From: Pseudomonadota bacterium
GTDB taxonomy: Bacteria > Pseudomonadota > Gammaproteobacteria > Burkholderiales > JAJZQI01
Length of the DNA stretch: 64,000 nt
NCBI GenBank assembly: GCA_021851875.1
Contig: JAJZQI010000010.1
Location: 1 to 64,000 of the forward strand
Reading direction: 5' to 3'
Shown here: positions 1 through 64,000 of the stretch, piece after piece
Position numbering within the stretch: the first letter of the stretch is position 1
How the letters are laid out: every line of letters starts with the position of its first letter
Program-made: the position numbers and the translations under genes
The notes under the pieces: generated by a model
What the model was told of the DNA's origin: nothing
The model's database searches: none
What the model saw: only the letters and a program-made list of their open reading frames with translations

Positions 1-3
1 CTC

Positions 4-119
4 CTCCCTACTCCCTACTCCCTACTCCCTACTCCCTACTCCCTACTCCCTACTCCCTACTCCCTACTCCCTACTCCCTACTCCCTACTCCCTACTCCCT
101 ACTCCCTACTCCCTACTCC
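4..119. repeat. Heptanucleotide tandem repeat (CTCCCTA)n
   Basis: About sixteen near-perfect copies of the 7-base unit CTCCCTA run from the window edge to base 119, five bases past the murI stop codon. On the minus strand, which is the murI transcript sense, the unit reads GTAGGGA, so it offers a regular series of GGG runs spaced by four bases, a pattern able to form G-quadruplexes. The array may continue beyond the window. Nothing in it looks coding. Confidence 0.95.
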
Positions 120-124
120 CCACC

Positions 125-931
125 TTACCACTTCACCACATGCACATTGGCCAATGACCGCCCCAGAAAGCGCTCCCCGATGGTCTGGAAGCGCAACGGC
201 ACATCGGTGACATAGAACTCGTAGCTGGGCATGCTGCGCTGGGCATTGGCCAGCTGCCGTTCCGCCAGCAGCGCGGCCGTCTGTTCCGCCATGGCTTCGG
301 CCGAATCGACCAGCTGCACATCCTCGCCGGATACTTCCTGCAGCAGCGGCTTCAGCAGCGGATAGTGAGTACACCCCAACACCATGGTGTCGATATCCTG
401 GGCCAGCACCGGGCGCAGGTATTCCTGCGCGGTCAGGCGTGTCACCTCGTGCTCCAGCCAGCCTTCCTCCACCAGCGGCACAAACAGCGGACAGGCCTGC
501 GAGTAGATGCGCATGTCCGCGTCGTATTCGTGAATGGCGCGGGCGTAGGCGTTGCTGTTGATGGTGGTGGGCGTACCGATCACGCCGATGCGGCGGCTCT
601 GGCTGGCCGCCACGGCGCCCACCGCACCCGCATCAATCACGTCCAGCACCGGCACGGCCGACAGGTCCTTGACCATCTGTGCAGCCACGGCGGCCATGGT
701 GTTGCAGGCGATGATCAGCAGCTTGACGTCTTTTTGCAGCAGAAACTGGGCGATCTGCGTAGTGTAGTGGGCAATGGTCTCGACCGATTTGACGCCGTAC
801 GGCACACGGGCCGTATCGCCAAAATAGATGATGTTTTCGAACGGTAGACGTTCCATCAGGGCGCGCACCACAGTCAGACCGCCGACGCCGGAATCGAATA
901 CCCCGATGGGGCTTTTCGGATCAATATTCAT
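125..931 (-). CDS. murI: Glutamate racemase
   Basis: Interconverts L- and D-glutamate to supply D-Glu for peptidoglycan; cytoplasmic and cofactor-independent. The 268-residue protein has the family N-terminus ([12 protein letters not shown] near residue 10), the first catalytic cysteine in the IIACNTMAA segment near residue 75 and the second in the LGCTHYPLL segment near residue 186. Length is normal for the family. It lies just downstream of queG on the same strand, ten bases away. The stop codon abuts a G-rich heptamer repeat. Identification is secure from the two cysteine motifs. Confidence 0.97.
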
Positions 932-940
932 GGCTAGCGA

Positions 941-2029
941 TTATAGGCCATGCCGGGCAAGTGCCCAAGCAACATGCTCACGCACCAGGTCTGAGGGGTG
1001 ATCAGCTCGTGCACGCAACGCACTGACTAGGGCAGGACTGGAGGGAGCATTACCCATTGCCACCGCAATATTGCGCAGCCAGCTGATATAACCGATGCGG
1101 CGGATGGCGCTGCCTTCCAGCCGCCGCATGAACTCGGCCTCGCTCCAGCTGAACAGCTCCACCAGCGAGGCGCTTTCCAGCCCCTGGCGAGGCAGGAAAT
1201 CCGGCTCCTGCGTCAAGCGGGCAAAACGGTTCCACGGGCAGGCCAACTGACAGTCATCGCAACCGTAAATCCGGTTACCCAGCAGCGGGCGCAACTCCAC
1301 GGGAATACTACCGTGCTGCTCGATTGTCAGATAGGAAATGCAGCGCCGCGCGTCCAGTTGATACGGCGCCACAATGGCAGAGGTGGGGCAGGCCATGATG
1401 CAGGCTGTGCAATCACCGCAGTGGGCGCTCACCTGCTCATCGACCGGCAAGGGCAAATTGGTGTAAATCTCGCCCAGAAAATACAGCGAACCGGCTTCGC
1501 GCGTCAGCAGCAGCGTGTGTTTGCCGCGCCAGCCCAGCCCGGCCTTTTCCGCCAGCGCCACCTCCATCACCGGCGCACTGTCAACGAAGACCCGGTAGCC
1601 GAACTCACCCATCTCCGCCTGCATGCGTTCTGCCAGCTGCTGCAGCTTGCGCCGCAACACCTTGTGATAGTCGCGCCCTAAAGCGTAGCGCGACACGTAG
1701 GCCTGCTCGCCCTGCTGCAACAGTGTCTGGGCCTCGCCCCAGTCTTGCGGCCAGTAATCAAGGCGAGCGCTCACTATCCTCACAGTTCCCGCAATCAGCT
1801 CGCCAGGTCGGCTGCGTTTGCTGCCATGCCTGGCCATGTACTCCATCTCGCCGTGTAGGCCCTGTTGCAGCCAGTTGAGCAGCCCCGGTTCGGCCGCCGA
1901 CAGATCGGCATCGCAAATAGCCACCCGCGACAGGCCGAGCTCGTGCCCCCACTGTTTGATTCGGACGGCAAGACCGGTACAATCGGCCCCATCCCATGCT
2001 GAAAATCCCTGATCGTGCATAACAGCCAT
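941..2029 (-). CDS. queG: Epoxyqueuosine reductase
   Basis: Last step of queuosine synthesis: cobalamin-dependent reduction of epoxyqueuosine in tRNA. The protein carries two ferredoxin-type [4Fe-4S] binding clusters, with CGDCTACIMACP near residues 205-216 and CDDCQLACPW near 257-266, and a C-terminal HEAT-like tail (SDLVREHVAWAL). Three in-frame starts are possible (GTG 2047, ATG 2029, ATG 2020). None has a good ribosome site, and ATG 2029 was chosen. Depending on the start, its 5' end overlaps the 5' end of divergent tsaE, so the two promoters must lie inside each other's coding sequence. murI follows on the same strand. Confidence 0.95.
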   Translation of the reverse strand: MAVMHDQGFSAWDGADCTGLAVRIKQWGHELGLSRVAICDADLSAAEPGLLNWLQQGLHGEMEYMARHGSKRSRPGELIAGTVRIVSARLDYWPQDWGEAQTLLQQGEQAYVSRYALGRDYHKVLRRKLQQLAERMQAEMGEFGYRVFVDSAPVMEVALAEKAGLGWRGKHTLLLTREAGSLYFLGEIYTNLPLPVDEQVSAHCGDCTACIMACPTSAIVAPYQLDARRCISYLTIEQHGSIPVELRPLLGNRIYGCDDCQLACPWNRFARLTQEPDFLPRQGLESASLVELFSWSEAEFMRRLEGSAIRRIGYISWLRNIAVAMGNAPSSPALVSALRARADHPSDLVREHVAWALARHGL

Positions 2030-2530
2030 ATTACCGCGCCGGATCACTCCTGGTCACGCACGCTTGCTGACGAACCGTCCACCACTTTGCTGGCGCAGGC
2101 CCTGGCACCGTGCATCCGTCCCGGCCTGGTCGTCTACCTGTCAGGCGACCTGGGCGCCGGCAAAACCACCTTTGCCCGCGCCCTGCTGCATGCCATGGGC
2201 CATGCCGGGCGGGTAAAGAGCCCCACCTATAATCTGGTTGAAATTTATGTGATTTCTAGCTTATACTTATATCACTTTGATTTATATCGGTTCAAAGATC
2301 CGATAGAATGGGAGGAAGCGGGGTTCCGCGAGTACTTCAACCCGCAATCCGTCTGCCTGGTGGAATGGCCGGAAAAAGCCCAGGGCATTTTGCCTGCCGC
2401 CGACCTGCAGATTACGCTGTCCATTCAAGAAACTGGCCGCCTGGCCGCGATACAAGCAAACACGGAGCATGGCGCAACATGTCTGGAGTGTTGGCAAACA
2501 AAATGGGAGACCTTGTCCGCACCGGCCTGA
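2015..2530 (+). CDS. tsaE: tRNA threonylcarbamoyladenosine biosynthesis ATPase TsaE
   Basis: ATPase of the TsaB-TsaD-TsaE complex that makes t6A37 in ANN-decoding tRNAs. The P-loop LSGDLGAGKTTF sits near residues 43-54 and is followed by the family motif VKSPTYNLVE near 67-76; DLYRF and EWPEKA segments also match. GTG at 2015 is the likely start. It is divergent from and overlaps queG, and its 3' end overlaps amiC by about 30-50 bases, the usual tsaE-amiC arrangement of proteobacteria. The 171-residue length is slightly above average because of the C-terminal tail. Confidence 0.95.
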   Translation: MHNSHITAPDHSWSRTLADEPSTTLLAQALAPCIRPGLVVYLSGDLGAGKTTFARALLHAMGHAGRVKSPTYNLVEIYVISSLYLYHFDLYRFKDPIEWEEAGFREYFNPQSVCLVEWPEKAQGILPAADLQITLSIQETGRLAAIQANTEHGATCLECWQTKWETLSAPA

Positions 2531-3828
2531 TGGTGTGTGCGCTCTGTCTGCTCGTCCCTGCCCAATACGCTCTGGCCGCCACCGTCGTTTCATCCGCCCG
2601 CATCTGGCCGGCGCAGGAATACACCCGCCTGACGCTGGAAGCCAACGCCCCGGTTCCGTTCAAGTACTTTCAGGTACCCAACCCCAACCGGCTGGTCATC
2701 GACATGGAAAACGTCGAACTCGGCAAGGCGCTGGAAGACCTGGCCCCCAAGGTCGCCGCCGACGACCCGTACATTGAGAAAGTGCGTGTCGGCCGCTTCA
2801 AGCCGAACGTGATCCGCATGGTGCTGGACCTCAAAACCGAGATCAAGGTGAATGTCTTTACCCTCGACCCGGTGGGCGAGTACAAGAACCGTCTGGTGGT
2901 CGACGTTTATCCGGCGCAGCCGAAAGACCCTTTGCTGGCACTGCTTAACAGTCCTTCCCCGCAGCAGGCCGCTGCCGGCGACACGGCCGACTCAACCCCG
3001 GCCAGTAAGGCCGACAGTCCCCCCGATAAAAAAGACAACAAACTCGCCGCCAACAAGGATGACGCCGCCAGCGCCTCGAACGACAGCCTGAAGCGCAACA
3101 AGAAAGGCTATGCGCGCCTGCTGACCGTCGCTGTCGATGCCGGCCACGGCGGCGAGGACCCGGGCGCCCACGGGCTCAACGGCACCAATGAAAAGGACGT
3201 CACTTTGGCCATCGCCCGCCGCCTGAAAGCGAAGATCGATGCCCAGGAAGGCATGCGCGCCTACCTGACGCGCGACGGCGATTATTTCGTGCCGCTGGGA
3301 ACGCGCGTGGTCAAGGCACGTAACGTAAAGGCCGACCTGTTCGTCTCCATCCATGCCGACGCCTCGCCCAGCCGCGATGCGCGCGGCTCCTCCGTTTTTG
3401 CCCTGTCGGAACACGGCGCCACCAGTGCGGCCGCCCGCTGGCTGGCGAAGAAGGAAAACGATGCCGACCTGATCGGCGGTGTGAACATCGGCGTGAAGGA
3501 CCGCTATCTGGCCCAGACGCTGCTGGATCTGTCGCAAACCGCCACCATCAACGACAGCCTGAAACTGGGCAAATCGGTACTGGGTGAAATCGGCAGCATC
3601 AACCGCCTGCATCAGGGAAAAGTTGAACAGGCCGGCTTTGCCGTGCTGAAGGCGCCCGACATCCCCTCCATCCTGGTGGAAACCGCCTTCATCAGCAATC
3701 CGGACGAAGAAGCCAAGCTCAAGGATGACGACTATCAGGACCGTCTGGCCGACGCCATCCTGGCCGGCATCAAACGCTACTTTGCGCAGAACCCGCCGGT
3801 TGTGCGCGACAAGCTGGCGCAGAATTGA
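2479..3828 (+). CDS. amiC: N-acetylmuramoyl-L-alanine amidase, AmiC type
   Basis: Zinc amidase that cleaves septal peptidoglycan during daughter-cell separation in the periplasm. A basic N-terminus and hydrophobic stretch ending QYALA form a signal peptide. An AMIN domain follows (roughly residues 35-150, the septum-targeting module), then a low-complexity Asp/Lys/Ala linker and an Amidase_3 domain beginning VAVDAGHGGEDPGA, with the second zinc histidine in SIHAD and the catalytic glutamate in ILVETAFISN. The frame is open upstream, but a start at ATG 2479 or ATG 2503 gives a proper signal peptide; 2479 has GGAG 11 bases upstream. Translationally coupled to tsaE. Confidence 0.93.
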   Translation: MSGVLANKMGDLVRTGLMVCALCLLVPAQYALAATVVSSARIWPAQEYTRLTLEANAPVPFKYFQVPNPNRLVIDMENVELGKALEDLAPKVAADDPYIEKVRVGRFKPNVIRMVLDLKTEIKVNVFTLDPVGEYKNRLVVDVYPAQPKDPLLALLNSPSPQQAAAGDTADSTPASKADSPPDKKDNKLAANKDDAASASNDSLKRNKKGYARLLTVAVDAGHGGEDPGAHGLNGTNEKDVTLAIARRLKAKIDAQEGMRAYLTRDGDYFVPLGTRVVKARNVKADLFVSIHADASPSRDARGSSVFALSEHGATSAAARWLAKKENDADLIGGVNIGVKDRYLAQTLLDLSQTATINDSLKLGKSVLGEIGSINRLHQGKVEQAGFAVLKAPDIPSILVETAFISNPDEEAKLKDDDYQDRLADAILAGIKRYFAQNPPVVRDKLAQN

Positions 3829-3831
3829 TCA

Positions 3832-4248
3832 CTATCCCAAACTTTGCCACGCTCCCCAAGCTACACCAACCCCCAGTACACAACCGGCCAAAATTTCCAC
3901 TGGCGCATGCCCCATCCGCTCACGCAACATAGGAACATCATCCCTAGCCAGTTGATTGATTGCGGCTGCATGCCGTCCAACTTGACGTCTCAGACTTGAG
4001 GCATCGAGCAAAACGATAAATGCTAAGGTAAGAGCCACCCCGAAAGCAGGACTATCAATCCCTTCTTTAAAAGCAACAAGAGCCGCCATGCTGCTCACAA
4101 TCGCACTATGATTACTGGGAAACCCACCGTAACCAATAAGGCTGAATGCCAGCTTCCCGCTTCGAAAACTATTAAAGGCAAACTTCGCGCCACCCGCCAC
4201 AAGCCAAGTCAAGAAAGGCGTCAGAAGATAAGACAAATGCATAGTCAT
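3832..4248 (-). CDS. DUF212 / divergent PAP2-type membrane phosphatase
   Basis: Small membrane protein (138 residues) of the DUF212 family, related to acid phosphatases of the PAP2/vanadium haloperoxidase fold. Visible motifs are GGFPSNHSAIV near residues 41-51, DASSLRRQVGRHA near 82-94 and GHAPVE near 113-118. It overlaps the UbiA-like gene by 4 bases and is downstream of it in the same operon. In mycobacteria the gene next to the DPPR synthase encodes a PAP2 phosphatase that removes the 5-phosphate from decaprenylphosphoryl-5-phosphoribose. By position I infer the same role here. That function is inference, not shown by sequence alone. Confidence 0.75.
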   Translation of the reverse strand: MTMHLSYLLTPFLTWLVAGGAKFAFNSFRSGKLAFSLIGYGGFPSNHSAIVSSMAALVAFKEGIDSPAFGVALTLAFIVLLDASSLRRQVGRHAAAINQLARDDVPMLRERMGHAPVEILAGCVLGVGVAWGAWQSLG

Positions 4249-5144
4249 CCCTTACCTGGCCAAAGCACCCAACCACACACAGCAATCCATGCCACGACTG
4301 TGGCCAACAGCTGCCAGTCAGCCAGCAAAGCATCCGTCGGTGATTCACCCACTTCCTGCTCTTCAACCACATACCAGTAACGGAACAATCCGAACAGAAC
4401 CAGAGGAACCGTCACCACCAGTTGAGGCCTGGCTGACATCACAAACATGCTGTAAAACACTAAAGCACCTGTCGCCGACATTTCCGCATATCTGTCAACA
4501 AGCCTGATGGAATAGCGTTCCAACACCATCCGTCCCTGCTTGTTAGTTTGTTGCAATTCCTGACGTCGTTTCACTGCCGCAAGGTACAACGCCAAGCAAA
4601 GGGTTGTTATAAACATCCAATCCGAAACAGGCACAGACAAGGCCACAGCCCCCGCATATACGCGAAGAACAAAACCGATCGCGATAATAAAAATGTCGAC
4701 TACCGGCTGGTGCTTCAACACCACAGTGTATGCTAGATTCAGCAAAAGATAGCTCGCCAACACAGCCAGCAGTTTAGGCATGCTGAGCCCGCCGAACACA
4801 ATAATCCCATATAAAATAGCCAGCAGAAACAAAGCTTGTCTCGGCGTTACAATGCCAGCAGCAAGCGGACGTTGCCTGGACTTTTTCGGATGCAAGCGGT
4901 CGCGCTCGATATCCTTCAGATCATTAACAATATAGGCAGCGGAAGACGCCAAACAGAAAAGCACGAAAGCAAGCATTGCCCTGGTCACTGCTTCGCCGTC
5001 GAGAAACTCCCCGGCAAAGACTAGTGGCGCAAAGACAAAGCCATTCTTGATCCATTGTTTTGGTCTTAGCAGGGCAAGCAACCCACGCAAACGAGCTAGA
5101 GGTGCACGAACGACTGCGGTATCATCCATCCGTATCAGGTTCAC
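4245..5144 (-). CDS. UbiA-family polyprenyl-phosphate phosphoribosyltransferase (DPPR synthase-like)
   Basis: Predicted to transfer 5-phosphoribose from PRPP to a polyprenyl phosphate, the first committed step to polyprenyl-phosphoryl-arabinose. The 299-residue protein starts like the family (RPKQWIKNGFVFAPL near residues 27-41) and has the NDLKDIERD aspartate motif at residues 74-82, followed by HPKKSRQRPLAAG, the pattern of mycobacterial DPPR synthase rather than of ubiquinone or haem UbiA enzymes. About eight membrane segments are visible. GTG 5144 and ATG 5129 are both possible starts. It lies only 21 bases from divergent gtrA and is coupled to the DUF212 phosphatase gene. Confidence 0.87.
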   Translation of the reverse strand: MNLIRMDDTAVVRAPLARLRGLLALLRPKQWIKNGFVFAPLVFAGEFLDGEAVTRAMLAFVLFCLASSAAYIVNDLKDIERDRLHPKKSRQRPLAAGIVTPRQALFLLAILYGIIVFGGLSMPKLLAVLASYLLLNLAYTVVLKHQPVVDIFIIAIGFVLRVYAGAVALSVPVSDWMFITTLCLALYLAAVKRRQELQQTNKQGRMVLERYSIRLVDRYAEMSATGALVFYSMFVMSARPQLVVTVPLVLFGLFRYWYVVEEQEVGESPTDALLADWQLLATVVAWIAVCGWVLWPGKG

Positions 5145-5165
5145 AATAATTAGAAAATATCCAGG

Positions 5166-5567
5166 ATGAGGCTAGCACTAATTTATACAATTCTCGCATT
5201 AATTGCGACTGCCGCAAACATAGGCATGCAAGATGTAGTGGTTCGCACATATCAGGGCGCATATCCCGTTGCAGTTTCGGTCTTTGCGGGAACAGGCATC
5301 GGCTTGCTGGTCAAATATATGCTCGACAAGCGCTATATTTTTTCATTTCGCGCACGCAACCTGGCACATGATGGAAGAACCTTTGTTTTATATGCCTTGA
5401 TGGGAGTGATTACGACCGTCATCTTCTGGGGGTTCGAATTCGGTTTTCAGTATCTGTTCGCCAGTAAGCACATGCGCTATACGGGCGGCATCATCGGCCT
5501 CGCGATTGGTTACTGGGCAAAATATTATCTGGATAAGCGATTCATCTTTCGCCTGGGGCATGTATGA
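5166..5567 (+). CDS. GtrA family membrane protein (putative polyprenyl-P-sugar flippase)
   Basis: Four-helix membrane protein of 133 residues with the duplicated GtrA pattern: LLVKYMLDKRYIF near residues 48-60 and its repeat AKYYLDKRFIF near 118-128. GtrA proteins are associated with flipping polyprenyl-phosphate sugars. The mycobacterial homologue Rv3789 lies in the arabinan precursor cluster. It overlaps the DprE1-like gene by 4 bases (ATGA), which argues for a shared transcript and a role with the arabinose donor. The ATG at 5166 lacks a well-spaced ribosome site. Confidence 0.88.
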   Translation: MRLALIYTILALIATAANIGMQDVVVRTYQGAYPVAVSVFAGTGIGLLVKYMLDKRYIFSFRARNLAHDGRTFVLYALMGVITTVIFWGFEFGFQYLFASKHMRYTGGIIGLAIGYWAKYYLDKRFIFRLGHV

Positions 5568-6862
5568 TATCCGTTGAATCCTGGGGCCGCATTGGGATAT
5601 ACCCGCACAATATAATGCATCTGACCGCACCAGATCAGGCCTTATCCATAGTCAAGAACAATCATCCAGGGATTGCGTATGGCATGGGAAAGAGCTATGG
5701 GGATGCCTGCCTTAACCCCGGCCAACTGCTGTGGAACACACGTGGACTTGACCACTTTATTCACTTTGATGCCGATAATGGGCGATTGACATGTGAAGCT
5801 GGCGTATTGTTACGCGATATCCAGCAGCTATTTCTACCACGCGGCTGGTGTTTACCTGTGACGCCAGGCACACAATTGATCACTGTCGGCGGAGCCATAG
5901 CAAATGACGTACATGGTAAAAACCACCATGGTTTCGGCTCGTTTTGTGATCAGGTGCTACGCATTCAGTTAGCCCGTACAGATGGCTCGATCATCGAGTG
6001 TTCGCGACATTCATCACCCGACATGTTTGCCGCCACCGCTGGTGGTGTTGGATTAACCGGCGTCATCATTACGGCCGAACTCCAACTTCGACACTCACCC
6101 AATCTATGGTTGGAAACCGAAACAATCCCGTATTATGGGTTGGAAGAATTTTTTTATTTATCCGACAGCTCCGAAACTGAGTGGGAACACACGGTTTCAT
6201 GGATCGACTGCCTGAGCGGAACAGCAGCGAAAGGCCTTTTCATGCGTGGTCGACCTGCCAGAGACTACGACAAAGCCACGCAGCCCAGACGCAGCCGGAA
6301 TATTCCGATCACACCACCGCTTTCACTGGTCAACCGCCTCAGCCTGAAACCTTTCAATCTTACATACTACCAATTGCAGAAATTGCGACCAGTACAGCGC
6401 CATGAATATTATGAAGACTTTCTCTACCCATTGGATCATCTGACCAACTGGAATCGCCTATACGGCCCCAAGGGATTCTATCAATACCAGAGCGTTGTCC
6501 CGCGCGATAGCGGCATGGCCACCACGCAAGCCATGCTCGATGCCATTGCCAGCTCTGGTGAGGGTTCGTTCCTTGCCGTTCTAAAAACCTTTGGACAACG
6601 CCAATCCATTGGTATGCTCGGCTTTCCTAGACCCGGCGTTACTTTGGCGCTTGACTTCCCCAACAACGGAGATGCAACGAAAAAATTGTTTGAACGTCTT
6701 GACTCCATCGTACGGGATGCAGGTGGACGCATTTATCTCGCCAAGGATGCCCGTATGTCGCGTGAAATGTTCGAAGCCGGTTATCCTCTGCTAAACGAAT
6801 TCACTCGCTACCGTGACCCCGGCATCAGTTCTGCCTTGTCACGCCGACTCATGGGAAGCTGA
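5564..6862 (+). CDS. dprE1: DprE1-like FAD-dependent oxidase (polyprenylphosphoryl-ribose 2'-oxidase)
   Basis: Oxidises the 2'-OH of polyprenylphosphoryl-D-ribose to the keto intermediate, the first half of the epimerisation to arabinose. The 432-residue protein is a VAO-type flavoprotein: GMGKSYGDA near residues 40-48, PGTQLITVGGAIANDVHGKNHH at 101-122 (equivalent to the conserved His-Gly-Lys-Asn-His-His of mycobacterial DprE1), GGVGLTG near 160 and the C-terminal YLAKDARM segment that aligns with YTAKDSR of the mycobacterial enzyme. It overlaps gtrA and is followed 11 bases later by the DprE2-like reductase, the same pairing as in mycobacteria. Confidence 0.92.
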   Translation: MISVESWGRIGIYPHNIMHLTAPDQALSIVKNNHPGIAYGMGKSYGDACLNPGQLLWNTRGLDHFIHFDADNGRLTCEAGVLLRDIQQLFLPRGWCLPVTPGTQLITVGGAIANDVHGKNHHGFGSFCDQVLRIQLARTDGSIIECSRHSSPDMFAATAGGVGLTGVIITAELQLRHSPNLWLETETIPYYGLEEFFYLSDSSETEWEHTVSWIDCLSGTAAKGLFMRGRPARDYDKATQPRRSRNIPITPPLSLVNRLSLKPFNLTYYQLQKLRPVQRHEYYEDFLYPLDHLTNWNRLYGPKGFYQYQSVVPRDSGMATTQAMLDAIASSGEGSFLAVLKTFGQRQSIGMLGFPRPGVTLALDFPNNGDATKKLFERLDSIVRDAGGRIYLAKDARMSREMFEAGYPLLNEFTRYRDPGISSALSRRLMGS

Positions 6863-6873
6863 AGGTAAAAATC

Positions 6874-7617
6874 ATGCGCAACATTGTCATTATCGGAGCC
6901 ACCTCATCCATCGCCGAGCACTGCGCTCGCCTCTGGACAAAACAAGGCGATGTCACACTTACTCTCGTCGGACGCGATGCACAACGGACCGAAAGAGTCG
7001 CCGCCGACCTATTAATTCGCAGCAACTATGCGGAAATTCGCGTAGTCATCACCGATTTCCTTTCGCCTTCTTCTATCAAGGCAACCGCTGACCAGATTGC
7101 ACAAAAGGGAGTAATCGACATTATTCTGATTGCTCACGGCTCCCTTCCTGACCAACATGATTGCGAACAAGACCTGAATAAAGCCCATTCAGCGTTGGAA
7201 GTTAACGCCATTTCACCCGTACTGTTTGCCGAAGCATTCGCCGACCATCTTGCCAAAGCAAACCATGGCACACTGGCCATGATTGGATCAGTTGCAGGTG
7301 ATCGGGGCCGCAAGTCCAACTATATTTATGGTGCCGCCAAGGGTCTGGTCACCCGTTATGCTCAAGGCTTACAACACCGTTTCCATAACAGTGGTGTTCG
7401 CATCATTCTAATCAAGCCCGGTCCAACTGACACTCCCATGACATCGCAAATAAAGGCAGCTGGTGCACGATTAGCCCCCGTCGATCAAGTAGCTAGCGAC
7501 ATTGTCAAAGGCATCGAAAGTGGTAAACCAGTTATCTACACTCCAGCTATCTGGCAGTTGATCATGTCGATCATCCGACATTTACCAGCAACGATATTCA
7601 ACCGGCTCAATATATGA
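6874..7617 (+). CDS. dprE2: DprE2-like short-chain reductase
   Basis: Predicted NAD(P)H-dependent reduction of the 2'-keto intermediate to polyprenylphosphoryl-D-arabinofuranose. Classical SDR of 247 residues with the nucleotide motif IIGATSSIAEHCAR at residues 6-19, catalytic Ser139 (MIGSVAGDRG) and Tyr152-xxx-Lys156 (YGAAK). The GATSSIA form of the Rossmann motif and the C-terminal membrane-seeking tail (IYTPAIWQLIMSIIRHLP) match DprE2 and not fatty-acid reductases. AGGT lies five to six bases before the start. It immediately follows dprE1. Confidence 0.9.
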   Translation: MRNIVIIGATSSIAEHCARLWTKQGDVTLTLVGRDAQRTERVAADLLIRSNYAEIRVVITDFLSPSSIKATADQIAQKGVIDIILIAHGSLPDQHDCEQDLNKAHSALEVNAISPVLFAEAFADHLAKANHGTLAMIGSVAGDRGRKSNYIYGAAKGLVTRYAQGLQHRFHNSGVRIILIKPGPTDTPMTSQIKAAGARLAPVDQVASDIVKGIESGKPVIYTPAIWQLIMSIIRHLPATIFNRLNI

Positions 7618-7698
7618 ATACAATCCAATTAAATGCCCTATACTAGCGGTAACAAAAAATATTAGAGCACACAAGCAATTCACTGAGTTCAAACTAGA

Positions 7699-8700
7699 AT
7701 GCACAACACAAGTCCGCTCCCCCGCCACACCACTCTGGCCATCTTTGCACTGCTTGTCCTTGGCCTTTTTGCCGGCATGATACGCACTTATTTCGCAGCG
7801 GAATACCAGTATGCCACCCTTACCATGATGATGGATGGTACTGCTGTTATCCCATTGCAGTTTCGCGTTCTGGGTGCCTGGATCATTAAGGGAATATGGG
7901 AGACGACGGGAATGGATCTCAGCCAATTGGTTCGTTACTACGAATCGGTGGTCTTCATTCTCAGTACTTTGGCAATTTACCTTTACGGCAAAGCGACTGG
8001 ACTATCTAAACCGGCAGCACTGTTAACCGGATGTGCTTTATTGTTTCTTTACCCGTATTACTTTGTCTACCAGCCACTCGGTCATTTTTATTATCCGGGC
8101 GATACGCTTTCCATTTTGTTTACCGCCTTAGGACTGTGGCTGCTCGCAGAAAAACGCTTTAACTGGTTTGCCATATTGTTGACGATCGCGTTTTTCAATC
8201 GCGAAAGTATTGTACTGCTGATCCCACTGTTTTTATTCACATCTTATAAGCAAATACCGAACAACAAACTTGTTCTGTACCTAGTGCTGTATAGTGCGGT
8301 ATTTCTGATCGACAAGAGCATTCTCGCAGAGTTGTTCGGTAACAATCCCGGAGCCGGAACCGTTTCGCTGGATCACGACATTTTTCACCATGGCTGGCCA
8401 CGCTCGTTGGAAACCAGCCGAGTGTACAGCAATACCTTACTTTTCTTTTCCCTTGATGGCGCACTGTTTTTTCTAAGCTATGCTGGCTTTCTCTGGCTTC
8501 CTGTGCTGGTAGGCTATAGTCAAATTTCAAGTGTGTTTGTTAAAAGGAGCCTGTGGCTGATTCCGTTATCTCTCTTGCTTATGTTTCCGGTAGCCAACTT
8601 CAATGAGCCCCGCATCTATGCTGATCTGGCACCTATCATACTTATTGCAACCGCCCACGCCCTCAAACAACTACGGCAGGAATCAACTCATCCTTGCTGA
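7699..8700 (+). CDS. Uncharacterised polytopic membrane protein, GT-C-like
   Basis: A 333-residue protein with eight to ten hydrophobic segments and no family I can name with confidence. Visible are MMDGTAVIPLQFRVLGAW (residues 36-53) and FFNRESIVLL in the middle. Both resemble uncharacterised bacterial membrane proteins with Gln-x-Arg-x-Leu and Asn-Arg-Glu signatures that are thought to be GT-C-type sugar transferases. It comes 81 bases after dprE2 on the same strand, so a polyprenyl-P-arabinose-using transferase is a reasonable guess. This is inference from context. Its last 13 bases overlap the 3' end of the convergent ABC ATPase gene. Confidence 0.6.
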   Translation: MHNTSPLPRHTTLAIFALLVLGLFAGMIRTYFAAEYQYATLTMMMDGTAVIPLQFRVLGAWIIKGIWETTGMDLSQLVRYYESVVFILSTLAIYLYGKATGLSKPAALLTGCALLFLYPYYFVYQPLGHFYYPGDTLSILFTALGLWLLAEKRFNWFAILLTIAFFNRESIVLLIPLFLFTSYKQIPNNKLVLYLVLYSAVFLIDKSILAELFGNNPGAGTVSLDHDIFHHGWPRSLETSRVYSNTLLFFSLDGALFFLSYAGFLWLPVLVGYSQISSVFVKRSLWLIPLSLLLMFPVANFNEPRIYADLAPIILIATAHALKQLRQESTHPC

Positions 8701-9581
8701 CTGACATACCGCATGAATGCTGCCTCCAGAGTAGCCTCCGGTTCTACGGCAAGCAAACGTTGCCCCGAGGCATTTATGCGTTCCAGCACAACGGGCAATT
8801 CCGCTGCAGCAGACCGAATTTTCCAGCGGCCAGTTGACTCTTCCATCCCGCCCTGAAATAAATCATACCCCTCTACCCGGATCCAGTAGCCAGTACAGTC
8901 GCCAATTAGCTCAGCCGGACTCTGAACTGTCCTCAGTACACCCTTGTGTACAATCCCAATACGATCTGCTAGTCGTTCAACATCATGTAAAATATGACTT
9001 GAAAAAAACAAGGTACCTCCATCCTGCCGGTACTCGACCAATTGGTCGGCCACCTCCCGGCGCCCTACCGGGTCAAGACCTGACATCGGCTCATCGAGTA
9101 CCAACATGCGCGGCTTTATTGCAAGTGCGTGCGCCAACGCCACACGCTGCGTCATGCCTTTGGAAAATTTCCGGATGCGTTTTTTTGCCACATGGGCAAC
9201 ACCAAAACGCTCCAACCAGGTCATGATATGAGATTGCAGATTGTCCACCCGCACATCATGCAGGTGACATCCCATGGCCAGCACCTCATAGGGCGTGAGG
9301 TAGTCGTATAGATATGGATTTTCCGGCACAAAACCGATTCCCTTACGGGCCTCTGCCGTCTCCACGGGTAAGCCGTAAATTTTTGCCGTGCCAACACTAG
9401 CCGTGACAATACCCATCAGAATCTTCATCGTCGTGCTTTTACCCGCACCATTCGGCCCGACAAAACCGAATGACTCGCCATCGCCAACTGACAAACTGAC
9501 ATCAGCAAGTGCTCTGGCTGGCCGCCCAAACATGTTGGAATAGTACTTACTCACACCGTCAAGTTCAATTGCCTTTACCAT
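8688..9581 (-). CDS. ABC transporter ATP-binding protein
   Basis: ATPase subunit of an ABC-2 type exporter, 297 residues. Walker A is GPNGAGKST at residues 42-50, the signature is a degenerate KFSKGMTQR near 138-146, Walker B is MLVLDEP near 159-165, and the H-loop is SSH near 192. A roughly 70-residue C-terminal extension follows the ATPase core. It is the last gene of a leftward operon. The cognate permease is four genes upstream at 13984-14787, with the TPR protein between them. The substrate is unknown. Comparable ABC genes lie near short-pilin genes in Geobacter, as I recall. Confidence 0.92.
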   Translation of the reverse strand: MVKAIELDGVSKYYSNMFGRPARALADVSLSVGDGESFGFVGPNGAGKSTTMKILMGIVTASVGTAKIYGLPVETAEARKGIGFVPENPYLYDYLTPYEVLAMGCHLHDVRVDNLQSHIMTWLERFGVAHVAKKRIRKFSKGMTQRVALAHALAIKPRMLVLDEPMSGLDPVGRREVADQLVEYRQDGGTLFFSSHILHDVERLADRIGIVHKGVLRTVQSPAELIGDCTGYWIRVEGYDLFQGGMEESTGRWKIRSAAAELPVVLERINASGQRLLAVEPEATLEAAFMRYVSQQG

Positions 9582-9587
9582 CCCTGC

Positions 9588-10448
9588 TTACCTATTCATG
9601 ACGACTGCAACAAGCCCGGCCCGGTCCACTTCATAACGCCCACCCAATGGGTCTTGTGGTATCGCATCAAGCAGCCCGGCTGCCACTACCCTGTCCAACG
9701 AAGCCGGCTGAACACCGAATTCCTGCCGATATTTTCTCACTCCATCGCGCAGCAGGGCCATATTTTTCACACGCTCCATACGCTGAGCAAAGACCTGCTT
9801 CAACTCCGGCTCCTTAGCCTCTTCCTTCATTTGGCTAAGCACTGCCAGCGCCACCTCACTGTCAGTGGATTGTGCCACCCACTTTGCTGCAATCATCTTC
9901 AAAGCTGCACGATTTCCTTCATCAGCACGTTGCGCTGCCACCTGCAGAGCCTGGCTGGCGGCAACCGGATCATGCAAAAAATACTGTAGATTGAAGCCAT
10001 AAAAGAAAGGTGGATAGACATCTGTTGGCCGGGCTGCCGTTGCCGCTTGTAACACAGTCTGCGCCGGCGCAACGTGTCCCCCCCAGGGCAAGATGGCAGT
10101 TGCCATGTAATAATTATCCTCATGCCCAGGATTCAGGGCAGCGGCGTCCATCTGTACCTGACTGAGTGTCTTGAGTGTAATTGCATCAAGCCGCTCGACG
10201 CCCACGACCATTGCGCGAAAGGCCCCGATATTGGCGGCCAGGTAGCGGTCCCCCCCCGCCAACACAACCTGGACGGGGAGCGGCATATCAATGCTCATTT
10301 GTGCCACAGGAGCTGAACGTGACTGCTGTGACAGCCAACCGGTACTGGCAACATAAAACCATGCGGCTAGAAACACTGACACCCCAAACACCAGACGCCT
10401 GACCGCCAGAACATCTATGCGTTTATTGTAGTAGTTATTTTTGTACAT
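9588..10448 (-). CDS. Hypothetical membrane-anchored protein of the pilin locus
   Basis: A 286-residue protein with a short basic N-terminus, one membrane helix (near residues 18-34), an alpha-helical repeat-like middle rich in Ala and Gln, and a C-terminal end (YRQEFGVQPASLDRVVAAG, then PQDPLGG) resembling the C-terminal strand region of pseudopilin-like and TPR-like secretion proteins. The frame is open further upstream, but that part only mirrors the end of the upstream TPR gene. ATG 10448, 14 bases inside that gene, is the sensible start. Function not recognised. Position between the TPR/GT protein and the ABC ATPase suggests a role in the same export or pilus system. Confidence 0.7.
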   Translation of the reverse strand: MYKNNYYNKRIDVLAVRRLVFGVSVFLAAWFYVASTGWLSQQSRSAPVAQMSIDMPLPVQVVLAGGDRYLAANIGAFRAMVVGVERLDAITLKTLSQVQMDAAALNPGHEDNYYMATAILPWGGHVAPAQTVLQAATAARPTDVYPPFFYGFNLQYFLHDPVAASQALQVAAQRADEGNRAALKMIAAKWVAQSTDSEVALAVLSQMKEEAKEPELKQVFAQRMERVKNMALLRDGVRKYRQEFGVQPASLDRVVAAGLLDAIPQDPLGGRYEVDRAGLVAVVMNR

Positions 10449-13400
10449 AGGCTTGCAGTGCGGCCGCCACCCTCGACAGCACCTGTTTCCAGGATTCGTC
10501 ATCACCCTGCCGGAAAATCCGCATGCTCGGGTACCACGGACAGTCCTCACGGTCGACTTGCCAGCGCCAATCGCGCCCCTCGTTTGCCAGCATGATCCAC
10601 ACAGGCCTGCCCAGAGCTCCAGCCAAATGCGCGATGCCTGTATCCACCGCAATAACCAGATCAAGATTAGCAATGACTGCGGCTGTATCAGCCAATGTTT
10701 CACATTCCGCGACAATATTGATCAAGGGAATCTGTGGCGCCATCAGCGCCTGGTTGGATGCAGCATCCTTCTGTAAACTGTAAAGCGAAACTCCCGCAAC
10801 CCCAGCCACAGTCTCCCACTCGCTCAGCCGTGTCGAGCGATTCTTGTCATTGCCGTATTTCGGATTACCGGCCCAAACAATGCCAATCTTCAATTGTACA
10901 TCCCCCGCCAAACGCTGTTTCCACTTCGCCACCTGATCTTGCGGCGCATGCAGGTAAGGCGCAGGGTAGACGGGATTAAGCAGATCAGTGTGTAACAAGC
11001 GGGGTAATTCCATCAGATTGGTCTGCACATCATACTCCGATGGCACACTCAAATTCAGGTCATCCATCTTGATCACTTCAATACCCCAACCCTGAGCCCG
11101 TACGAGTTCAACTGCCTGATGATTAACGGCAAAAATAATCTTCCCACCCTGCAACTGACGGAGCAAGACCATAAATTGCCAAAGATCACCGTAGCCGAAA
11201 TCTTGGTATACCAACAAATGGCGCCCATTCAGCGGCTCTCCTTGCCATGCAGGAATAGTTGTTTCCTTCTTTTTTGTTCCCTGGGAGAAATGGTACCACC
11301 CCTCCTCAGTCTGGTTATATTGAAGATAGTGCCAAGCAAGGGCAAAATGCGTCGAGAACATTGCAGGCTCCAACTGCAATGCCTGCTTATAGTGCTCTAT
11401 TGCTTTAGACTGCTCACCCAGGCGGTAGAGCGCGTGACCATAATTTGCAAAATAATTTGCCTCAGTCGCGCCCTTTTCCAGTACTCGCCCAAATACCTCT
11501 GCCGCCTCGGCAAATTTCTTTTGCCCGAACAGGGCATTCCCAAGCCAGTCCAAACCAAGCAAACTGTCCGGCTCTTGCTGTACGACACGCCGTAAGGCAT
11601 GCTCTGCCAGCAAAGGGATACCCATTGTCAGGGCTAGCCGGCCAAGATTCTGCCACCCCATCGCAAACTGCGGCTGAATCTGCACCAAATGCTGGCAGGC
11701 ATCGAGAGCATCATAAAGACGTCCCTTTTTTTCTAACAACAAAGCCCGGTTATTAATAGCGACAAAATGGCGTGGGTTGTTCGATATAGCCTGCTCGTAT
11801 GCCAACAAACTCTCGTCCTGCCGGCCAGAAAACTGTAGTGCACGGCCACGCAGATAGTGCAAATTTCCCGAATGAGCGAACCGTTCCACCCCCTTATCCA
11901 GCAAGTGTAGTGCCGTGTCTATCTGCTCATCATCCTGCAACGCCCGCCCCAGCAAAATCAAGGCTTCGTGCGCCACATCAATACGAGAATGGCACAGCAA
12001 CTGCTCCCATAGATCCATTGCCTGCCTGGACTCGTGCCGCAAAACGTGCAGATCAGCGCGGGCCAACTGCCATTCGGCAGATTCTGCCATGCCGTCCGCT
12101 TCAAGCCGAGATAAAACGGACTGCAGTACAGCCACATCATGACTTCGCCTTGTTACCAGCTGAACAACTGGCAACAGGGCTGGACACCAGTCTATTGCCT
12201 CAAAATCCGCATCGATTCGTGCACCATGCTCCAGCCAACGCCAAATCCGCTTGTGCGCACCTGCCAATACCTGCTCTTGCAGATATGCCAGCAACGCTGG
12301 AATGACCCGATCGGCAAACAACTGCTGCCAGTCACCATCGCCCTCCTGTTCAAATACCCGCATGGTGGGATACCAGGGATTATCCTGTCGACCGAACAGC
12401 CAGCGCCAATCTTGCCGAATGTTTGGCAGCACAACCCAGACCGGTTTGCTCAATGCACCTGCCAGGTGAGCAACAGAAGTATCTACGGTGATAACGAGAT
12501 CAAGATTGACAATCGCTGCCGCCGTATCGGCAAAGCTGTGCAACTCCGGGGCCAGATCAGTCAGTTCAAAGCCGTAATGGGGCGTATTCAGCTCCGGCTC
12601 ACCGCTCCCTTTATGCAATGAAAACCAGCTTACCCCAGGTACCGCACGTAAAGCAGCAAACTCTTCAAGACTGGCGGAGCGCCGAATGTCATTTGCCTGC
12701 TTGGGATTGCCGGCCCAGACGATGCCAACTTTAAACCCGGGCACGCCTTCCATGCGAGTGTGCCACTGCTCAACCAGACTTTTCTGTGGGTGCAAGTATG
12801 GCACCTTAGTTGGCAAATTGTCGAAATTAATGTCAAGCAAACCCGGGATGTCCATCAGGCGCGCATGGTAATCCCAACGCAGCTCTTCCAAACCCATTTG
12901 CGTCTTCCGGGCATGCTCGTCCTGTTCCAGCAAGGTCAGAATTTCCGGTCGGGTATTAAACACAACCCGGGCCCCCCTCTCGTGCAGCATGGGCAAAAAG
13001 CGCAGAAACTGAATCATATCGCCCGCACCCTGCTCAGAGTGAAGCAGCAAAGTCTTGCCCTGCAAGCTTTCCCCTCGCCATGGCAAGGCATCAAAGACAT
13101 CGTACTTTACCTGCGCATTCATACGACGGTTGTAATACTTCCAGCCTTCTACATAGCGCCCTGTGGCCAGCAGTCCCAAGGAGTAATTCAGCACAGCGTT
13201 GATGTCTTCCTCAATCCCACCGGCCTGCTCATAGACCACCACCGATTCCGGCGAGCAGTGCCAAAGCAAAATGAAAGCTCTTTCCCTCTGTGCCGCTCGA
13301 ACAAGCGCCAGATCATCGTCAGCCCAGCTTTCCAGCTTTTGTATCTGTGCAAGCGCCGCATCGAACAACCCCAGATGCATCAGGCTGCGTGCCTGCAGCG

Positions 13401-13974
13401 TATAAATAAGGGGGCGCCACTCATCATAGTAACGCGCCAGAAATTGGGATGCCAGAATAGTTCGGGCCGGTTGTCGTAATATGTAATACTGCTGCATCAA
13501 GCCGAACAAGGCGTCGGGATTGGATCCATCTATCTGCAATATCGATTCAAAATGCCTAATAGCACGCTGGGCATCCGCATCGGCAGTATCTGTATCCATC
13601 AAATTGGCCGCCGCGTAAGCCTGGTTGCTACACGTTTCAGCCAACAAAAAAAGAACTTCCATTGCCGGTGGATTTGCGCTCGACCAGCGTAGCAGATAGC
13701 GTTCCGCTTCTGCCCATTGTTTCTGCTGAAAGAGGCCCTTGCCCAGATTGAGTATCGCACCACCATGCTCAGGATTCAGTTGCAATGACTGCTGGTAAGC
13801 TTGCACTGCAGCATCAATGTGACCGCTCCGATGCTCTGCCACACCCAGCACATACCACGCTTCAGCATTGCCAGCACAGTCTGTCGGCATGGGTCGCAAC
13901 AGATTCAGTACTTCCGCATCGTTTCCCTGCACCGCCGCCGCAATGGCGCACTCCAACACCTCACCCATCACCAT
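10435..13974 (-). CDS. Large protein with two TPR + GT9-like modules
   Basis: An 1179-residue cytoplasmic-looking protein with an internal duplication. Module 1 has TPR repeats (about residues 35-240) and a glycosyltransferase-like domain with GIVWAGNPK at 417-425, DTSVAHLAGAL at 498-508 and DWRW at 522. Module 2 has TPRs (about 640-890) and the same landmarks: GIVWAGNPK at 1031-1039, DTGIAHLAGAL at 1111-1121 and DWRW at 1135. The GT part resembles GT9/FlbA-like domains found with flagellin or pilin modification genes. No signal peptide. It sits between the ABC permease (10 bases away) and the membrane-anchored protein. A role in glycosylating pilin or an exported glycan is inference. Confidence 0.85.
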   Translation of the reverse strand: MVMGEVLECAIAAAVQGNDAEVLNLLRPMPTDCAGNAEAWYVLGVAEHRSGHIDAAVQAYQQSLQLNPEHGGAILNLGKGLFQQKQWAEAERYLLRWSSANPPAMEVLFLLAETCSNQAYAAANLMDTDTADADAQRAIRHFESILQIDGSNPDALFGLMQQYYILRQPARTILASQFLARYYDEWRPLIYTLQARSLMHLGLFDAALAQIQKLESWADDDLALVRAAQRERAFILLWHCSPESVVVYEQAGGIEEDINAVLNYSLGLLATGRYVEGWKYYNRRMNAQVKYDVFDALPWRGESLQGKTLLLHSEQGAGDMIQFLRFLPMLHERGARVVFNTRPEILTLLEQDEHARKTQMGLEELRWDYHARLMDIPGLLDINFDNLPTKVPYLHPQKSLVEQWHTRMEGVPGFKVGIVWAGNPKQANDIRRSASLEEFAALRAVPGVSWFSLHKGSGEPELNTPHYGFELTDLAPELHSFADTAAAIVNLDLVITVDTSVAHLAGALSKPVWVVLPNIRQDWRWLFGRQDNPWYPTMRVFEQEGDGDWQQLFADRVIPALLAYLQEQVLAGAHKRIWRWLEHGARIDADFEAIDWCPALLPVVQLVTRRSHDVAVLQSVLSRLEADGMAESAEWQLARADLHVLRHESRQAMDLWEQLLCHSRIDVAHEALILLGRALQDDEQIDTALHLLDKGVERFAHSGNLHYLRGRALQFSGRQDESLLAYEQAISNNPRHFVAINNRALLLEKKGRLYDALDACQHLVQIQPQFAMGWQNLGRLALTMGIPLLAEHALRRVVQQEPDSLLGLDWLGNALFGQKKFAEAAEVFGRVLEKGATEANYFANYGHALYRLGEQSKAIEHYKQALQLEPAMFSTHFALAWHYLQYNQTEEGWYHFSQGTKKKETTIPAWQGEPLNGRHLLVYQDFGYGDLWQFMVLLRQLQGGKIIFAVNHQAVELVRAQGWGIEVIKMDDLNLSVPSEYDVQTNLMELPRLLHTDLLNPVYPAPYLHAPQDQVAKWKQRLAGDVQLKIGIVWAGNPKYGNDKNRSTRLSEWETVAGVAGVSLYSLQKDAASNQALMAPQIPLINIVAECETLADTAAVIANLDLVIAVDTGIAHLAGALGRPVWIMLANEGRDWRWQVDREDCPWYPSMRIFRQGDDESWKQVLSRVAAALQAYVQK

Positions 13975-13983
13975 AACCTACTG

Positions 13984-14787
13984 TCAGTTAAATTCGCGCC
14001 GTCCGAAACGCCAGGATGCCACCAGCAACATCAAGGCAATATAAGCAAGAGCCATCAATATGGCATGCCACATCAGGGAAGCTGCCGGCCAAGAGTCATA
14101 CAATATGCCGCTGCGCCAATCCAGCCTTGACAAATCAGGCAGCGCCCATGCAACGCGTCGCAACCAGGGTAACCACAGCGCTATTGTTTCCGCATCTGCG
14201 GCCTGTGGCCGGGTCAGATAATCCAGCACCGCCCCCATACTTCGCCCGGCCAAGGCAAAACAAAAACCCAGTGCCATAGCAAGAAAAGGCGTCTCGGAAA
14301 AAGTCATCACGGCCAGGGCAAATGCCCCCACCGTACAAGCATCCAGAAAAATGCCCAGCAGAACGAGCGCATAGCGGCTGTCAATGAATGGCCGCGTCGA
14401 ATCAGCATATCCCCAGATAGCAAAGTGATCCATGATCAGCAACAAACCACCGAACAACAACACGGCCACGGCTAGCATACCCACAACCCCGATGTAGCGT
14501 CCCCAGAGATAGTCCTGGCGGGACAAAGGGTAGGACAAAGCGAAATACACGGTGCGCCGATCGATATCCTTGGCAAATACCTCTTGCAACCAGAACAACA
14601 CCAGCAGCAAAGAGAAAATTCGAATGCCGCTGATCCCCACATCCAACGACACTACAAGAGGCTGACGCAGAGAAAATGCCCCAGCGAGAAAAGCACCTGC
14701 CATCAACAACAGACCGAGCACCAGCACACCGACAAAACCGTGACTGCGCAAGCCTGACAACCAGGCAACTCTTGCATGTTGCCACAT
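13984..14787 (-). CDS. ABC-2 type transporter permease
   Basis: Membrane subunit of an ABC exporter, 267 residues with about six transmembrane segments and the ABC-2 pattern (long N-terminal cytoplasmic start RSHGFVGVLVL, then a first periplasmic loop and a DRRTVYFALSYPLSRQDYLWGR amphipathic coupling region). GGAG lies seven bases before ATG 14787. It is downstream of a strong terminator that separates it from the PilA-C-like gene, and is followed by the TPR/GT gene and later the ATPase gene at 8688-9581, its likely partner. Confidence 0.88.
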   Translation of the reverse strand: MWQHARVAWLSGLRSHGFVGVLVLGLLLMAGAFLAGAFSLRQPLVVSLDVGISGIRIFSLLLVLFWLQEVFAKDIDRRTVYFALSYPLSRQDYLWGRYIGVVGMLAVAVLLFGGLLLIMDHFAIWGYADSTRPFIDSRYALVLLGIFLDACTVGAFALAVMTFSETPFLAMALGFCFALAGRSMGAVLDYLTRPQAADAETIALWLPWLRRVAWALPDLSRLDWRSGILYDSWPAASLMWHAILMALAYIALMLLVASWRFGRREFN

Positions 14788-14798
14788 AAATCAACTCC

Positions 14799-14828
14799 AA
14801 AAAAAATGCCGGACCAAGCCGGCATTTT
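14799..14828 (-). terminator. Intrinsic terminator between pilin genes and ABC genes
   Basis: A 10-base perfect stem (AAAATGCCGG / CCGGCATTTT, loop 6 bases) is followed on the minus strand by a run of T (14799-14806). It lies between the PilA-C-like stop and the ABC permease start, so it would end most pilin transcripts and let only a fraction read into the export genes. Confidence 0.85.
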
Positions 14829-14862
14829 AGTGCAGACAATTAAGTCTGGACCAAGTTGCTTA

Positions 14863-15216
14863 TCAGGCACAACCGTTAGTAGCAGCAGCCGGAGTCAACG
14901 GGGTCGGGTTAGTCACGCTGGAGCTCTCGCACTGAATCACACCACCGCCCTCAGACGTACCGCCAAAAGTATGCATGCCGCTCGGATGAGCAGCATTTAC
15001 AGAGATTGCCGAAGAGCTCTGGGTGTAGTTAACGTTCACGCCAGCGGAACACTTCGGGGTAAATGTATCTTTCACGAAGGACGCGGTGTTACCCACCACA
15101 GAAGATCCTACGCCAGTTGTACAAGCAGAAGCAGCATAGCTTACAGCCGGTGCGGATAGAGTCACAGCCAAGGCAACGCCTGACAGTACAACTTCAATTT
15201 TCTTTGCGTGTTGCAT
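14863..15216 (-). CDS. Secreted PilA-C-like protein (separate globular pilin part)
   Basis: A 117-residue protein with a signal peptide (MQHAKKIEVV then a hydrophobic core ending AVSYA, cleavage near residue 28). The mature part has four cysteines (32, 56, 96, 116) and a Gly/Ser/Thr-rich sequence with TPKCSAGVNV and HTFGGTSEGGGVIQC, which resembles the C-terminal beta region of full-length type IV pilins. It has no prepilin cleavage site. It lies 50 bases after a 60-residue pilin gene and has its own AGGAGA ribosome site, chosen over an upstream in-frame start. This is the Geobacter-like arrangement in which PilA-N and PilA-C are encoded separately. Function as pilin partner or chaperone is inferred. 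Confidence 0.78.
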   Translation of the reverse strand: MQHAKKIEVVLSGVALAVTLSAPAVSYAASACTTGVGSSVVGNTASFVKDTFTPKCSAGVNVNYTQSSSAISVNAAHPSGMHTFGGTSEGGGVIQCESSSVTNPTPLTPAAATNGCA

Positions 15217-15266
15217 AATCTTGTCTCCTAGAGATCGATTTTCAGATTCGGACCAATTTCTCGCTA

Positions 15267-15449
15267 TCAACCGCCGGAGTTGGCGATCGCAGTGGTCAGG
15301 AAGTTGCGGGCATCGGACTGAGCTGCCTTGTCACGACCCTTTTTCTGGAATTCGGTGAACTGGGGAATCGCAATCGCGGCCAGAATACCGATAATCGCTA
15401 CTACGATCATCAGTTCGATCAAGGTAAAACCTTTTTGAACCTTTTTCAT
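15267..15449 (-). CDS. Short type IV pilin (PilA-N type)
   Basis: A 60-residue prepilin: seven-residue leader MKKVQKG, then the class III signal [24 protein letters not shown] with Glu5. The mature protein is only 53 residues and stops after the long helix (ends TTAIANSGG). Aromatic residues are at mature positions 1, 24, 27 and 43; positions 24 and 27 are also aromatic in the short Geobacter pilin. The start is set by AAGGAG seven bases upstream of ATG 15449. A sigma-54 promoter lies about 105 bases upstream. The following gene supplies a secreted cysteine-rich protein that looks like the missing globular half. Confidence 0.92.
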
Positions 15450-15553
15450 CGTCAACACTCCTTTATTTGGAACACATCTTTGACCAGTCAAAGCTTGTTA
15501 AACAATCACATCAGGAATAACCGCTCTCCGAATGTGCCTGCTGAACAACCGTT

Positions 15554-15569
15554 AGCATATTCCATGCCA
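15554..15569 (-). promoter_or_regulatory. Sigma-54 promoter of the short pilin gene
   Basis: The minus strand reads TGGCATGGAATATGCT: GG and GC elements exactly 10 bases apart, matching TGGCAYG-N4-TTGCW with one mismatch at the -12 element. The predicted start site is about 95 bases before the pilin ATG at 15449. Confidence 0.72.
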
Positions 15570-15576
15570 GTAAAAT

Positions 15577-16878
15577 TCAGGCGCAAAACCGCTTAACCGG
15601 CGTCCCTCTGTGACAAATTTTGTCACTTTTGAACATAATTTCTCCAGCCCATACGCCAAGCAACAGCCACCATAGTTGCGCGTTTGCGCCATTCCAGCTC
15701 TCGTCAGTCAAATCCCGCACGAACGGCGCAAGCACCAGAACCACACCAGAAACAGCCGCAGCCGAATCTGGCACACGCCGCCAAAACCAATACAGCAATA
15801 CAGCAATAAATACACACAACAATACAAGACCCACAATACCCGTTTGCAACCAGATATCGATAAAGACGTTATGCGCATGTGTGAAGAATTCCGGACTCAT
15901 GCGTGGAGGGTGCTCCCGCCCATAAGTCACAGTCGGATTATACAAACCGTAACCCAACCCCTGCCACATGTGCCGCATACCTCGCTCAAACCAGAACAGC
16001 CAAATATCCCAGCGTTCGCTTTTGGTAAATGCACCCAGCGTTTCCGGAGCTGCATTTCTGTATTCCCAGGAAGGTGGCTTTTGCAGAGACGACAATTCAA
16101 AAGAGCTCAGCGCAAATGCAATCATCAAAAAAATAAGTATTGAACTGGCAGGAGAAAACCGCAACCCCGTCCGCCAGACATGAGTCACCACATACACCAT
16201 CAACAACACCAGGAATACCACCCAAACCATCCTGATCAAAGTCAAATAGGCTATAAGCGCCCACAAGAGAAACAATGCGAACGGCCACAGCAACTGCCCG
16301 CGCTGACTCATGCGCAACTGCACATCAAGCAATGCAGGAAGTATCAAAACCAAAGCGCCAACATAGTAGGACTGAACCCCCCATATGCCGGGCCTAAAGA
16401 GATCGAAGGGATGCGGCCAACGCCCGATATACAAAATACCCAACCACATTGTTGTTAACCAACCTGCAACAACCAGAAATTGCAAAGTCTGGAAAGATAG
16501 GCGGCGGCGCAGCAACATCCCAACAAGAAACAGGTATATTCCAGTCAAGATTTCCGTTTGCCAATATGTAATCGTATAACGCCAATTGACAGACCACATA
16601 ATGGAGATCAGGGCCCATGAAGCCAAGGCGACAAAACCATAAAGAGGGTACGAGAAACGTTGCACAAGCGAAACCGTTACCCCACGGACCTCCACCCGCA
16701 CAAACAAAAAAACAAAAGCAGCCAGGATAATAAGCCGCAGAACATCGGCGTAATAGTAGCCAACCAAGCCAACAAATGACGCAAACAAAAATGCAAACAA
16801 CAAATTGGCGCGACCTACCTTCCCCATGAAAAAGTGTCCGCCTTCACGCACTAGATTATGTCCACGATCATAAGACAC
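15577..16878 (-). CDS. O-antigen ligase / pilin ligase-like membrane protein
   Basis: Polytopic membrane protein (433 residues, about ten to twelve helices) of the Wzy_C/WaaL/PglL superfamily. Key features are a conserved arginine in TLIRMVWV (Arg216), the GLGYGLYNP segment near 307-315 and the FFTHAHNVF motif with His334 and His336 in the large periplasmic loop. Such enzymes transfer a lipid-linked glycan to lipid A core or, in the PilO/PglL/TfpO group, to pilin. It lies between two short pilin genes in one orientation, which favours pilin as acceptor, though O-antigen ligation cannot be excluded. ATG 16827 is an alternative start that trims 17 residues. Confidence 0.83.
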   Translation of the reverse strand: MSYDRGHNLVREGGHFFMGKVGRANLLFAFLFASFVGLVGYYYADVLRLIILAAFVFLFVRVEVRGVTVSLVQRFSYPLYGFVALASWALISIMWSVNWRYTITYWQTEILTGIYLFLVGMLLRRRLSFQTLQFLVVAGWLTTMWLGILYIGRWPHPFDLFRPGIWGVQSYYVGALVLILPALLDVQLRMSQRGQLLWPFALFLLWALIAYLTLIRMVWVVFLVLLMVYVVTHVWRTGLRFSPASSILIFLMIAFALSSFELSSLQKPPSWEYRNAAPETLGAFTKSERWDIWLFWFERGMRHMWQGLGYGLYNPTVTYGREHPPRMSPEFFTHAHNVFIDIWLQTGIVGLVLLCVFIAVLLYWFWRRVPDSAAAVSGVVLVLAPFVRDLTDESWNGANAQLWWLLLGVWAGEIMFKSDKICHRGTPVKRFCA

Positions 16879-16893
16879 TTCAGCAATACGTGA

Positions 16894-17088
16894 TCAGTTA
16901 CCCGAATTAGCGACAGCCATTGTCAGGAAACTTCTAGCATCTGATTGCGCTGCTTTGTCGTTTGCTTTTCGACGATACTCTCCAAACGTATTGATCGCAA
17001 TCGTTGCAAGAATTCCAATAATAGCGACAACAATCATCAGTTCAATCAAGGTAAAACCATTTGATCTAACCAATTTCCTTGATGCCAT
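16894..17088 (-). CDS. Short type IV pilin paralogue
   Basis: A 64-residue prepilin with leader MASRKLVRSNG and mature start [21 protein letters not shown]. The mature length is 53 residues, the same as the paralogue at 15267-15449, and the tails align (AAQSDARSFLTMAVANSGN). Proline 22 of the usual pilin helix is replaced by Asn, and aromatics are at 1, 24, 27 (Tyr) and 43. GGAGG is seven bases before ATG 17088; a GTG one codon earlier is less well spaced. A near-perfect sigma-54 promoter sits 38 bases upstream. First gene of the leftward pilin operon. Confidence 0.9.
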   Translation of the reverse strand: MASRKLVRSNGFTLIELMIVVAIIGILATIAINTFGEYRRKANDKAAQSDARSFLTMAVANSGN

Positions 17089-17125
17089 CACTTATCCTCC
17101 TTACCCAGTGTGTTTGCTATAGAAA

Positions 17126-17141
17126 AGCAAGGCACATGCCA
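17126..17141 (-). promoter_or_regulatory. Sigma-54 promoter of the first short pilin gene
   Basis: The minus strand reads TGGCATGTGCCTTGCT, an essentially perfect TGGCAYG-N4-TTGCT element with GG and GC 10 bases apart. Transcription would start near 17115, leaving a leader of about 27 bases with GGAGG at 17096-17100. This fits PilS-PilR/RpoN control of pilin genes known in Pseudomonas and Geobacter. Confidence 0.85.
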
Positions 17142-17178
17142 ACACACATATCCCGCCCAAGCGACGAAAAAGCATCAA

Positions 17179-18072
17179 TCACACGCCATACACCACACTC
17201 AACTGATGCTCTTGCCCCCCTTCCACCTTTATCCCCGGGAACGCATTGGCCGCTTCCACGCACACCATTTTTTCCCAGCCGTCTGCCGGCGTGTCGGCCA
17301 TTTTGGCGCATTTACCCTCCCAGGGATTCCACACCACGGTGGTATGACTGCCGGACTTGCCCAGTATGATGCTGCGTTCGAGCACCGGGTCGGTGATGGC
17401 ATTGCTGCCAAGGGTGTTGAGATACACGTTGTCCGTCTCGCCGACGAATTGAACCGGGCCGTGCTGGGTCTTTTCTTTGCCGCCGTCGACCTTGTCCAGG
17501 AAAGCCGCTTCTTCCAGACCCAGTACGCCGATCTGCCTGATATCGCCGACATTGAAGTAGGTGTGCAGGGCCTCGCTGATTTCGAAGGCCTCTTTGCCGG
17601 TGTTGCGGGTGGTCAGGGTGACGTCCAGGTGCTCGCCCACGGTGACAGTCAATGTCAGCTCGAAGGCGTGCGGCCACAGGGCGCGCGTGGCCTCGTTATC
17701 GACGATCTGCAACGTCAGCTCGGTCTGACCGTCCTCCAATTGACGGGAGCCGACCACATTCCACTGCGCCGTGCGCACGAAACCGTGCGCCGGCTTGCTG
17801 CTGTCGCCGGCATGCGGGCCGAACCAGGGCCAGCAGACGGGGATGCCGCCGCGAATGGCCTTGCCGGGCACATAAAAAGCGGTTTCACTCAGCCACAACA
17901 CCGGCGCCGCGCCCGCAGGCTGAAACGTCAGCACCTGCCCGGCGTACAGCGAAACCGAGGCCGTGGCATATTCATTACCGATCTGCGCGAGAATGACGCC
18001 GGGCGCCTGTTCGACAAACTCAAGTACGCCCTTGATGGCATGGTTCGCGTTCAGTTCAGCCAGTTGCTGCAT
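17179..18072 (-). CDS. yeaD: D-hexose-6-phosphate mutarotase
   Basis: Aldose-1-epimerase family enzyme (297 residues) acting on hexose-6-phosphates. The galactose-mutarotase fold is shown by GGIPVCWPWFGPH near 78-90, HGFVRTAQWNVV near 98-109, HTYFNVGDIRQI near 173-184 (second catalytic histidine) and VCVEAANA with the catalytic glutamate near the C-terminus. ATG 18072 with AAAGGA five bases upstream is preferred over an upstream in-frame start. The rhodanese relic lies about 65 bases upstream on the same strand. Independent of the pilin operon, whose sigma-54 promoter lies beyond its 3' end. Confidence 0.92.
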   Translation of the reverse strand: MQQLAELNANHAIKGVLEFVEQAPGVILAQIGNEYATASVSLYAGQVLTFQPAGAAPVLWLSETAFYVPGKAIRGGIPVCWPWFGPHAGDSSKPAHGFVRTAQWNVVGSRQLEDGQTELTLQIVDNEATRALWPHAFELTLTVTVGEHLDVTLTTRNTGKEAFEISEALHTYFNVGDIRQIGVLGLEEAAFLDKVDGGKEKTQHGPVQFVGETDNVYLNTLGSNAITDPVLERSIILGKSGSHTTVVWNPWEGKCAKMADTPADGWEKMVCVEAANAFPGIKVEGGQEHQLSVVYGV

Positions 18073-18135
18073 GATTTTTCCTTTATTGCCGCGCCTGCGC
18101 CAACGCACATTGGCGCAGGCGATTCTTAGAAACGA

Positions 18136-18249
18136 TTATTCAATGAGGTATCCGTGCGATTTCCACTCGGGAAAGCCGCCACGGAACCAGTATACCTTGC
18201 TGTAAGCGACTTTGATGGCCTGCACGGCGCTCTTGTAACAGCGGATTCA
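18136..18249 (-). pseudogene. C-terminal relic of a rhodanese-like sulfurtransferase
   Basis: Between a TGA at 18247-18249 and a TAA at 18136-18138 the minus strand encodes about 36 residues reading CYKSAVQAIKVAYSKVYW and then FRGGFPEWKSHGYLIE, which is the typical end of a rhodanese domain. There is no start codon, active-site loop or upstream half in any frame of the next 250 bases, so this is a decayed remnant. The remaining non-coding stretch to about 18509 contains no gene that I can support. Confidence 0.72.
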
Positions 18250-18509
18250 TATTCCAAGCGCACCCTGTCCTGCATCAAGATGCTGACACGCATTGTGTCA
18301 TCCCCCGGATAATCCATCCTCAACCGTGCGACAACCACATCAGGCGCCCCCTCAGCTCACAAACCCTGCTCCACGGCTTGAGCCAGCCGGGGAAAAGCGA
18401 GCCGCCTTGATGACGGGCTTGCCGCCGGCGTTCAAGTGTCTTTTTATAGGCTATACATGACAGTAAATCCAGGTTGAAACCCCAAACAGCACTTCATGCC
18501 ATACTGATA

Positions 18510-19598
18510 TTACAATTGCAGCCGCCCGGTGGCCGCCTGCAGCAAGCGGCAAGCCGTCGCAGCATCCGGCATGAGGGCAGATGACTGGCAGGAAATGACC
18601 TGGGAGAAGCAGCCGGCCCAATCGACTCCCTGCTCCAGCTGCCCGGCAATGAGCGCAGCCGGTTTGCCGGCTTGCCGGGCCGCTCTCGCTACCACCCACG
18701 GCAGCTTGCCGCGCAGCGTGGTCGCATCGGTTTTGCCCTCCCCGGTAACAACCCAGTCGGCCCAGTGCAGCGCCTGCGCAAAACCCAGCCAGCGCATGAT
18801 CGTTTCCGCACCGGGCAAAACGCTGCCGCCCAACAGCAGTCCGGCGAACCCAAGCCCGCCGGCGGCCCCGCTGCCGGGAGTCGCCGCCCATTCATTGCCC
18901 TGGGTAACGCGTACCAGCGACTCCAGCCAGGCATCCGCTTGCAGACACTCGCCCGCGGACAGGCCTTTTTGCGGCCCGAATGCCTGCGCGGCTCCGGCCG
19001 CCCCCAACAATGGATTATTCACATCGGTAAGCAGACACAGCGGCACCTTGCGCAAGGACGCAAGGGCTGTCAGATCGGCCCTCGCCATGGGCTGCCCCAA
19101 GCTGACGAAGGGCGGCAGCAGCGAACCGTCGGCACTGAAGAATTTCGCTCCCAACGCCATCAACAGACCCAGCCCGCCATCCGTCGTGGCCGTCCCACCC
19201 AGCGCCAGGCAAATTCTTTGCACGCCGGCCGCCAAAGCCGCCGTAATCAAATCGCCCACACCCAGCGTGGTGCGTTGCCAGGGAGGCACGCGGCGGGCAT
19301 CGGCCCAGCCGATGACTTGCGCAGCCTCGATGAGCGCCGTATCCTGCCCATCAAGTGAAACACGCCCCCACGCACAGCGCCCCCACGCACCGTCCACGCC
19401 CCGGGCAGCGCTCGTTTCCCGCTGGCCGCCGCATGCCCGCAACACCCCTGCCAGCGAGCCCTCCCCGCCATCCGCAAGCGGCAGGCAGATGGTCTGCGCG
19501 GCGGGGAAATGCCGTCGGATGCCGGCTGCCATGCATTCCGCCGCTTCAACTGCAGTCAGGGTTCCCTTGAACGAATCGGGCGCCAGCAGCAAACGCAT
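18510..19598 (-). CDS. glxK: Glycerate kinase (GarK/GlxK family)
   Basis: Phosphorylates D-glycerate, giving 2-phosphoglycerate in most members of this family. The 362-residue protein starts MRLLLAPDSFKGTLTAVEAA, then has PLADGGEGS near residue 42, LGGTATTDGGLGLL near 134-147 and TGEGKTDATT near 275. The start overlaps the stop of the upstream dehydrogenase gene by 4 bases (ATGA); a much longer open frame upstream is only the shadow of that gene. With hydroxypyruvate reductase it forms a short route from hydroxypyruvate via glycerate into glycolysis, as needed for 2-phosphoglycolate salvage in CO2-fixing bacteria. Confidence 0.93.
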   Translation of the reverse strand: MRLLLAPDSFKGTLTAVEAAECMAAGIRRHFPAAQTICLPLADGGEGSLAGVLRACGGQRETSAARGVDGAWGRCAWGRVSLDGQDTALIEAAQVIGWADARRVPPWQRTTLGVGDLITAALAAGVQRICLALGGTATTDGGLGLLMALGAKFFSADGSLLPPFVSLGQPMARADLTALASLRKVPLCLLTDVNNPLLGAAGAAQAFGPQKGLSAGECLQADAWLESLVRVTQGNEWAATPGSGAAGGLGFAGLLLGGSVLPGAETIMRWLGFAQALHWADWVVTGEGKTDATTLRGKLPWVVARAARQAGKPAALIAGQLEQGVDWAGCFSQVISCQSSALMPDAATACRLLQAATGRLQL

Positions 19599-20542
19599 CA
19601 GACCACGCGATTTCTGATTTCGCCGCGGGCAAAGGCATCGATGTTGTCGGTCAACTGATCGGCCAGGGTCTGCATGGCCTGACGGCTGGCCCAGGCAATA
19701 TGGGGAGTCACGATCAGATTGGGCGGAGCGCTCTGCAGCAGCGGATTGCCCGCTGCCGGCGGCTCGCTGCCGAGCACATCGAACCCCGCACCGCCCAGCT
19801 TGCCCTGCTGCAATGCCTGCAGCAGGGCCGCCTCGTCCACTATGCCGCCGCGCGCGGTATTGATGAGCAGCGCCTGCGGCTGCATGAGCGCCAACTCGGC
19901 TGCGCCGATCAGTCCGCGCGTCGGCTCGTTGAGCGGGCAATGCAGACTCAGCACGTCGGCCTGCTGCAGCACCTGGGTAAACGCGGTATACCCGTCTCGC
20001 ACGACTGAGCTGCCCTTATGCTCGGCAAACAGCACCCGCATTCCCAATGCCTCGGCCATGCGGGCAACCGACAAGCCGATCGAGCCGCGCCCGACAATGC
20101 CCAAGGTAGCGCCGCTGATGTCGTTGATCGGATGGGTCAGCAGGCAAAACTGGCTGGCACGCTGCCACTCTCCCGCCTGCACGTCCTGCCGATAGGCCAG
20201 GAAATTGCGCCGCAGGTTGAGCATCAGCATCAGCACGTGTTCCGGCACGCTATGCACGGCATAGTCGCGGATATTGCTCACCACCACGCCGTGCAGTTTA
20301 CACGCATCCAAATCCACCGGATTCACCCCTGTTGCCGCCACCGCCACCAGCTTCAAGTGCGGCAACTGCGCCAGCATGGCCGCCGTAATGGGCGCCTTGT
20401 TGGTGATCACCACCGCCGCGCCGCGCAAACGCTCCACCACCTGCTCTGCTTGACTGGCCGGATATGCTTGCCATTCGGTGGCACAGACCGGGCGCTTGAC
20501 GTCGGCCAGCACGCTGGCACGATCGAGGAAAACGATTTTCAT
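19598..20542 (-). CDS. D-2-hydroxyacid dehydrogenase, probable hydroxypyruvate/glycerate dehydrogenase
   Basis: NAD(P)-dependent oxidoreductase of 314 residues. The Rossmann motif is GIVGRGSIG near residues 148-156. Catalytic Arg lies in NTARGGIVDEAAL near 231-243, and Glu and His follow in the substrate half (HIAWASRQAM near 283). It resembles HprA-type glycerate dehydrogenases, and the coupled glycerate kinase gene supports hydroxypyruvate as substrate. ATG 20542 overlaps the stop of the upstream transporter gene by 4 bases, so all three genes form one translationally coupled operon. Confidence 0.9.
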   Translation of the reverse strand: MKIVFLDRASVLADVKRPVCATEWQAYPASQAEQVVERLRGAAVVITNKAPITAAMLAQLPHLKLVAVAATGVNPVDLDACKLHGVVVSNIRDYAVHSVPEHVLMLMLNLRRNFLAYRQDVQAGEWQRASQFCLLTHPINDISGATLGIVGRGSIGLSVARMAEALGMRVLFAEHKGSSVVRDGYTAFTQVLQQADVLSLHCPLNEPTRGLIGAAELALMQPQALLINTARGGIVDEAALLQALQQGKLGGAGFDVLGSEPPAAGNPLLQSAPPNLIVTPHIAWASRQAMQTLADQLTDNIDAFARGEIRNRVV

Positions 20543-21486
20543 GTCAGATAGGCAATCCATGCAGGCAAAGTGAGCCACATCAGCACCGTGGTCCAACCGG
20601 TCAACAGTCCGGCTGTCGCAGTATCCAGATGAAAGCGCTCGGAAATCACCAGCACCACCACCATGGACGGCATGGCCGCCTCCAAAATCGCCGCGACGAT
20701 CGGCTCATTCAGCCGACCAAACAGCACATGCGCCAAGGTCAGCGTCAACAACGGCATCAGCACCAGTTTCACGCCGGCCATCAGAAGCACGGGCCGCGTC
20801 GGGCGCAAATCGTGCCAGGGTATGGCCGCCCCCAGCAACATCATCATCACCGGCACGGTCGGTTGCCCGATCAGATGCGTCGCATCGATCAGCCAAGGCG
20901 GATTCAGTCCCGCCAGATTGGCTGAAATACCCAGCACGAACGCCCAGAACGGCGGCAAACGCAAAACCGTGCTGAAAAACGGCGGCCTGGCGCCATCGGC
21001 ATGCCCGCCCAACCGGCTGGCTATCCACACCCCCAGCGTCCACACCAGCGGGGTGCCGGCCATCACATCGGCAAATGCGGGATATTGACTGCCATGCGGA
21101 AACAGGAAGGACAATACCGGCAACCCGATAAACATGATGTTGCCGAAGGCGCCGGCCAGGACGAACACGGCGCGCGTGCGCGGCTCGATATTGCGCCCCA
21201 GCGGCGTGCGATACAGCAGCAGATACAGCACGCCGGATACCAGCAGAATCGACGAGGCCATCAGCAAGGGCACCGCCAGCAGGCTGACCGAAATCTGCGC
21301 GCTCGCGGCGATCGAAAACATCAGCGCCGGCACGAACAGATACAAGCCCAGCCGGTTCAACTGCAACCGCAACTGCGTCGCCGTGATATCCGGAAACCAG
21401 CGCGGCCACATGCCCCCGGCCCCCACCAGAAGCATCAGCGGAATAAACACCTGCAGCACCAGTGTCCACATCAATTCAATTTGCAT
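20539..21486 (-). CDS. AEC family transporter (auxin efflux carrier family)
   Basis: Ten-helix membrane transporter of 315 residues, AEC family. Bacterial members often move small carboxylates such as malate. FGNIMFIGLPVLSFLF near residues 113-128 and ANLAGLNPPWLI near 204-215 are the usual helix-break motifs. It is first in a coupled operon with hydroxyacid dehydrogenase and glycerate kinase, so glycolate, glycerate or hydroxypyruvate is a plausible substrate by context. That assignment is inference. Confidence 0.88.
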   Translation of the reverse strand: MQIELMWTLVLQVFIPLMLLVGAGGMWPRWFPDITATQLRLQLNRLGLYLFVPALMFSIAASAQISVSLLAVPLLMASSILLVSGVLYLLLYRTPLGRNIEPRTRAVFVLAGAFGNIMFIGLPVLSFLFPHGSQYPAFADVMAGTPLVWTLGVWIASRLGGHADGARPPFFSTVLRLPPFWAFVLGISANLAGLNPPWLIDATHLIGQPTVPVMMMLLGAAIPWHDLRPTRPVLLMAGVKLVLMPLLTLTLAHVLFGRLNEPIVAAILEAAMPSMVVVLVISERFHLDTATAGLLTGWTTVLMWLTLPAWIAYLT

Positions 21487-21522
21487 TATGCCTCACCCAA
21501 ATCCTCCAACGCCGGACATGAA

Positions 21523-21546
21523 AAAAGCCGGGAAGACCCGGCTTTT
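21523..21546. terminator. Hairpin terminator upstream of the AEC operon
   Basis: Perfect 10-base stem AAAAGCCGGG / CCCGGCTTTT with a 4-base loop, with A and T runs on both sides. It lies 16 bases downstream of the pbpG stop and would end its leftward transcript. Confidence 0.82.
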
Positions 21547-21562
21547 CATGCGTTGCGGCAGG

Positions 21563-22693
21563 CTAGCCGCGCCGTGGCGCGTCAAGCGACACCATATGCC
21601 CGGACGACTCGCGCTCCAGCCAGGATTTGATCCGCTGGGCATCGCCGATACGCGAATACTTGCCCACCGAATCCAGCAGCACGATGATAACAGGGCGAGC
21701 GGCGATGCGCGCCTGCATCACCAGGCAGCGCCCAGCCTCCTTGATAAAGCCGGTCTTCGACAGGCCGATGTCCCATTCCTGACTCTTCACCAGCGCATTG
21801 GTGTTGTTGTAAGCCAGATTGCGGCCGGCAGTGTACACGTCATGCTCGGTCGTCGTGGTGGCGTCGCGAATTTTTTCATAACGGTAAGCCGCGCTCACCA
21901 TCTTCACCAGATCCTGCGCCGTCGACATATTGGAGCTGTTCAGACCGGTCGAGTCGACAAAATGGGTGTGGCTCATACCGAGCGCTTCAGCCTTGCGGTT
22001 CATGGCCGCCACGAAGGCCGGCAGACCGCCCGGATAACTGCGGGCCAGACTGGATGCGGCGCGATTTTCCGACGACATCAACGCCAGTTTCAGCATCTCC
22101 GAGCGCGGCAGCTCGGAACCCACCGCCAGACGCGAACTGGAATGACGCAAGGTATCGACATCCTGTTCCGTGATGCGCAGGGTTTCCTGCATATCCGGCT
22201 TGGAATCGAGCACCACCATGGCCGTCATCAGTTTGGTAATGGAAGCAATCGGTAGCTGGGCCGTATCGTTCTTGGCCAGCAGGGCCTCCTGCGTGGACTC
22301 GTCGAACACCAGTGCAGCAGAAGACTCCAGCCGGACATTGCCGGCCGAACCCAATGCCGGAGCATAGGAAGCTTTCTGGACCTTCACCCCGTAGTCGCGC
22401 GCCAGCTGGCTGCTGCGAACGTGCACCACCATTTTATTCGATTTGCCACTGGCAGACGCCACGTGAGCAGTCTTCTTCGACTTGTTTGACTTGCCGGTTT
22501 GGGACTTGCCGGAAACTTTGTGCGCAGATTTCTTGTGGGCGGATTTTTTCTTTTTTTGCTTGACCGCCGAACTCGTCTCCGACGTGCTACTTTTCTGTGC
22601 CGTTTTATCCGTTTTATCTGCCGCCAGAACCGCGCCGGTCACCCCGCAGGTTGAAATCAGACAAAACGCCAATGCCAATGCCACCTTGCGCAT
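21563..22693 (-). CDS. pbpG: D-alanyl-D-alanine endopeptidase (PBP7 type)
   Basis: Penicillin-binding protein of peptidase family S11, acting on peptidoglycan cross-links in the periplasm. Signal peptide at residues 1-24, then an unusual Lys/Ser-rich stretch (about 27-88) that may bind the sacculus. Catalytic motifs are SITK (Ser151, Lys154), SEN (Ser208-Asn210) and KTG near residue 325. The C-terminal RRG tail is short, without the amphipathic anchor of PBP5/6, which fits PBP7. Followed by a strong terminator. Confidence 0.92.
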   Translation of the reverse strand: MRKVALALAFCLISTCGVTGAVLAADKTDKTAQKSSTSETSSAVKQKKKKSAHKKSAHKVSGKSQTGKSNKSKKTAHVASASGKSNKMVVHVRSSQLARDYGVKVQKASYAPALGSAGNVRLESSAALVFDESTQEALLAKNDTAQLPIASITKLMTAMVVLDSKPDMQETLRITEQDVDTLRHSSSRLAVGSELPRSEMLKLALMSSENRAASSLARSYPGGLPAFVAAMNRKAEALGMSHTHFVDSTGLNSSNMSTAQDLVKMVSAAYRYEKIRDATTTTEHDVYTAGRNLAYNNTNALVKSQEWDIGLSKTGFIKEAGRCLVMQARIAARPVIIVLLDSVGKYSRIGDAQRIKSWLERESSGHMVSLDAPRRG

Positions 22694-22984
22694 ACACCCT
22701 CCACTTCCGCTCGTACGCGTATTATCGCCGAAAACCTCGCAGCATTTTCGCCGCTATTACATTTTTTCTACAACTTTATTACTTAACGGCAAAATCCCCA
22801 TATTGTTTATAGAGATATCACACATTCTTAATGGAGTCCAGAAGATTTACACTCCCGTCAGCGATACGCAAAGCAGCAGCATGACATCCGATTTGCTCAC
22901 CAAACGGTGGCGAAAGCTTGCGAAATTAATTAGGATAAGCTATTCAGATAATATAAACCTAACACACAACAGGGAGTGAGCATC

Positions 22985-23239
22985 GTGGCTGGCAAAGACG
23001 CGCAACACTTACAAGAACCGTTTTTGAATACCTTGCGCAAGGAACATGTACCGGTATCGATCTTTCTGGTAAACGGCATCAAATTGGTTGGGCGTATCGA
23101 ATCCTTCGATCAGTATGTCATCATGCTGCGCGGCAACGATAATGTGGTACAAACGATCTTCAAACACGCCATCTCGACGGTTGTCCCCTCCCGGCCGATC
23201 CAGCTGCCACGACGCGACGACAGTACCGATCAGCAATAA
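22985..23239 (+). CDS. hfq: RNA chaperone Hfq
   Basis: Hexameric Sm-like protein that pairs small RNAs with mRNAs. Sm1 ([22 protein letters not shown]) and Sm2 ([10 protein letters not shown]) are intact, including the Lys-His residues of Sm2. The tail is short and acidic. GTG 22985 gives the standard N-terminus [14 protein letters not shown] and has AGGGAG eight to nine bases upstream; an in-frame GTG at 22976 overlaps that ribosome site. Unusually, neither miaA nor hflX adjoins it; a PilZ-domain gene follows. Confidence 0.96.
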
Positions 23240-23265
23240 CCGCCTGCAACACTGGCTTTACCCCA

Positions 23266-23556
23266 TTGAGCAAGGAAAAGCGCAGTTCACGCCGCATTCC
23301 GATTGACTGCCCCGCCAAAATCATCAGCTCGGCCCAGACGCCGCACTATGGCCGCTGCCGCGACCTGTCCATCAACGGCATGCTGCTTGAGACGGATTAC
23401 GTCCCCAGGCCGGGCGAGCTGATGGAGGTGTTCGTCATGCCGCCGCCGGGCCCCATGACACCGTTGCATGCGCAGGTGCAGGTCACCCGCTGCATCAAAC
23501 TGCCCGATCAGGATCTGTTCGAGATCGGCGCGGAAATCATGTTCATCATCAAATAG
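23266..23556 (+). CDS. PilZ domain protein
   Basis: A 96-residue single-domain protein with the c-di-GMP binding signature: RSSRR (Arg6-xxx-Arg10) and DLSINGM (Asp-x-Ser-x-x-Gly) about 22 residues later. The ending ALFEIG-type strand (DLFEIGAEIMFI) completes the barrel. TTG 23266 is the only usable start that keeps the arginine pair; the ribosome site is weak. It follows hfq by 26 bases. It may be a regulator of motility or pili by family knowledge; no direct partner is visible. Confidence 0.87.
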   Translation: MSKEKRSSRRIPIDCPAKIISSAQTPHYGRCRDLSINGMLLETDYVPRPGELMEVFVMPPPGPMTPLHAQVQVTRCIKLPDQDLFEIGAEIMFIIK

Positions 23557-23560
23557 CGCA

Positions 23561-24343
23561 TCACTCGATCAGCAAACGTTTATCGGTATGCGGGTTGAGC
23601 GCTTTCAGGCTGTCCACGAAGCGGCCAAAGGGCAGTTTGTAGATCATCTCCAGCTCGCCGGCGCGCGCCTGCAACTCGCCCCAGCGCGGCGAGCCCGGGG
23701 AGCGGGCAAAAGCAAAGACGATGATGTTGCTGTGGTGTTCCGCCGGCAGACACAAAACCCGTCCGGCGAAGACCCGTTCGATGCGGCTGCGAAATTCGTT
23801 GAAACGCTTGTCGCTGCCCCACAGATTGACCGACAGGATGCCGTCCTCCTTCAGCGCATGCAGACAGCCGTCAAAAAACTCCTCGCTGGCCAGGTCCTCG
23901 ACAATCGCCTTGCTGTCATAGGCATCGACAAAACAGACATCCATTTGTCCCTTGTGCTGCCACACGGCCTCTACCCCGTCGCCCAGCCGCACGTCCAGCC
24001 GGTCATCATTGGGCGGCAGTTCAAAATAGGCCCGGCTGGCCGCAATCACTTCGGGATTGATCTCCACCACCGTGTTATGCACCAGCGGCAGATGTTTATG
24101 CACCCACTTGGCCATGGAACCGCCGCCCAGGCCCACCATCAACATCTTTTGCGGATTGGGGTTGAACAGCAGGAAGGCCATCATGGCCTGGGTATACGTC
24201 AACGCCAGAGCATAGGGCTCGCGAATGCGCATGGCGCTTTGCACGGTCTCATGGCCGAGGTGCAGATAGCGAATACCCTCTTTCTCGCTCACATCCACCA
24301 CATCCTGTCCCTTTTTGGACTTGAAAATCCGCCATTTCGACAT
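23561..24343 (-). CDS. Spermidine-synthase-like methyltransferase-fold protein
   Basis: A 260-residue protein with the polyamine aminopropyltransferase core: MVGLGGGSMAKWVHKHLP near residues 69-86, VVEINPEVIAASRAYF near 92-107, DVRLGDGVEAV near 117-127 and CFVDAYDS near 137-144. The aspartate ligands for the amine are partly altered compared with SpeE, so the substrate is uncertain; many such proteins are annotated as spermidine synthase-like. It faces hfq-PilZ tail to tail and is divergent from proS. Confidence 0.82.
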   Translation of the reverse strand: MSKWRIFKSKKGQDVVDVSEKEGIRYLHLGHETVQSAMRIREPYALALTYTQAMMAFLLFNPNPQKMLMVGLGGGSMAKWVHKHLPLVHNTVVEINPEVIAASRAYFELPPNDDRLDVRLGDGVEAVWQHKGQMDVCFVDAYDSKAIVEDLASEEFFDGCLHALKEDGILSVNLWGSDKRFNEFRSRIERVFAGRVLCLPAEHHSNIIVFAFARSPGSPRWGELQARAGELEMIYKLPFGRFVDSLKALNPHTDKRLLIE

Positions 24344-24417
24344 GCGTAACTCGACCTATCTCAGGTAAAATGCGCATTTTACGCATTTTTTCGTAACCCC
24401 GTTATATAGGCACTGCC

Positions 24418-26124
24418 ATGCGCGTTTCCCAGTTTTTCATTTCCACCCTGAAAGAAGCCCCGGCCGAAGCCGAGCTTGTCAGCCACCGCCTCATGCTGCG
24501 CGCCGGCATGATCCGCCGCCTGGGCTCGGGCCTGTACAGCTGGATGCCGCTGGGCCTGCGCGTGCTGCGCAAGGTTGAAGCCATCGTGCGCGAGGAAATG
24601 AACAACAGCGGCGCCATCGAGCTGCTGCTGCCGGCCGTGCAGCCGGCTGAACTGTGGCAGGAAACCGGCCGCTGGGAAGTGTTCGGCCCGCAAATGCTGA
24701 AAATCAGGGACCGGCACGAGCGCGATTTCTGCTACGGCCCCACCCACGAGGAAGTCATCACCGACGTGGCACGGCGCGAAATCAGGAGCTACCGCCAGCT
24801 GCCGCTCAACTTCTACCAGATTCAGACGAAATTCCGCGACGAAATCCGTCCGCGTTTCGGCGTGATGCGCGCGCGCGAATTCATCATGAAGGACGCCTAT
24901 TCCTTCCATTCCAGCCACGCAAGCCTGGAAGCGACCTATGAAGTCATGTACGCCACCTACAGCCGCATATTCACCCGTCTGGGCCTGCAATTCCGCGCCG
25001 TGGCAGCCGACACCGGCGCCATCGGCGGCACCGGTTCGCATGAATTCCATGTGCTGGCCGATTCGGGCGAAGACGCCATCGCGTTCTGCCCGGCATCCGA
25101 TTACGCCGCCAACGTCGAGCTGGCTGAAGCGCTGGCGCCGCGCAGCGCACGTGCCGCCGCGGCCCAAACCATGGGAAAAATCGCTACCCCCGGCCAGCAC
25201 AGCATCGAAGAAGTGTGCAGCTTCCTCAAGCTCAGCCCGCAACAGGTGGTCAAGACCCTCATCATCGAAGGCGAACACGGCCTGGTGGCCGTATTGCTGC
25301 GCGGCGACCACCAACTGAACGAAGTGAAACTGGGCAAACTGCCGCAGGTGGGCGAATTCAAGGGCTTCGCCAGCGATGCCCGCATCCGCGAAGCCACCGG
25401 CTGCAGCCCCGGCTCGCTCGGCCCGGTCGGCCTCAATCTGCCCATCGTGGCCGACCGCAGCGTGCTGGCGCTGAGCGACTTCGCCTGCGGCGCCAATGCC
25501 GACGGCTTCCACCTGACCGGCGTGAACTTCGGCCGCGACCTGCCGGAGCCGGCCGTCGCCGATATCCGCAATGCCGTCGCCGGCGATCCCAGTCCGGACA
25601 GCAAGGGTACGCTCGACATCTGCCGCGGTATTGAAGTCGGCCACATTTTCCAGCTGGGCAGCAAGTATTCCGAAGCCATGCAGGCCACCTACAGCGCCGA
25701 AGACGGCAGCAACAAGCCCTTCATCATGGGCTGCTACGGCATCGGCGTCTCCCGCATTGTCGGCGCCGCCATCGAGCAGGGCCATGACGACAAGGGCATC
25801 GTCTTCCCGCCCGCCATGGCCCCCTTCACCCTGGCCATCGTTCCCATCGGCATGCACCGCAGCGAACGGGTGCGCGAGACCGCCGAGAAGCTCTATGCCG
25901 AGCTTGCCCTGGCCGGCATCGACGTCCTGCTGGACGACCGCGAGGAACGCCCGGGCGTGATGTTTGCCGACATGGAGCTGATCGGCCTTCCCCACCGCAT
26001 CGTGATTGGCGAGCGCGGCCTCAAGGAAGGCAATATCGAGTATCAGGGACGCTGCGATGCGGCGGCGCAAACCTTGTCTTTGCAAAATGCAGTGGAATTT
26101 CTAAAATCAAAGACCCTGACCTGA
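24418..26124 (+). CDS. proS: Prolyl-tRNA synthetase
   Basis: Class II aminoacyl-tRNA synthetase of 568 residues, bacterial type with an inserted editing domain. Motif 1 region ([24 protein letters not shown]), motif 2 ([21 protein letters not shown] near 142-162), the YbaK-like INS domain (about 220-390), motif 3 ([14 protein letters not shown] near 437-450) and the anticodon-binding domain at the end are all visible. Standard length. Followed 10 bases later by a lytic transglycosylase gene on the same strand. A 568-codon open frame on the opposite strand is a codon-bias shadow. Confidence 0.97.
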
Positions 26125-26134
26125 AATACCTATT

Positions 26135-26728
26135 ATGAAACCCATCCGGTCGCTGCTCATTTTATTGCTGTTCAGCCTTCCCCTGCCCGGGTTGGCAGGT
26201 GCACAGCGGGACGAGCCCCTGAGCGACCAGAACCAGGCCATGCTGCACAAGGCCATCGTCGACACCACCAGCCTGCAGCTGGCGTTCGGCAACGAACGCG
26301 AAGCGCAGGCATGGATCAGCGAAATGTCGTCGCGCCTGAAAAAATTCATTCCCGACGAATTCATGCGCATCTATTTCCTCAAATCACTGCATTATGAGGC
26401 CTCGCGCGCCGGCCTCGACCCGCAGCTGATTCTCGGCTTGATCCAGGTGGAAAGCGGCTTCAAGAAATACGCCATCTCTTCCGTCGGCGCGCGCGGCTAC
26501 ATGCAGGTCATGCCGTTCTGGACCAAGAAGATCGGCACGCCGAACGACAATCTTTTCGACATACGCACCAATCTGCGGTACGGCTGCACCATCTTGCGCT
26601 ATTACCTCGACATTGAGCACGGCAACCTGTTCCGTGCGCTGGGCCGCTATAACGGCAGCCTGGGGCAAGCCCAGTATCCGAATATGGTGGTGGGTGCGTG
26701 GAAGAGCCGCTGGTTTTATGCGGTCTGA
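26135..26728 (+). CDS. Lytic transglycosylase, SLT domain
   Basis: Periplasmic murein lyase of 197 residues. A signal peptide ends near LAGA (residue 23). The SLT domain has the catalytic glutamate Glu106 in IQVESGFKKYAISSVGARGYMQVMP and the later ALGRYNGSLGQ segment. It lacks any further binding domain. Co-directional with proS and probably co-transcribed. Convergent with the DsrE-type gene downstream; a weak hairpin (GGGTAGC / GCTACCC near 26777-26799) lies between them. Confidence 0.9.
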   Translation: MKPIRSLLILLLFSLPLPGLAGAQRDEPLSDQNQAMLHKAIVDTTSLQLAFGNEREAQAWISEMSSRLKKFIPDEFMRIYFLKSLHYEASRAGLDPQLILGLIQVESGFKKYAISSVGARGYMQVMPFWTKKIGTPNDNLFDIRTNLRYGCTILRYYLDIEHGNLFRALGRYNGSLGQAQYPNMVVGAWKSRWFYAV

Positions 26729-26806
26729 ATCGATACTGCAAGAGAACGGCCAGGACGGGATTGCAGTGATGGCGGGGGGTAGCCCTGACGAGCTACCCTT
26801 GCCGCA

Positions 26807-27259
26807 TCAAGGACGGATGTAAGCGTAGCCCTGGGACTGCTTCTCCACCAGCTCGGCCACGCCGGATGGAACAAAGCTGATGTCGGGGAGCAGGTCCGCT
26901 TTCTCCAGCTTCAACGCCTTCATGGTGTTTTCGCACGCAGCCACCGTGGCCCCATCGGCCAAAGCCCCTTTGATGCCCTTGCCCGCCGGCGACATCGAAT
27001 CCAGCATGGCAATGCCAGGGCCGTACGCCACCAGCTCAATGGCGGCATCCGGCATGGCGGCATGCAGGTTCTTCATGTTGTTCAGGGTCAACTGCCACTT
27101 GCGCGGATCGTTGTCGCTCATCTGGAAGACGACTTTTTGCGCCGTCTTCTTCACTGCAGCACTTTGCACCGCATTTTTTTGAGCGGCCACTGCCACACCG
27201 GTTGCAGCCAAAAGAGCGCAACCGGCGCACACCACTGCGGCAAGCGTCTTGAGCTTCAT
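26807..27259 (-). CDS. Periplasmic DsrE-family protein
   Basis: A 150-residue protein with a signal peptide (MKLKTLAAVV to about residue 26) and a DsrE/DsrF-like domain. The DsrE fold is seen in KVVFQMSD, AIELVAYGPG and VAACENTMKALKL, with the single mature cysteine Cys109, then the tail VPSGVAELVEKQSQGYAYIRP. It closely parallels the DsrE protein at 30411-30836 (Cys100, same tail). ATG 27259 has AGGAA five bases upstream. It follows the outer-membrane protein gene and closes the sulfur operon. A sulfur-carrier or sulfane-binding role is inferred. Confidence 0.85.
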   Translation of the reverse strand: MKLKTLAAVVCAGCALLAATGVAVAAQKNAVQSAAVKKTAQKVVFQMSDNDPRKWQLTLNNMKNLHAAMPDAAIELVAYGPGIAMLDSMSPAGKGIKGALADGATVAACENTMKALKLEKADLLPDISFVPSGVAELVEKQSQGYAYIRP

Positions 27260-27267
27260 TACCATTC

Positions 27268-28614
27268 CTAGAAGTAGCGGATCAAGTCGATCTGCGCATA
27301 GCTGTCGTCGTGGTACATGTACAGCACGTCCTGCGTGTCGCGCACATAGAACGACTGGCCGATGAAGCGCGCCTTCCACTTGTCGCTCAGGCGGCGATTG
27401 ATTTCCAGACGCATGCTGCGGTCGGCGCTGGCCAGGTCGAAGAAGCCGCCCAGCTTGAATTCGGTCGAAGCTTCATCGTTCAGGGCCAGGCGAGCGCCGA
27501 GGAACAGGTCGTTTTGCAGCATAGCCTGACTGTTCTGTCCGCGCGAGTCATTATTGTATTCAATGTAATAGGTGATATCCCACGGTTTGTGGAAAATACC
27601 CGAGTAGGTGCGCTCGGCGCCAATCATGCCGGCCATGTAGGTATCATTGCCGATATCGCGGTTCACGCCTTCAAACTTGAAGGTCCAGTCGCCCACCAGA
27701 TAGCTTGCATCGATGCCGAATTGCGCCAGACGGCTGTAGTAGATGCTGCTATTGGCCTGCAATGTAGAGCTTACAGCCGTCTGCTGCTCAGGAGAAAGTG
27801 CGGCAAAACGCGCCTGGACGGTATCCAGGTTCACCACGAAGGGAACCGGTGATGCGGCCAGACCCAGCAGCGGCACACCGCCGGTGGTCAGCAGCTGCGG
27901 CACGCGATTATTGCCGATGAAGCCGCTGATGCCGATATCCAATGCCCCGGTCGATTTGGACCAGCGCATGGCCACCTCGGGCTGCATCTTGGTTTCCGGC
28001 GACTGGTAATTGACCGCATAATCCTGCAGTGCCAGCCCGCTGCCGGGGCGGCCGTAGCTGCTGGGCAGGGTACGTGCACGGAAGCCGGTCATGACGAACA
28101 TGTCAACCGTGCCCCAATTGCCGCGATGCGTGGCGCGCAGCATGGGCTGGCCGAGCTTGTCTTCGCCCTTGATGTCTTCGATCATATCGGTCTGATTGAT
28201 CACATCAACCAGATGGTTCGCTTCGGATACCCCCCAGAACACCTTGCCCACACCCGCGCGCCAGACCCAACTGTCGCGGTCCCAGGTCCACATCATTTCG
28301 CGCAGATCCATGTGAGAGCGGGCCGGATCCATGCTGTCGTAGCGCATGAAGGGGCTCAGCACGAAGCTGTCCTTGCCGTTGTTCCACTGGGAATTGTAGT
28401 GGGCCAGCAGACTGGCGGAGGTGGTATCCATATCCTGCGAAGGCGAAGTGGGCGGGACGTCGGCATAGCGGTAAAATTGCCGGTATTGCAGGCCGAATTC
28501 ACCGTCCCAGTTGCCGTTGATGAAGGTTTTCGGGGCGTCATCCGCCTGTGCGCCGATGCTCAGCAATGCAGCCGCAACTGCAAGACCCAGTTTTTTACAT
28601 GCTTTATTGTTCAT
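27268..28614 (-). CDS. Outer-membrane beta-barrel protein
   Basis: A 448-residue exported protein: signal peptide ending SIGAQA, then alternating amphipathic strands rich in Trp, Tyr and Phe, ending in IDLIRYF, the C-terminal aromatic signature used by the BAM machinery. No named porin family is recognised; it resembles DUF1302-like barrels. ATG 28614 was chosen because GGAG lies eight bases upstream; ATG 28620 is too close. It sits between a SoxB-like gene and a DsrE gene, so it may admit or export a sulfur compound. Confidence 0.82.
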   Translation of the reverse strand: MNNKACKKLGLAVAAALLSIGAQADDAPKTFINGNWDGEFGLQYRQFYRYADVPPTSPSQDMDTTSASLLAHYNSQWNNGKDSFVLSPFMRYDSMDPARSHMDLREMMWTWDRDSWVWRAGVGKVFWGVSEANHLVDVINQTDMIEDIKGEDKLGQPMLRATHRGNWGTVDMFVMTGFRARTLPSSYGRPGSGLALQDYAVNYQSPETKMQPEVAMRWSKSTGALDIGISGFIGNNRVPQLLTTGGVPLLGLAASPVPFVVNLDTVQARFAALSPEQQTAVSSTLQANSSIYYSRLAQFGIDASYLVGDWTFKFEGVNRDIGNDTYMAGMIGAERTYSGIFHKPWDITYYIEYNNDSRGQNSQAMLQNDLFLGARLALNDEASTEFKLGGFFDLASADRSMRLEINRRLSDKWKARFIGQSFYVRDTQDVLYMYHDDSYAQIDLIRYF

Positions 28615-28643
28615 ACTCATTACTCCTTATTGAATCCAGGTGC

Positions 28644-30404
28644 TCAATAGTCCGGCAACGGGAAGCCTGCAAGCGGTTGAATTTCCTTGCTTTTTCCAAT
28701 CGGTGCAGGCAGCGGCTTGAGCAAATGCACACGCCCTGTTTCGGTGTTGGCCGTATGATCGGGCAACATCATCAGGTAATGCGCCACGATGTCGGCGCCG
28801 TCTAGCGTGCCGCCGTCGGCATCCTTCAGCACACTGATCTGCAATGCTTTCTGCCGGTTGATCATGTTCGGATTATCGACATACCAGTACCCGCCCACGG
28901 TGTAGTACTTCTCCATGTCGATCGGCATATTGCCGATGCGGATATTGCGCACACGGTTGCCGTAGTCATTGCCCGGATCCAGGTCATAGCTCATGCCTGA
29001 GAATGCCTGAAGCCAGCCGCCGCCCCACCAGCCTACGTATGAAGAGAGCGAGTAATCCGCGCCGCGCTCGAGCATCCAGCGGATGTCGTCGCCGGAAATC
29101 TTGCCGCAGGCGATCTGCGGTCCTACAGGAATAAAATGGTAGATATCTTCCAGCTTGATCGGCCCGGGCGCGACATGGGTGCCGTAACGGAAACCGCGCA
29201 CCAGCCCCAGATCAGAGTGGCAGCCATAACGGAATGCGTCAGCCAGAAAATCGTGCGATGAACCTTCAATCACGGCCGGATTGCGTTTGGCATCGCTGAA
29301 GTTGGAGCGGTGCAGCGCAGTCTTGGTGAAACCGATGACGGTATCGATTGGGGTACGCAGAACAGCCCCGTTAATCGGGTTGGAATGCGGCCGGAACATC
29401 GGACCCTTGACGTAAGTCGCGCGGATTTCGGCGATCTTCTGCGCAATCACCGGATTCGGCTTGTTTGCCTTGGTCGTGATATGGTGTGCCTCAAACCGAT
29501 GGCTCACCATCTTGCCGTTGACCACCTTGACGGTCAATTCGCCGACCAGTGTGCCATCCTGCCCTTCTTCGAACAGGATGGTACCGTTTTTCCTGGACAC
29601 CAGCGCCTGCATGGTTTCTTCGTGCATATCGGAAGAAAGCACCACGTCCACGCCCGGAATGTTGTCGACCAATTCCAGATTGGGCCCCAGCCCGCGCTCG
29701 GAAATCAGCACTACCAGGTCAACGTTGTGTTTCTTGCGCAGCAGGGGAACGGCCGCACGCAATTCATACTCGCCCGGCGTCATGCTAAAGCCGTCTATTA
29801 CGTGGGTGCTGACAGCCTGCGGACCACGGTCTGCCGTCAAACCGATAATACCCACGCGCACCCCGTTTACATCCTTGATCATGTAGGGCGGCAGAACGCG
29901 ACGCCCTGCCTGATTCGCATACGGCGTATCGGGAAACTCATACAAGGTGGAGTAATAGAGGTTGGCGGACAATGCATTCCAATTCGCCAGCGGTTTGTCG
30001 CCGGCAAACAGTTCGCGGAATCGCTGCGTACCGTAGAGATAATCCCAGTTACCCGGCACGAAGGCGTCAATCTTGAACAGGTTCAGAATGTCGACCATAG
30101 CCTGACCGCTGGAGTAAAGCGCTTCGGCCGAGCCTTGAATCGTGTCACCGGTGTTGACGAGCAGAGCCTTCGGGTGACGCTGGCGAATCTTTTCGATCTC
30201 GTCGTACACATAGGCCAGGCCTCCGACCATCTGACCCTCGGTCACATCGCCCTCACGCATGTTGGGACGGGGTATCAGATGCCCGTGAAGATCACCCAGA
30301 TGAATGAAGGTAACTTCCCCCGTACCAGCTGCCGGCACGGGCGCGGATGTCAGGCACAAAAACAGTGTGCCAAGCAGATTACGTATGCGTCGCATAGGGA
30401 ACAT
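28644..30404 (-). CDS. SoxB-like metallophosphoesterase / 5'-nucleotidase family protein
   Basis: A 586-residue periplasmic protein (signal peptide to about residue 26) of the 5'-nucleotidase/SoxB superfamily. Retained metal-site residues are Asp38 and His40 (HLGDLHGH), Asp87 (NTGDTIQGSA) and Asn119 (PGNWDYLYG, close to the SoxB GHWEFTYG). Two positions that are histidine in the family are replaced: LISERGLG has Glu236 and SSDMHEE has Asp259. C-terminal 5'-nucleotidase domain from about residue 330. SoxB hydrolyses the sulfate end of SoxY-bound thiosulfate, but no soxYZ or soxA is in the window, so the reaction here is uncertain. Confidence 0.8.
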   Translation of the reverse strand: MFPMRRIRNLLGTLFLCLTSAPVPAAGTGEVTFIHLGDLHGHLIPRPNMREGDVTEGQMVGGLAYVYDEIEKIRQRHPKALLVNTGDTIQGSAEALYSSGQAMVDILNLFKIDAFVPGNWDYLYGTQRFRELFAGDKPLANWNALSANLYYSTLYEFPDTPYANQAGRRVLPPYMIKDVNGVRVGIIGLTADRGPQAVSTHVIDGFSMTPGEYELRAAVPLLRKKHNVDLVVLISERGLGPNLELVDNIPGVDVVLSSDMHEETMQALVSRKNGTILFEEGQDGTLVGELTVKVVNGKMVSHRFEAHHITTKANKPNPVIAQKIAEIRATYVKGPMFRPHSNPINGAVLRTPIDTVIGFTKTALHRSNFSDAKRNPAVIEGSSHDFLADAFRYGCHSDLGLVRGFRYGTHVAPGPIKLEDIYHFIPVGPQIACGKISGDDIRWMLERGADYSLSSYVGWWGGGWLQAFSGMSYDLDPGNDYGNRVRNIRIGNMPIDMEKYYTVGGYWYVDNPNMINRQKALQISVLKDADGGTLDGADIVAHYLMMLPDHTANTETGRVHLLKPLPAPIGKSKEIQPLAGFPLPDY

Positions 30405-30410
30405 TCATTA

Positions 30411-30836
30411 TCAGGGGCGGACGTAAATCCAGCCTTGGCTGGATTTTTCCATGATTTCCACCACACCGGAAGGCACGTAGGACACGTCCTGCAGCATCTG
30501 TGACGGCTTCAGTTTGGCTGCCTTCATGGAATAATCGCACACGACCACGCGCACGCCGTTGTACTTGGCTTCGCGCACGCGATCGGCAACCGGGATCGGC
30601 GCGTAATACTTGAGCGTCTGGACGCCGCCGCCCAGTACAACGATCTCAATGTCCACGTTAGGCGCCTTGAATTCATTTTGCACATGCTTGGCGATATTCA
30701 GCGCGGTCATCATGCGGTCGACATTATCCTCGCTCACCTGCAGCAGCAAGCGGTACTTCACCTGCTCGGCCGCCCATGCAGGCGCGCTCGCGAACGCCAA
30801 CAGCAATACTGCCAACGCCAGTCGCAATGCTTTCAT
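30411..30836 (-). CDS. Periplasmic DsrE-family protein
   Basis: A 141-residue protein with a signal peptide ending APAWA and a DsrE domain: YRLLLQVSED, IEIVVLGGGVQTLKYY and VRVVVCDYSMKAAKL with Cys100, then VPSGVVEIMEKSSQGWIYVRP. This is a paralogue of the protein at 26807-27259 with the same cysteine and tail. It lies just upstream of the SoxB-like gene (six bases apart) and downstream of the SulP gene. A role in binding or carrying sulfane sulfur in the periplasm is inferred from family and context. Confidence 0.85.
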   Translation of the reverse strand: MKALRLALAVLLLAFASAPAWAAEQVKYRLLLQVSEDNVDRMMTALNIAKHVQNEFKAPNVDIEIVVLGGGVQTLKYYAPIPVADRVREAKYNGVRVVVCDYSMKAAKLKPSQMLQDVSYVPSGVVEIMEKSSQGWIYVRP

Positions 30837-30867
30837 TTCACAACCCCTTCAAATCCCTTATTGATAA

Positions 30868-32556
30868 TTATTGCTGCCGGTCGCTCTGACGGCGACGGCG
30901 TTCACCCTGCGTCAGCACATCCTTCAGGATAGTGCGCACGTTTGAAGTCATGGCCGACTCGCGCACCCATACGAGCGCCAGGCGCTTGCCCTCGCTGGCC
31001 CGCCGCTGCCCCTCCTGCTTGAGCATTTCTGCGGCCGCCTCATCAATATCGATCACCCGCTCGCCAATCACCACCAGGTTACAGTGTTTGTTGGCGCGCT
31101 CGCCGGCCTGGCTGAATACTTTCTCCATATACGGCACCGAACCGAAGAAAAGACTGCCGCCCACCCGCACCACCACCGTATCTTCGGCCGTCATGCCCGG
31201 CAGCAGATAGGGCGATACTTCGTCCTCGAACATCAGGTCGACTTCCGGACGCGAACGCTCACGCAGATACAGCACGATGGACAGGAACACGCCCAGATAT
31301 ACGCCGTCATCCACACCGGAGAACAAGGTCACCAGCAGGACCAGCACGAATACGATCCGTCCTTCACCGGGAATGGACAACAGCTTGCGGATGTCCTTTA
31401 CCTTCACCAGCGCCGAGCCCACCAGGAACAGCACGCCCGCCATGACCGGAACGGGCAGATAGGCAATCAGCGGCGCGGCAGTGAACACCAGAACCGCCAG
31501 GGCGATGGCCGACACGATGCCGACCAGCGGCGTCCGGGCGCCCGACTCGAGATTGGCGGCGGAGCGGTTGAAGGAACCGCAGCTGGTGAAGCAGGACAGG
31601 AAACTGCCGACGATATTCGACATACCCTGACCAATCACCTCCTGATTGATGTCCAGCCCCTTCTGCCCCGACTTGGCCGCCATGTTGCGGGCGATCACGG
31701 CCGATTGCATCAAACCCAGCACCGCCATCGACACGGCTGATGGATAGGCAAAGCTGGCGAATTCGGAAAAGTTTTCCGGCGAAAAATCCGGCGCGGAAAA
31801 TGGAATGGCATCGAAACTCATGTAGCCCAGGAAGTAAATCCCGGTGTTTCCCTGCCCCACCAGCTTCCCGATCAACAGGGTCACCAGCATGCCGATGATC
31901 ACCGCGAGAATGTAATGCGGCCATTTCGGACGCAGGCGCTTGATCAGAATGCCGCTTGCAACTGTCGTCACGCCTACGATCACGGCGTAGATGTTCGACC
32001 GCTCCAGGGCAATGACCACTTGTTGCATCACTTCAACCAGATCCTCGCCGTTGTTCATCTGCACACCGAGGAAGTTACCGATCTGCTGGATGACGATGAT
32101 CACGCCCACCCCTGTCACCAGCGCCACCATCACGGTGTGTGAGAAGTAATTGAATACCACGCCCAGACGCAACAGGCCCAGCGCCAGCGAAAATACGCCA
32201 ACCATGAATGTCAGTGTGATTGCATACTGCACGTACTCCGGCGTGCCGATATTGGCGAACGGCGCGATAGTCATGGCCGTCAACACCGCCAGCGCGGTAT
32301 TGGGACCCGACAGCGCATGATAGGAAGAGCCCCACAAGCTGGCGATGATCACCGGAAAAATCGAGGTATACAAACCGTATTGCGGCGGCACGCCGGCCAC
32401 AGTCGCCAGCGCGATCGCCTGCGGCAGAATCAGCACCCCGGCGGTAATACCGGCAATGATGTCGATCTTGACCGTTTGAGAATCCAGCAGCTTGAACCAG
32501 CGCAAGAATGGAAACAGCGTGTACCGCCAGTTGGAAACGTTATTAGCACTTGCCAC
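30868..32556 (-). CDS. SulP family anion transporter with STAS domain
   Basis: A 562-residue inner-membrane transporter of the SLC26/SulP family. The N-terminal motif ITAGVLILPQAIALATVAGVPPQYGLY (near residues 33-59), the GSFLSCFTSCGSFNRSAANLESGARTPL segment and about twelve helices are followed by a C-terminal STAS domain (about residues 430-550, NLVVIGERVIDIDEAAAEML). SulP proteins carry sulfate, bicarbonate or similar anions. In this operon of thiosulfate-related genes, export of sulfate formed in the cell or uptake of a sulfur oxyanion are the likely options. Confidence 0.92.
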   Translation of the reverse strand: MASANNVSNWRYTLFPFLRWFKLLDSQTVKIDIIAGITAGVLILPQAIALATVAGVPPQYGLYTSIFPVIIASLWGSSYHALSGPNTALAVLTAMTIAPFANIGTPEYVQYAITLTFMVGVFSLALGLLRLGVVFNYFSHTVMVALVTGVGVIIVIQQIGNFLGVQMNNGEDLVEVMQQVVIALERSNIYAVIVGVTTVASGILIKRLRPKWPHYILAVIIGMLVTLLIGKLVGQGNTGIYFLGYMSFDAIPFSAPDFSPENFSEFASFAYPSAVSMAVLGLMQSAVIARNMAAKSGQKGLDINQEVIGQGMSNIVGSFLSCFTSCGSFNRSAANLESGARTPLVGIVSAIALAVLVFTAAPLIAYLPVPVMAGVLFLVGSALVKVKDIRKLLSIPGEGRIVFVLVLLVTLFSGVDDGVYLGVFLSIVLYLRERSRPEVDLMFEDEVSPYLLPGMTAEDTVVVRVGGSLFFGSVPYMEKVFSQAGERANKHCNLVVIGERVIDIDEAAAEMLKQEGQRRASEGKRLALVWVRESAMTSNVRTILKDVLTQGERRRRQSDRQQ

Positions 32557-32560
32557 GAAA

Positions 32561-33517
32561 TCAACCCTCCGTTACCGGCATGAACATATTCATGAACATG
32601 CTCTTCTTGGGATTCCACGGACGATCCTGCTGCCAAATGTGCACGCACACCTCCAGCGCCTGATCGTCGGTCAAGGTATACGGCCGGCCCAGCGGCATAT
32701 TCGCCTTGACGAAGGAGGCGCAGGTCTTGATCTTGTGCATGCCCGCACCCTTGTTGTATGAATCAGCACCGGCCAACGGCGGGAACATATACCCCGGCCT
32801 ATCGGCGAACTTCTTGCCCAGCATGTCTTCGCCGTGACACATGGCGCAATACTGCTGATAGATCACCTTGCCGTTGAACGGAGAGGGGTCGTGCGATTTA
32901 TCGATGCGCGCAAACCCTCTGCCGGCCACAATCGTGCCATTCGGAATATCGGTGGAAAGCCACTGGGCATAGACCGTCAGCGCCTTGATCTCATCCGAAT
33001 CGAGTGTCGGCGCAATCCCGTTCAGACTGTATTTAAAGCAGTCCTGCAGGCGCTCCTGAAAGGTGACCACCTGATGGCTCTTTTCCCGATACATGGGATA
33101 CATCGGATAAGCCGCCCACAACGGTGCTGCGAAGGGCTTGCGGCCTTCCTGCAGGTGACAATTGGCGCAGTTCAAGCCGTTGCCCACATAACGCTTGGCA
33201 TATTTCTGCGTATTGATGAAGATATTGCGGCCGAAATTCACCATGTCGCCGTATTTACTTTCCGGAATATCCTCGATGGGCGGCGGCACATGATACTCGC
33301 CGGGTGAAACCACCGGCACGACCGTCAGTTCGTTCGGCAAAGTCTCTTTCGGCGCCTGCATGCTGACATGGGTTTCCAGCGTATCCAGCTCCGGCAGATC
33401 ATCCATGCTCATACTGCCGTCCACCGGCTGTTTCTGCTGACTGTCGGCCATAGCCCAGGCGCCAAGCAAACCGGCCCCGAGCAAAAGCAACGTCACCACC
33501 CATTTGCGTCCGCGCAT
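32561..33517 (-). CDS. tsdA: TsdA-like dihaem cytochrome c
   Basis: Periplasmic dihaem cytochrome of 318 residues resembling thiosulfate dehydrogenase TsdA, which joins two thiosulfates to tetrathionate. Haem sites are CANCH (117-121) and CAMCH (224-228). Cys160 in LQDCFKYSLNG matches the cysteine that is the unusual axial ligand of haem 1 in TsdA, and Met274 (ANMPLG) can ligate haem 2. N-terminal hydrophobic segment (residues 6-24) is a signal peptide or anchor. A second copy lies two bases upstream. An electron acceptor could be the neighbouring lipoprotein cytochrome c4. Confidence 0.87.
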   Translation of the reverse strand: MRGRKWVVTLLLLGAGLLGAWAMADSQQKQPVDGSMSMDDLPELDTLETHVSMQAPKETLPNELTVVPVVSPGEYHVPPPIEDIPESKYGDMVNFGRNIFINTQKYAKRYVGNGLNCANCHLQEGRKPFAAPLWAAYPMYPMYREKSHQVVTFQERLQDCFKYSLNGIAPTLDSDEIKALTVYAQWLSTDIPNGTIVAGRGFARIDKSHDPSPFNGKVIYQQYCAMCHGEDMLGKKFADRPGYMFPPLAGADSYNKGAGMHKIKTCASFVKANMPLGRPYTLTDDQALEVCVHIWQQDRPWNPKKSMFMNMFMPVTEG

Positions 33518-33518
33518 A

Positions 33519-34463
33519 TCAGTTCCCTCCCACTGGCGGCATGATCGCGTTCATCAGCCAGCCGAACCGCGGATCGGACGGACGGTCCTGAATCCAGATG
33601 TAGGTACAGATGTCCCAGGCGTCCATATCGGTCAGCGTCCAGCCCTTGCCCAACGGCATATTGGCCTTGGTGAACTGGGCGCAATCCTTGATGGTGCTCA
33701 TGCCGGCAGCACGATTGAAGGAATTGCGTCCCCATAAGGGCGGGAACATGTAACCGGCACGCTTGGCGAACTTCTGCCCTTGACCGTCCACACCATGGCA
33801 GATGGCGCAATTTTCCCTGTACAACTTTTCACCGTTGATGGAATTTGGATCACGCGGCTTGCTCAAACGCGCAAACCCCCGCCCCGGCAGCTCCTGATTG
33901 ATCGGCGCGCCTTTCGACAACCAGTGCGCATAGGCGGAAAGCGCCTTGATTTCAGGCGAATCGAGGGTCGGCGCGATGCCGTTCATGGAATATTTGAAAC
34001 AGTCTTGCAGCCGCTCTTCAAATGTCATCACACTACGGGTTTTGTTGCGGAATTGCGGGTACATGGGATAGGCCGCCCACATGGGGGAGGCATAGGCCTT
34101 ACGCCCTTCCTGCAGGTGACAGCTGGAACAGTTCAGGCCATTGCCGACATAACGACCGGCATAACGCTGCGTATCGGTGAAAATGCGCCGTCCCTGCTCG
34201 ACCATCTGACCATATTTGGACGTCGGAATATCCTGAATCTGGGGCGGAATAAAATACTCGCCCGGATTGATTTGCGGAATCTGCCTGATTGCCTTGTCGT
34301 GCGAAAAGGTGGCCGGCACGCTGGCACGCGCCTGATGCTCGGCAGGCCTCACCACCCCGCCATCCAGCAGCGGACCGTCAACCACATCCTTGTTTGCGGC
34401 AAACGCGGGCGCGACAAGGAATTGCAGCAGCACGGCTGCTGTCATGAGAATACGGGCTCTCAT
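33519..34463 (-). CDS. tsdA: TsdA-like dihaem cytochrome c, second copy
   Basis: A 314-residue paralogue of the adjacent TsdA-like protein. A clear signal peptide ends FAA near residue 23. Haem motifs are CSSCH (112-116) and CAICH (219-223); Cys155 (LQDCFKYSMNG) is the candidate haem-1 ligand and Met269 (ANMPLG) the haem-2 ligand. The Cys-Phe-x-x-Ser-Met-Asn-Gly context is closer to classical TsdA than in the first copy. It is separated by one base from both neighbours' coding ends, so the cytochromes form one transcript. The two copies may act as a heteromer or in opposite directions. Confidence 0.88.
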   Translation of the reverse strand: MRARILMTAAVLLQFLVAPAFAANKDVVDGPLLDGGVVRPAEHQARASVPATFSHDKAIRQIPQINPGEYFIPPQIQDIPTSKYGQMVEQGRRIFTDTQRYAGRYVGNGLNCSSCHLQEGRKAYASPMWAAYPMYPQFRNKTRSVMTFEERLQDCFKYSMNGIAPTLDSPEIKALSAYAHWLSKGAPINQELPGRGFARLSKPRDPNSINGEKLYRENCAICHGVDGQGQKFAKRAGYMFPPLWGRNSFNRAAGMSTIKDCAQFTKANMPLGKGWTLTDMDAWDICTYIWIQDRPSDPRFGWLMNAIMPPVGGN

Positions 34464-34464
34464 A

Positions 34465-35229
34465 TTACTGACCTTTGACGACCAGAGTACGATTGGCGAA
34501 ATAGGCTGCCACGTTGATTTTGTCCGCGTCCGTCAGCTGATTTGCAACCGCCTTCATCAGCGCCAGCGGATCATTGTCGCGCTCGCCGGTTTGCCACTTA
34601 TCGATTTGATCAATCAGATATTTCGGCGGCTGACCTGCCAGCGGCGGGAAGTCTGCGCCAAAACCCTCGCCATTGGGCGCATGACAGGAAATGCACGCCG
34701 GCAGACCATACTCGGGCTTACCGCGCAAGGCCAAATCGGCCCCGCGTTCGAGCGTCTGGAAATCGGCCGGCAGGGGTTTGGCGGTAAACGACAGGCTGGC
34801 GTAGTAGGCGGATACAGCGTTGATCTGCTGCTCGCTGAGACCCCTGGCCAACGGCGACATGACTGGAGAATGCCGCAAGCCCGGGCTGAATGCGGTCAAA
34901 TCGGAATTCACACGCGGCGTCTTGGAGTAGTCGCGCGCCACCGGCTCCATGACCACACCTTCAGGCGGCTTTTCCCGCGCCATGTCCTGCAGCTGCTTGG
35001 CCAGATAATCCTTATTCAGCCCAGCCAGACGGGGAAAACCGGCGGCGCCGTTGCCTTCGCCCTTTTCCCCGTGACATGAGGCACACGCCGGAACGGCGCC
35101 CTCACCCTTGGTTGCCAGCCGCTCACCCTCAGTTATGAGCGGCTTGTCCCCGGAACCGTGCTTACACCCCGCAACCGCAAAAAGTAACATGCCCAGAACG
35201 AGCATGTTGCGCATACCTCTCCCCCGCAT
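34465..35229 (-). CDS. Lipoprotein dihaem cytochrome c4
   Basis: A 254-residue dihaem cytochrome of the c4 type. A lipobox (VAGC, Cys22) predicts attachment to a membrane. Haem sites are CASCH (49-53) and CISCH (179-183); Met124 in SPVMSPLARGLS is the usual axial ligand of haem 1. Cytochrome c4 proteins hand electrons to terminal oxidases. It is first in the leftward sulfur operon, upstream of the two TsdA-like genes, and is a natural electron acceptor for them. ATG 35214 is an alternative start. Confidence 0.88.
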   Translation of the reverse strand: MRGRGMRNMLVLGMLLFAVAGCKHGSGDKPLITEGERLATKGEGAVPACASCHGEKGEGNGAAGFPRLAGLNKDYLAKQLQDMAREKPPEGVVMEPVARDYSKTPRVNSDLTAFSPGLRHSPVMSPLARGLSEQQINAVSAYYASLSFTAKPLPADFQTLERGADLALRGKPEYGLPACISCHAPNGEGFGADFPPLAGQPPKYLIDQIDKWQTGERDNDPLALMKAVANQLTDADKINVAAYFANRTLVVKGQ

Positions 35230-35610
35230 ACAACACCCCTAACGAAGTTTATAGCCCAAATGTTTTCTATGCTTTTTAGCTGAATTTAATTATTATCTTA
35301 TCATCGCAAGTTTTTTGCTTACAAGACAAACAAGAAAAAATATTGATGTAAATCATCAAACTACCATGCCATGCCACGAAAAAACAACCACAAAGTCATA
35401 TTGATAATCGTATAAGTACGTGTAATTGCAGGAATATATTCAACAGAAATCAGGCCCCTTTTCACCCATTTCAACCCAACGGGTGTTGTATACAAACAAC
35501 AACATCATCTTCATGTTGAATTGTTACCGCAACAATCACTATGTAAAATCTTGCCACCAAATTATTACAAATAGCCAAATGGCATTTGGGCAAATTCAGG
35601 GAGAGAAGAA
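35230..35610. promoter_or_regulatory. AT-rich divergent control region of the sulfur operon and the RND gene
   Basis: A 381-base non-coding stretch between two divergent operons, clearly more AT-rich than its surroundings. It holds an FNR/CRP-like palindrome at 35343-35359, a second palindrome TTGTATACAA at 35486-35495 and several T- and A-rich tracts that could be promoters. A 62-codon open frame inside it (35426-35614) has no coding character. Confidence 0.75.
35343..35359. promoter_or_regulatory. FNR/Anr-like palindrome
   Basis: TTGATGTAAATCATCAA is an inverted repeat TTGATG-N5-CATCAA. The core TTGAT-N4-ATCAT differs from the FNR consensus TTGAT-N4-ATCAA at one base. It lies 114 bases before the cytochrome c4 start and 252 before the RND start. 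Confidence 0.6.
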
Positions 35611-37920
35611 GTGAATGCAATAGCGCGGCATTACGCCAACTGGGTAGTCAGGCACAAGTGGCTCACCATTTTGCTTACGCTCATTCTGGTGATCGCCTCC
35701 GCAGCCGGAGCCAAACGGCTTACCATGAGCGGCGACTACAAGATTTTCTTCAAGCCGGACAATCCGCAGTTACTGGCATTTGAGGCCACACAAAAGACCT
35801 ACACCAAGAGCGACAACATCCTGCTGGTGCTTGCGCCCAAGGACAAGGACGTATTCACGCGCAAAAATCTCGCCGCCGTCATCGACCTGACCAACCAGGC
35901 ATGGCAGACCCCCTTCTCCATTCGCGTCGACTCCATCACCAACTACCAGAACTCGGTAGCCGACGGCGACACGCTTAACGTTGCCGACCTGGTGCAGTCG
36001 CCCGAAAATTTGTCCGACGCCGATCTGACACGCATTCGCAATATCGCCACGCATGACCCTCTGCTGGTCAAACGGCTGATCAGCGAAAACGGCCAGGTAA
36101 CAGGCGTTAACATCACCTTGCAAATGCCCGGCAAGAACAAGGTGCAGGAAATCCAGCAGGCAGTGAAATACGCCCGTGAACTGCAGACAAAATTCGAAGC
36201 CGGCCACCCGGACATTGAGGTGCGCATGACCGGCGTGGTCATGATGAACAACGCCTTCCTTGAGGCCACCCGCAATGACATGCGCCATCTCGTTCCCTAT
36301 ATGATGGCGATTCTGGCGGTGGTGCTGATTCTCTCCCTGCGCAGCATTCAGGCCACCGCACTGATTTTCCTCAGCATTATTCTGTCCATCGCCGCCGCCA
36401 TGGGCATGGCCGGCTGGAACAACGTCATTCTGTCCGCTCCGGTCGCCACCGCCCCGCTGACCATCCTGATCATGGCCATTGCCGACGGGGTGCATTTGCT
36501 GTCGCACTACGGTCATGGCGTTCGCCATGGCGTGCCCCGCGTCGAGGCGATGAAGGAAAGCATCCAATCGAGTCTGGCGCCCATGCTGTTCACCAACGTC
36601 ACTTCGGCTTTGGGCTACCTCACCATGAACATGTCGGATGTGCCGCCGTTCCAGACTTTGGGCAATGTGGTGGCATTCGGCATTATCGTGGCCTTCTTCA
36701 TCACCATCGGTCTGATTCCTTCGTTGATGTTGCTGCTGCCGGGCAAGGTCAAGGTTCATTCACAGGAAGAAGCTTCCTTCAAGCTGATGGAAAAATATCA
36801 GGTATTCTTCCTGCGCAACCGCTACAAGATGCTGATCGGCAGTGTACTGTTCACCGTCGTGGTCGGCGCCTTCGTCACCCAGAACAAGTTTGACGATTCG
36901 TTCCACGAATATTTCGATACCACCACCGAGTTCCGCCAGGCAACCGACTTCACACTGAAGAATCTGACTGGCGTATACATGATGGACTTTTCCGTCGAGG
37001 CCAACGAACCCGGCGGCATCAACGAACCGAAGTTCCTGCAGAAAACCGACGAGTTCGCCGACTGGCTGCGTCAGCAACCTGAAGTCATGCATGCCGACAC
37101 CTTTACCGACATCATGAAGCGGCTCAACAAGAACATGCACGGCGACGACCCGAAGCAATACAAGCTGCCCGATTCGCGCGATCTGGCCGCCCAGTACCTG
37201 CTGCTGTATGAAATGTCGCTGCCTTACGGTCTGGACCTGAACAACCAGATCAATATCGACAAGTCGGCGACCAAGATCACCGCTACCCTGCACGCCGTGC
37301 ACTCAACCGAAATGATCGCGCTTGAAGAGCGCGCCAATAAGTGGCTCAAGGATCACGGTAGCGGCATTATCAAGTCGTCCGGCGGTACCGGCGCAGGCCT
37401 GATGTTCGCTCATGTCGGTCAGGAAAACGGCGCCAGCATGCTGGAAGGCGAGATCATTCAGATTCTGCAGATTTCCGTGCTGATCATGCTCGCCATCCGC
37501 TCGTTCAAACTGGGTCTCGTGAGCATGATCCCCAACATCACCCCGGCATTGCTTGCCTACGGCGTCTGGGGTATGTTTGTGGGGCAGATCAACATGGGCG
37601 TCTCGATGGTCGGCATTATTTCGCTGGGTATTGTGGTGGACGATACCATGCACTTCCTCAGCAAATATCTGACGGCACGACGCGAATTAAAACAAAGTCC
37701 GGAAGATGCCTTGCGCTATGCCTTCGATCTGGCGGGCATCCCGATGTGGATCTCCACGCTGACGCTGGTATGCGGCTTCATGGTGCTGGCATCGTCGCAC
37801 TTTGCCATGAACTCGGATACCGGTCTGGTAACGGCAATCACCATTTCCTTCGCCGCCCTGACCGAGGCTTTCATGTTGCCCGGCCTGATTCTGCTGATTG
37901 ACCGGAAACAGAAAATTTAA
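35611..37920 (+). CDS. RND superfamily (MMPL/HAE3-type) membrane protein
   Basis: A 769-residue protein with twelve predicted helices arranged as two repeats of one helix, a large periplasmic loop and five helices, characteristic of the HAE3/MMPL branch (also called hopanoid or lipid RND exporters). Conserved membrane stretches are MAIADGVHLLSHYGHG near 288-303 and SLGIVVDDTMHFLSKYL near 670-686, each holding the acidic proton-relay residues. GTG 35611 has GGGAGAG six bases upstream. The following gene encodes an outer-membrane lipoprotein-sorting protein, a common partner. Substrate unknown; divergent from the sulfur operon. Confidence 0.88.
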   Translation: MNAIARHYANWVVRHKWLTILLTLILVIASAAGAKRLTMSGDYKIFFKPDNPQLLAFEATQKTYTKSDNILLVLAPKDKDVFTRKNLAAVIDLTNQAWQTPFSIRVDSITNYQNSVADGDTLNVADLVQSPENLSDADLTRIRNIATHDPLLVKRLISENGQVTGVNITLQMPGKNKVQEIQQAVKYARELQTKFEAGHPDIEVRMTGVVMMNNAFLEATRNDMRHLVPYMMAILAVVLILSLRSIQATALIFLSIILSIAAAMGMAGWNNVILSAPVATAPLTILIMAIADGVHLLSHYGHGVRHGVPRVEAMKESIQSSLAPMLFTNVTSALGYLTMNMSDVPPFQTLGNVVAFGIIVAFFITIGLIPSLMLLLPGKVKVHSQEEASFKLMEKYQVFFLRNRYKMLIGSVLFTVVVGAFVTQNKFDDSFHEYFDTTTEFRQATDFTLKNLTGVYMMDFSVEANEPGGINEPKFLQKTDEFADWLRQQPEVMHADTFTDIMKRLNKNMHGDDPKQYKLPDSRDLAAQYLLLYEMSLPYGLDLNNQINIDKSATKITATLHAVHSTEMIALEERANKWLKDHGSGIIKSSGGTGAGLMFAHVGQENGASMLEGEIIQILQISVLIMLAIRSFKLGLVSMIPNITPALLAYGVWGMFVGQINMGVSMVGIISLGIVVDDTMHFLSKYLTARRELKQSPEDALRYAFDLAGIPMWISTLTLVCGFMVLASSHFAMNSDTGLVTAITISFAALTEAFMLPGLILLIDRKQKI

Positions 37921-37958
37921 TTTTGTCCCTCTTGGACACGCCAACAAACTGGAGAACA

Positions 37959-38747
37959 ATGATGATTCGCAAGCTGTTGTTAACCCTGCTTCTGATCATG
38001 CCGCTGACCGCGCTGGCCACCCCGACAGAAGAGCAGGGCCTAGCCATTGCCAAAGCGCAGGACAAAGCCAACAAGGGTTACAAGGACAACGTATCGCAAA
38101 TGACCATGGTATTGCGTAATGCGCAGGGCAGCGAAACCACCCGTTACCTGAAGTCCTATTCGCTGGAAACGAATACGCCGGGGGACGGCGACAAGAGCAA
38201 GATGCTGTTCGACCAGCCGGCCGACATCAAGGGCACAGCCATCCTGACATACAGCCACGGCCTGGCCGGCGATGACCAGTGGCTGTTCCTGCCCGCCACC
38301 AACCGGGTCAAACGCCTGAACTCGCAAAACAAATCCGGCCCATTCCTGGGGTCCGAATTCGCCTATGAAGACCTGTCCTCGCCGGTAGTGGAAAAATACG
38401 GCTACAACTACCTGCGCAAGGAGAAATGCGGCTCGCTGGATTGCCATGTGATCGAGCGCATTCCGAAATATCCATATTCCGGCTACACCCGCCAGATCGT
38501 CTGGATTGATGCCGGTGAACTGCGCACCATGAGAATCGAATACTACGACCGCAAGAATGCGCTGCTGAAAACCCTGGTGAATGAGGACTTCAAGAAATAC
38601 GCCGGCAAGTACTGGCGTGCAGGCAAGTCGACCATGACCAACTCCCAGACGGGCAAGAGCACGACCTTGATCGTATCCGACATCAAATTCGGTAACGGCC
38701 TGAAAGAATCGGACTTCGATCCGTCCGCGCTGGAAAACATGCGCTGA
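37959..38747 (+). CDS. Outer-membrane lipoprotein-sorting protein (LolA-like fold)
   Basis: A 262-residue periplasmic protein of the COG2834 group. Signal peptide ends LTALA. The fold is recognised by TRYLKSYSLE, a WLFLPATNRVKRLN strand, SEFAYEDLSSP and the C-terminal KESDFDPSALENMR. Such proteins accompany MMPL/HAE3 exporters, and this one begins 38 bases after that gene. ATG 37959 and ATG 37962 both follow GGAG; the frame upstream of them has no signal sequence. Two cysteines (KCGSLDC) may form a disulfide. Confidence 0.88.
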   Translation: MMIRKLLLTLLLIMPLTALATPTEEQGLAIAKAQDKANKGYKDNVSQMTMVLRNAQGSETTRYLKSYSLETNTPGDGDKSKMLFDQPADIKGTAILTYSHGLAGDDQWLFLPATNRVKRLNSQNKSGPFLGSEFAYEDLSSPVVEKYGYNYLRKEKCGSLDCHVIERIPKYPYSGYTRQIVWIDAGELRTMRIEYYDRKNALLKTLVNEDFKKYAGKYWRAGKSTMTNSQTGKSTTLIVSDIKFGNGLKESDFDPSALENMR

Positions 38748-38764
38748 GCGGGCGAAAACGCCAA

Positions 38765-38797
38765 AACAAAAAGGCCCGGTTACCGGGCCTTTTTGTT
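38765..38797. terminator. Bidirectional terminator
   Basis: An almost perfect hairpin centred on GGCCCGGTTACCGGGCC with flanking A5 and T5 runs lies between the convergent lipoprotein-sorting and adaptor genes and can end transcription from both sides. Confidence 0.92.
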
Positions 38798-38811
38798 TCT
38801 TCCAACCAAGC

Positions 38812-39558
38812 CTACCACTTCAACTTGACGGCAAGCCCGGCCGGCATGCCGGTCAAACCTGGAACGTTCACCGCCACCGGATAGCCGTTCTTGCCGCTGT
38901 CCATCTCCAAGCCGATGGAGGCCACGGTGCCGCTGACGGTGGTCTGCCCCGCGTTTACCGAAACGGTCTGCCCGGTCTTCAGTTGCGTGACCGCGGCAGC
39001 GGGCAGCCAGGCCATTGCGCGCATCGGCGTATCCTGCGCCAGGATAACCACCGGTTTCGGTTGCAACGCAGCCGCGACCACCTGACCGGGTGACGCCAGG
39101 ACACTGACGATTACGCCGTCGAACGGCGCCAGCAGCCGCGACTGCTGCCACTGGAATTTATGCAGGCGCGCCTGCGCCTCGCCCTCGCGCAAGGCCGACT
39201 GAGCTCGTGTGAAGCGCAGTTTGGCCTGATCCAGATCGGTGGTCGACAACACCGTGCGGTCATACAATTCCTGCATGCGCTTGAGATCACGCTGCGCCTC
39301 GTCCCGCTCGGCCCGCAAACGCGGCAATGCGGCCGCGCCGGCATCGGACTGCGCCTGCAAGCCTGTGGCATCCAATTCGGCCAGCAGCGCCCCCTGCTTG
39401 ACGTGCATACCGGGAACCGCCAGCACCCGGCTGATCACGCCCGATACCGGCATGGCCAACTCCGCCCGCTGCGACCAGGTCAGCGTTGCCGCCGCCTCGC
39501 CCGCTTGCGCCAGCGGCGCCAAAACCGTCAGGGCCAGAGCCAGACATGTTCTTTTCAT
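38812..39558 (-). CDS. Periplasmic adaptor (membrane fusion) subunit of an efflux system
   Basis: A 248-residue HlyD/RND-type adaptor. Signal peptide ends LAQA. The lipoyl-like half motifs (VSGVISRVLAVPGMHVKQGALLAELDATGLQAQ near 33-65 and LLAPFDGVIVSVLASPGQVV near 137-156) flank a coiled-coil hairpin (about 70-130). ATG 39558 has GAGGTGA just upstream; an earlier in-frame ATG overlaps the tolC stop. It is shorter than typical adaptors and has no pump gene next to it. Coupled to the TolC gene. Confidence 0.87.
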   Translation of the reverse strand: MKRTCLALALTVLAPLAQAGEAAATLTWSQRAELAMPVSGVISRVLAVPGMHVKQGALLAELDATGLQAQSDAGAAALPRLRAERDEAQRDLKRMQELYDRTVLSTTDLDQAKLRFTRAQSALREGEAQARLHKFQWQQSRLLAPFDGVIVSVLASPGQVVAAALQPKPVVILAQDTPMRAMAWLPAAAVTQLKTGQTVSVNAGQTTVSGTVASIGLEMDSGKNGYPVAVNVPGLTGMPAGLAVKLKW

Positions 39559-39578
39559 GCATTCACCTCGGGGTATGC

Positions 39579-40841
39579 TCATTGATTCAACTCGACGCCT
39601 GTCAGGTCGCGCAGACGCTCCCAGGCCAGCGCAAGCTCGTACTGCACCTTTTTGCCGCGCACGGTGGCATGCATGACTTCGACCATGGAGGTGCCCAGAT
39701 TGGTTTTCAACTCCAGCTCATACAAGCCCCGGCTGCGTTCCAGCGCCAGATCGCGGTAATCGGCCAGCTTCTGCACAGCGCCCCTGGCCGTCCCCTGCAA
39801 TTGCTCGATCTGCAGGGCCGTTTCCAGCACACCCTGCTGGATATCCATCAATAGCCGCGCACGCTGGGCCTGCAGTTTCTGCCACTGCGCCTGCTCCCGG
39901 GCCAGCCGGGCGTCTTCCCGCCGCCCCTGCCATAAAGGAATGGTCAGCAACACGCCGGCACTGAGGTTGTCGCGGGTGACAGCCGGACGAGCATAGTCGG
40001 CGGCCTGCAGCTCCACATCCAGCTGGGGTTTGTAGTCTGCGCGCACGCTGGCCATGCGGGCCTCCTCTGCCTGCAGCTGCTGTTGCAGCGCCTGCAGCCG
40101 GGGGTTGTGCTGTTCCGCCAGCTGCTGCAACTCGGCCACGTCAGGCAATTTTCGCTGCCACAGACTATCGAGCGGAGGGTCCGCCAGATCATCCGCCAGC
40201 TTGCCCGGCTGATTCATCGACTCGGCCAGACGCGCGCGCGTGATGCGCTGCTGCAGCTGGCTGGCATTGCGCGTCAGCATGCTGTCCTGATAGCGCGATT
40301 CAGCCTCCGCCAGATCCACGCGGGAAATCTGCCCCTGTTGCAATTTGTCGCGCGACTGGTCGAAATTGACATACTGTACCGCCATGTTCTCGTTGTCGGC
40401 GGTAAATTGCAGATCCGCCAGCAATACGGCAAAAAAGCGCTGCATCACCTCGTAACGACGCTGATCCCGCTGCGCCACGAACAGCGTGTTGCGTGCCTCC
40501 AGATCGGACTGGGCGGCACGGATGCGTTCACCGCTGCGACCCGCGTCAAGTAGCGGATAACGGGCTGTCAGCCGCGCCTGGTTGTCGCTTTTCCATTGCG
40601 AGGAATCATACGGCTGCACGCCCTGACGCAGCACGCCGTCAAGCGTGACCGTCCAGTCCGTGCGGGACTGCGCATCCAGCAAATCGGCCCGCACTGCGGC
40701 GGTATCGGCCAGAAACAGGGTTTCATCCGGATGTCCGCCCTGCTCGACGGTCTGCAGCGCCTGCGCCAGCGTGAGCGGCGCAGCACTGGCCAGCGAAGCC
40801 ATCAGACAGAGGGCAAGCGAAACGACGGAAAGCAGGCGCAT
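39579..40841 (-). CDS. TolC family outer-membrane protein
   Basis: A 420-residue outer-membrane channel protein with a signal peptide ending SLASA and two long coiled-coil halves (about residues 90-200 and 250-400) typical of TolC-type factors; NLSAGVLLTIPLW near residue 290 marks the second barrel strand. No lipobox is visible. It overlaps the stop of the upstream thioredoxin gene by one base and is followed by the adaptor gene. Confidence 0.86.
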   Translation of the reverse strand: MRLLSVVSLALCLMASLASAAPLTLAQALQTVEQGGHPDETLFLADTAAVRADLLDAQSRTDWTVTLDGVLRQGVQPYDSSQWKSDNQARLTARYPLLDAGRSGERIRAAQSDLEARNTLFVAQRDQRRYEVMQRFFAVLLADLQFTADNENMAVQYVNFDQSRDKLQQGQISRVDLAEAESRYQDSMLTRNASQLQQRITRARLAESMNQPGKLADDLADPPLDSLWQRKLPDVAELQQLAEQHNPRLQALQQQLQAEEARMASVRADYKPQLDVELQAADYARPAVTRDNLSAGVLLTIPLWQGRREDARLAREQAQWQKLQAQRARLLMDIQQGVLETALQIEQLQGTARGAVQKLADYRDLALERSRGLYELELKTNLGTSMVEVMHATVRGKKVQYELALAWERLRDLTGVELNQ

Positions 40842-41368
40842 CAGGGCGTGGGATGCTGCAGCTTGTACTGCGGAAAAGTTTGCGTCTTGTACGAGCCGTC
40901 CACCACGTAATGCCCCAGCAGAATAAACTCGGCCGCATCTTTGGTCGGCCCGGTATAGCGCGCCAACGGCTTGCCGTCCAAGCCGTAAAAAATGAACACC
41001 GGCGTCGCGCGCGCACGCTGCACGTCGGCAAAGGCCTTCTCGGTGGTGTTCTTGCCGGAAAAATCGGTCAATGCGGTATCACCGCGGGTATCAATGGGAA
41101 AAATCAGAAAATGCTGGCGATAATAGGCTTGCACATCCGGCTGATTGAGAATCGTTGTGCGCATGCGATGACAGAAGGGACAGTCGTCCATTTCGAACAT
41201 GAGCAGAATGCCGGTCTTGCCCGCGTGCCTGGCATTGGCCAGTTCAGCTTTCAGATCGCCGAATTTCTCGTTGAAGAACGCTTCATTGGCATCGTGCGGC
41301 TCGGCCCGCAAGGACGCACTGCCCAGCACCAGCCAGCCAAGCAGAAAAACCTGCAGTATGCGTTGCAT
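40841..41368 (-). CDS. Periplasmic thioredoxin-fold protein (SoxW-like)
   Basis: A 175-residue protein with a signal peptide ending SLRA and a thioredoxin fold whose active site is CPFC in FEMDDCPFCHRMR near residues 59-71. The cis-Pro loop is RATPVFIFY. Such proteins (SoxW group) reduce disulfides of Sox or cytochrome proteins in the periplasm. ATG 41368 is set by a strong GAGGAGGTGA site; a longer frame is open upstream. It is upstream of and coupled to tolC. Confidence 0.87.
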   Translation of the reverse strand: MQRILQVFLLGWLVLGSASLRAEPHDANEAFFNEKFGDLKAELANARHAGKTGILLMFEMDDCPFCHRMRTTILNQPDVQAYYRQHFLIFPIDTRGDTALTDFSGKNTTEKAFADVQRARATPVFIFYGLDGKPLARYTGPTKDAAEFILLGHYVVDGSYKTQTFPQYKLQHPTP

Positions 41369-41468
41369 GGTCACCTCCTCAGGTGTTTCCAACCCGGTTT
41401 CTCCAAACCGCTCTTGATTATTTTGTGTGGTGGTTATCGCCTGTTTGGCAGGTCTTGTTCATTACGCC

Positions 41469-41942
41469 TTATTTTTGTTTTGCCGGCGTGTTCTTGCGAA
41501 TATAGCTTTCGACCCCCTCTCTCGTCAATCCGCCCACCTGGCGGGCAACGATCTGTCCCTGCGGGTTGAACAGGTAAGTGGTCGGCAAACCCGGCACGGG
41601 GCCGATCTGCGCGGCAATCTCGGGAGTGCCCAGCACGATCGGGTAATTGATGAACATGCTGTCGGCAAAATCAACAACATACTTCGGATCCTGATAGGAC
41701 ATGGCCACACCGAGGATTTCCAGATCCTTGCCCTTGTGCGCGTCGTATAGTTTGATCAGATCGGGAATTTCCTCCAGGCAGGGAGGACACCAGGTCGCCC
41801 AGAAATTCACCAGCAGCCATTTACCGCGATAATCTTCCAGCCGGTGCACACGCCCCTTATTGTCCTGCATGGTGAACGCCTGCGCCGTACCAGACAGCAG
41901 CAGACCCAGCAACAGCAACGAACTCAACAACCGTCTCAACAC
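41469..41942 (-). CDS. TlpA-like thioredoxin
   Basis: A 157-residue redoxin with signal peptide (GTAQA end) and active site WCPPC in NFWATWCPPCLEEIPDL near 49-65, the form used by TlpA/ResA proteins that keep apocytochrome haem cysteines reduced. The context of five or more cytochrome haem sites nearby fits. GTG 41942 has GGAGAG five bases upstream and is preferred over an earlier in-frame start. Nearest neighbours are the SoxW-like gene (downstream) and tRNA-Gly. Confidence 0.87.
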   Translation of the reverse strand: MLRRLLSSLLLLGLLLSGTAQAFTMQDNKGRVHRLEDYRGKWLLVNFWATWCPPCLEEIPDLIKLYDAHKGKDLEILGVAMSYQDPKYVVDFADSMFINYPIVLGTPEIAAQIGPVPGLPTTYLFNPQGQIVARQVGGLTREGVESYIRKNTPAKQK

Positions 41943-42068
41943 ATTACTCTCCACAATGATCACCCCGATTGGACTCGCAAGCACTACCGGAGTTCACCGT
42001 CACGAAAGAAAAACCGGACCCTGCCCGACCGGCAAGTTCGGCGTCGCAGGGCGGTATCCGGCAAGATA

Positions 42069-42142
42069 TGGAGCGGGTGAAGGGAATCGAACCCTCGTAT
42101 GCAGCTTGGGAAGCTGCCGTTCTACCATTTAACTACACCCGC
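42069..42142 (-). tRNA. tRNA-Gly (CCC anticodon)
   Basis: The minus strand folds into a full cloverleaf: acceptor GCGGGTG / CACCCGC, D-arm AGTTAAATGGTAG, anticodon stem GCAGC / GCTGC with loop TTCCCAA (anticodon CCC), T-arm GAGGG-TTCGATT-CCCTT and an encoded TCCA end. Adjacent to thiS. Confidence 0.95.
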
Positions 42143-42192
42143 ATGATAGAATTCAGGGCTGGATTCTATCGGATTTTAGGGGTTTGGAGAAG

Positions 42193-42396
42193 TTGATCGT
42201 ACTGACCGTAAACGGCGAAAAGCGCACCCTGCCTGCGCCCGCCACCGTGCTTTCGCTGCTGCAGGACATGCAGCTTGTCGGCAAACGGCTGGCCGTTGAA
42301 CGCAACGGCGAGATCGTGCCGCGCAGCGCGCACGCCGACACCCCCCTGACTGATGGCGATACGCTGGAAATTGTCGTGGCCGTTGGCGGCGGCTGA
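42193..42396 (+). CDS. thiS: Sulfur carrier protein ThiS
   Basis: Ubiquitin-like sulfur carrier for thiazole synthesis; its C-terminal GG accepts sulfur as thiocarboxylate. The 67-residue protein runs [14 protein letters not shown] to VVAVGGG. No ATG is available; TTG 42193 gives the usual N-terminus, while TTG 42184 is an alternative three codons earlier. The AGGGG and GGAG just upstream are poorly spaced for either. No TPP riboswitch (THI box) is visible between the tRNA and the gene. Followed by thiG after 23 bases. Confidence 0.92.
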
Positions 42397-42419
42397 CTTG
42401 GAAAGAGTGACGGAACACC

Positions 42420-43202
42420 ATGGATGAACTCATCATTGGGGGCAAAACCTACCGCTCCCGCCTGCTGGTTGGCACAGGCAAATACAAGGATTTCAATGAA
42501 ACGCGCGCGGCGGTCGATGCCAGCGGCGCCGAAATTGTCACCGTAGCCATTCGCCGCACCAATATCGGCCAGAACGCCAACGAACCCAGCCTGCTGGACG
42601 CGCTGCCGCCCAGCCAATTCACCTACCTGCCCAATACCGCCGGCTGCTACACGGCCGATGACGCCATCCGCACACTGCGCCTGGCGCGCGAACTGCTGGA
42701 CGGCCACAGCCTGGTCAAGCTGGAAGTGCTGGGCGATCCGAATACGCTGTTCCCCAACGTAGTGGAAACCATCAAGGCGGCCGATATCCTGATCAAGGAC
42801 GGCTTCGAGGTCATGGTCTACACCTCCGACGACCCCATCATCGCCAAGCAGCTGGAAGAAATGGGTTGCGTCGCCGTGATGCCACTGGCCTCGCTGATCG
42901 GCTCCGGCATGGGCATTCTCAACCCATGGAATTTGCAGATCATTATCGAAAACGCTAAAGTCCCCATCATCGTCGATGCCGGTGTAGGTACCGCCTCCGA
43001 TGCCGCCATCGCGATGGAACTGGGCTGTGCCGGCGTGCTGATGAACACCGCCATTGCCGGCGCGCAAAACCCCGTACTCATGGCCAGCGCCATGAAAAAG
43101 GCGGTGGAAGCCGGTCGCGAAGCCTTTTTGGCCGGACGCATGGCAAAAAAACTCTATAGCGCCAGCCCCAGCTCCCCAACAACGGGCATGATCGGCAAGT
43201 AA
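42420..43202 (+). CDS. thiG: Thiazole synthase ThiG
   Basis: Forms the thiazole phosphate of thiamine from deoxyxylulose-5-P, dehydroglycine and ThiS thiocarboxylate. The 260-residue TIM-barrel has [17 protein letters not shown] at the start, [16 protein letters not shown] with the Schiff-base lysine near residue 101, [13 protein letters not shown] near 157-169 and [16 protein letters not shown]. Full length. Its stop is followed after one base by the TTG of the VOC-TrmB fusion. Confidence 0.97.
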
Positions 43203-43203
43203 T

Positions 43204-44259
43204 TTGATCAAAATCGATCACCTCGACCATCTGGTTCTGACGGTAAAAGACATCGAGACCACCTGCGCCTTTTACGAACAGGTGCTGGGCATGCAGGCCG
43301 TGACTTTCGGCGAAAACCGCACGGCGCTCACTTTCGGCAAACAGAAAATCAACCTGCATCAGCAGGGCAAGGAATTCGAACCGAAAGCGGCCCAGCCGAC
43401 GCCGGGTTCAATCGACCTGTGCCTGATCAGCAGCACACCCATGGACGCCATTCTTGCTCACCTGCAGGCCAGCAAAGTGCCATTAGTTGAAGGACCGGTC
43501 AAACGCACAGGTGCCACCGGTCCTTTGCTGTCCGTTTACCTGCGCGACCCCGACCAGAACCTCATTGAAATCGCCAACCCGCTAGAAGATGAGAGTCACC
43601 GTCCTATTCGCAGCTTCGTGCTGCGCCAGGGCCGCATGTCAAAAGGCCAGCAACGTGCCTACGACGAACTGATGCCCGTCTTCGGCCTGCCCTACCAGCC
43701 CGAAGTGCTGCAGCTGGACCAGGTATTCGGCCGCAGTGCGCCGCGTATTCTGGAAATCGGTTTCGGCATGGGCCAGGCCACTGCGGAAATCGCCGCCAAT
43801 CACCCGCTGAACGACTACCTCGGCGTCGAGGTTCACGGGCCCGGCGTGGGCAGCCTGCTCAAACAGATCGAAGAACGCGCGTTGAGCAATATCCGTGTCG
43901 TCCAGCACGATGCCGTGGAAGTGGCCAGCCGCATGCTGCCGGCGGAAAGCCTCGACGGCATCCATATCTTCTTTCCCGACCCATGGCACAAAAAACGCCA
44001 CAACAAGCGCCGCCTGGTGCAGCCCCCCTTTGTCGCACTGCTGGCCTCGCGCCTGAAACCGGGCGGCTATCTGCACATGGCGACCGACTGGGAAGAGTAT
44101 GCGCACCATGCACTGGAGGTGCTGCAGGGCGAAAGCAGCCTGTACAACACGGCCGAAACCTATGCCGAGAAGCCGCTCTACCGCCCGCTGACGAAGTTTG
44201 AAAACCGCGGCCTCAAACTCGGCCACGGCGTGTGGGACCTGGTGTTCCGCAAGAAATAA
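43204..44259 (+). CDS. trmB: VOC (glyoxalase-like) domain fused to tRNA (guanine-N7)-methyltransferase TrmB
   Basis: A single 351-residue frame joins two proteins. Residues 1-125 are a VOC/glyoxalase domain ([22 protein letters not shown] to [14 protein letters not shown]). Residues 131-351 are a complete Trm[18 protein letters not shown] motif EIGFGMG (184-190), [13 protein letters not shown] (258-270) and ATDWEEYA. TrmB makes m7G46 in tRNA. In relatives thiG is followed by a free-standing trmB. The joint at [10 protein letters not shown] has no stop or start in this frame; an internal ATG at 43636 would lose conserved TrmB residues. The start is TTG 43204. Either a true fusion or a small indel removing the boundary. 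Confidence 0.9.
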
Positions 44260-44381
44260 ACTTGCCCTGATCAGGCATGCGGCCCAAGTAAATAGCGCAG
44301 CAAGCAGGGCAAGTCGCGTCTATTCACATCACATGCAGGCGCGAGACAGGTTAAAACAAGAAGCGTTTTAGAATACCGGAT

Positions 44382-44458
44382 TGGTCGGGGTGAGAGGATT
44401 CGAACCTCCGGCCTCTACGTCCCGAACGTAGCGCTCTACCAGGCTAAGCTACACCCCG
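44382..44458 (-). tRNA. tRNA-Pro (CGG anticodon)
   Basis: Minus-strand cloverleaf with acceptor CGGGGTG / CACCCCG, D-arm TAGCTTAGCCTGGTAG, anticodon stem CTACG / CGTAG with loop TTCGGGA (anticodon CGG), T-arm GGAGG-TTCGAAT-CCTCT and encoded ACCA end. It lies between the trmB fusion gene and ispB. Confidence 0.95.
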
Positions 44459-44482
44459 AAATGGACGTTGCACGAAAACAGA

Positions 44483-45451
44483 TCAATAACTACGTGCAAC
44501 CGAGAAAGTCGCTAATTCTAGCAAAGAATCCTTGTGTTTGGAATGGGGGAGATGCGAAATAGCTGCGCAGGCGGCATCAATTTCCTTTTGCGCCTGTTGC
44601 CGGGTGTACTCCAGCGCACCGGTTTCACCAATCGCCGCCAGCACCGGCCCGAATTCTTCCAGCCCGCCATTCTCGATCGCCCCGCGAATGAGCGCGGCCT
44701 GCTCCGGCGTGCCGTGTTTCATGGCATACAGCAGCGGCAGGGTAGGCTTGCCTTCCGCCAGGTCGTCACCGACGTTCTTGCCGGTTTCATTGTGGTCGCC
44801 CGAGTAATCCAGCACATCGTCGATGAGCTGGAATGCCGTACCAAGGCGCATGCCGTATTCCGCCATCGCCGCCTCATCCGACTCGCCTGATCCGCCCAGA
44901 ATGGCGCCCAGCCGGGCAGCCGCCTCGAACAGTTTGGCCGTTTTGTAGCGGATCACCTTGAGATAGCTTTCCTCGTCGATGTCGGCGTCATTGCAGTTGA
45001 GCAGCTGCAGCACCTCGCCTTCGGCGATGACATTGGTCGCCTCGGACAGCACTTCCATCACCCGCATGTTGTTGACGCCAACCATCATCTGGAACGCGCG
45101 GGAATAGAGGAAATCGCCCACCAGCACGCTGGCCGCGTTGCCGAACAAGGCATTGGCGGTGGCATTGCCGCGCCGCAGGGAAGACTCGTCGACCACGTCG
45201 TCGTGCAGCAGCGTGGCGGTATGAATAAATTCCACCACCGCAGCGAGCTCGTGGTGCCACACCCCCTGGTAACCGAAAACACCGGAGGACAGCAGCACCA
45301 GCACGGGGCGCAAGCGCTTGCCGCCGCTATTGATAATGTATTCGCTGATCTGCCGGATGAGCGCGACTTCGGAATGCAGCCGGGCGCGGATGACGCCGTC
45401 TACCGCCTGCATGTCGGCATGAATGGTCTCGCGGACAAGTTCGAGGGCCAA
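44483..45451 (-). CDS. ispB: Octaprenyl-diphosphate synthase (polyprenyl synthetase)
   Basis: Makes the ubiquinone side chain by condensing isopentenyl diphosphate. The 322-residue protein has GGKRLRPVLVLL, first aspartate-rich motif LLHDDVVDE near residues 82-90 and second motif LIDDVLDYSGD near 208-218. TTG 45451 gives the usual length and N-terminus; the open frame further upstream, to 45553, crosses the likely promoter. Divergent from rplU. Confidence 0.94.
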   Translation of the reverse strand: MALELVRETIHADMQAVDGVIRARLHSEVALIRQISEYIINSGGKRLRPVLVLLSSGVFGYQGVWHHELAAVVEFIHTATLLHDDVVDESSLRRGNATANALFGNAASVLVGDFLYSRAFQMMVGVNNMRVMEVLSEATNVIAEGEVLQLLNCNDADIDEESYLKVIRYKTAKLFEAAARLGAILGGSGESDEAAMAEYGMRLGTAFQLIDDVLDYSGDHNETGKNVGDDLAEGKPTLPLLYAMKHGTPEQAALIRGAIENGGLEEFGPVLAAIGETGALEYTRQQAQKEIDAACAAISHLPHSKHKDSLLELATFSVARSY

Positions 45452-45561
45452 GATAGCAACTCTTCTATAAAGTGAGGCAGAAAACCCGCAATAGTAAAAA
45501 CGCCGGCTTTTCAGTGTCAAGTGAAGAATCGCTCCCCCGTTCACACCAGGCACAGAAGTAT

Positions 45562-45590
45562 TTGACTCTGCGCAAGAAAAGCGTTAATAT
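45562..45590 (+). promoter_or_regulatory. Sigma-70 promoter of rplU-rpmA
   Basis: TTGACT (45562-45567), 17-base spacer, TAATAT (45585-45590): one mismatch in each hexamer and ideal spacing, about 40 bases before the rplU start. Confidence 0.85.
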
Positions 45591-45629
45591 CACGACCCTT
45601 TATGCAATCCCTTTTGTATTGGAGTTTCT

Positions 45630-45941
45630 ATGTACGCGGTCATAAAAACCGGCGGCAAGCAGTATCGCGTTGCCTCTGGCGAAAAAATTAAAGTAGAACA
45701 GATACCGGCAGACATCGGAACCGAAATCACTCTGGACCAGGTATTGATGGTTGCAGACGGTGACAAGGTTTCTGTTGGTGCCCCGCTGGTAGCAGGTGCA
45801 ACCGTAACCGCCAAGGTTATCGCTCAAGGTCGTGGCGAGAAAGTGCGCATTTTCAAAATGCGTCGTCGCAAGCACTACCAGAAGCGCCAGGGCCATCGTC
45901 AGAACTTCACCGAAATCGAAATCGGCGCCATCAAGGCCTAA
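45630..45941 (+). CDS. rplU: Ribosomal protein L21
   Basis: 103-residue 50S subunit protein with the standard start [14 protein letters not shown] and the conserved [14 protein letters not shown] segment near residues 76-89. TTGGAG precedes ATG by six bases. A strong sigma-70 promoter is directly upstream and rpmA follows after 25 bases. Confidence 0.98.
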
Positions 45942-45966
45942 GGCCGTTTAATCCAGGAGAGAACTC

Positions 45967-46230
45967 ATGGCACATAAAAAAGCAGGCGGCAGCTCCCGCA
46001 ACGGTCGCGACTCAGAATCCAAACGCTTGGGCGTCAAGCGCTACGGTGGTCAGCTGGTTTCTGCCGGCAGCATCATCGTACGTCAGCGCGGCACCCGTAT
46101 GCACGCCGGTGAAAACGTGGGCATGGGCAAAGACCATACCCTGTTTGCCAAGATCGACGGTATCGTGAAGTTCGTCACCAAAGGTGCCGAGCGTCGCAAG
46201 ATGGTTGTCATCGAGCCGATCGCCGCCTAA
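45967..46230 (+). CDS. rpmA: Ribosomal protein L27
   Basis: 87-residue 50S subunit protein, start [29 protein letters not shown], whose N-terminus reaches the peptidyl-transferase centre. AGGAGA ribosome site seven bases upstream. A terminator separates it from obgE. Confidence 0.98.
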
Positions 46231-46252
46231 ACAGGCAAGAAAGCTGTGCAAG

Positions 46253-47354
<1,102 letters not shown>

Positions 47355-47380
47355 TCGGCTTTTCACCCTCTGAGCCTGGT

Positions 47381-48499
47381 ATGAAATCGGTACTCGCAAA
47401 ATCCTCGCGGCTGGTCGTCAAAGTCGGCAGCAGCCTGGTCACCAACAGCGGCCAGGGACTCGACCATAGCGCCCTGGCCGCATGGGCCGCGCAAATCAGC
47501 GCGCTCAAGGCGCAGGGCAAGGAAATCGTACTGGTTTCCAGCGGCGCCATCGCCGAGGGCATGCAACGACTGGGGTGGAAAAAACGCCCCAAGGCCGTGC
47601 ACGAATTGCAGGCCGCCGCCGCGGTGGGGCAAATGGGCCTGATTCAGGCCTATGAAGCCTGTTTCAAACAGCATGGCGCCCATGCCGCACAGATTCTGCT
47701 GACGCACGAGGATCTGGCCGACCGCAAACGCTACCTGAACGCCCGTTCGACGCTGCGCACCCTGCTGGAACTCAATGTCATCCCCATCATCAACGAAAAC
47801 GACACGGTGGTGACGGATGAAATCCGCTTCGGCGACAACGATACGCTGGGCGCGCTGGTGGCCAACCTGATTGAGGCCGATGCGCTGATTATTCTGACCG
47901 ACCAGCCCGGCCTGTACACCGCAGACCCGCGCAAGAACCCCGATGCGACCTTTGTGGCCGAAGCGCGCGCCGGCGACCCGCAACTGGAAAAGATGGCCGG
48001 CGGCGCCGGCACCGCAGTCGGCACCGGCGGCATGCTGACCAAGATTCTGGCCGCCAAACGCGCCGCGCGCAGCGGCGCACACACGCTGATCGTCTCCGGC
48101 CGCGAGCCGGAAGTTCTGCTGCGCCTGGCGCAAGGCGTAGCCATCGGCACGCAACTGATCGCCGAACAGCCGCCCATTGCCGCGCGCAAGCAATGGCTGG
48201 CCGACCATCTGCAGATTCGCGGCCGCATCACCCTGGATGAGGGCGCCGTGCGCGCGCTGTGCAACGAAGGCAAAAGCCTGCTGCCGGTGGGCGCCACGGC
48301 GGTCAGCGGCGATTTCGAACGGGGCGAGCTGGTAGCCTGCATTGACGCCCAGGGCCAGGAAATTGCCCGCGGCCTGGCCAACTACAGCGCCGCCGACGCG
48401 AGCCGCATCCTGCGCAAGGGCAGTCATGAAATTGAGCACATTCTGGGCTATATTGATGACACGGAACTTATTCACCGTGACAATCTGATATTGCTATAG
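47381..48499 (+). CDS. proB: Glutamate 5-kinase
   Basis: First step of proline synthesis. A 372-residue protein with the amino-acid kinase domain ([13 protein letters not shown] near 12-24, [25 protein letters not shown] near 136-160, GTGGMLTKI near 214-222) and a C-terminal PUA domain from about residue 280. ATG 47381 is preferred over an in-frame start within obgE. Conserved obgE-proB order. Confidence 0.96.
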
Positions 48500-48508
48500 G
48501 AGTTTGCC

Positions 48509-48958
48509 ATGTCTTTTGCCGTGCGCCTATCCGTGCGGGCTGCGCTGATCGCGACGCTTGCCGCCTGCAGTTTACCCGCCCTGTCCGCCAGCACGCCGTT
48601 TGAACCCGGCGAATGGGAAATCACCACCAAAATGGAAGGCATCCCGGGCATGCCGGCCAACATGCCTCCTCACAGCTTCCGTCAATGCCTGACGCCGCAG
48701 AACAATCTGCCGCAGGAAAAAGGCAAAATGGATCCGCGCTGCAAGATTCTGGAAAACAGCATGAGCGGCAACACGGTGCACTGGAAAATGCAGTGTGACA
48801 TGCCCGAAGGCAAAACCCTCAGCGATGGGAATGTGACCTATCGCGGCAACAGTTTCGACGGGGTCAGCCATGTCAAAACCAGTTATGGCGGTCAAACCAT
48901 GAACATGACCAGCCATATGAGCGGCAAACGCCTGGGAAATTGCCCCGCCGGCAAATAA
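48509..48958 (+). CDS. DUF3617 periplasmic protein
   Basis: A 149-residue exported protein (signal peptide ending LPALSA) with the DUF3617 start FEPGEWEITTKMEGIPGMP and four cysteines in conserved positions (RQCLTP, PRCKI, MQCDMP, GNCPAGK) that probably form two disulfides. Function unknown; common in betaproteobacteria. AGGAG seven bases before ATG. Follows proB after nine bases. Confidence 0.9.
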   Translation: MSFAVRLSVRAALIATLAACSLPALSASTPFEPGEWEITTKMEGIPGMPANMPPHSFRQCLTPQNNLPQEKGKMDPRCKILENSMSGNTVHWKMQCDMPEGKTLSDGNVTYRGNSFDGVSHVKTSYGGQTMNMTSHMSGKRLGNCPAGK

Positions 48959-49015
48959 GCCGGGCCGAACTGGACGGCCTGTCGTTCCGGCCGGTTCGGC
49001 TCAATTCTTTGGCGG

Positions 49016-49519
49016 CTATTCTTTCATTCGCTGCAGGATATCGTCGACATGGCGCGCCGGCAGCCGGTCCGGACAAAGAATATCGGAATACAGCCGGTTA
49101 TGTTGGCGATTGATGTCCTGGTAGCTGACGTTGCGCCACTCGGAATGCAAGGGTTCCACCCATTGCCCATTCATGCCGCCGATGGCGTAGATTTTCATTT
49201 CTTTGCTGGTGCAGCGGATGCCTTCGAAACTGACATTCTCCGCCCCGCCGGCCGCCTTGACGATCAGCGTGTAACGCACCACGCCGTCAGCTCCGATGTT
49301 GATGGAATGCTTGTCGAGAAAGAAATGATGCGGGGTAGCCGGCCCGACATAGAATTCGACCTCATTTTCAGCTTTTGGATAAGGCGGCAATTGCCGCTGC
49401 AGCTCTACCCACGGCTTGTTTTCCTCGAACTGGAACTGATCGGCCCCCCACCCGGCTGCCGCAGCAGCCCCTGCGGCCAGCAGCAGAAGACTGCCCGCGA
49501 TCGCTTGTTTTTGTCTCAC
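49016..49519 (-). CDS. CNP1-like family protein
   Basis: A 167-residue exported protein of the CNP1-like family found in betaproteobacteria. Signal peptide ends near AAAAA-GWGAD. Motifs are KPWVELQRQLPPYP, EFYVGPATPHHFFLD, YTLIVKAAGGAENVSFEGIRC and the C-terminal LYSDILCPDRLPARHVDDI. Function unknown. GTG 49519 follows the stop of the upstream gene by a few bases; an in-frame ATG at 49564 lies inside that gene. A GC-rich imperfect hairpin (48964-49000) lies between it and the convergent DUF3617 gene. Confidence 0.87.
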   Translation of the reverse strand: MRQKQAIAGSLLLLAAGAAAAAGWGADQFQFEENKPWVELQRQLPPYPKAENEVEFYVGPATPHHFFLDKHSINIGADGVVRYTLIVKAAGGAENVSFEGIRCTSKEMKIYAIGGMNGQWVEPLHSEWRNVSYQDINRQHNRLYSDILCPDRLPARHVDDILQRMKE

Positions 49520-49523
49520 CCGC

Positions 49524-49871
49524 CTACTCTCTCTGATGCGCCACCAAAACGGCTTCAGGCACATGATACCGAATGGCCCCGGCCAATTCCAGCGTCAAGC
49601 CGGGGCGATAGCGCATGGACACCCACAAAACGTTGAGCGCCAGGTTCATATTGGCGAACACAACCTCCTCGTAACGCCCCAGCACTGCATGAATCAGGCG
49701 GAACGTTTCATCAATGTCGGCGGGAGGCCGGTATCTCAGCCGGGGGATCAGCATCATGAAGTCGCACAGCGGACGACCATCGCTGTCTCGTGTCGGGGCG
49801 ATTTGCCATAAGGGCGTTGCTGCGCTGACCGCATGCGCACGCTGCGGCAGCCTGCGATCAGGCGTATCCAT
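49524..49871 (-). CDS. Conserved hypothetical protein
   Basis: A 115-residue soluble protein without recognised domain. It has GRPLCDFMMLIPRLRYRPPADIDETFRLIHAVLGRYEEVVFANMN in the middle, where an alternation of acidic helix and strand suggests a small alpha/beta fold. It lies between the CBS-domain gene (8 bases upstream) and the CNP1-like gene, all leftward. Coding character is good (codon use like neighbours). No function can be given. Confidence 0.75.
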   Translation of the reverse strand: MDTPDRRLPQRAHAVSAATPLWQIAPTRDSDGRPLCDFMMLIPRLRYRPPADIDETFRLIHAVLGRYEEVVFANMNLALNVLWVSMRYRPGLTLELAGAIRYHVPEAVLVAHQRE

Positions 49872-49879
49872 GGCAGGCC

Positions 49880-50479
49880 TCAGGCGACTTTGAGCAGCGC
49901 TTCTATTTCTGCAAACGTGCTGGCAAACTCAGTGTGCTCGATATCCATCTGCAGTTGACGGCCGATCTGGCTGATCGAGAAGATGCCACGCAACACTTGC
50001 GGCTGCCCCTCGCCTTCCTTCTCGACCACCAATGCATGTTGACGCCCGGACCCCTTGAGCGTGGCCACCACATCACCGACGCGGGAACGTTGCACATCCT
50101 CCATGCACAGCACATCAATCTGCGCCTGTGCCACCATGACGTCGCGCACGAGCACATCGCCATGTGTGCCCCCACGCAACTGAATGACCTGCATCGGCTT
50201 TTCACTCTTGATGTCCGTGAGTGTGATCAGACCGATGATCGTTTCATCCTGGTCCAGCACCAGCAGCAGGCGCACACCGCGTACGCGCATGAGTCGCTCT
50301 GCTTCGTCCAGCGTCGCTTCGGCGTGAATATTCACAGCCGACACCCGTGTCAGGTCGGTCATCACGCTCAGAGCAGAGTCAGACAAGGAAAGCGAACGGA
50401 TAAAATCGTGCGGCCGGGCAATGTTGACGCCGGCTTCCAGCGATTTGGAGGAAAGCGGAGCATAGGATGTTGCACTCAT
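49880..50479 (-). CDS. CBS domain-pair protein
   Basis: A 199-residue protein with a tandem CBS pair (about residues 40-105 and 110-175): LTRVSAVNIHAEATLDEAERLMRVRGVRLLLVLD and DVMVAQAQIDVLCMEDVQRSRVGDVVATLKG. CBS pairs bind adenosyl nucleotides. No catalytic domain is attached. ATG 50479 has AGGGAG eight bases upstream and is preferred to an earlier in-frame start. First gene of a leftward group. Confidence 0.9.
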   Translation of the reverse strand: MSATSYAPLSSKSLEAGVNIARPHDFIRSLSLSDSALSVMTDLTRVSAVNIHAEATLDEAERLMRVRGVRLLLVLDQDETIIGLITLTDIKSEKPMQVIQLRGGTHGDVLVRDVMVAQAQIDVLCMEDVQRSRVGDVVATLKGSGRQHALVVEKEGEGQPQVLRGIFSISQIGRQLQMDIEHTEFASTFAEIEALLKVA

Positions 50480-50581
50480 GAATTTCTCCCTGGTATGGGT
50501 CACACCTTAAAGATGCAGAAGAAACCTCGTGCTTTAATCCTATGCCATATCCGCTTATATATTGAATAAAATTAATTTATT

Positions 50582-50610
50582 AAGGTCTATGAGAATTACT
50601 CATAGACCTT
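50582..50610 (-). terminator. Hairpin overlapping the stop codon of the MBL-like gene
   Basis: Twelve-base perfect stem AAGGTCTATGAG / CTCATAGACCTT around a 5-base loop, AT-rich on the minus-strand exit side. The loop carries the TAA stop of the gene at 50596-51210, so terminator and stop codon overlap. Confidence 0.75.
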
Positions 50611-51210
50611 TTTCAAGGCGTGCTGAATCGCCGCATCCGCCCCCGGCCCGAACTGGCTGACGCCGGGCTGAAAGTCGTCGGTAAAGGCATAATCGAACTT
50701 CAGGTCCTGCAGACCCAGCGCGCCGATAAGACGGTTCTCGCGCGAAAAATCATCGTCATGCAACACCAGTGTGGGCCAGCCGTCCTCGCCCGTATCCAGG
50801 ATGGGGCCGAAAAACAGGATACCCGGCTTGTTCTTGCAGCGCAGCATGCAGGCGCTTTCCGTCCGGCCGGACATGACCAGAAAATCGACCGTGCGCGAAA
50901 AACGGTCTTCCCGCTCCAGCGCCTTGTCGATCGTGCCGTTGATGCGCCTGCTTTCATGCCCGTAGCAGATTGTCTCGGCCTGACTGGCAGCGCGCCACGC
51001 ATCGACATCACGCGCGCCGAAATGGCTGGGGAAGAAAATGAAGCGCAAGGGCATGATCGCCTGCAATTCCGCCAGCAATGCCTCGGAAAAGGCCGGCGTG
51101 TTGATCAGGATACCGCCCCCCTCTTTATCGGCCAGATAGAACACGGCCGGCGAAGAGCCTTCCAGGTGGTAAACGGTACGATCAAAAACTTCTATCAGCT
51201 TTTTCAACAT
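50596..51210 (-). CDS. Degenerate metallo-beta-lactamase-fold protein
   Basis: A 204-residue protein that resembles the MBL fold in its strand order: VYHLEGSSPAVFYLADKEGGGILINTPAFSEALLAEL at the start and IFFPSHFGARDVDAWRAASQAETICYGHE near 56-84, the place where active enzymes have HxHxDH. Here SHFGARD retains only His and Asp, and later histidines are mostly missing, so catalysis with two metals is unlikely. ATG 51210 is preferred over 51222. The stop codon lies in a terminator loop. Function unknown. Confidence 0.7.
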   Translation of the reverse strand: MLKKLIEVFDRTVYHLEGSSPAVFYLADKEGGGILINTPAFSEALLAELQAIMPLRFIFFPSHFGARDVDAWRAASQAETICYGHESRRINGTIDKALEREDRFSRTVDFLVMSGRTESACMLRCKNKPGILFFGPILDTGEDGWPTLVLHDDDFSRENRLIGALGLQDLKFDYAFTDDFQPGVSQFGPGADAAIQHALKKVYE

Positions 51211-51291
51211 AATTCTGGACAACCCAATCTTTTTGTCTATAATGCGAGATAAGAGGATATTTTTATCCTGTTTAAGAGAGGGAGCGACGCG

Positions 51292-51444
51292 ATGTTAAGC
51301 ATTCTGTTTGGATCGACCATTGGCATTCTGTCTGTAGCCACCGTTGTTGGCGCAATTGTGATCGTCGCATTCTGGTTGTTCTACTGGATTCAACACCAGT
51401 CCCGCCAGTATCTGGACCACGATCCGGCTCCTAAAGGTCACTGA
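51292..51444 (+). CDS. Small single-span membrane protein, DUF3149-like
   Basis: A 50-residue protein: MLSILFGSTIGILSVATVVG, then a continuing hydrophobic helix and a basic/polar tail YWIQHQSRQYLDHDPAPKGH. GGAG lies nine bases before ATG and a strong terminator follows 36 bases after the stop, so it looks like a complete monocistronic gene. The N-terminal pattern Gly-x-Leu-Ser resembles the small DUF3149 proteins of betaproteobacteria; that assignment is tentative. Confidence 0.72.
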   Translation: MLSILFGSTIGILSVATVVGAIVIVAFWLFYWIQHQSRQYLDHDPAPKGH

Positions 51445-51480
51445 AGCCCCGGGGATGGCGGGCCGCCGCCGGCCTGCCGC

Positions 51481-51510
51481 AAAGCCCGGCCCCTTGCGGG
51501 GCCGGGCTTT
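51481..51510. terminator. Strong GC-rich terminator
   Basis: Perfect 13-base stem AAAGCCCGGCCCC / GGGGCCGGGCTTT with a 4-base loop. It lies between the small membrane-protein gene and convergent rppH and can serve both. Confidence 0.9.
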
Positions 51511-51511
51511 G

Positions 51512-51985
51512 TTATTTATGCAGGTAGTGTTCGAGTTCGGACAGCGCCTGCTTGTACACATCGCGCTTGAATTCGATCACGCTGTCCAGCGCCATCCAGT
51601 ACTTGTTCCAGCGCCAGGCGTCGAATTCGGGGTGACTGCTGGCGCGCAGCGACACATCGCAGTCGCGACCGACCAGGCGCAGCAGAAACCAGATCTGTTT
51701 CTGACCTTTGTAACTGCCGCGCCATTCCCGCTTGACCCACTGGGTCGGCACGTCGTAATGCAGCCAATCGCGCGTGCGCCCCAGTATTTTCACATGTTCG
51801 GGCTGCAGACCGACTTCTTCCCACAATTCTCGAAACATCGCCTGCTCGGGCGATTCGCCTCGTTTGATCCCCCCCTGGGGGAACTGCCAGGAATGTTCGC
51901 GCACCCGCTTGCCCCAGAACACTTCGTTGTGGCCATTACACAGAATAATGCCGACATTGGGGCGGTAACCGTCCGCGTCTATCAT
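51512..51985 (-). CDS. rppH: RNA pyrophosphohydrolase
   Basis: Nudix hydrolase that removes 5'-pyrophosphate from mRNA to start decay. 157 residues; the Nudix box runs [23 protein letters not shown] near residues 38-60, preceded by [17 protein letters not shown] and followed by [28 protein letters not shown], typical of RppH. Convergent with the small membrane-protein gene; 273 bases of non-coding sequence separate its start from ubiX. Confidence 0.95.
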
Positions 51986-52258
51986 TGCTTACTACCAAAA
52001 TTGTCCAATTATGGAATTTTTTCATATTTTTCAGGCAAAAGAAAGGATTGTTGGGGAAACCGGGGCGGGTAAATCGCGGCTCCCCGCCCACAACGGTCAA
52101 CATTCGCGGCAGGCGAGCAAATCCTTGTGCTGCGCGTCAATCCTCGCCGGCACCTGCATCTTGCCGGTTGCGGCGAGCCCACACCCGGATTGCCCGGGAT
52201 GGCGCTGCAGGCCAATTTACCGTTGTCTTCACCGATCAGCTCCCCTACAATGCCCGCC

Positions 52259-52876
52259 ATGAAACCGAATTCCACCATCACCCTGGCGCTGACCGGCGCT
52301 TCCGGCATGCCCTATGCAATCCGCCTGCTGCAGCAGCTGCTGTGCCACGGCAAACAGGTCTATCTGCTGTATTCGCAAGCCGCCCAGATAGTGGCCAGTC
52401 AGGAAATGGGCTGGAACCTGCCGGCCCGCCCGGCCGATGCGGAAGCCTTCCTGACGGAGGAGTTCCAGGCCGAGCCCGGCCAGCTGCAGGTATTCGGCCG
52501 CGAGGAGTGGTTCGCACCGGTGGCTTCCGGCTCCAACCCGGCCGATGCCATGGTGGTGTGCCCCTGCACCATGGGCACGCTTGCCGCCATCGCCAACGGC
52601 CTGTCGGACAACCTGATCGAGCGCGCGGCAGACGTAATGCTGAAGGAAAACCGGCCGCTGATCCTGGTGCCGCGGGAAATGCCCTATTCCGCCCTGCATC
52701 TGGAGAACATGCTGAAACTGGCCCGCATGGGCGCCACCATCATGCCGCCCAATCCCGGCTTTTATCACCACCCGTCGCACATCGAAGACCTGATCGACTT
52801 CGTGGTGGCGCGCATACTTGATCATCTGCAGATCGAGCACACGCTCCTGCCGCGCTGGGGCGACCAGCCGGCATGA
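52259..52876 (+). CDS. ubiX: Flavin prenyltransferase UbiX
   Basis: Makes prenyl-FMN, the cofactor of UbiD-type decarboxylases in ubiquinone synthesis. 205 residues with [19 protein letters not shown] at the start, [32 protein letters not shown] near 100-131 and [18 protein letters not shown] near 141-158. ATG 52259 is preferred over an open frame that begins further upstream. Overlaps the next gene by 4 bases. Confidence 0.95.
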
Positions 52877-53517
52877 AGGACTGGCTGAAAAAAAATCTGC
52901 CCCTGTGGTTTGACGGCGAGAACAACGTCGCCCGTTTTAGCCTGCCGATCTTCCCGCTTAAAACCGTGCTCTACCCGGGCGGCCTGCTGCCGCTCAAGGT
53001 ATTCGAGACGCGCTACGTCGACATGGTGAAAGAATGCCTGAAAAACGAAACACCGTTCGGCGTCTGCCTGATTCGCGATGGCGAAGAAGTCGGCTCGGCC
53101 GCCCTGCCGGAAAGTGTCGGCACGCTGGCGCACATTCGCGACTGGGACATGCCGCAACTGGGGCTATGGCACATCAATGCGGTCGGCGGCAGACGGTTTG
53201 CCATCGAATCGATGGCAGTATCCCGTCAGCAGCTGATCCTGGCTGAAGTTGTCCGTCTCAGCGAAGAAACAGCTGTATCTGTCCCGCCCGAACTGTCCGC
53301 CTGTAAAACCCTACTGACGGCGGTGGAAGAAAAAATCGGCACAGACTGGCTGGCGGGCGATGCCGAACCTGACAACGCCGTCTGGCTCGGCTTCCGACTG
53401 GCGGAAATCCTCCCGCTCAAACCCTCGGTCAAGCAAAACCTGCTGGAAATGAACGACCCCATCGCCCGCCTGCAGATTCTGCACACCTTCCTGCAACAGC
53501 AAGGGCTGTCGGCCTAA
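52873..53517 (+). CDS. LON substrate-binding domain protein
   Basis: A 214-residue protein with the N-terminal domain of Lon only: [33 protein letters not shown] near residues 24-56, GFCLIRDG-type strand ([13 protein letters not shown]) and later helices. No AAA+ or protease part. Such stand-alone LON domains are common in proteobacteria and of unknown function. Coupled to ubiX by ATGA and convergent, overlapping by 4 bases, with the ABC substrate-binding gene. Confidence 0.9.
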
Positions 53518-54638
53518 TTGCGCAGTTTGCCGGTCCGGTCGATCACATTGATATCGACGTAAGAAGACCCGCGCCGCTGCTTGCCGCCAAACGACACAAA
53601 AAACCCGCCCATATCCAGATCATGCTGAGATGCCAGCACACTGCTCAGTTGCTCGGCGGTAAAATTCCGCCCGGCCGAGCGCATGGCCGTAACCAGCAGC
53701 TTGGCCGCGATAAAACCTTCCAGCGTCAGATGCGAAGCCGGTTCGTCGCGATATTTCTTCAGCAAGCGACTGTGTTCCGCCGCGACCGGAATAAGCGGAT
53801 CATTCGGATGCGGCACCACTTCGGCCAGCATGACCCCGGTGGCCGACTCGCTGCCGGCGAATTCATAGACAGTCTGCGGATTCACCAGCGACAGGCCCAT
53901 GACGAAAGCGCCAATGTTGTTCTTGCGGTAGGCCTTGATGAACTGGGCGGCCGGCAGCGTTTGCAGCGCCAGGATGGTTGCCTGCGGCTTCTTGTCGCGA
54001 CAGGCGCCTACCGCCTGATCCATGCCCTCGCCGGAGGCGCCGACGGGATAACTGCCCAGCAATTCACCCTGGCGGGCCTTCAGCTCGGCCTCCACCGCCG
54101 CCTTGACGGTCCTGCCGTATTCGTCGTCGGCAAACACGACGGCAAAACGTTTCACGCCATGCTGCAGAAAGTAGGCGACCAGCTTTTTGGCTTCGACGGA
54201 ATATTCCGGCCGCACGTAAAACACACTGCCAGCCGCCGTCTCAAGATGCTGGCCGGAAAGCGGAGCTACCAGCGGCACATGCGCGGCATCGAATGCCGGC
54301 AATTTGAGCAGGGAAGCGACACTGCCCTCGCCAAAGTAACCGAACAGGACATCGACCTTCTGCCGGCCGAGAAATTCCTTGCTGATTTCGGCTGATTTCT
54401 CCGCCGAACCGGCGTTGTCGCGCGTAATCAACTGAATCTTGCGGCCGTCTATGCCGCCCTGGTTGTTGACATAATCGAAATACACCTTGGCGCCCGCCAC
54501 GTAATCGCGACCGAGGTAACCCAGCGGGCCGCTCAAATCGACAGACTGGCCAACGACGATATCTTTTGCCGCGGCCGAGGGGGCCAGGGTAAAAAGAAGC
54601 AAAAGAGGCAATACAAAGGCGAGGAAGGAGGGCAACAT
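53514..54638 (-). CDS. ABC transporter substrate-binding protein, LivJ-like
   Basis: Periplasmic type I binding protein of 374 residues. Signal peptide ends SAAA near residue 24; then VVGQSVDLSGPLGYLGRDYVAGAKVYFDYVNNQGGIDGRKIQLITRDN, the typical start of the branched-chain amino acid/urea/amide group. No permease or ATPase gene is adjacent, so it is an orphan or works with distant subunits. A sensor role is an alternative. Ligand unknown. Confidence 0.9.
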   Translation of the reverse strand: MLPSFLAFVLPLLLLFTLAPSAAAKDIVVGQSVDLSGPLGYLGRDYVAGAKVYFDYVNNQGGIDGRKIQLITRDNAGSAEKSAEISKEFLGRQKVDVLFGYFGEGSVASLLKLPAFDAAHVPLVAPLSGQHLETAAGSVFYVRPEYSVEAKKLVAYFLQHGVKRFAVVFADDEYGRTVKAAVEAELKARQGELLGSYPVGASGEGMDQAVGACRDKKPQATILALQTLPAAQFIKAYRKNNIGAFVMGLSLVNPQTVYEFAGSESATGVMLAEVVPHPNDPLIPVAAEHSRLLKKYRDEPASHLTLEGFIAAKLLVTAMRSAGRNFTAEQLSSVLASQHDLDMGGFFVSFGGKQRRGSSYVDINVIDRTGKLRN

Positions 54639-54755
54639 GGTCTACCGGACAAATATTCAAAGCCCCTAATATAGCCCGGCAAGATGACAGCACTATTTCA
54701 TTTGTTGCAAACGCATAACAAATAAAAGCACAATCTGACTAAAACATGACTGCCG

Positions 54756-55169
54756 CTAGGTGTCTTCGGCCGCAGCATTTTGCAGCAGGCGCATGCCGCC
54801 GACCATGCCCATCACCCGCTGACGGGCCTTTGCGTCGGATTGCCGCAGGGCGGCTGCCAGATCGTCCGGCCGGGCATCAAGACCCGCCACCACAAAGGAG
54901 TAATTGCGGCGCTGCACGCCGGCCGGCAAAACCCATTGCGGCACATCATCGTCAACCGCCACCAGTAAATCGACCTGCTGCAACAAGTCCGGCGACCAGT
55001 TTTCCGGCTGCGGCAGGCCGGCCGGCACAGGCGCGTTTATCATGCTCGCCGCACGGCATTCCAGCCACTCGCCGGCCAGCTCGCGGCCGGCCAGCAATGC
55101 CTGTGCCGCCAGTACCGGATAACGGCCGGCCAGAAAGAGCACGCGGGCACGCCGCTTGAAACCGCTCAT
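54756..55169 (-). CDS. Hypothetical protein, remote resemblance to low-molecular-weight phosphatase/ArsC fold
   Basis: A 137-residue protein. The start RARVLFLAGRYPVLAAQALLAG aligns by eye with the VLFLCTGNSCRSQMAEALL start of LMW phosphatases and ArsC, and DLLVAVDDDVPQWVLPAG with their Asp-containing later loop, but the catalytic Cys-x5-Arg is absent. It overlaps tcdA by 4 bases. Either an inactive relative or an unrelated protein; no function can be given. Confidence 0.65.
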   Translation of the reverse strand: MSGFKRRARVLFLAGRYPVLAAQALLAGRELAGEWLECRAASMINAPVPAGLPQPENWSPDLLQQVDLLVAVDDDVPQWVLPAGVQRRNYSFVVAGLDARPDDLAAALRQSDAKARQRVMGMVGGMRLLQNAAAEDT

Positions 55170-55891
55170 TCCAGTAATTCCTTGATGACCGCCCCGGCCA
55201 GCATCATGCCGAACAGCGGCGGCATATAGCTGATGGTGCCGTTGACGGCGCGCGGCCGGCCCGGTCCGTCGACCGGCACCGGCGGCAGCGGCGCGCGCCC
55301 CACCTCGTCGGAGAACACGGTCAACACGCCCTTGTGGATACCCAGGCGCTGCAGCCGCTTGCGCATGACGCGCGCCAGCGGGCAGACCTTGGTCTTGCTG
55401 ATATCGGCCAGCCTGATGCGCGACGGGTCCAGTTTATTGCCCGCTCCCATGCTGGACGCCACCTTCAAACCGCGCTGCCGGCTGGTGGCGACCAGCGCCA
55501 CCTTGCAAGCCAATGAATCAATGGCATCGATAACGTAATCGACATCGCCCGGCACGATGTCGGTGACGTTTTCGGTGGTGATAAAAGTCTGCAGCACGGT
55601 CAATTCGCAGGCGGGATTGATGTCGGCGATACGCTCCGCCATCAGTTCGGCCTTGGGACGGCCCACTGTTGACAGCAAGGCGGGCAACTGGCGATTGATG
55701 TTGCTGGCCGCCACCACATCGTGATCGACCAATGTCAGCCGGCCGACGCCGGCCCGCGCCAGCGCCTCGGCACAATAGGAACCGACGCCGCCCAAGCCGG
55801 CCAGGAACACATGCTTGCCGGCCAGGGCGGCGATGCCGCTGTCGCCCAGCAGAATATGGGTACGCTCGAACTGCAACGGCAGCAGGGTCAC
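55166..55891 (-). CDS. tcdA: tRNA threonylcarbamoyladenosine dehydratase
   Basis: E1-like enzyme that cyclises t6A37 to ct6A. 241 residues with FERTHILLGDSGIAALAGKHVFLAGLGGVGSYCAEALARAGVG (ATP-binding, residues 8-51), LVDHDVVAASNINRQLPAL and DYVIDAIDSLACKVAL, and the catalytic Cys region. GTG 55891 overlaps the antiporter stop (GTGA). With tsaE at 2015-2530 this gives two t6A-related genes in the window. Length is slightly below the E. coli protein. Confidence 0.92.
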   Translation of the reverse strand: MTLLPLQFERTHILLGDSGIAALAGKHVFLAGLGGVGSYCAEALARAGVGRLTLVDHDVVAASNINRQLPALLSTVGRPKAELMAERIADINPACELTVLQTFITTENVTDIVPGDVDYVIDAIDSLACKVALVATSRQRGLKVASSMGAGNKLDPSRIRLADISKTKVCPLARVMRKRLQRLGIHKGVLTVFSDEVGRAPLPPVPVDGPGRPRAVNGTISYMPPLFGMMLAGAVIKELLE

Positions 55892-57150
55892 GGCAACTCC
55901 TCGGCCGGGTGCAAGCGGCTGCCGTAGCGGCTGTAGAATGCCTTGAGCAGAAAGGGTGGTGCCAGGGTGGAGAACATGATCACCAGAATCAGCGCAGCAT
56001 AGACGGTAGACGAAATAATGTGCTGGGAAAAACCGAGCTGGGCAAAAATCAGCCCGACCTCGCCGCGCGGAATCATGGCCAGGCCGATGGCGACCTGCCC
56101 CAGGCGCTTTTCACGCACGGCAAAACCGGACAAAAACTTGCCGACAAAAGACACCAATAAAAGCAGGCCGCTCATCTGCCAGACGAACAGGGAATGCCAG
56201 TCGATTTCACGCAGATTCATGGACACGCCGACCATGACGAAAAATATGGGCGCAAAGGTATGAATCAGCGGCTTCACCTGATCGGCCAGGCGGCCGGCCA
56301 TGGACGGATTGGCATCCATGATCTGGTTGATGCCGGAGCGAAACGGTACGCCGGCAAAGCCCTCCGGCACATGCAGTCGGAAGTGCTGCCCCATCGCCAG
56401 CCCCGCAGCGAAGGCGCCGAGAATTTCCGGCGCGCCGATCAGATGCGCCAGATAGCTCATCAGCAGCAAATGACCGACCGCCAGCGTCAGCAGAAAACCG
56501 GGCGAGGCGCTGTGGCGCTCGAAGCGGTCAATGATAAAACTGATCAGCTTGGAAAACACCGGCGCCAGCAGCATGAACAGGAACACATACAGGGCGATCT
56601 GCGCCGTTCCCAGCCAGGACATTTCGCCTGATTCGGCAAAATGGTAGAGAAAGGCCAGCACCAGCACCCCCAGCACATCGTCGATCACGGCCGCGCCGAT
56701 GACGATCTGCGCTTCGTGCGTGTGGCGCTGCCGCAGTTCTGACAGCACGCGCACGGTGATACCGATGCTGGTGGCGGTGAGGGTGCCGCCGATAAAGAGG
56801 CTGGGCAGCAGGTCCATGCCCAGGACGTAGTAGCTCACCAGAAAACCCAGCAACAGCGGCCAGGCAACGCCGGCATTGGCAACGATAAAAGGCTTGAGGC
56901 CAGTCTTGGCCATGTGATGAATATCGGTATCCATGCCCACCTCGAACAGCAGCATGATGATGCCGCCCTGGGCCAGAAACTGCAGAGTGGCATCGGGCTC
57001 GACCCAGCCCAGCAAAGAGGGGCCCAGCACGAGGCCGGCGACGATTTCGCCGATCACCGTCGGCACGCCAAAGCGCGCCCCAACCTCGCCGAACAGGCGG
57101 GCTCCCAGAATGATGACGGCGATGATGAGAAATCCGTGGGCGATATCCAT
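55888..57150 (-). CDS. CPA2 family cation:proton antiporter
   Basis: A 420-residue Na+/H+ or K+/H+ antiporter (KefB/CPA2 branch) with about twelve helices. Motifs are ARFGVPTVIGEIVAGLVLGPSLLGW near 26-50, FEVGMDTDIHHMAKTG near 69-84, GAAVIDDVLGVLVLAFL near 151-167 (the ion-binding aspartate pair) and IPRGEVGLIFAQLGFSQ. No RCK/TrkA-N domain. A tandem paralogue lies 43 bases upstream. Confidence 0.93.
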   Translation of the reverse strand: MDIAHGFLIIAVIILGARLFGEVGARFGVPTVIGEIVAGLVLGPSLLGWVEPDATLQFLAQGGIIMLLFEVGMDTDIHHMAKTGLKPFIVANAGVAWPLLLGFLVSYYVLGMDLLPSLFIGGTLTATSIGITVRVLSELRQRHTHEAQIVIGAAVIDDVLGVLVLAFLYHFAESGEMSWLGTAQIALYVFLFMLLAPVFSKLISFIIDRFERHSASPGFLLTLAVGHLLLMSYLAHLIGAPEILGAFAAGLAMGQHFRLHVPEGFAGVPFRSGINQIMDANPSMAGRLADQVKPLIHTFAPIFFVMVGVSMNLREIDWHSLFVWQMSGLLLLVSFVGKFLSGFAVREKRLGQVAIGLAMIPRGEVGLIFAQLGFSQHIISSTVYAALILVIMFSTLAPPFLLKAFYSRYGSRLHPAEELP

Positions 57151-57193
57151 GGCGCTATTCTACCGTCAAATCGCCCCGCCCGCCGCCTGCGGC

Positions 57194-58435
57194 TTATTTC
57201 AGGGACGGATGATCGGCATAACGGCCGTACGCCCACTTGAGGGCGAACAGCGGCAATACCGTGGTAATGGCGATCACCAGCAGGATCGAGGCATACAGTT
57301 CGGGCGAGAGGATTTTTTGCGCATAGCCGATCTGCGCAAAAATCAGCCCCACTTCGCCACGCGGAATCATGGCCAGGCCGATCAGCGTCTGGCGCAAGCG
57401 GTTCTCGGCAATGAAAAATCCGGCCGCAAGTTTGCCGAAAACAGCTACCAGCAACAGTCCGGCCGTATCCAGCCAGATGCTTGCCGAAGCGAAGTCGATT
57501 TCGCGGAAATTGATCGACACGCCGATCATGACGAAGAACAGCGGCGTGAATGTATGAATCAGCGGCCGCATCTGCTCTTCCAGCCGATGCGACATTTCCG
57601 GCCGCGCCGCGAACAGGCGGTTCCACCCGCGCAGCAGGACGCCCTCTTTCTTGCCACCCACATTGACGTGAAAATGCTGGCTCATGGCGATACCGGCGGC
57701 AAAGCCGCCCATGATTTCCGGCGCACCGACAACATGCGCCAGCCAGCTGAACAGCATGATGAGCGACATCGCCATGGTCAGCAGCAGCCCCGGCGCGGCG
57801 CTCTTGCGATCGAAATGGGCGATCACCGTGCCCACCCCTTTGCCCACGACGGGCGCCAGCAGCATGAACAGAAAGATATACAGCGCCACCCCGCCGATAT
57901 CGGCCAGTTCGACACTGCCGGACTGGGCAAACTGATAAAGGAACGCCAGCACCAGCACGCCCAGCACATCGTCCAGCACCGCCGCGCCCAGCACAATCTG
58001 CGCCTCGTGCGAGCGGCGCTGCCCCACGTCGTCCAGCACCCGCACGGTGATGCCGATACTGGTGGCGGTCAGCGTTCCGGCAATAAACAGGCTGGGCAGC
58101 AGCCCCAGATGCAAGACCTCATGCCCCAGCAGGTAACCGCCGCCCATCGGCAGGGCGACGCCCAGCAGCGCAACCACAATCGGCTTGCTGCCGGTGCGCG
58201 CCAAGCGGAAAATATCGGTATCCATGCCCACCTCGAACAGCAGCAGGATAATGCCGACCTCGGCCAGCGTTTTGAGCGTATCGTCCGGCGACACCCAGCC
58301 GAGGAAGGTCGGACCGATCAGCACACCGGCGAACAGCTCTCCCAGCACGCCGGGTATGCCGAAGCGGGCAAACACTTCGGAACAGAAACGCGCCGCCAGC
58401 AGCACCACGGCCAACAATAAAAAGAAGTCATGCAT
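57194..58435 (-). CDS. CPA2 family cation:proton antiporter, tandem paralogue
   Basis: A 413-residue antiporter closely parallel to the next gene: FGIPGVLGELFAGVLIGPTFLGW, FEVGMDTDIFRLARTG, GAAVLDDVLGVLVLAFLYQFAQSG and IPRGEVGLIFAQIGYAQKI are all shared. Again no cytoplasmic RCK domain. ATG 58435 was chosen because the longer open frame enters tatD. The pair presumably arose by duplication; whether they form heterodimers is not known. Confidence 0.92.
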   Translation of the reverse strand: MHDFFLLLAVVLLAARFCSEVFARFGIPGVLGELFAGVLIGPTFLGWVSPDDTLKTLAEVGIILLLFEVGMDTDIFRLARTGSKPIVVALLGVALPMGGGYLLGHEVLHLGLLPSLFIAGTLTATSIGITVRVLDDVGQRRSHEAQIVLGAAVLDDVLGVLVLAFLYQFAQSGSVELADIGGVALYIFLFMLLAPVVGKGVGTVIAHFDRKSAAPGLLLTMAMSLIMLFSWLAHVVGAPEIMGGFAAGIAMSQHFHVNVGGKKEGVLLRGWNRLFAARPEMSHRLEEQMRPLIHTFTPLFFVMIGVSINFREIDFASASIWLDTAGLLLVAVFGKLAAGFFIAENRLRQTLIGLAMIPRGEVGLIFAQIGYAQKILSPELYASILLVIAITTVLPLFALKWAYGRYADHPSLK

Positions 58436-58451
58436 AACAGAGCCTAACAGG

Positions 58452-59234
58452 TTAATGCCGCAAGCGCGGCAGCACATCCAGGGCATTTTTGCCGGTTGCG
58501 GCAATCAATACCGTCACATCCATGTCGCGCAGCAAGGCCAGACTTTGCGCCACCTCCGCCACCTTGCCCGGTTCGTTGCGTTGCCCGCGCATGGACACCG
58601 GCGGAATATCCGGCGCGTCCGTCTCCAGCACGATTGACTCCAGCGGCAGACTGGCAGCCAATCGCTGCAGATTCAGCGCGCGCGGATAAGTCATGGCGCC
58701 GCCGAAACCCAGCTTGAAACCCAGTTTAATGAATTCCCCGGCCTGTTGCGGACTGCCGTTGAAGGCATGGGCAATACCGCCCCGCACGCGAATGCGCCGC
58801 AAATGCTTGAGGATCTGGTCCTGCGCCCGGCGGATATGGAGGATCACCGGCAAATCGAATTCGCGCGCCAGCTTCAGTTGTTCGACAAAGAACTGCTCCT
58901 GCCGGGCGGAATCCAGCCCGGCCGCAAAGCCGTCCAGACCGATTTCGCCCACCGCCACCACCTGCTCATCGTCCAGCCGCTGCCGCAACAGCAGCAGATC
59001 TTCATCCCGATGACGCTCAATATACAGAGGATGCAGACCGTAAGCGGGCGCACACTCCGGATAGGCTCGACAGACCGTTTCCATACTCTCGAACAGGGCT
59101 GATTCGACCGCCGGAACCACCATCATGGCTACGCCGGCTTGCCGCGCCCTGGCCACGACCGCATCTCGATCCGGCGCAAACTCTGCCGCATCGAGATGAC
59201 AATGGGTATCGATCAGTAGGAGATGCTCTTCCAC
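58452..59234 (-). CDS. TatD family hydrolase
   Basis: Metal-dependent hydrolase/DNase of 260 residues, TIM-barrel. Ligand motifs are IDTHCHLDAAEF near 8-19, GEIGLDG near 95-101, PVILHIRRAQ near 129-138, GIAHAFNGSPQQAGEF near 152-167 and LETDAPDIPP near 202-211. ATG 59234 lies 22 bases inside the upstream DsrE gene. Nearest relatives act as 3'-5' exonucleases or are of unknown substrate. Confidence 0.92.
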   Translation of the reverse strand: MEEHLLLIDTHCHLDAAEFAPDRDAVVARARQAGVAMMVVPAVESALFESMETVCRAYPECAPAYGLHPLYIERHRDEDLLLLRQRLDDEQVVAVGEIGLDGFAAGLDSARQEQFFVEQLKLAREFDLPVILHIRRAQDQILKHLRRIRVRGGIAHAFNGSPQQAGEFIKLGFKLGFGGAMTYPRALNLQRLAASLPLESIVLETDAPDIPPVSMRGQRNEPGKVAEVAQSLALLRDMDVTVLIAATGKNALDVLPRLRH

Positions 59235-59590
59235 TCGTCATCCAGCACGCGGCTCATATAGGCCGCACCGCCGGCCACTCCGGTCAGTTCGGAAATCATG
59301 TTATCGCGCGTCACGCCATTGGCATCCAGCGCCCCGCCACAGGCGTAAAACTTTACGCCCGCTTCGGCTGCATCCTGCATGAAGCTGTAGACCGATTTTT
59401 CCTTGTTCTCGGACGGATAAATCGACTCGGCCACCCCTTGTTTCAGCAGACGGCAAGCCCGGCTGGCGAAATAAATTTCCACTTCCACATCCATGGCAGC
59501 CGCGGCGGCGGCCTGAAAAAACGGCGTACCGCACAGGTGCGGGTGATCCGGATCAATTGTCAGCAACATCATTACCAGCTTGTCGGCCAT
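59213..59590 (-). CDS. Cytoplasmic DsrE-family protein
   Basis: A 125-residue protein without signal peptide, unlike the two periplasmic DsrE proteins in this window. DsrE-type features are LVMMLLTIDP, a VEIYFASRACRLLKQG helix start and GVKFYACGGALDANGV; cysteines at 20, 46 and 84, with Cys84 in the conserved loop position. ATG 59590 has AGGA five bases upstream; a longer open frame is not supported. Overlaps tatD by 22 bases, follows mutY. A sulfur-transfer role is possible but unproven. Confidence 0.82.
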   Translation of the reverse strand: MADKLVMMLLTIDPDHPHLCGTPFFQAAAAAAMDVEVEIYFASRACRLLKQGVAESIYPSENKEKSVYSFMQDAAEAGVKFYACGGALDANGVTRDNMISELTGVAGGAAYMSRVLDDEWKSISY

Positions 59591-59609
59591 CATTATCCTT
59601 TCATGCAAA

Positions 59610-60653
59610 TTATTTACCGTACTCGGCCTGCAAGCCCTGCAACACCTTGCGCACCGGGGCCGGTATGGCGGCATCAAGCGAATCTTTCAACGCCAGCCAT
59701 ACGCCGACGGACTCCCCCAATGATAGCGGCATCCGTTCCAGTCGCAAAACATGCGGCACGGCCAGCAACCGGAAGTGGCTGAAAGTGTGCACCAACTGCG
59801 GCTGCATCTCACTGCCGACGGGCGCACTGCCGAACTGCTGCGCGCACCAGACGGGCATTGCCTCGGCCGGCATCGCCGGAAAACCGAACAAGCCCGGCCA
59901 AATGCCGCTGGGCGGCCGGCGTTCGAGAAAAACATGCCCGTCCGCCACAGCCACCAGCCAGTCAGCCTGCCGTTGCGGCAACACCTTGGCCGGCCGCGGC
60001 TGGGGCAAGGCCTTGACGCGGTCAGTCTGATACGCCACGCAATCCTGCGCCAGCGGGCAACGCTGACAGGCCACCCTGGAGCGCGTGCACACTGTCGCGC
60101 CCAGATCCATCAATCCCTGGGTATAGGCAGCGGCATCACGGCCCGGCATGTGCTGCTCCGCCAGCCGCCATAACTGCTGCTCGACCGGCTTCAGCCCGGG
60201 GTACCCATCGATGCCGAAATAGCGGCAGAACACCCGTTTGACGTTGCCGTCCATGATCGGCTGGGCAGCGAAACCGGCAAAGGAGCTGATGGCTGCGGCA
60301 GTGGAACGGCCGATGCCGCGCAGCGACATCAGACCTGTCATATCGCGCGGGAACACCCCCTGGAAATCCGTCATGATTTGCTGCGCCGCCGCCCGCAGAT
60401 TACGCGCACGGCTGTAATAACCGAGCCCGCTCCAGTAAGTGAGCACTTCCTGCTCGGCCGCTTCGGCCAGTGCCGCCACATTGGGAAAACGCTGCATAAA
60501 ACGCTCGTAATAACCCAGTACGGTGCTAACCTGCGTCTGCTGCAGCATGATTTCCGACACCCAGATGCGGTAGGGATCAGCGGTGTTCTGCCACGGCAGA
60601 TCGTGCCGGCCATACTTTTTCTGCCATTGCACCAGACGTTCGGCGAAGGTCAT
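59610..60653 (-). CDS. mutY: A/G-specific adenine DNA glycosylase
   Basis: Removes adenine mispaired with 8-oxoguanine. 347 residues: Glu34 (SEIMLQQTQV), HhH region LMSLRGIGRSTAAAI near 108-122, catalytic Asp135 (MDGNVKR), [4Fe-4S] cysteines 189, 196, 199 and 205, and a C-terminal NUDIX-like 8-oxoG recognition domain from about residue 230. Start overlaps the stop of clsB by 4 bases. Confidence 0.96.
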   Translation of the reverse strand: MTFAERLVQWQKKYGRHDLPWQNTADPYRIWVSEIMLQQTQVSTVLGYYERFMQRFPNVAALAEAAEQEVLTYWSGLGYYSRARNLRAAAQQIMTDFQGVFPRDMTGLMSLRGIGRSTAAAISSFAGFAAQPIMDGNVKRVFCRYFGIDGYPGLKPVEQQLWRLAEQHMPGRDAAAYTQGLMDLGATVCTRSRVACQRCPLAQDCVAYQTDRVKALPQPRPAKVLPQRQADWLVAVADGHVFLERRPPSGIWPGLFGFPAMPAEAMPVWCAQQFGSAPVGSEMQPQLVHTFSHFRLLAVPHVLRLERMPLSLGESVGVWLALKDSLDAAIPAPVRKVLQGLQAEYGK

Positions 60654-61828
60654 TTTTCACCGTTCCTGCGGCCGGTTTCAAACGAGAAGCCGGCCAGCGC
60701 CGAAAAGGCGCGCACGCCGACCAGGGCCAGCCAGGTCAAAAGACGCATGCGCCAGGACAAACCCTGCCAGCGTTCCGCGCTGATACTGTGTGCGCCGATC
60801 TCGATCGCCCGCTCCAGGCTGCGTTTCAATGCAGCGGCAAAATCCTCGTCACGCACCACCACATTGGCCTCGCGCGCCAGCATCAGGCTGAAGGGATCAA
60901 TGTTGGAAGACCCCACCGTCGCCCAGCCGCCGTCAATCACCGCCACTTTGGCATGCAGAAAGCTGCGGTGATACTCGATGATTTCCACACCGTTTTTGAG
61001 GAAGTTGCGATACAGCGCCCGCGAGGCATAGTGCAGCATCCAGTACTCCACCCGCCCCTGCAACAACAGCCGGACTTTTACCCCGCGCTGCGCCGCCTGA
61101 ACCAGGGCATGGCGGAACTGCCGGCCGGGCAGAAAATAGGCGTTGGCGATGAGAATCTCGTCCTTGGCTTCACGGATCGCCTCCAGGTAGGCATTTTCAA
61201 TGTCGCGCCGGTGACCGATGTTGTCCCGCACCGCAAAAGCCGCCGTGACGCCGGGCAGATGGGCCGGGGCCGGCAAATCAACCCGGTCGCGTATCAGCTT
61301 GTGCTGGCCGTGCGTCCAGGCCACCACCGACCAGACATGACGGGCGGATGCCCGCATGATGGCCACCAGCGGTCCGCTGACCTGCACGGCATAATCAAAG
61401 CGGGGCGGCGTGTGGCCGGGCGTGTCGAGGTCATCGATGATATTGATGCCGCCGACAAAACCGGTCTGACCGTCCACCACCACCAGCTTGCGGTGCAGCC
61501 GGCGCAAGCGCTGGCGCTTGAAGGTCCAGGGGCTGATCTGCGGCCGGTAAACCAGAAAATGCACGCCCGCCTCTTCCAGTTGTTGCCGCAAGCCGGCATG
61601 GAAATCATGCGCGCCGAAACCGTCCACCAGCACATGCACCGCCACGCCGCGGCGCGCAGCCGCCACCAGCGCCTCCGTCACGGCGATGCCAGTCGCATCG
61701 TGTTGGTAGATATAGGTTTCCAGGTAGATTTCACTGCGCGCGGCGGCCATTTCACGCAGCAAGGCAGGAAAATAATCGTCCCCGCTTACCAGCAAGGTCA
61801 GACGGTTGCCCGGCACAAAATGAATCAT
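60650..61828 (-). CDS. clsB: Cardiolipin synthase B-type phospholipase D protein
   Basis: A 392-residue phospholipase D family protein with two HKD motifs: LHRKLVVVDGQTGFVGGIN near 111-129 and LHAKVAVIDGGWATVGSSNID near 290-310. Its N-terminus lacks membrane helices and a hydrophobic C-terminal segment is present, as in ClsB. Overlaps both neighbours by 4 bases (EEP gene before, mutY after); the EEP-clsB pairing (ybhP-clsB in E. coli) is conserved. Confidence 0.92.
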   Translation of the reverse strand: MIHFVPGNRLTLLVSGDDYFPALLREMAAARSEIYLETYIYQHDATGIAVTEALVAAARRGVAVHVLVDGFGAHDFHAGLRQQLEEAGVHFLVYRPQISPWTFKRQRLRRLHRKLVVVDGQTGFVGGINIIDDLDTPGHTPPRFDYAVQVSGPLVAIMRASARHVWSVVAWTHGQHKLIRDRVDLPAPAHLPGVTAAFAVRDNIGHRRDIENAYLEAIREAKDEILIANAYFLPGRQFRHALVQAAQRGVKVRLLLQGRVEYWMLHYASRALYRNFLKNGVEIIEYHRSFLHAKVAVIDGGWATVGSSNIDPFSLMLAREANVVVRDEDFAAALKRSLERAIEIGAHSISAERWQGLSWRMRLLTWLALVGVRAFSALAGFSFETGRRNGEK

Positions 61829-62577
61829 GCGCGAACCAGCGTGGCCGCCAGCGCGGCGTGGTCGGAAATCTTGCTCCAGGGGCGGCCGAAATGCACATCG
61901 GCCTGCTTGATCTGGAAACCGCGCACGTAGATGCGATCCAGCGGCAACAGCGGCATGGCAACGGGGAAGCTTTTGGCCCGGCGGCCATGCGCCATCATGA
62001 AGGCGTCGCGCACCTCCAGCGCCTCGCAGATATACCCCTCCGCCTCGGCCTGCCAGTCATTGAAATCGCCGGCGATGATCAGCGGATGCTCGGGCGGCAC
62101 GGTCGCGCCGATGTGTTCGCGTACCGCCGCGTATTGCTTGCGGCGTCCGGCGGCGAACAACCCCAGGTGGACGTTGATGCAATGCAGCGGCACATCCCAG
62201 CCGGGGATCTGCACTTCGCAGTGCAGCAAACCGCGGCTTTCAAAACGGTGGGCGGAGATATCGCGGTTCTCCCAGCGGGAGATGGGAAAGCGGCTCAGCA
62301 CCGCGTTGCCATGATGGCCCTCTTCATATATGGCATTCATGCCGTAAGCGGCATTGCCCCAATGCGCCTCTGCCAGAAACTCGTGCTGCGGCATGGCGGG
62401 CCAGTTGTGGAAGCGGTGCGAATGGCGCCTGTGCCCCCCTACCACTTCCTGCAGAAACGCCACATCGGCATGCAGCCCGCGCAGCAGCTCGCGCAGCTCG
62501 TGAATCATCACGCGCCGGTTGAACTGGGAAAAGCCTTTGTGGATGTTATAGGTAACGACGTGCAGCGTACGGTTCAT
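61825..62577 (-). CDS. Endonuclease/exonuclease/phosphatase family protein (YbhP-like)
   Basis: A 250-residue EEP-fold hydrolase. Motifs are VVTYNIHKGFSQFNRR at the start (metal-binding Asn), FLQEV (Glu ligand), INVHLGLF, IIAGDFNDWQ and the final KISDHAALAATL (catalytic Asp-His). The ATG 62577 start removes an overlap with nadA's downstream sequence. Located upstream of clsB as in enterobacteria; proposed link to phospholipid metabolism is by context only. Confidence 0.9.
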   Translation of the reverse strand: MNRTLHVVTYNIHKGFSQFNRRVMIHELRELLRGLHADVAFLQEVVGGHRRHSHRFHNWPAMPQHEFLAEAHWGNAAYGMNAIYEEGHHGNAVLSRFPISRWENRDISAHRFESRGLLHCEVQIPGWDVPLHCINVHLGLFAAGRRKQYAAVREHIGATVPPEHPLIIAGDFNDWQAEAEGYICEALEVRDAFMMAHGRRAKSFPVAMPLLPLDRIYVRGFQIKQADVHFGRPWSKISDHAALAATLVRA

Positions 62578-62599
62578 GCAGCCGATTGTACGTGACGGC

Positions 62600-63700
62600 T
62601 TATGAAACTTCCAGCATCCGTTCCAGCGCAATCCTGGCCAGTTCGGCCTCGTGTGGCGGCACGCTGATGCGGTTGACCACGTTACCCTCGACCAGATTTT
62701 CCAGCGTCCAGGCGAGGTGCTGCGGGTCGATGCGTGCCATGGTGGAACACATGCACACGGTGGGTGCCATGAACTGGATGATCTTGCCCTGCTCCTTGAA
62801 GCGCTTGGCCAGGCGGTTGACCAGATTCAGTTCGGTGCCGACCAGCCAGCGGGTGTTGGCCGGCGCCGCCTCGATGGTCTTGATGATGTATTCGGTGGAG
62901 CCGACATAGTCGGACAACTGGCACACCTCGAAACTGTTTTCCGGGTGCGAAATGACAAAGCCGTCCGGGTGCTCGTTGCGAAAACGCAGGATATGCTGCG
63001 GCTGAAACATCTGGTGTACCGAGCAGTAGCCCTTCCACAAAATGATCCTGGCCTGTTTGATCTGCTCGGGCGTGAGGCCGCCCATCGGCAGATCGTAGTC
63101 CCACACCGCCATCTCGTCGAGCGGCACCCCCATCTTGAAGGAAGAGTAGCGGCCCAGATGCTGGTCGGGGAAAAACAGGACTTTTTCGCGCCGCCCCCAG
63201 GCCCAGGCGAGAATCTTCTGCGCGTTGGACGAGGTGCAGACAATGCCGCCATGCTCGCCGCAGAAGGCCTTCAGGTCGGCGGCGGAATTGATGTAGGTAA
63301 CCGGCGTGATGCTTTCATCCGGGTCGAGCACCGTGGACAGCTCGCGCCAGGCGCGCTCCACCTTGGCCAGATTGGCCATGTCGGCCATGGAACAACCGGC
63401 CGCCAGATCGGGCAGGATCGACACCTGATCGGGGCGCGACAGAATATCCGCCACCTCGGCCATGAAATGCACGCCGCAGAACACGATGTATTCGGCTTCG
63501 GATTCGGCGGCAAGGCGCGACAACTTGAGCGAATCGCCGGTGAAATCGGCGTGCTGAATCACTTCATCACGCTGGTAATGGTGCCCCAGAATCACTACCC
63601 GTTTACCCAGCCTGGCCTTGGCCGCGACAATGCGCTCCTGGCACGCCTCGTCGGCTTGCTGGCTGAAACGGTCAAATGAAATTGCCTGGGTCTGCATCAC
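62600..63700 (-). CDS. nadA: Quinolinate synthase
   Basis: Condenses iminoaspartate with dihydroxyacetone phosphate to quinolinate for NAD synthesis. 366 residues. VVILGHHYQRDEVIQHADFTGDSLKLS near 34-60, VFCGVHFMAEVADIL near 73-87, PDLAAGCSMADMAN near 97-110, CTSSNAQKI near 155-163 and the C-terminal APTVCMCSTMARIDPQHL supply the three cysteines of the oxygen-sensitive [4Fe-4S] cluster. Between nudB and the EEP gene on the same strand. Confidence 0.97.
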   Translation of the reverse strand: MMQTQAISFDRFSQQADEACQERIVAAKARLGKRVVILGHHYQRDEVIQHADFTGDSLKLSRLAAESEAEYIVFCGVHFMAEVADILSRPDQVSILPDLAAGCSMADMANLAKVERAWRELSTVLDPDESITPVTYINSAADLKAFCGEHGGIVCTSSNAQKILAWAWGRREKVLFFPDQHLGRYSSFKMGVPLDEMAVWDYDLPMGGLTPEQIKQARIILWKGYCSVHQMFQPQHILRFRNEHPDGFVISHPENSFEVCQLSDYVGSTEYIIKTIEAAPANTRWLVGTELNLVNRLAKRFKEQGKIIQFMAPTVCMCSTMARIDPQHLAWTLENLVEGNVVNRISVPPHEAELARIALERMLEVS

Positions 63701-63802
63701 GCTGATTCCACACCGATTGGAAAATTAGAGGCCGCTAACATTACCAGATTATGACGAGAAAAATCCAGTAGTGAAGCGAAATTAAATATCTGAATTTTGA
63801 TA

Positions 63803-64000
63803 TTAGACAGTTTTACCGATCTTTGCCGCCAACATCCTGATGGCGTCGGCATTACTGGGGGAGAACACTTTTTCCGCTGCCTGCTGCCACGGCAGCCAGA
63901 CCGAGTCGACATGCTCGCGCGGCGACAAAACCGGTGAAACGGGAGTAGAAAGGCGCAAGCCGAACCAGTGCTCGGTATTGCGGGTGACGCCGGGCGCATA
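63803..64000 (-). CDS. nudB: Dihydroneopterin triphosphate diphosphatase, C-terminal part
   Basis: Partial gene cut by the right window edge; 65 codons before the TAA at 63803-63805. The reading YAPGVTRNTEHWFGLRL, then SPREHVDSVWLPWQQA and FSPSNADAIRMLA, is the C-terminal half of NudB, a Nudix enzyme of folate synthesis that removes pyrophosphate from dihydroneopterin triphosphate. The Nudix box lies beyond the window. A longer open frame on the same strand across this stretch is a shadow in the wrong phase. About 100 AT-rich bases without a gene separate it from nadA. Confidence 0.88.
   Translation of the reverse strand, partial: YAPGVTRNTEHWFGLRLSTPVSPVLSPREHVDSVWLPWQQAAEKVFSPSNADAIRMLAAKIGKTV

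Follow-up and report, generated by a model that had tools for sequence, protein, structure and literature searches.

A predicted five-gene D-arabinofuranose donor cassette in a Gram-negative genome

Does a compact group of genes in this Burkholderiales genome encode the whole route to a lipid-linked D-arabinofuranose (D-Araf) donor, and where would the sugar be placed? In mycobacteria the DPA pathway comprises Rv3806c, Rv3807c, DprE1, DprE2 and Rv3789, and its lipid-linked D-arabinose goes into the cell wall of tuberculosis bacteria. Within the window (the whole stretch of 64,000 nucleotides that was analysed), a sequence-only reading had placed six proteins of such a pathway in 5 kb; all six open reading frames were verified within positions 3832–8700, together with the motifs NDLKDIERD, HGKNHH and YGAAK in their translations. 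We conclude that positions 3832–7617 very probably form a five-gene donor cassette leading to undecaprenyl-phosphoryl-D-arabinofuranose, followed by GT-C-type transfer of the sugar to a surface glycan or glycoprotein. The complete polyprenyl-phosphoryl-D-arabinofuranose donor pathway that had been proposed is well supported by the homology of the enzymes and by conservation of the cassette. A Gram-negative D-Araf donor pathway is not in itself new, having been published (PMC12369383, PMC11841053; general class PMC11127046) and being common in genome searches.

Enzymes of the donor cassette

Two minus-strand genes overlapping by 4 bp encode a DUF212 membrane protein (3832–4248, discussed below) and a UbiA-family polyprenyl-phosphate phosphoribosyltransferase (DPPR synthase; 4245–5144, with an uncertain GTG start). 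The synthase passes the cut-off of the NCBI decaprenyl-phosphate phosphoribosyltransferase model NF008977 (234.4 bits against 234), its best solved relatives are 8j8j and 8j8k (E = 2.4e-39 for 8j8j), and its active-site residues are conserved, with an invariant aspartate-rich motif. In a tree of UbiA proteins, in which one row (L001, a wrong-strand frame) was disregarded, the cassette protein clusters with DPPR synthases and apart from the genome's own quinone enzyme.

On the plus strand lie the genes for a GtrA-family small membrane protein (5166–5567), a DprE1-type FAD oxidase (polyprenylphosphoryl-ribose 2-oxidase; 5564–6862) and a DprE2-type SDR reductase (6874–7617), the first two again overlapping by 4 bp in an operon-like arrangement. 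The GtrA protein matches NF037976 (181 bits against a cut-off of 50, E = 7e-54) and is also above the cut-off of PF04138; it is presumed to be the flippase for the lipid donor. DprE1 matches NF053785 at E = 1.1e-94 with 318 bits, under the NCBI curated equivalog cut-off of 500, and solved DprE1 chains at E = 1.2e-62. Alignment with solved DprE1 shows that His132 of the FAD site, Lys367 and the catalytic Lys418 are conserved, whereas alanine replaces the benzothiazinone residue Cys387 (all Mycobacterium tuberculosis numbering), so covalent inhibition by benzothiazinones is not expected. DprE2 matches NF053786 at E = 2.1e-48 with 165 bits, under the curated equivalog cut-off of 250; it keeps the SDR YxxxK motif (as YGAAK), and mycobacterial DprE2 (21gq_C) is the one solved relative that it has at E ≤ 1e-20. 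The best solved relatives of both proteins are thus the mycobacterial enzymes and not unrelated oxidases. As judged from sequence, the family assignments across the cassette are well beyond chance.

In the route that we propose, the DUF212 protein would strip the 5-phosphate, DprE1 would oxidise ribose C2 and DprE2 would reduce C2 with inversion to give undecaprenyl-phosphoryl-D-arabinofuranose, which GtrA would help to transfer to the periplasmic face. A GT-C-type membrane transferase, most simply the 333-aa neighbour (7699–8700, plus strand), would then add D-Araf to a surface glycan or glycoprotein. The scores of DprE1 and DprE2 under their equivalog cut-offs would also fit a cassette that makes polyprenylphosphoryl-ribofuranose or another epimer, with the DprE1- and DprE2-like enzymes acting on a different substrate. 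We regard this as highly unlikely given the mycobacterial kinship of the pair, their presence in one operon with a DPPR synthase both here and in distant genomes, and the different, single SDR epimerase of the published xylofuranose branch. In published pentofuranose systems DprE1/E2 homologues mark the Araf versions and do not accompany Ribf or Xylf (PMC11127046).

DUF212 as a candidate 5-phosphatase

The sequence-only reading had listed a small PAP2-like phosphatase in the cassette. A phosphatase candidate is present, but its family is the divergent-PAP2 DUF212 (PF02681, E = 1.7e-32) and not classical PAP2, to which it has only a weak match (PF01569). Its PS-x-H and GH-xxx-E motifs are invariant across seven cassette copies. 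DUF212 genes adjoin 10 of 34 stand-alone DPPR synthases and none of 53 HAD-fused ones; this restriction to stand-alone synthases predicts that DUF212 is a DPPR 5-phosphatase, although the loci with DUF212 all fall into a single UbiA clade and the count is therefore not independent evidence. Another clade of stand-alone DPPR synthases has separate HAD genes in place of DUF212. The accessible literature yielded no assigned enzymatic role for DUF212, and the predicted structure (pLDDT 60) was too poor for use, with no Foldseek match at E ≤ 0.001.

Distribution and relation to known systems

At least 586 DprE1-type stretches were found in species-representative genomes, and none in the phages searched. 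The block of DUF212–UbiA divergent from GtrA–DprE1–DprE2 recurs as a unit in G181, Sideroxydans, Noviherbaspirillum, Motiliproteus, a gammaproteobacterial metagenome-assembled genome and others, flanked by differing polytopic proteins, and UbiA, DprE1 and DprE2 remain linked across several phyla.

The cassette shares its reaction order with the mycobacterial DPA pathway and has clear sequence kinship to it for three enzymes, but differs in its phosphatase candidate, DUF212, and in the alanine at the benzothiazinone cysteine of DprE1. No Emb/Aft arabinosyltransferase match was found by Pfam among the cassette-linked proteins. Three-component pentofuranose glycosylation systems, known in Citrobacter youngae O1/O2, likewise combine a UbiA-type polyprenyl-phosphate phosphoribosyltransferase, an optional epimerase step and a membrane transferase, for which there is a candidate here (PMC11127046). 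Those systems have a fused HAD phosphatase and a MATE flippase, whereas here there are a stand-alone synthase with DUF212, GtrA, and a transferase candidate that lacks a family match. The D-Araf pilin pathway of Pseudomonas paraeruginosa/Pa5196 (PSPA7_6245–6251 with TfpW) resembles the cassette as a Gram-negative donor route with a stand-alone DPPR synthase and a separate phosphatase; its donor genes lie in a genomic island away from the pilin–tfpW cassette (PMC12369383, PMC11841053). By contrast, the neighbour of the present cassette is a locus for short Geobacter-type pilins that contains a Wzy_C protein, with no TfpW identified.

Transferase, pilus locus and destination of the D-Araf

As judged from topology, the 333-aa protein has about 10 hydrophobic segments, and its first loop contains an acidic residue. 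It has no Pfam match and a weak, sub-threshold match to NF046093 (E = 0.003). When same-order and same-phylum genomes were searched, a single distant relative was convincing, in genome G434; the remaining weak matches were rejected, being short frames without membrane character or, in two cases, unrelated SecF-like membrane proteins. No relatives were found in genome contigs or plasmids, profile comparison with 182 clustered polytopic proteins of DprE1 loci reached a probability of 5% at best, and the predicted structure (pLDDT 48) was too poor for use. The protein is nearly an orphan in sequence searches.

The pilus locus that had been noted beside the cassette does exist, at 8.7–17.1 kb, and all of its genes described here are on the minus strand. 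An ABC transporter ATPase (8688–9581; PF00005, E = 2.7e-27) is followed by a membrane-anchored protein (9588–10448), which we take by position to be PilG-like and which served as the marker for the co-occurrence test. Next come a TPR protein matching many TPR models and containing two glycosyltransferase-9-like stretches (10435–13974; PF01075, E = 3.4e-14) and an ABC-2 permease (13984–14787; PF12679, E = 9.6e-9). A small Ser/Thr-rich secreted protein (14863–15216), which bears a Sec-type signal, is placed like Geobacter PilA-C/Spc, a likeness of position only; it has no Pfam or NCBIfam match and none significant in the PDB. The adjacent 60-aa type IV pilin (15267–15449; N_methyl, 43.7 bits) is of the Geobacter PilA-N type, with 'Geopilin domain 1 protein' entries as its best solved relatives (E = 2.4e-15). 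An O-antigen-ligase-type (Wzy_C) protein (15577–16878; PF04932), one of three in the genome, and a second short type IV pilin (16894–17091, 65-aa frame; N_methyl, 37.1 bits) complete the locus. The likeness to Geobacter lies in the pilin length of about 60 aa and in the small secreted protein that comes after the pilin; it concerns this neighbouring locus and not the cassette, and the secreted partner has no detectable homology to that of Geobacter.

A surface target of some kind is likely. The sequence-only reading named the pilus locus as a candidate, and D-Araf could in principle be added by the 333-aa or the Wzy_C protein to the short pilin, or else to the pilin's secreted partner, in the way that Pseudomonas group IV pilins are modified. 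The cassette and the pilus locus are convergent neighbours in one low-GC block (0.40–0.55, against 0.61 in both flanking genes), synteny with a same-genus genome (G001) ends at the mutarotase gene bordering this block, an O-antigen-ligase-type gene lies between the two pilin genes, and TfpW/TfpO provide a precedent (PMC11841053, PMC12369383). A match to the amiC-side flank was sought in the same-genus genome, which is incomplete, and none was found. Across 299 same-order genomes, however, the pilus marker and DprE1 are independent (2/17 versus 29/282, Fisher p = 0.69), which leaves pili unsupported as the target; unlike in TfpW-type arabinosylation, donor pathway and pilin type do not co-occur. 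This pilus locus lies near none of 111 other DprE1 loci, and in Sideroxydans, the best-matched relative, the cassette sits amid O-antigen-type genes. With adjacency as what links the two loci, we consider a pilin target unlikely, and the more specific proposal that a nearly orphan small transferase family puts D-Araf on a Geobacter-type short pilin, from a donor cassette using a DUF212 5-phosphatase, quite improbable.

On balance the recipient is probably a cell-surface glycan such as LPS O-antigen or exopolysaccharide, with the sugar attached in the periplasm as in three-component systems. A published class follows such logic (PMC11127046), and glycosyltransferases and Wzy_C proteins adjoin related cassettes; against this, no O-antigen cluster adjoins the cassette in the window, where the pilus locus supplies the only glycan-type genes next to it. 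The 333-aa protein is a putative arabinosyltransferase. There is a substantial but not the leading possibility that the transferase is encoded elsewhere in the genome and that the 333-aa protein has some unrelated membrane role, such as that of a flippase accessory or a polymerase; its lack of a family match, and of any profile resemblance to the polytopic proteins linked to DprE1 at other loci, would allow this. The gene follows DprE2 in the same orientation, and this, together with the topology of the protein and the occurrence of a polytopic protein in or near that position in many other cassettes, argues instead for a transferase.

The pathway is best known as a target for drugs against tuberculosis, and this cassette adds to the Gram-negative bacteria that carry it; the donor module behaves as a transferable unit with exchangeable neighbours. 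If DUF212 proteins are DPPR 5-phosphatases, they would be a further solution to this step alongside Rv3807c and the HAD enzymes, a new idea that can be tested.

Donor cassette and its enzymes

The window opens contig 22 of a genome of 2.68 Mb (98.75% complete), covering the contig's first 64 kb, and it contains all six ORFs that the sequence-only reading had placed within 3832-8700, with the motifs ascribed to them. The organism is Gram-negative and falls, by GTDB, in the order that includes Acidovorax. A DUF212 gene (3832-4248) and a UbiA-type DPPR synthase gene (4245-5144) lie on the minus strand; genes for GtrA (5166-5567), DprE1 (5564-6862), DprE2 (6874-7617) and a 333-aa polytopic protein (7699-8700) lie on the plus strand. 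The two minus-strand genes overlap by 4 bp, as do the first two plus-strand genes.

The UbiA protein clears the threshold that NCBI sets for decaprenyl-phosphate phosphoribosyltransferase; it aligns with the mycobacterial enzyme of solved structure at E = 2.4e-39 and retains the aspartate-rich motif. The genome encodes two further UbiA proteins; in a tree with 86 rows (row L001, a wrong-strand frame, is to be disregarded), the 4-hydroxybenzoate-type one lies far from every DPPR synthase. The GtrA protein also scores over the cut-off of its NCBI family profile. At E ≤ 1e-10 the solved relatives of the 5564-6862 protein are DprE1 chains only; it retains His132, Lys367 and Lys418 and has an alanine in place of the benzothiazinone-reactive Cys387. 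The alanine at this position (A362) is invariant across 16 aligned same-order DprE1 proteins. DprE2 is the sole solved relative of the 6874-7617 protein at E ≤ 1e-20. The interpretation of these genes as a pathway to a D-arabinofuranose (D-Araf) donor is well supported, and the cassette is an ordinary, well-conserved example.

Searches for DprE1 at E ≤ 1e-60 gave matches in 32 of 300 same-order genomes, on 64 plasmids and, among species-representative genomes, in at least 586 stretches. The exact unit, DUF212-UbiA diverging from GtrA-DprE1-DprE2, also occurs in comparison genome G181, in Sideroxydans, Noviherbaspirillum and Motiliproteus, and in one gammaproteobacterial and one Burkholderiaceae MAG.

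Polytopic neighbours of the cassette

The polytopic neighbours vary between copies of the cassette. In published systems the donor module is common and the transferases are variable, with Araf versions that carry DprE1/E2 (PMC11127046); the cassettes compared here show the same pattern, with a shared donor module and differing polytopic neighbours. In the window's own polytopic protein (7699-8700), about ten hydrophobic segments can be counted; the first loop contains an acidic residue, and the motifs NRES and EPRIY lie close to later segments. It has no Pfam match, and its match to a cell-surface glycopolymer family is sub-threshold (E = 0.003). One distant relative (23% identity) was found in comparison genome G434, where the cassette probes gave zero matches at the relative's locus. 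By position and topology only, the 7699-8700 protein is a candidate arabinosyltransferase.

Nineteen related polytopic proteins recur near DprE1 genes in other genomes, for example at L036 (12766-14454), L039 (10922-12655) and L064 (6333-7895). Several carry W-D-M-W and N-E-H-R motifs, and the members scanned have no Pfam match. This cluster is a candidate uncharacterised family of GT-C arabinosyltransferases.

The pilus locus and its apparently variable setting

The pilus locus that the sequence-only reading had recognised beside the cassette does exist, and comprises two short pilins and accessory genes. Within 14863-17091 a Wzy_C O-antigen-ligase-type gene separates two Geobacter-type pilin genes, which encode 60 and 65 aa, and a small secreted Ser/Thr-rich protein follows the first pilin. 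The best solved relative of the first pilin is Geobacter geopilin domain 1. The arrangement of 14863-17091 resembles the split PilA-N/PilA-C layout of Geobacter, here outside that genus. The locus also includes ABC transporter genes, a PilG-like protein (9588-10448, minus strand) and a 1179-aa protein (10435-13974) that combines TPR arrays with two GT9-like stretches, possibly a pilus-linked glycosyltransferase.

The proposal that the sugar is used on these pili is unsupported. Across same-order genomes the PilG-like marker shows no association with DprE1 (2/17 versus 29/282, P = 0.69), and the two further genomes that carry both have them on separate contigs, so that the adjacency of cassette and pilus locus looks like that of two residents of one variable region. 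The sugar could still be used on the pili. Per-gene GC is 0.40-0.55 across the 3.8-17.1 kb block and 0.61 in the flanking genes; amiC and a mutarotase-like gene bound the low-GC block (3832-17178). The gene order shared with G001, a genome of the same genus, ends at 17.19 kb, and in G001 an FAD-dependent oxidoreductase-like gene adjoins the mutarotase instead of the block, which is why 3832-17178 looks like a variable surface-structure region.

DUF212 as a predicted 5-phosphatase

The 3832-4248 protein belongs to DUF212, with invariant PSxH and GHxxxE motifs that, in our reading, may resemble those of PAP2 phosphatases, a resemblance to which a weak PF01569 match also points. Among 111 DprE1 loci, 53 DPPR synthases are fused to a HAD phosphatase and 34 stand alone; DUF212 adjoins 10 of the stand-alone synthases and none of the 53 fused ones (Fisher P = 3e-5). 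Every DUF212 case falls within one UbiA clade of the tree, indicating a single evolutionary association, not many independent ones, and this association spans several families and one Verrucomicrobiota genome. The other clade of stand-alone synthases has separate HAD genes (PF12710). Beside the DprE1/UbiA genes of that clade, stand-alone HAD phosphatase genes lie at L057 (7019-7705), L059 (7431-8057) and L043 (10397-11035), consistent with alternative DPPR phosphatases. For some stand-alone synthases, those at loci L111 and L119 among them, the neighbouring genes yielded no recognised phosphatase. Most simply, the 5-phosphatase would differ from lineage to lineage, with DUF212 as one of these enzymes, and this predicted role for DUF212 is the part of the analysis most worth testing.
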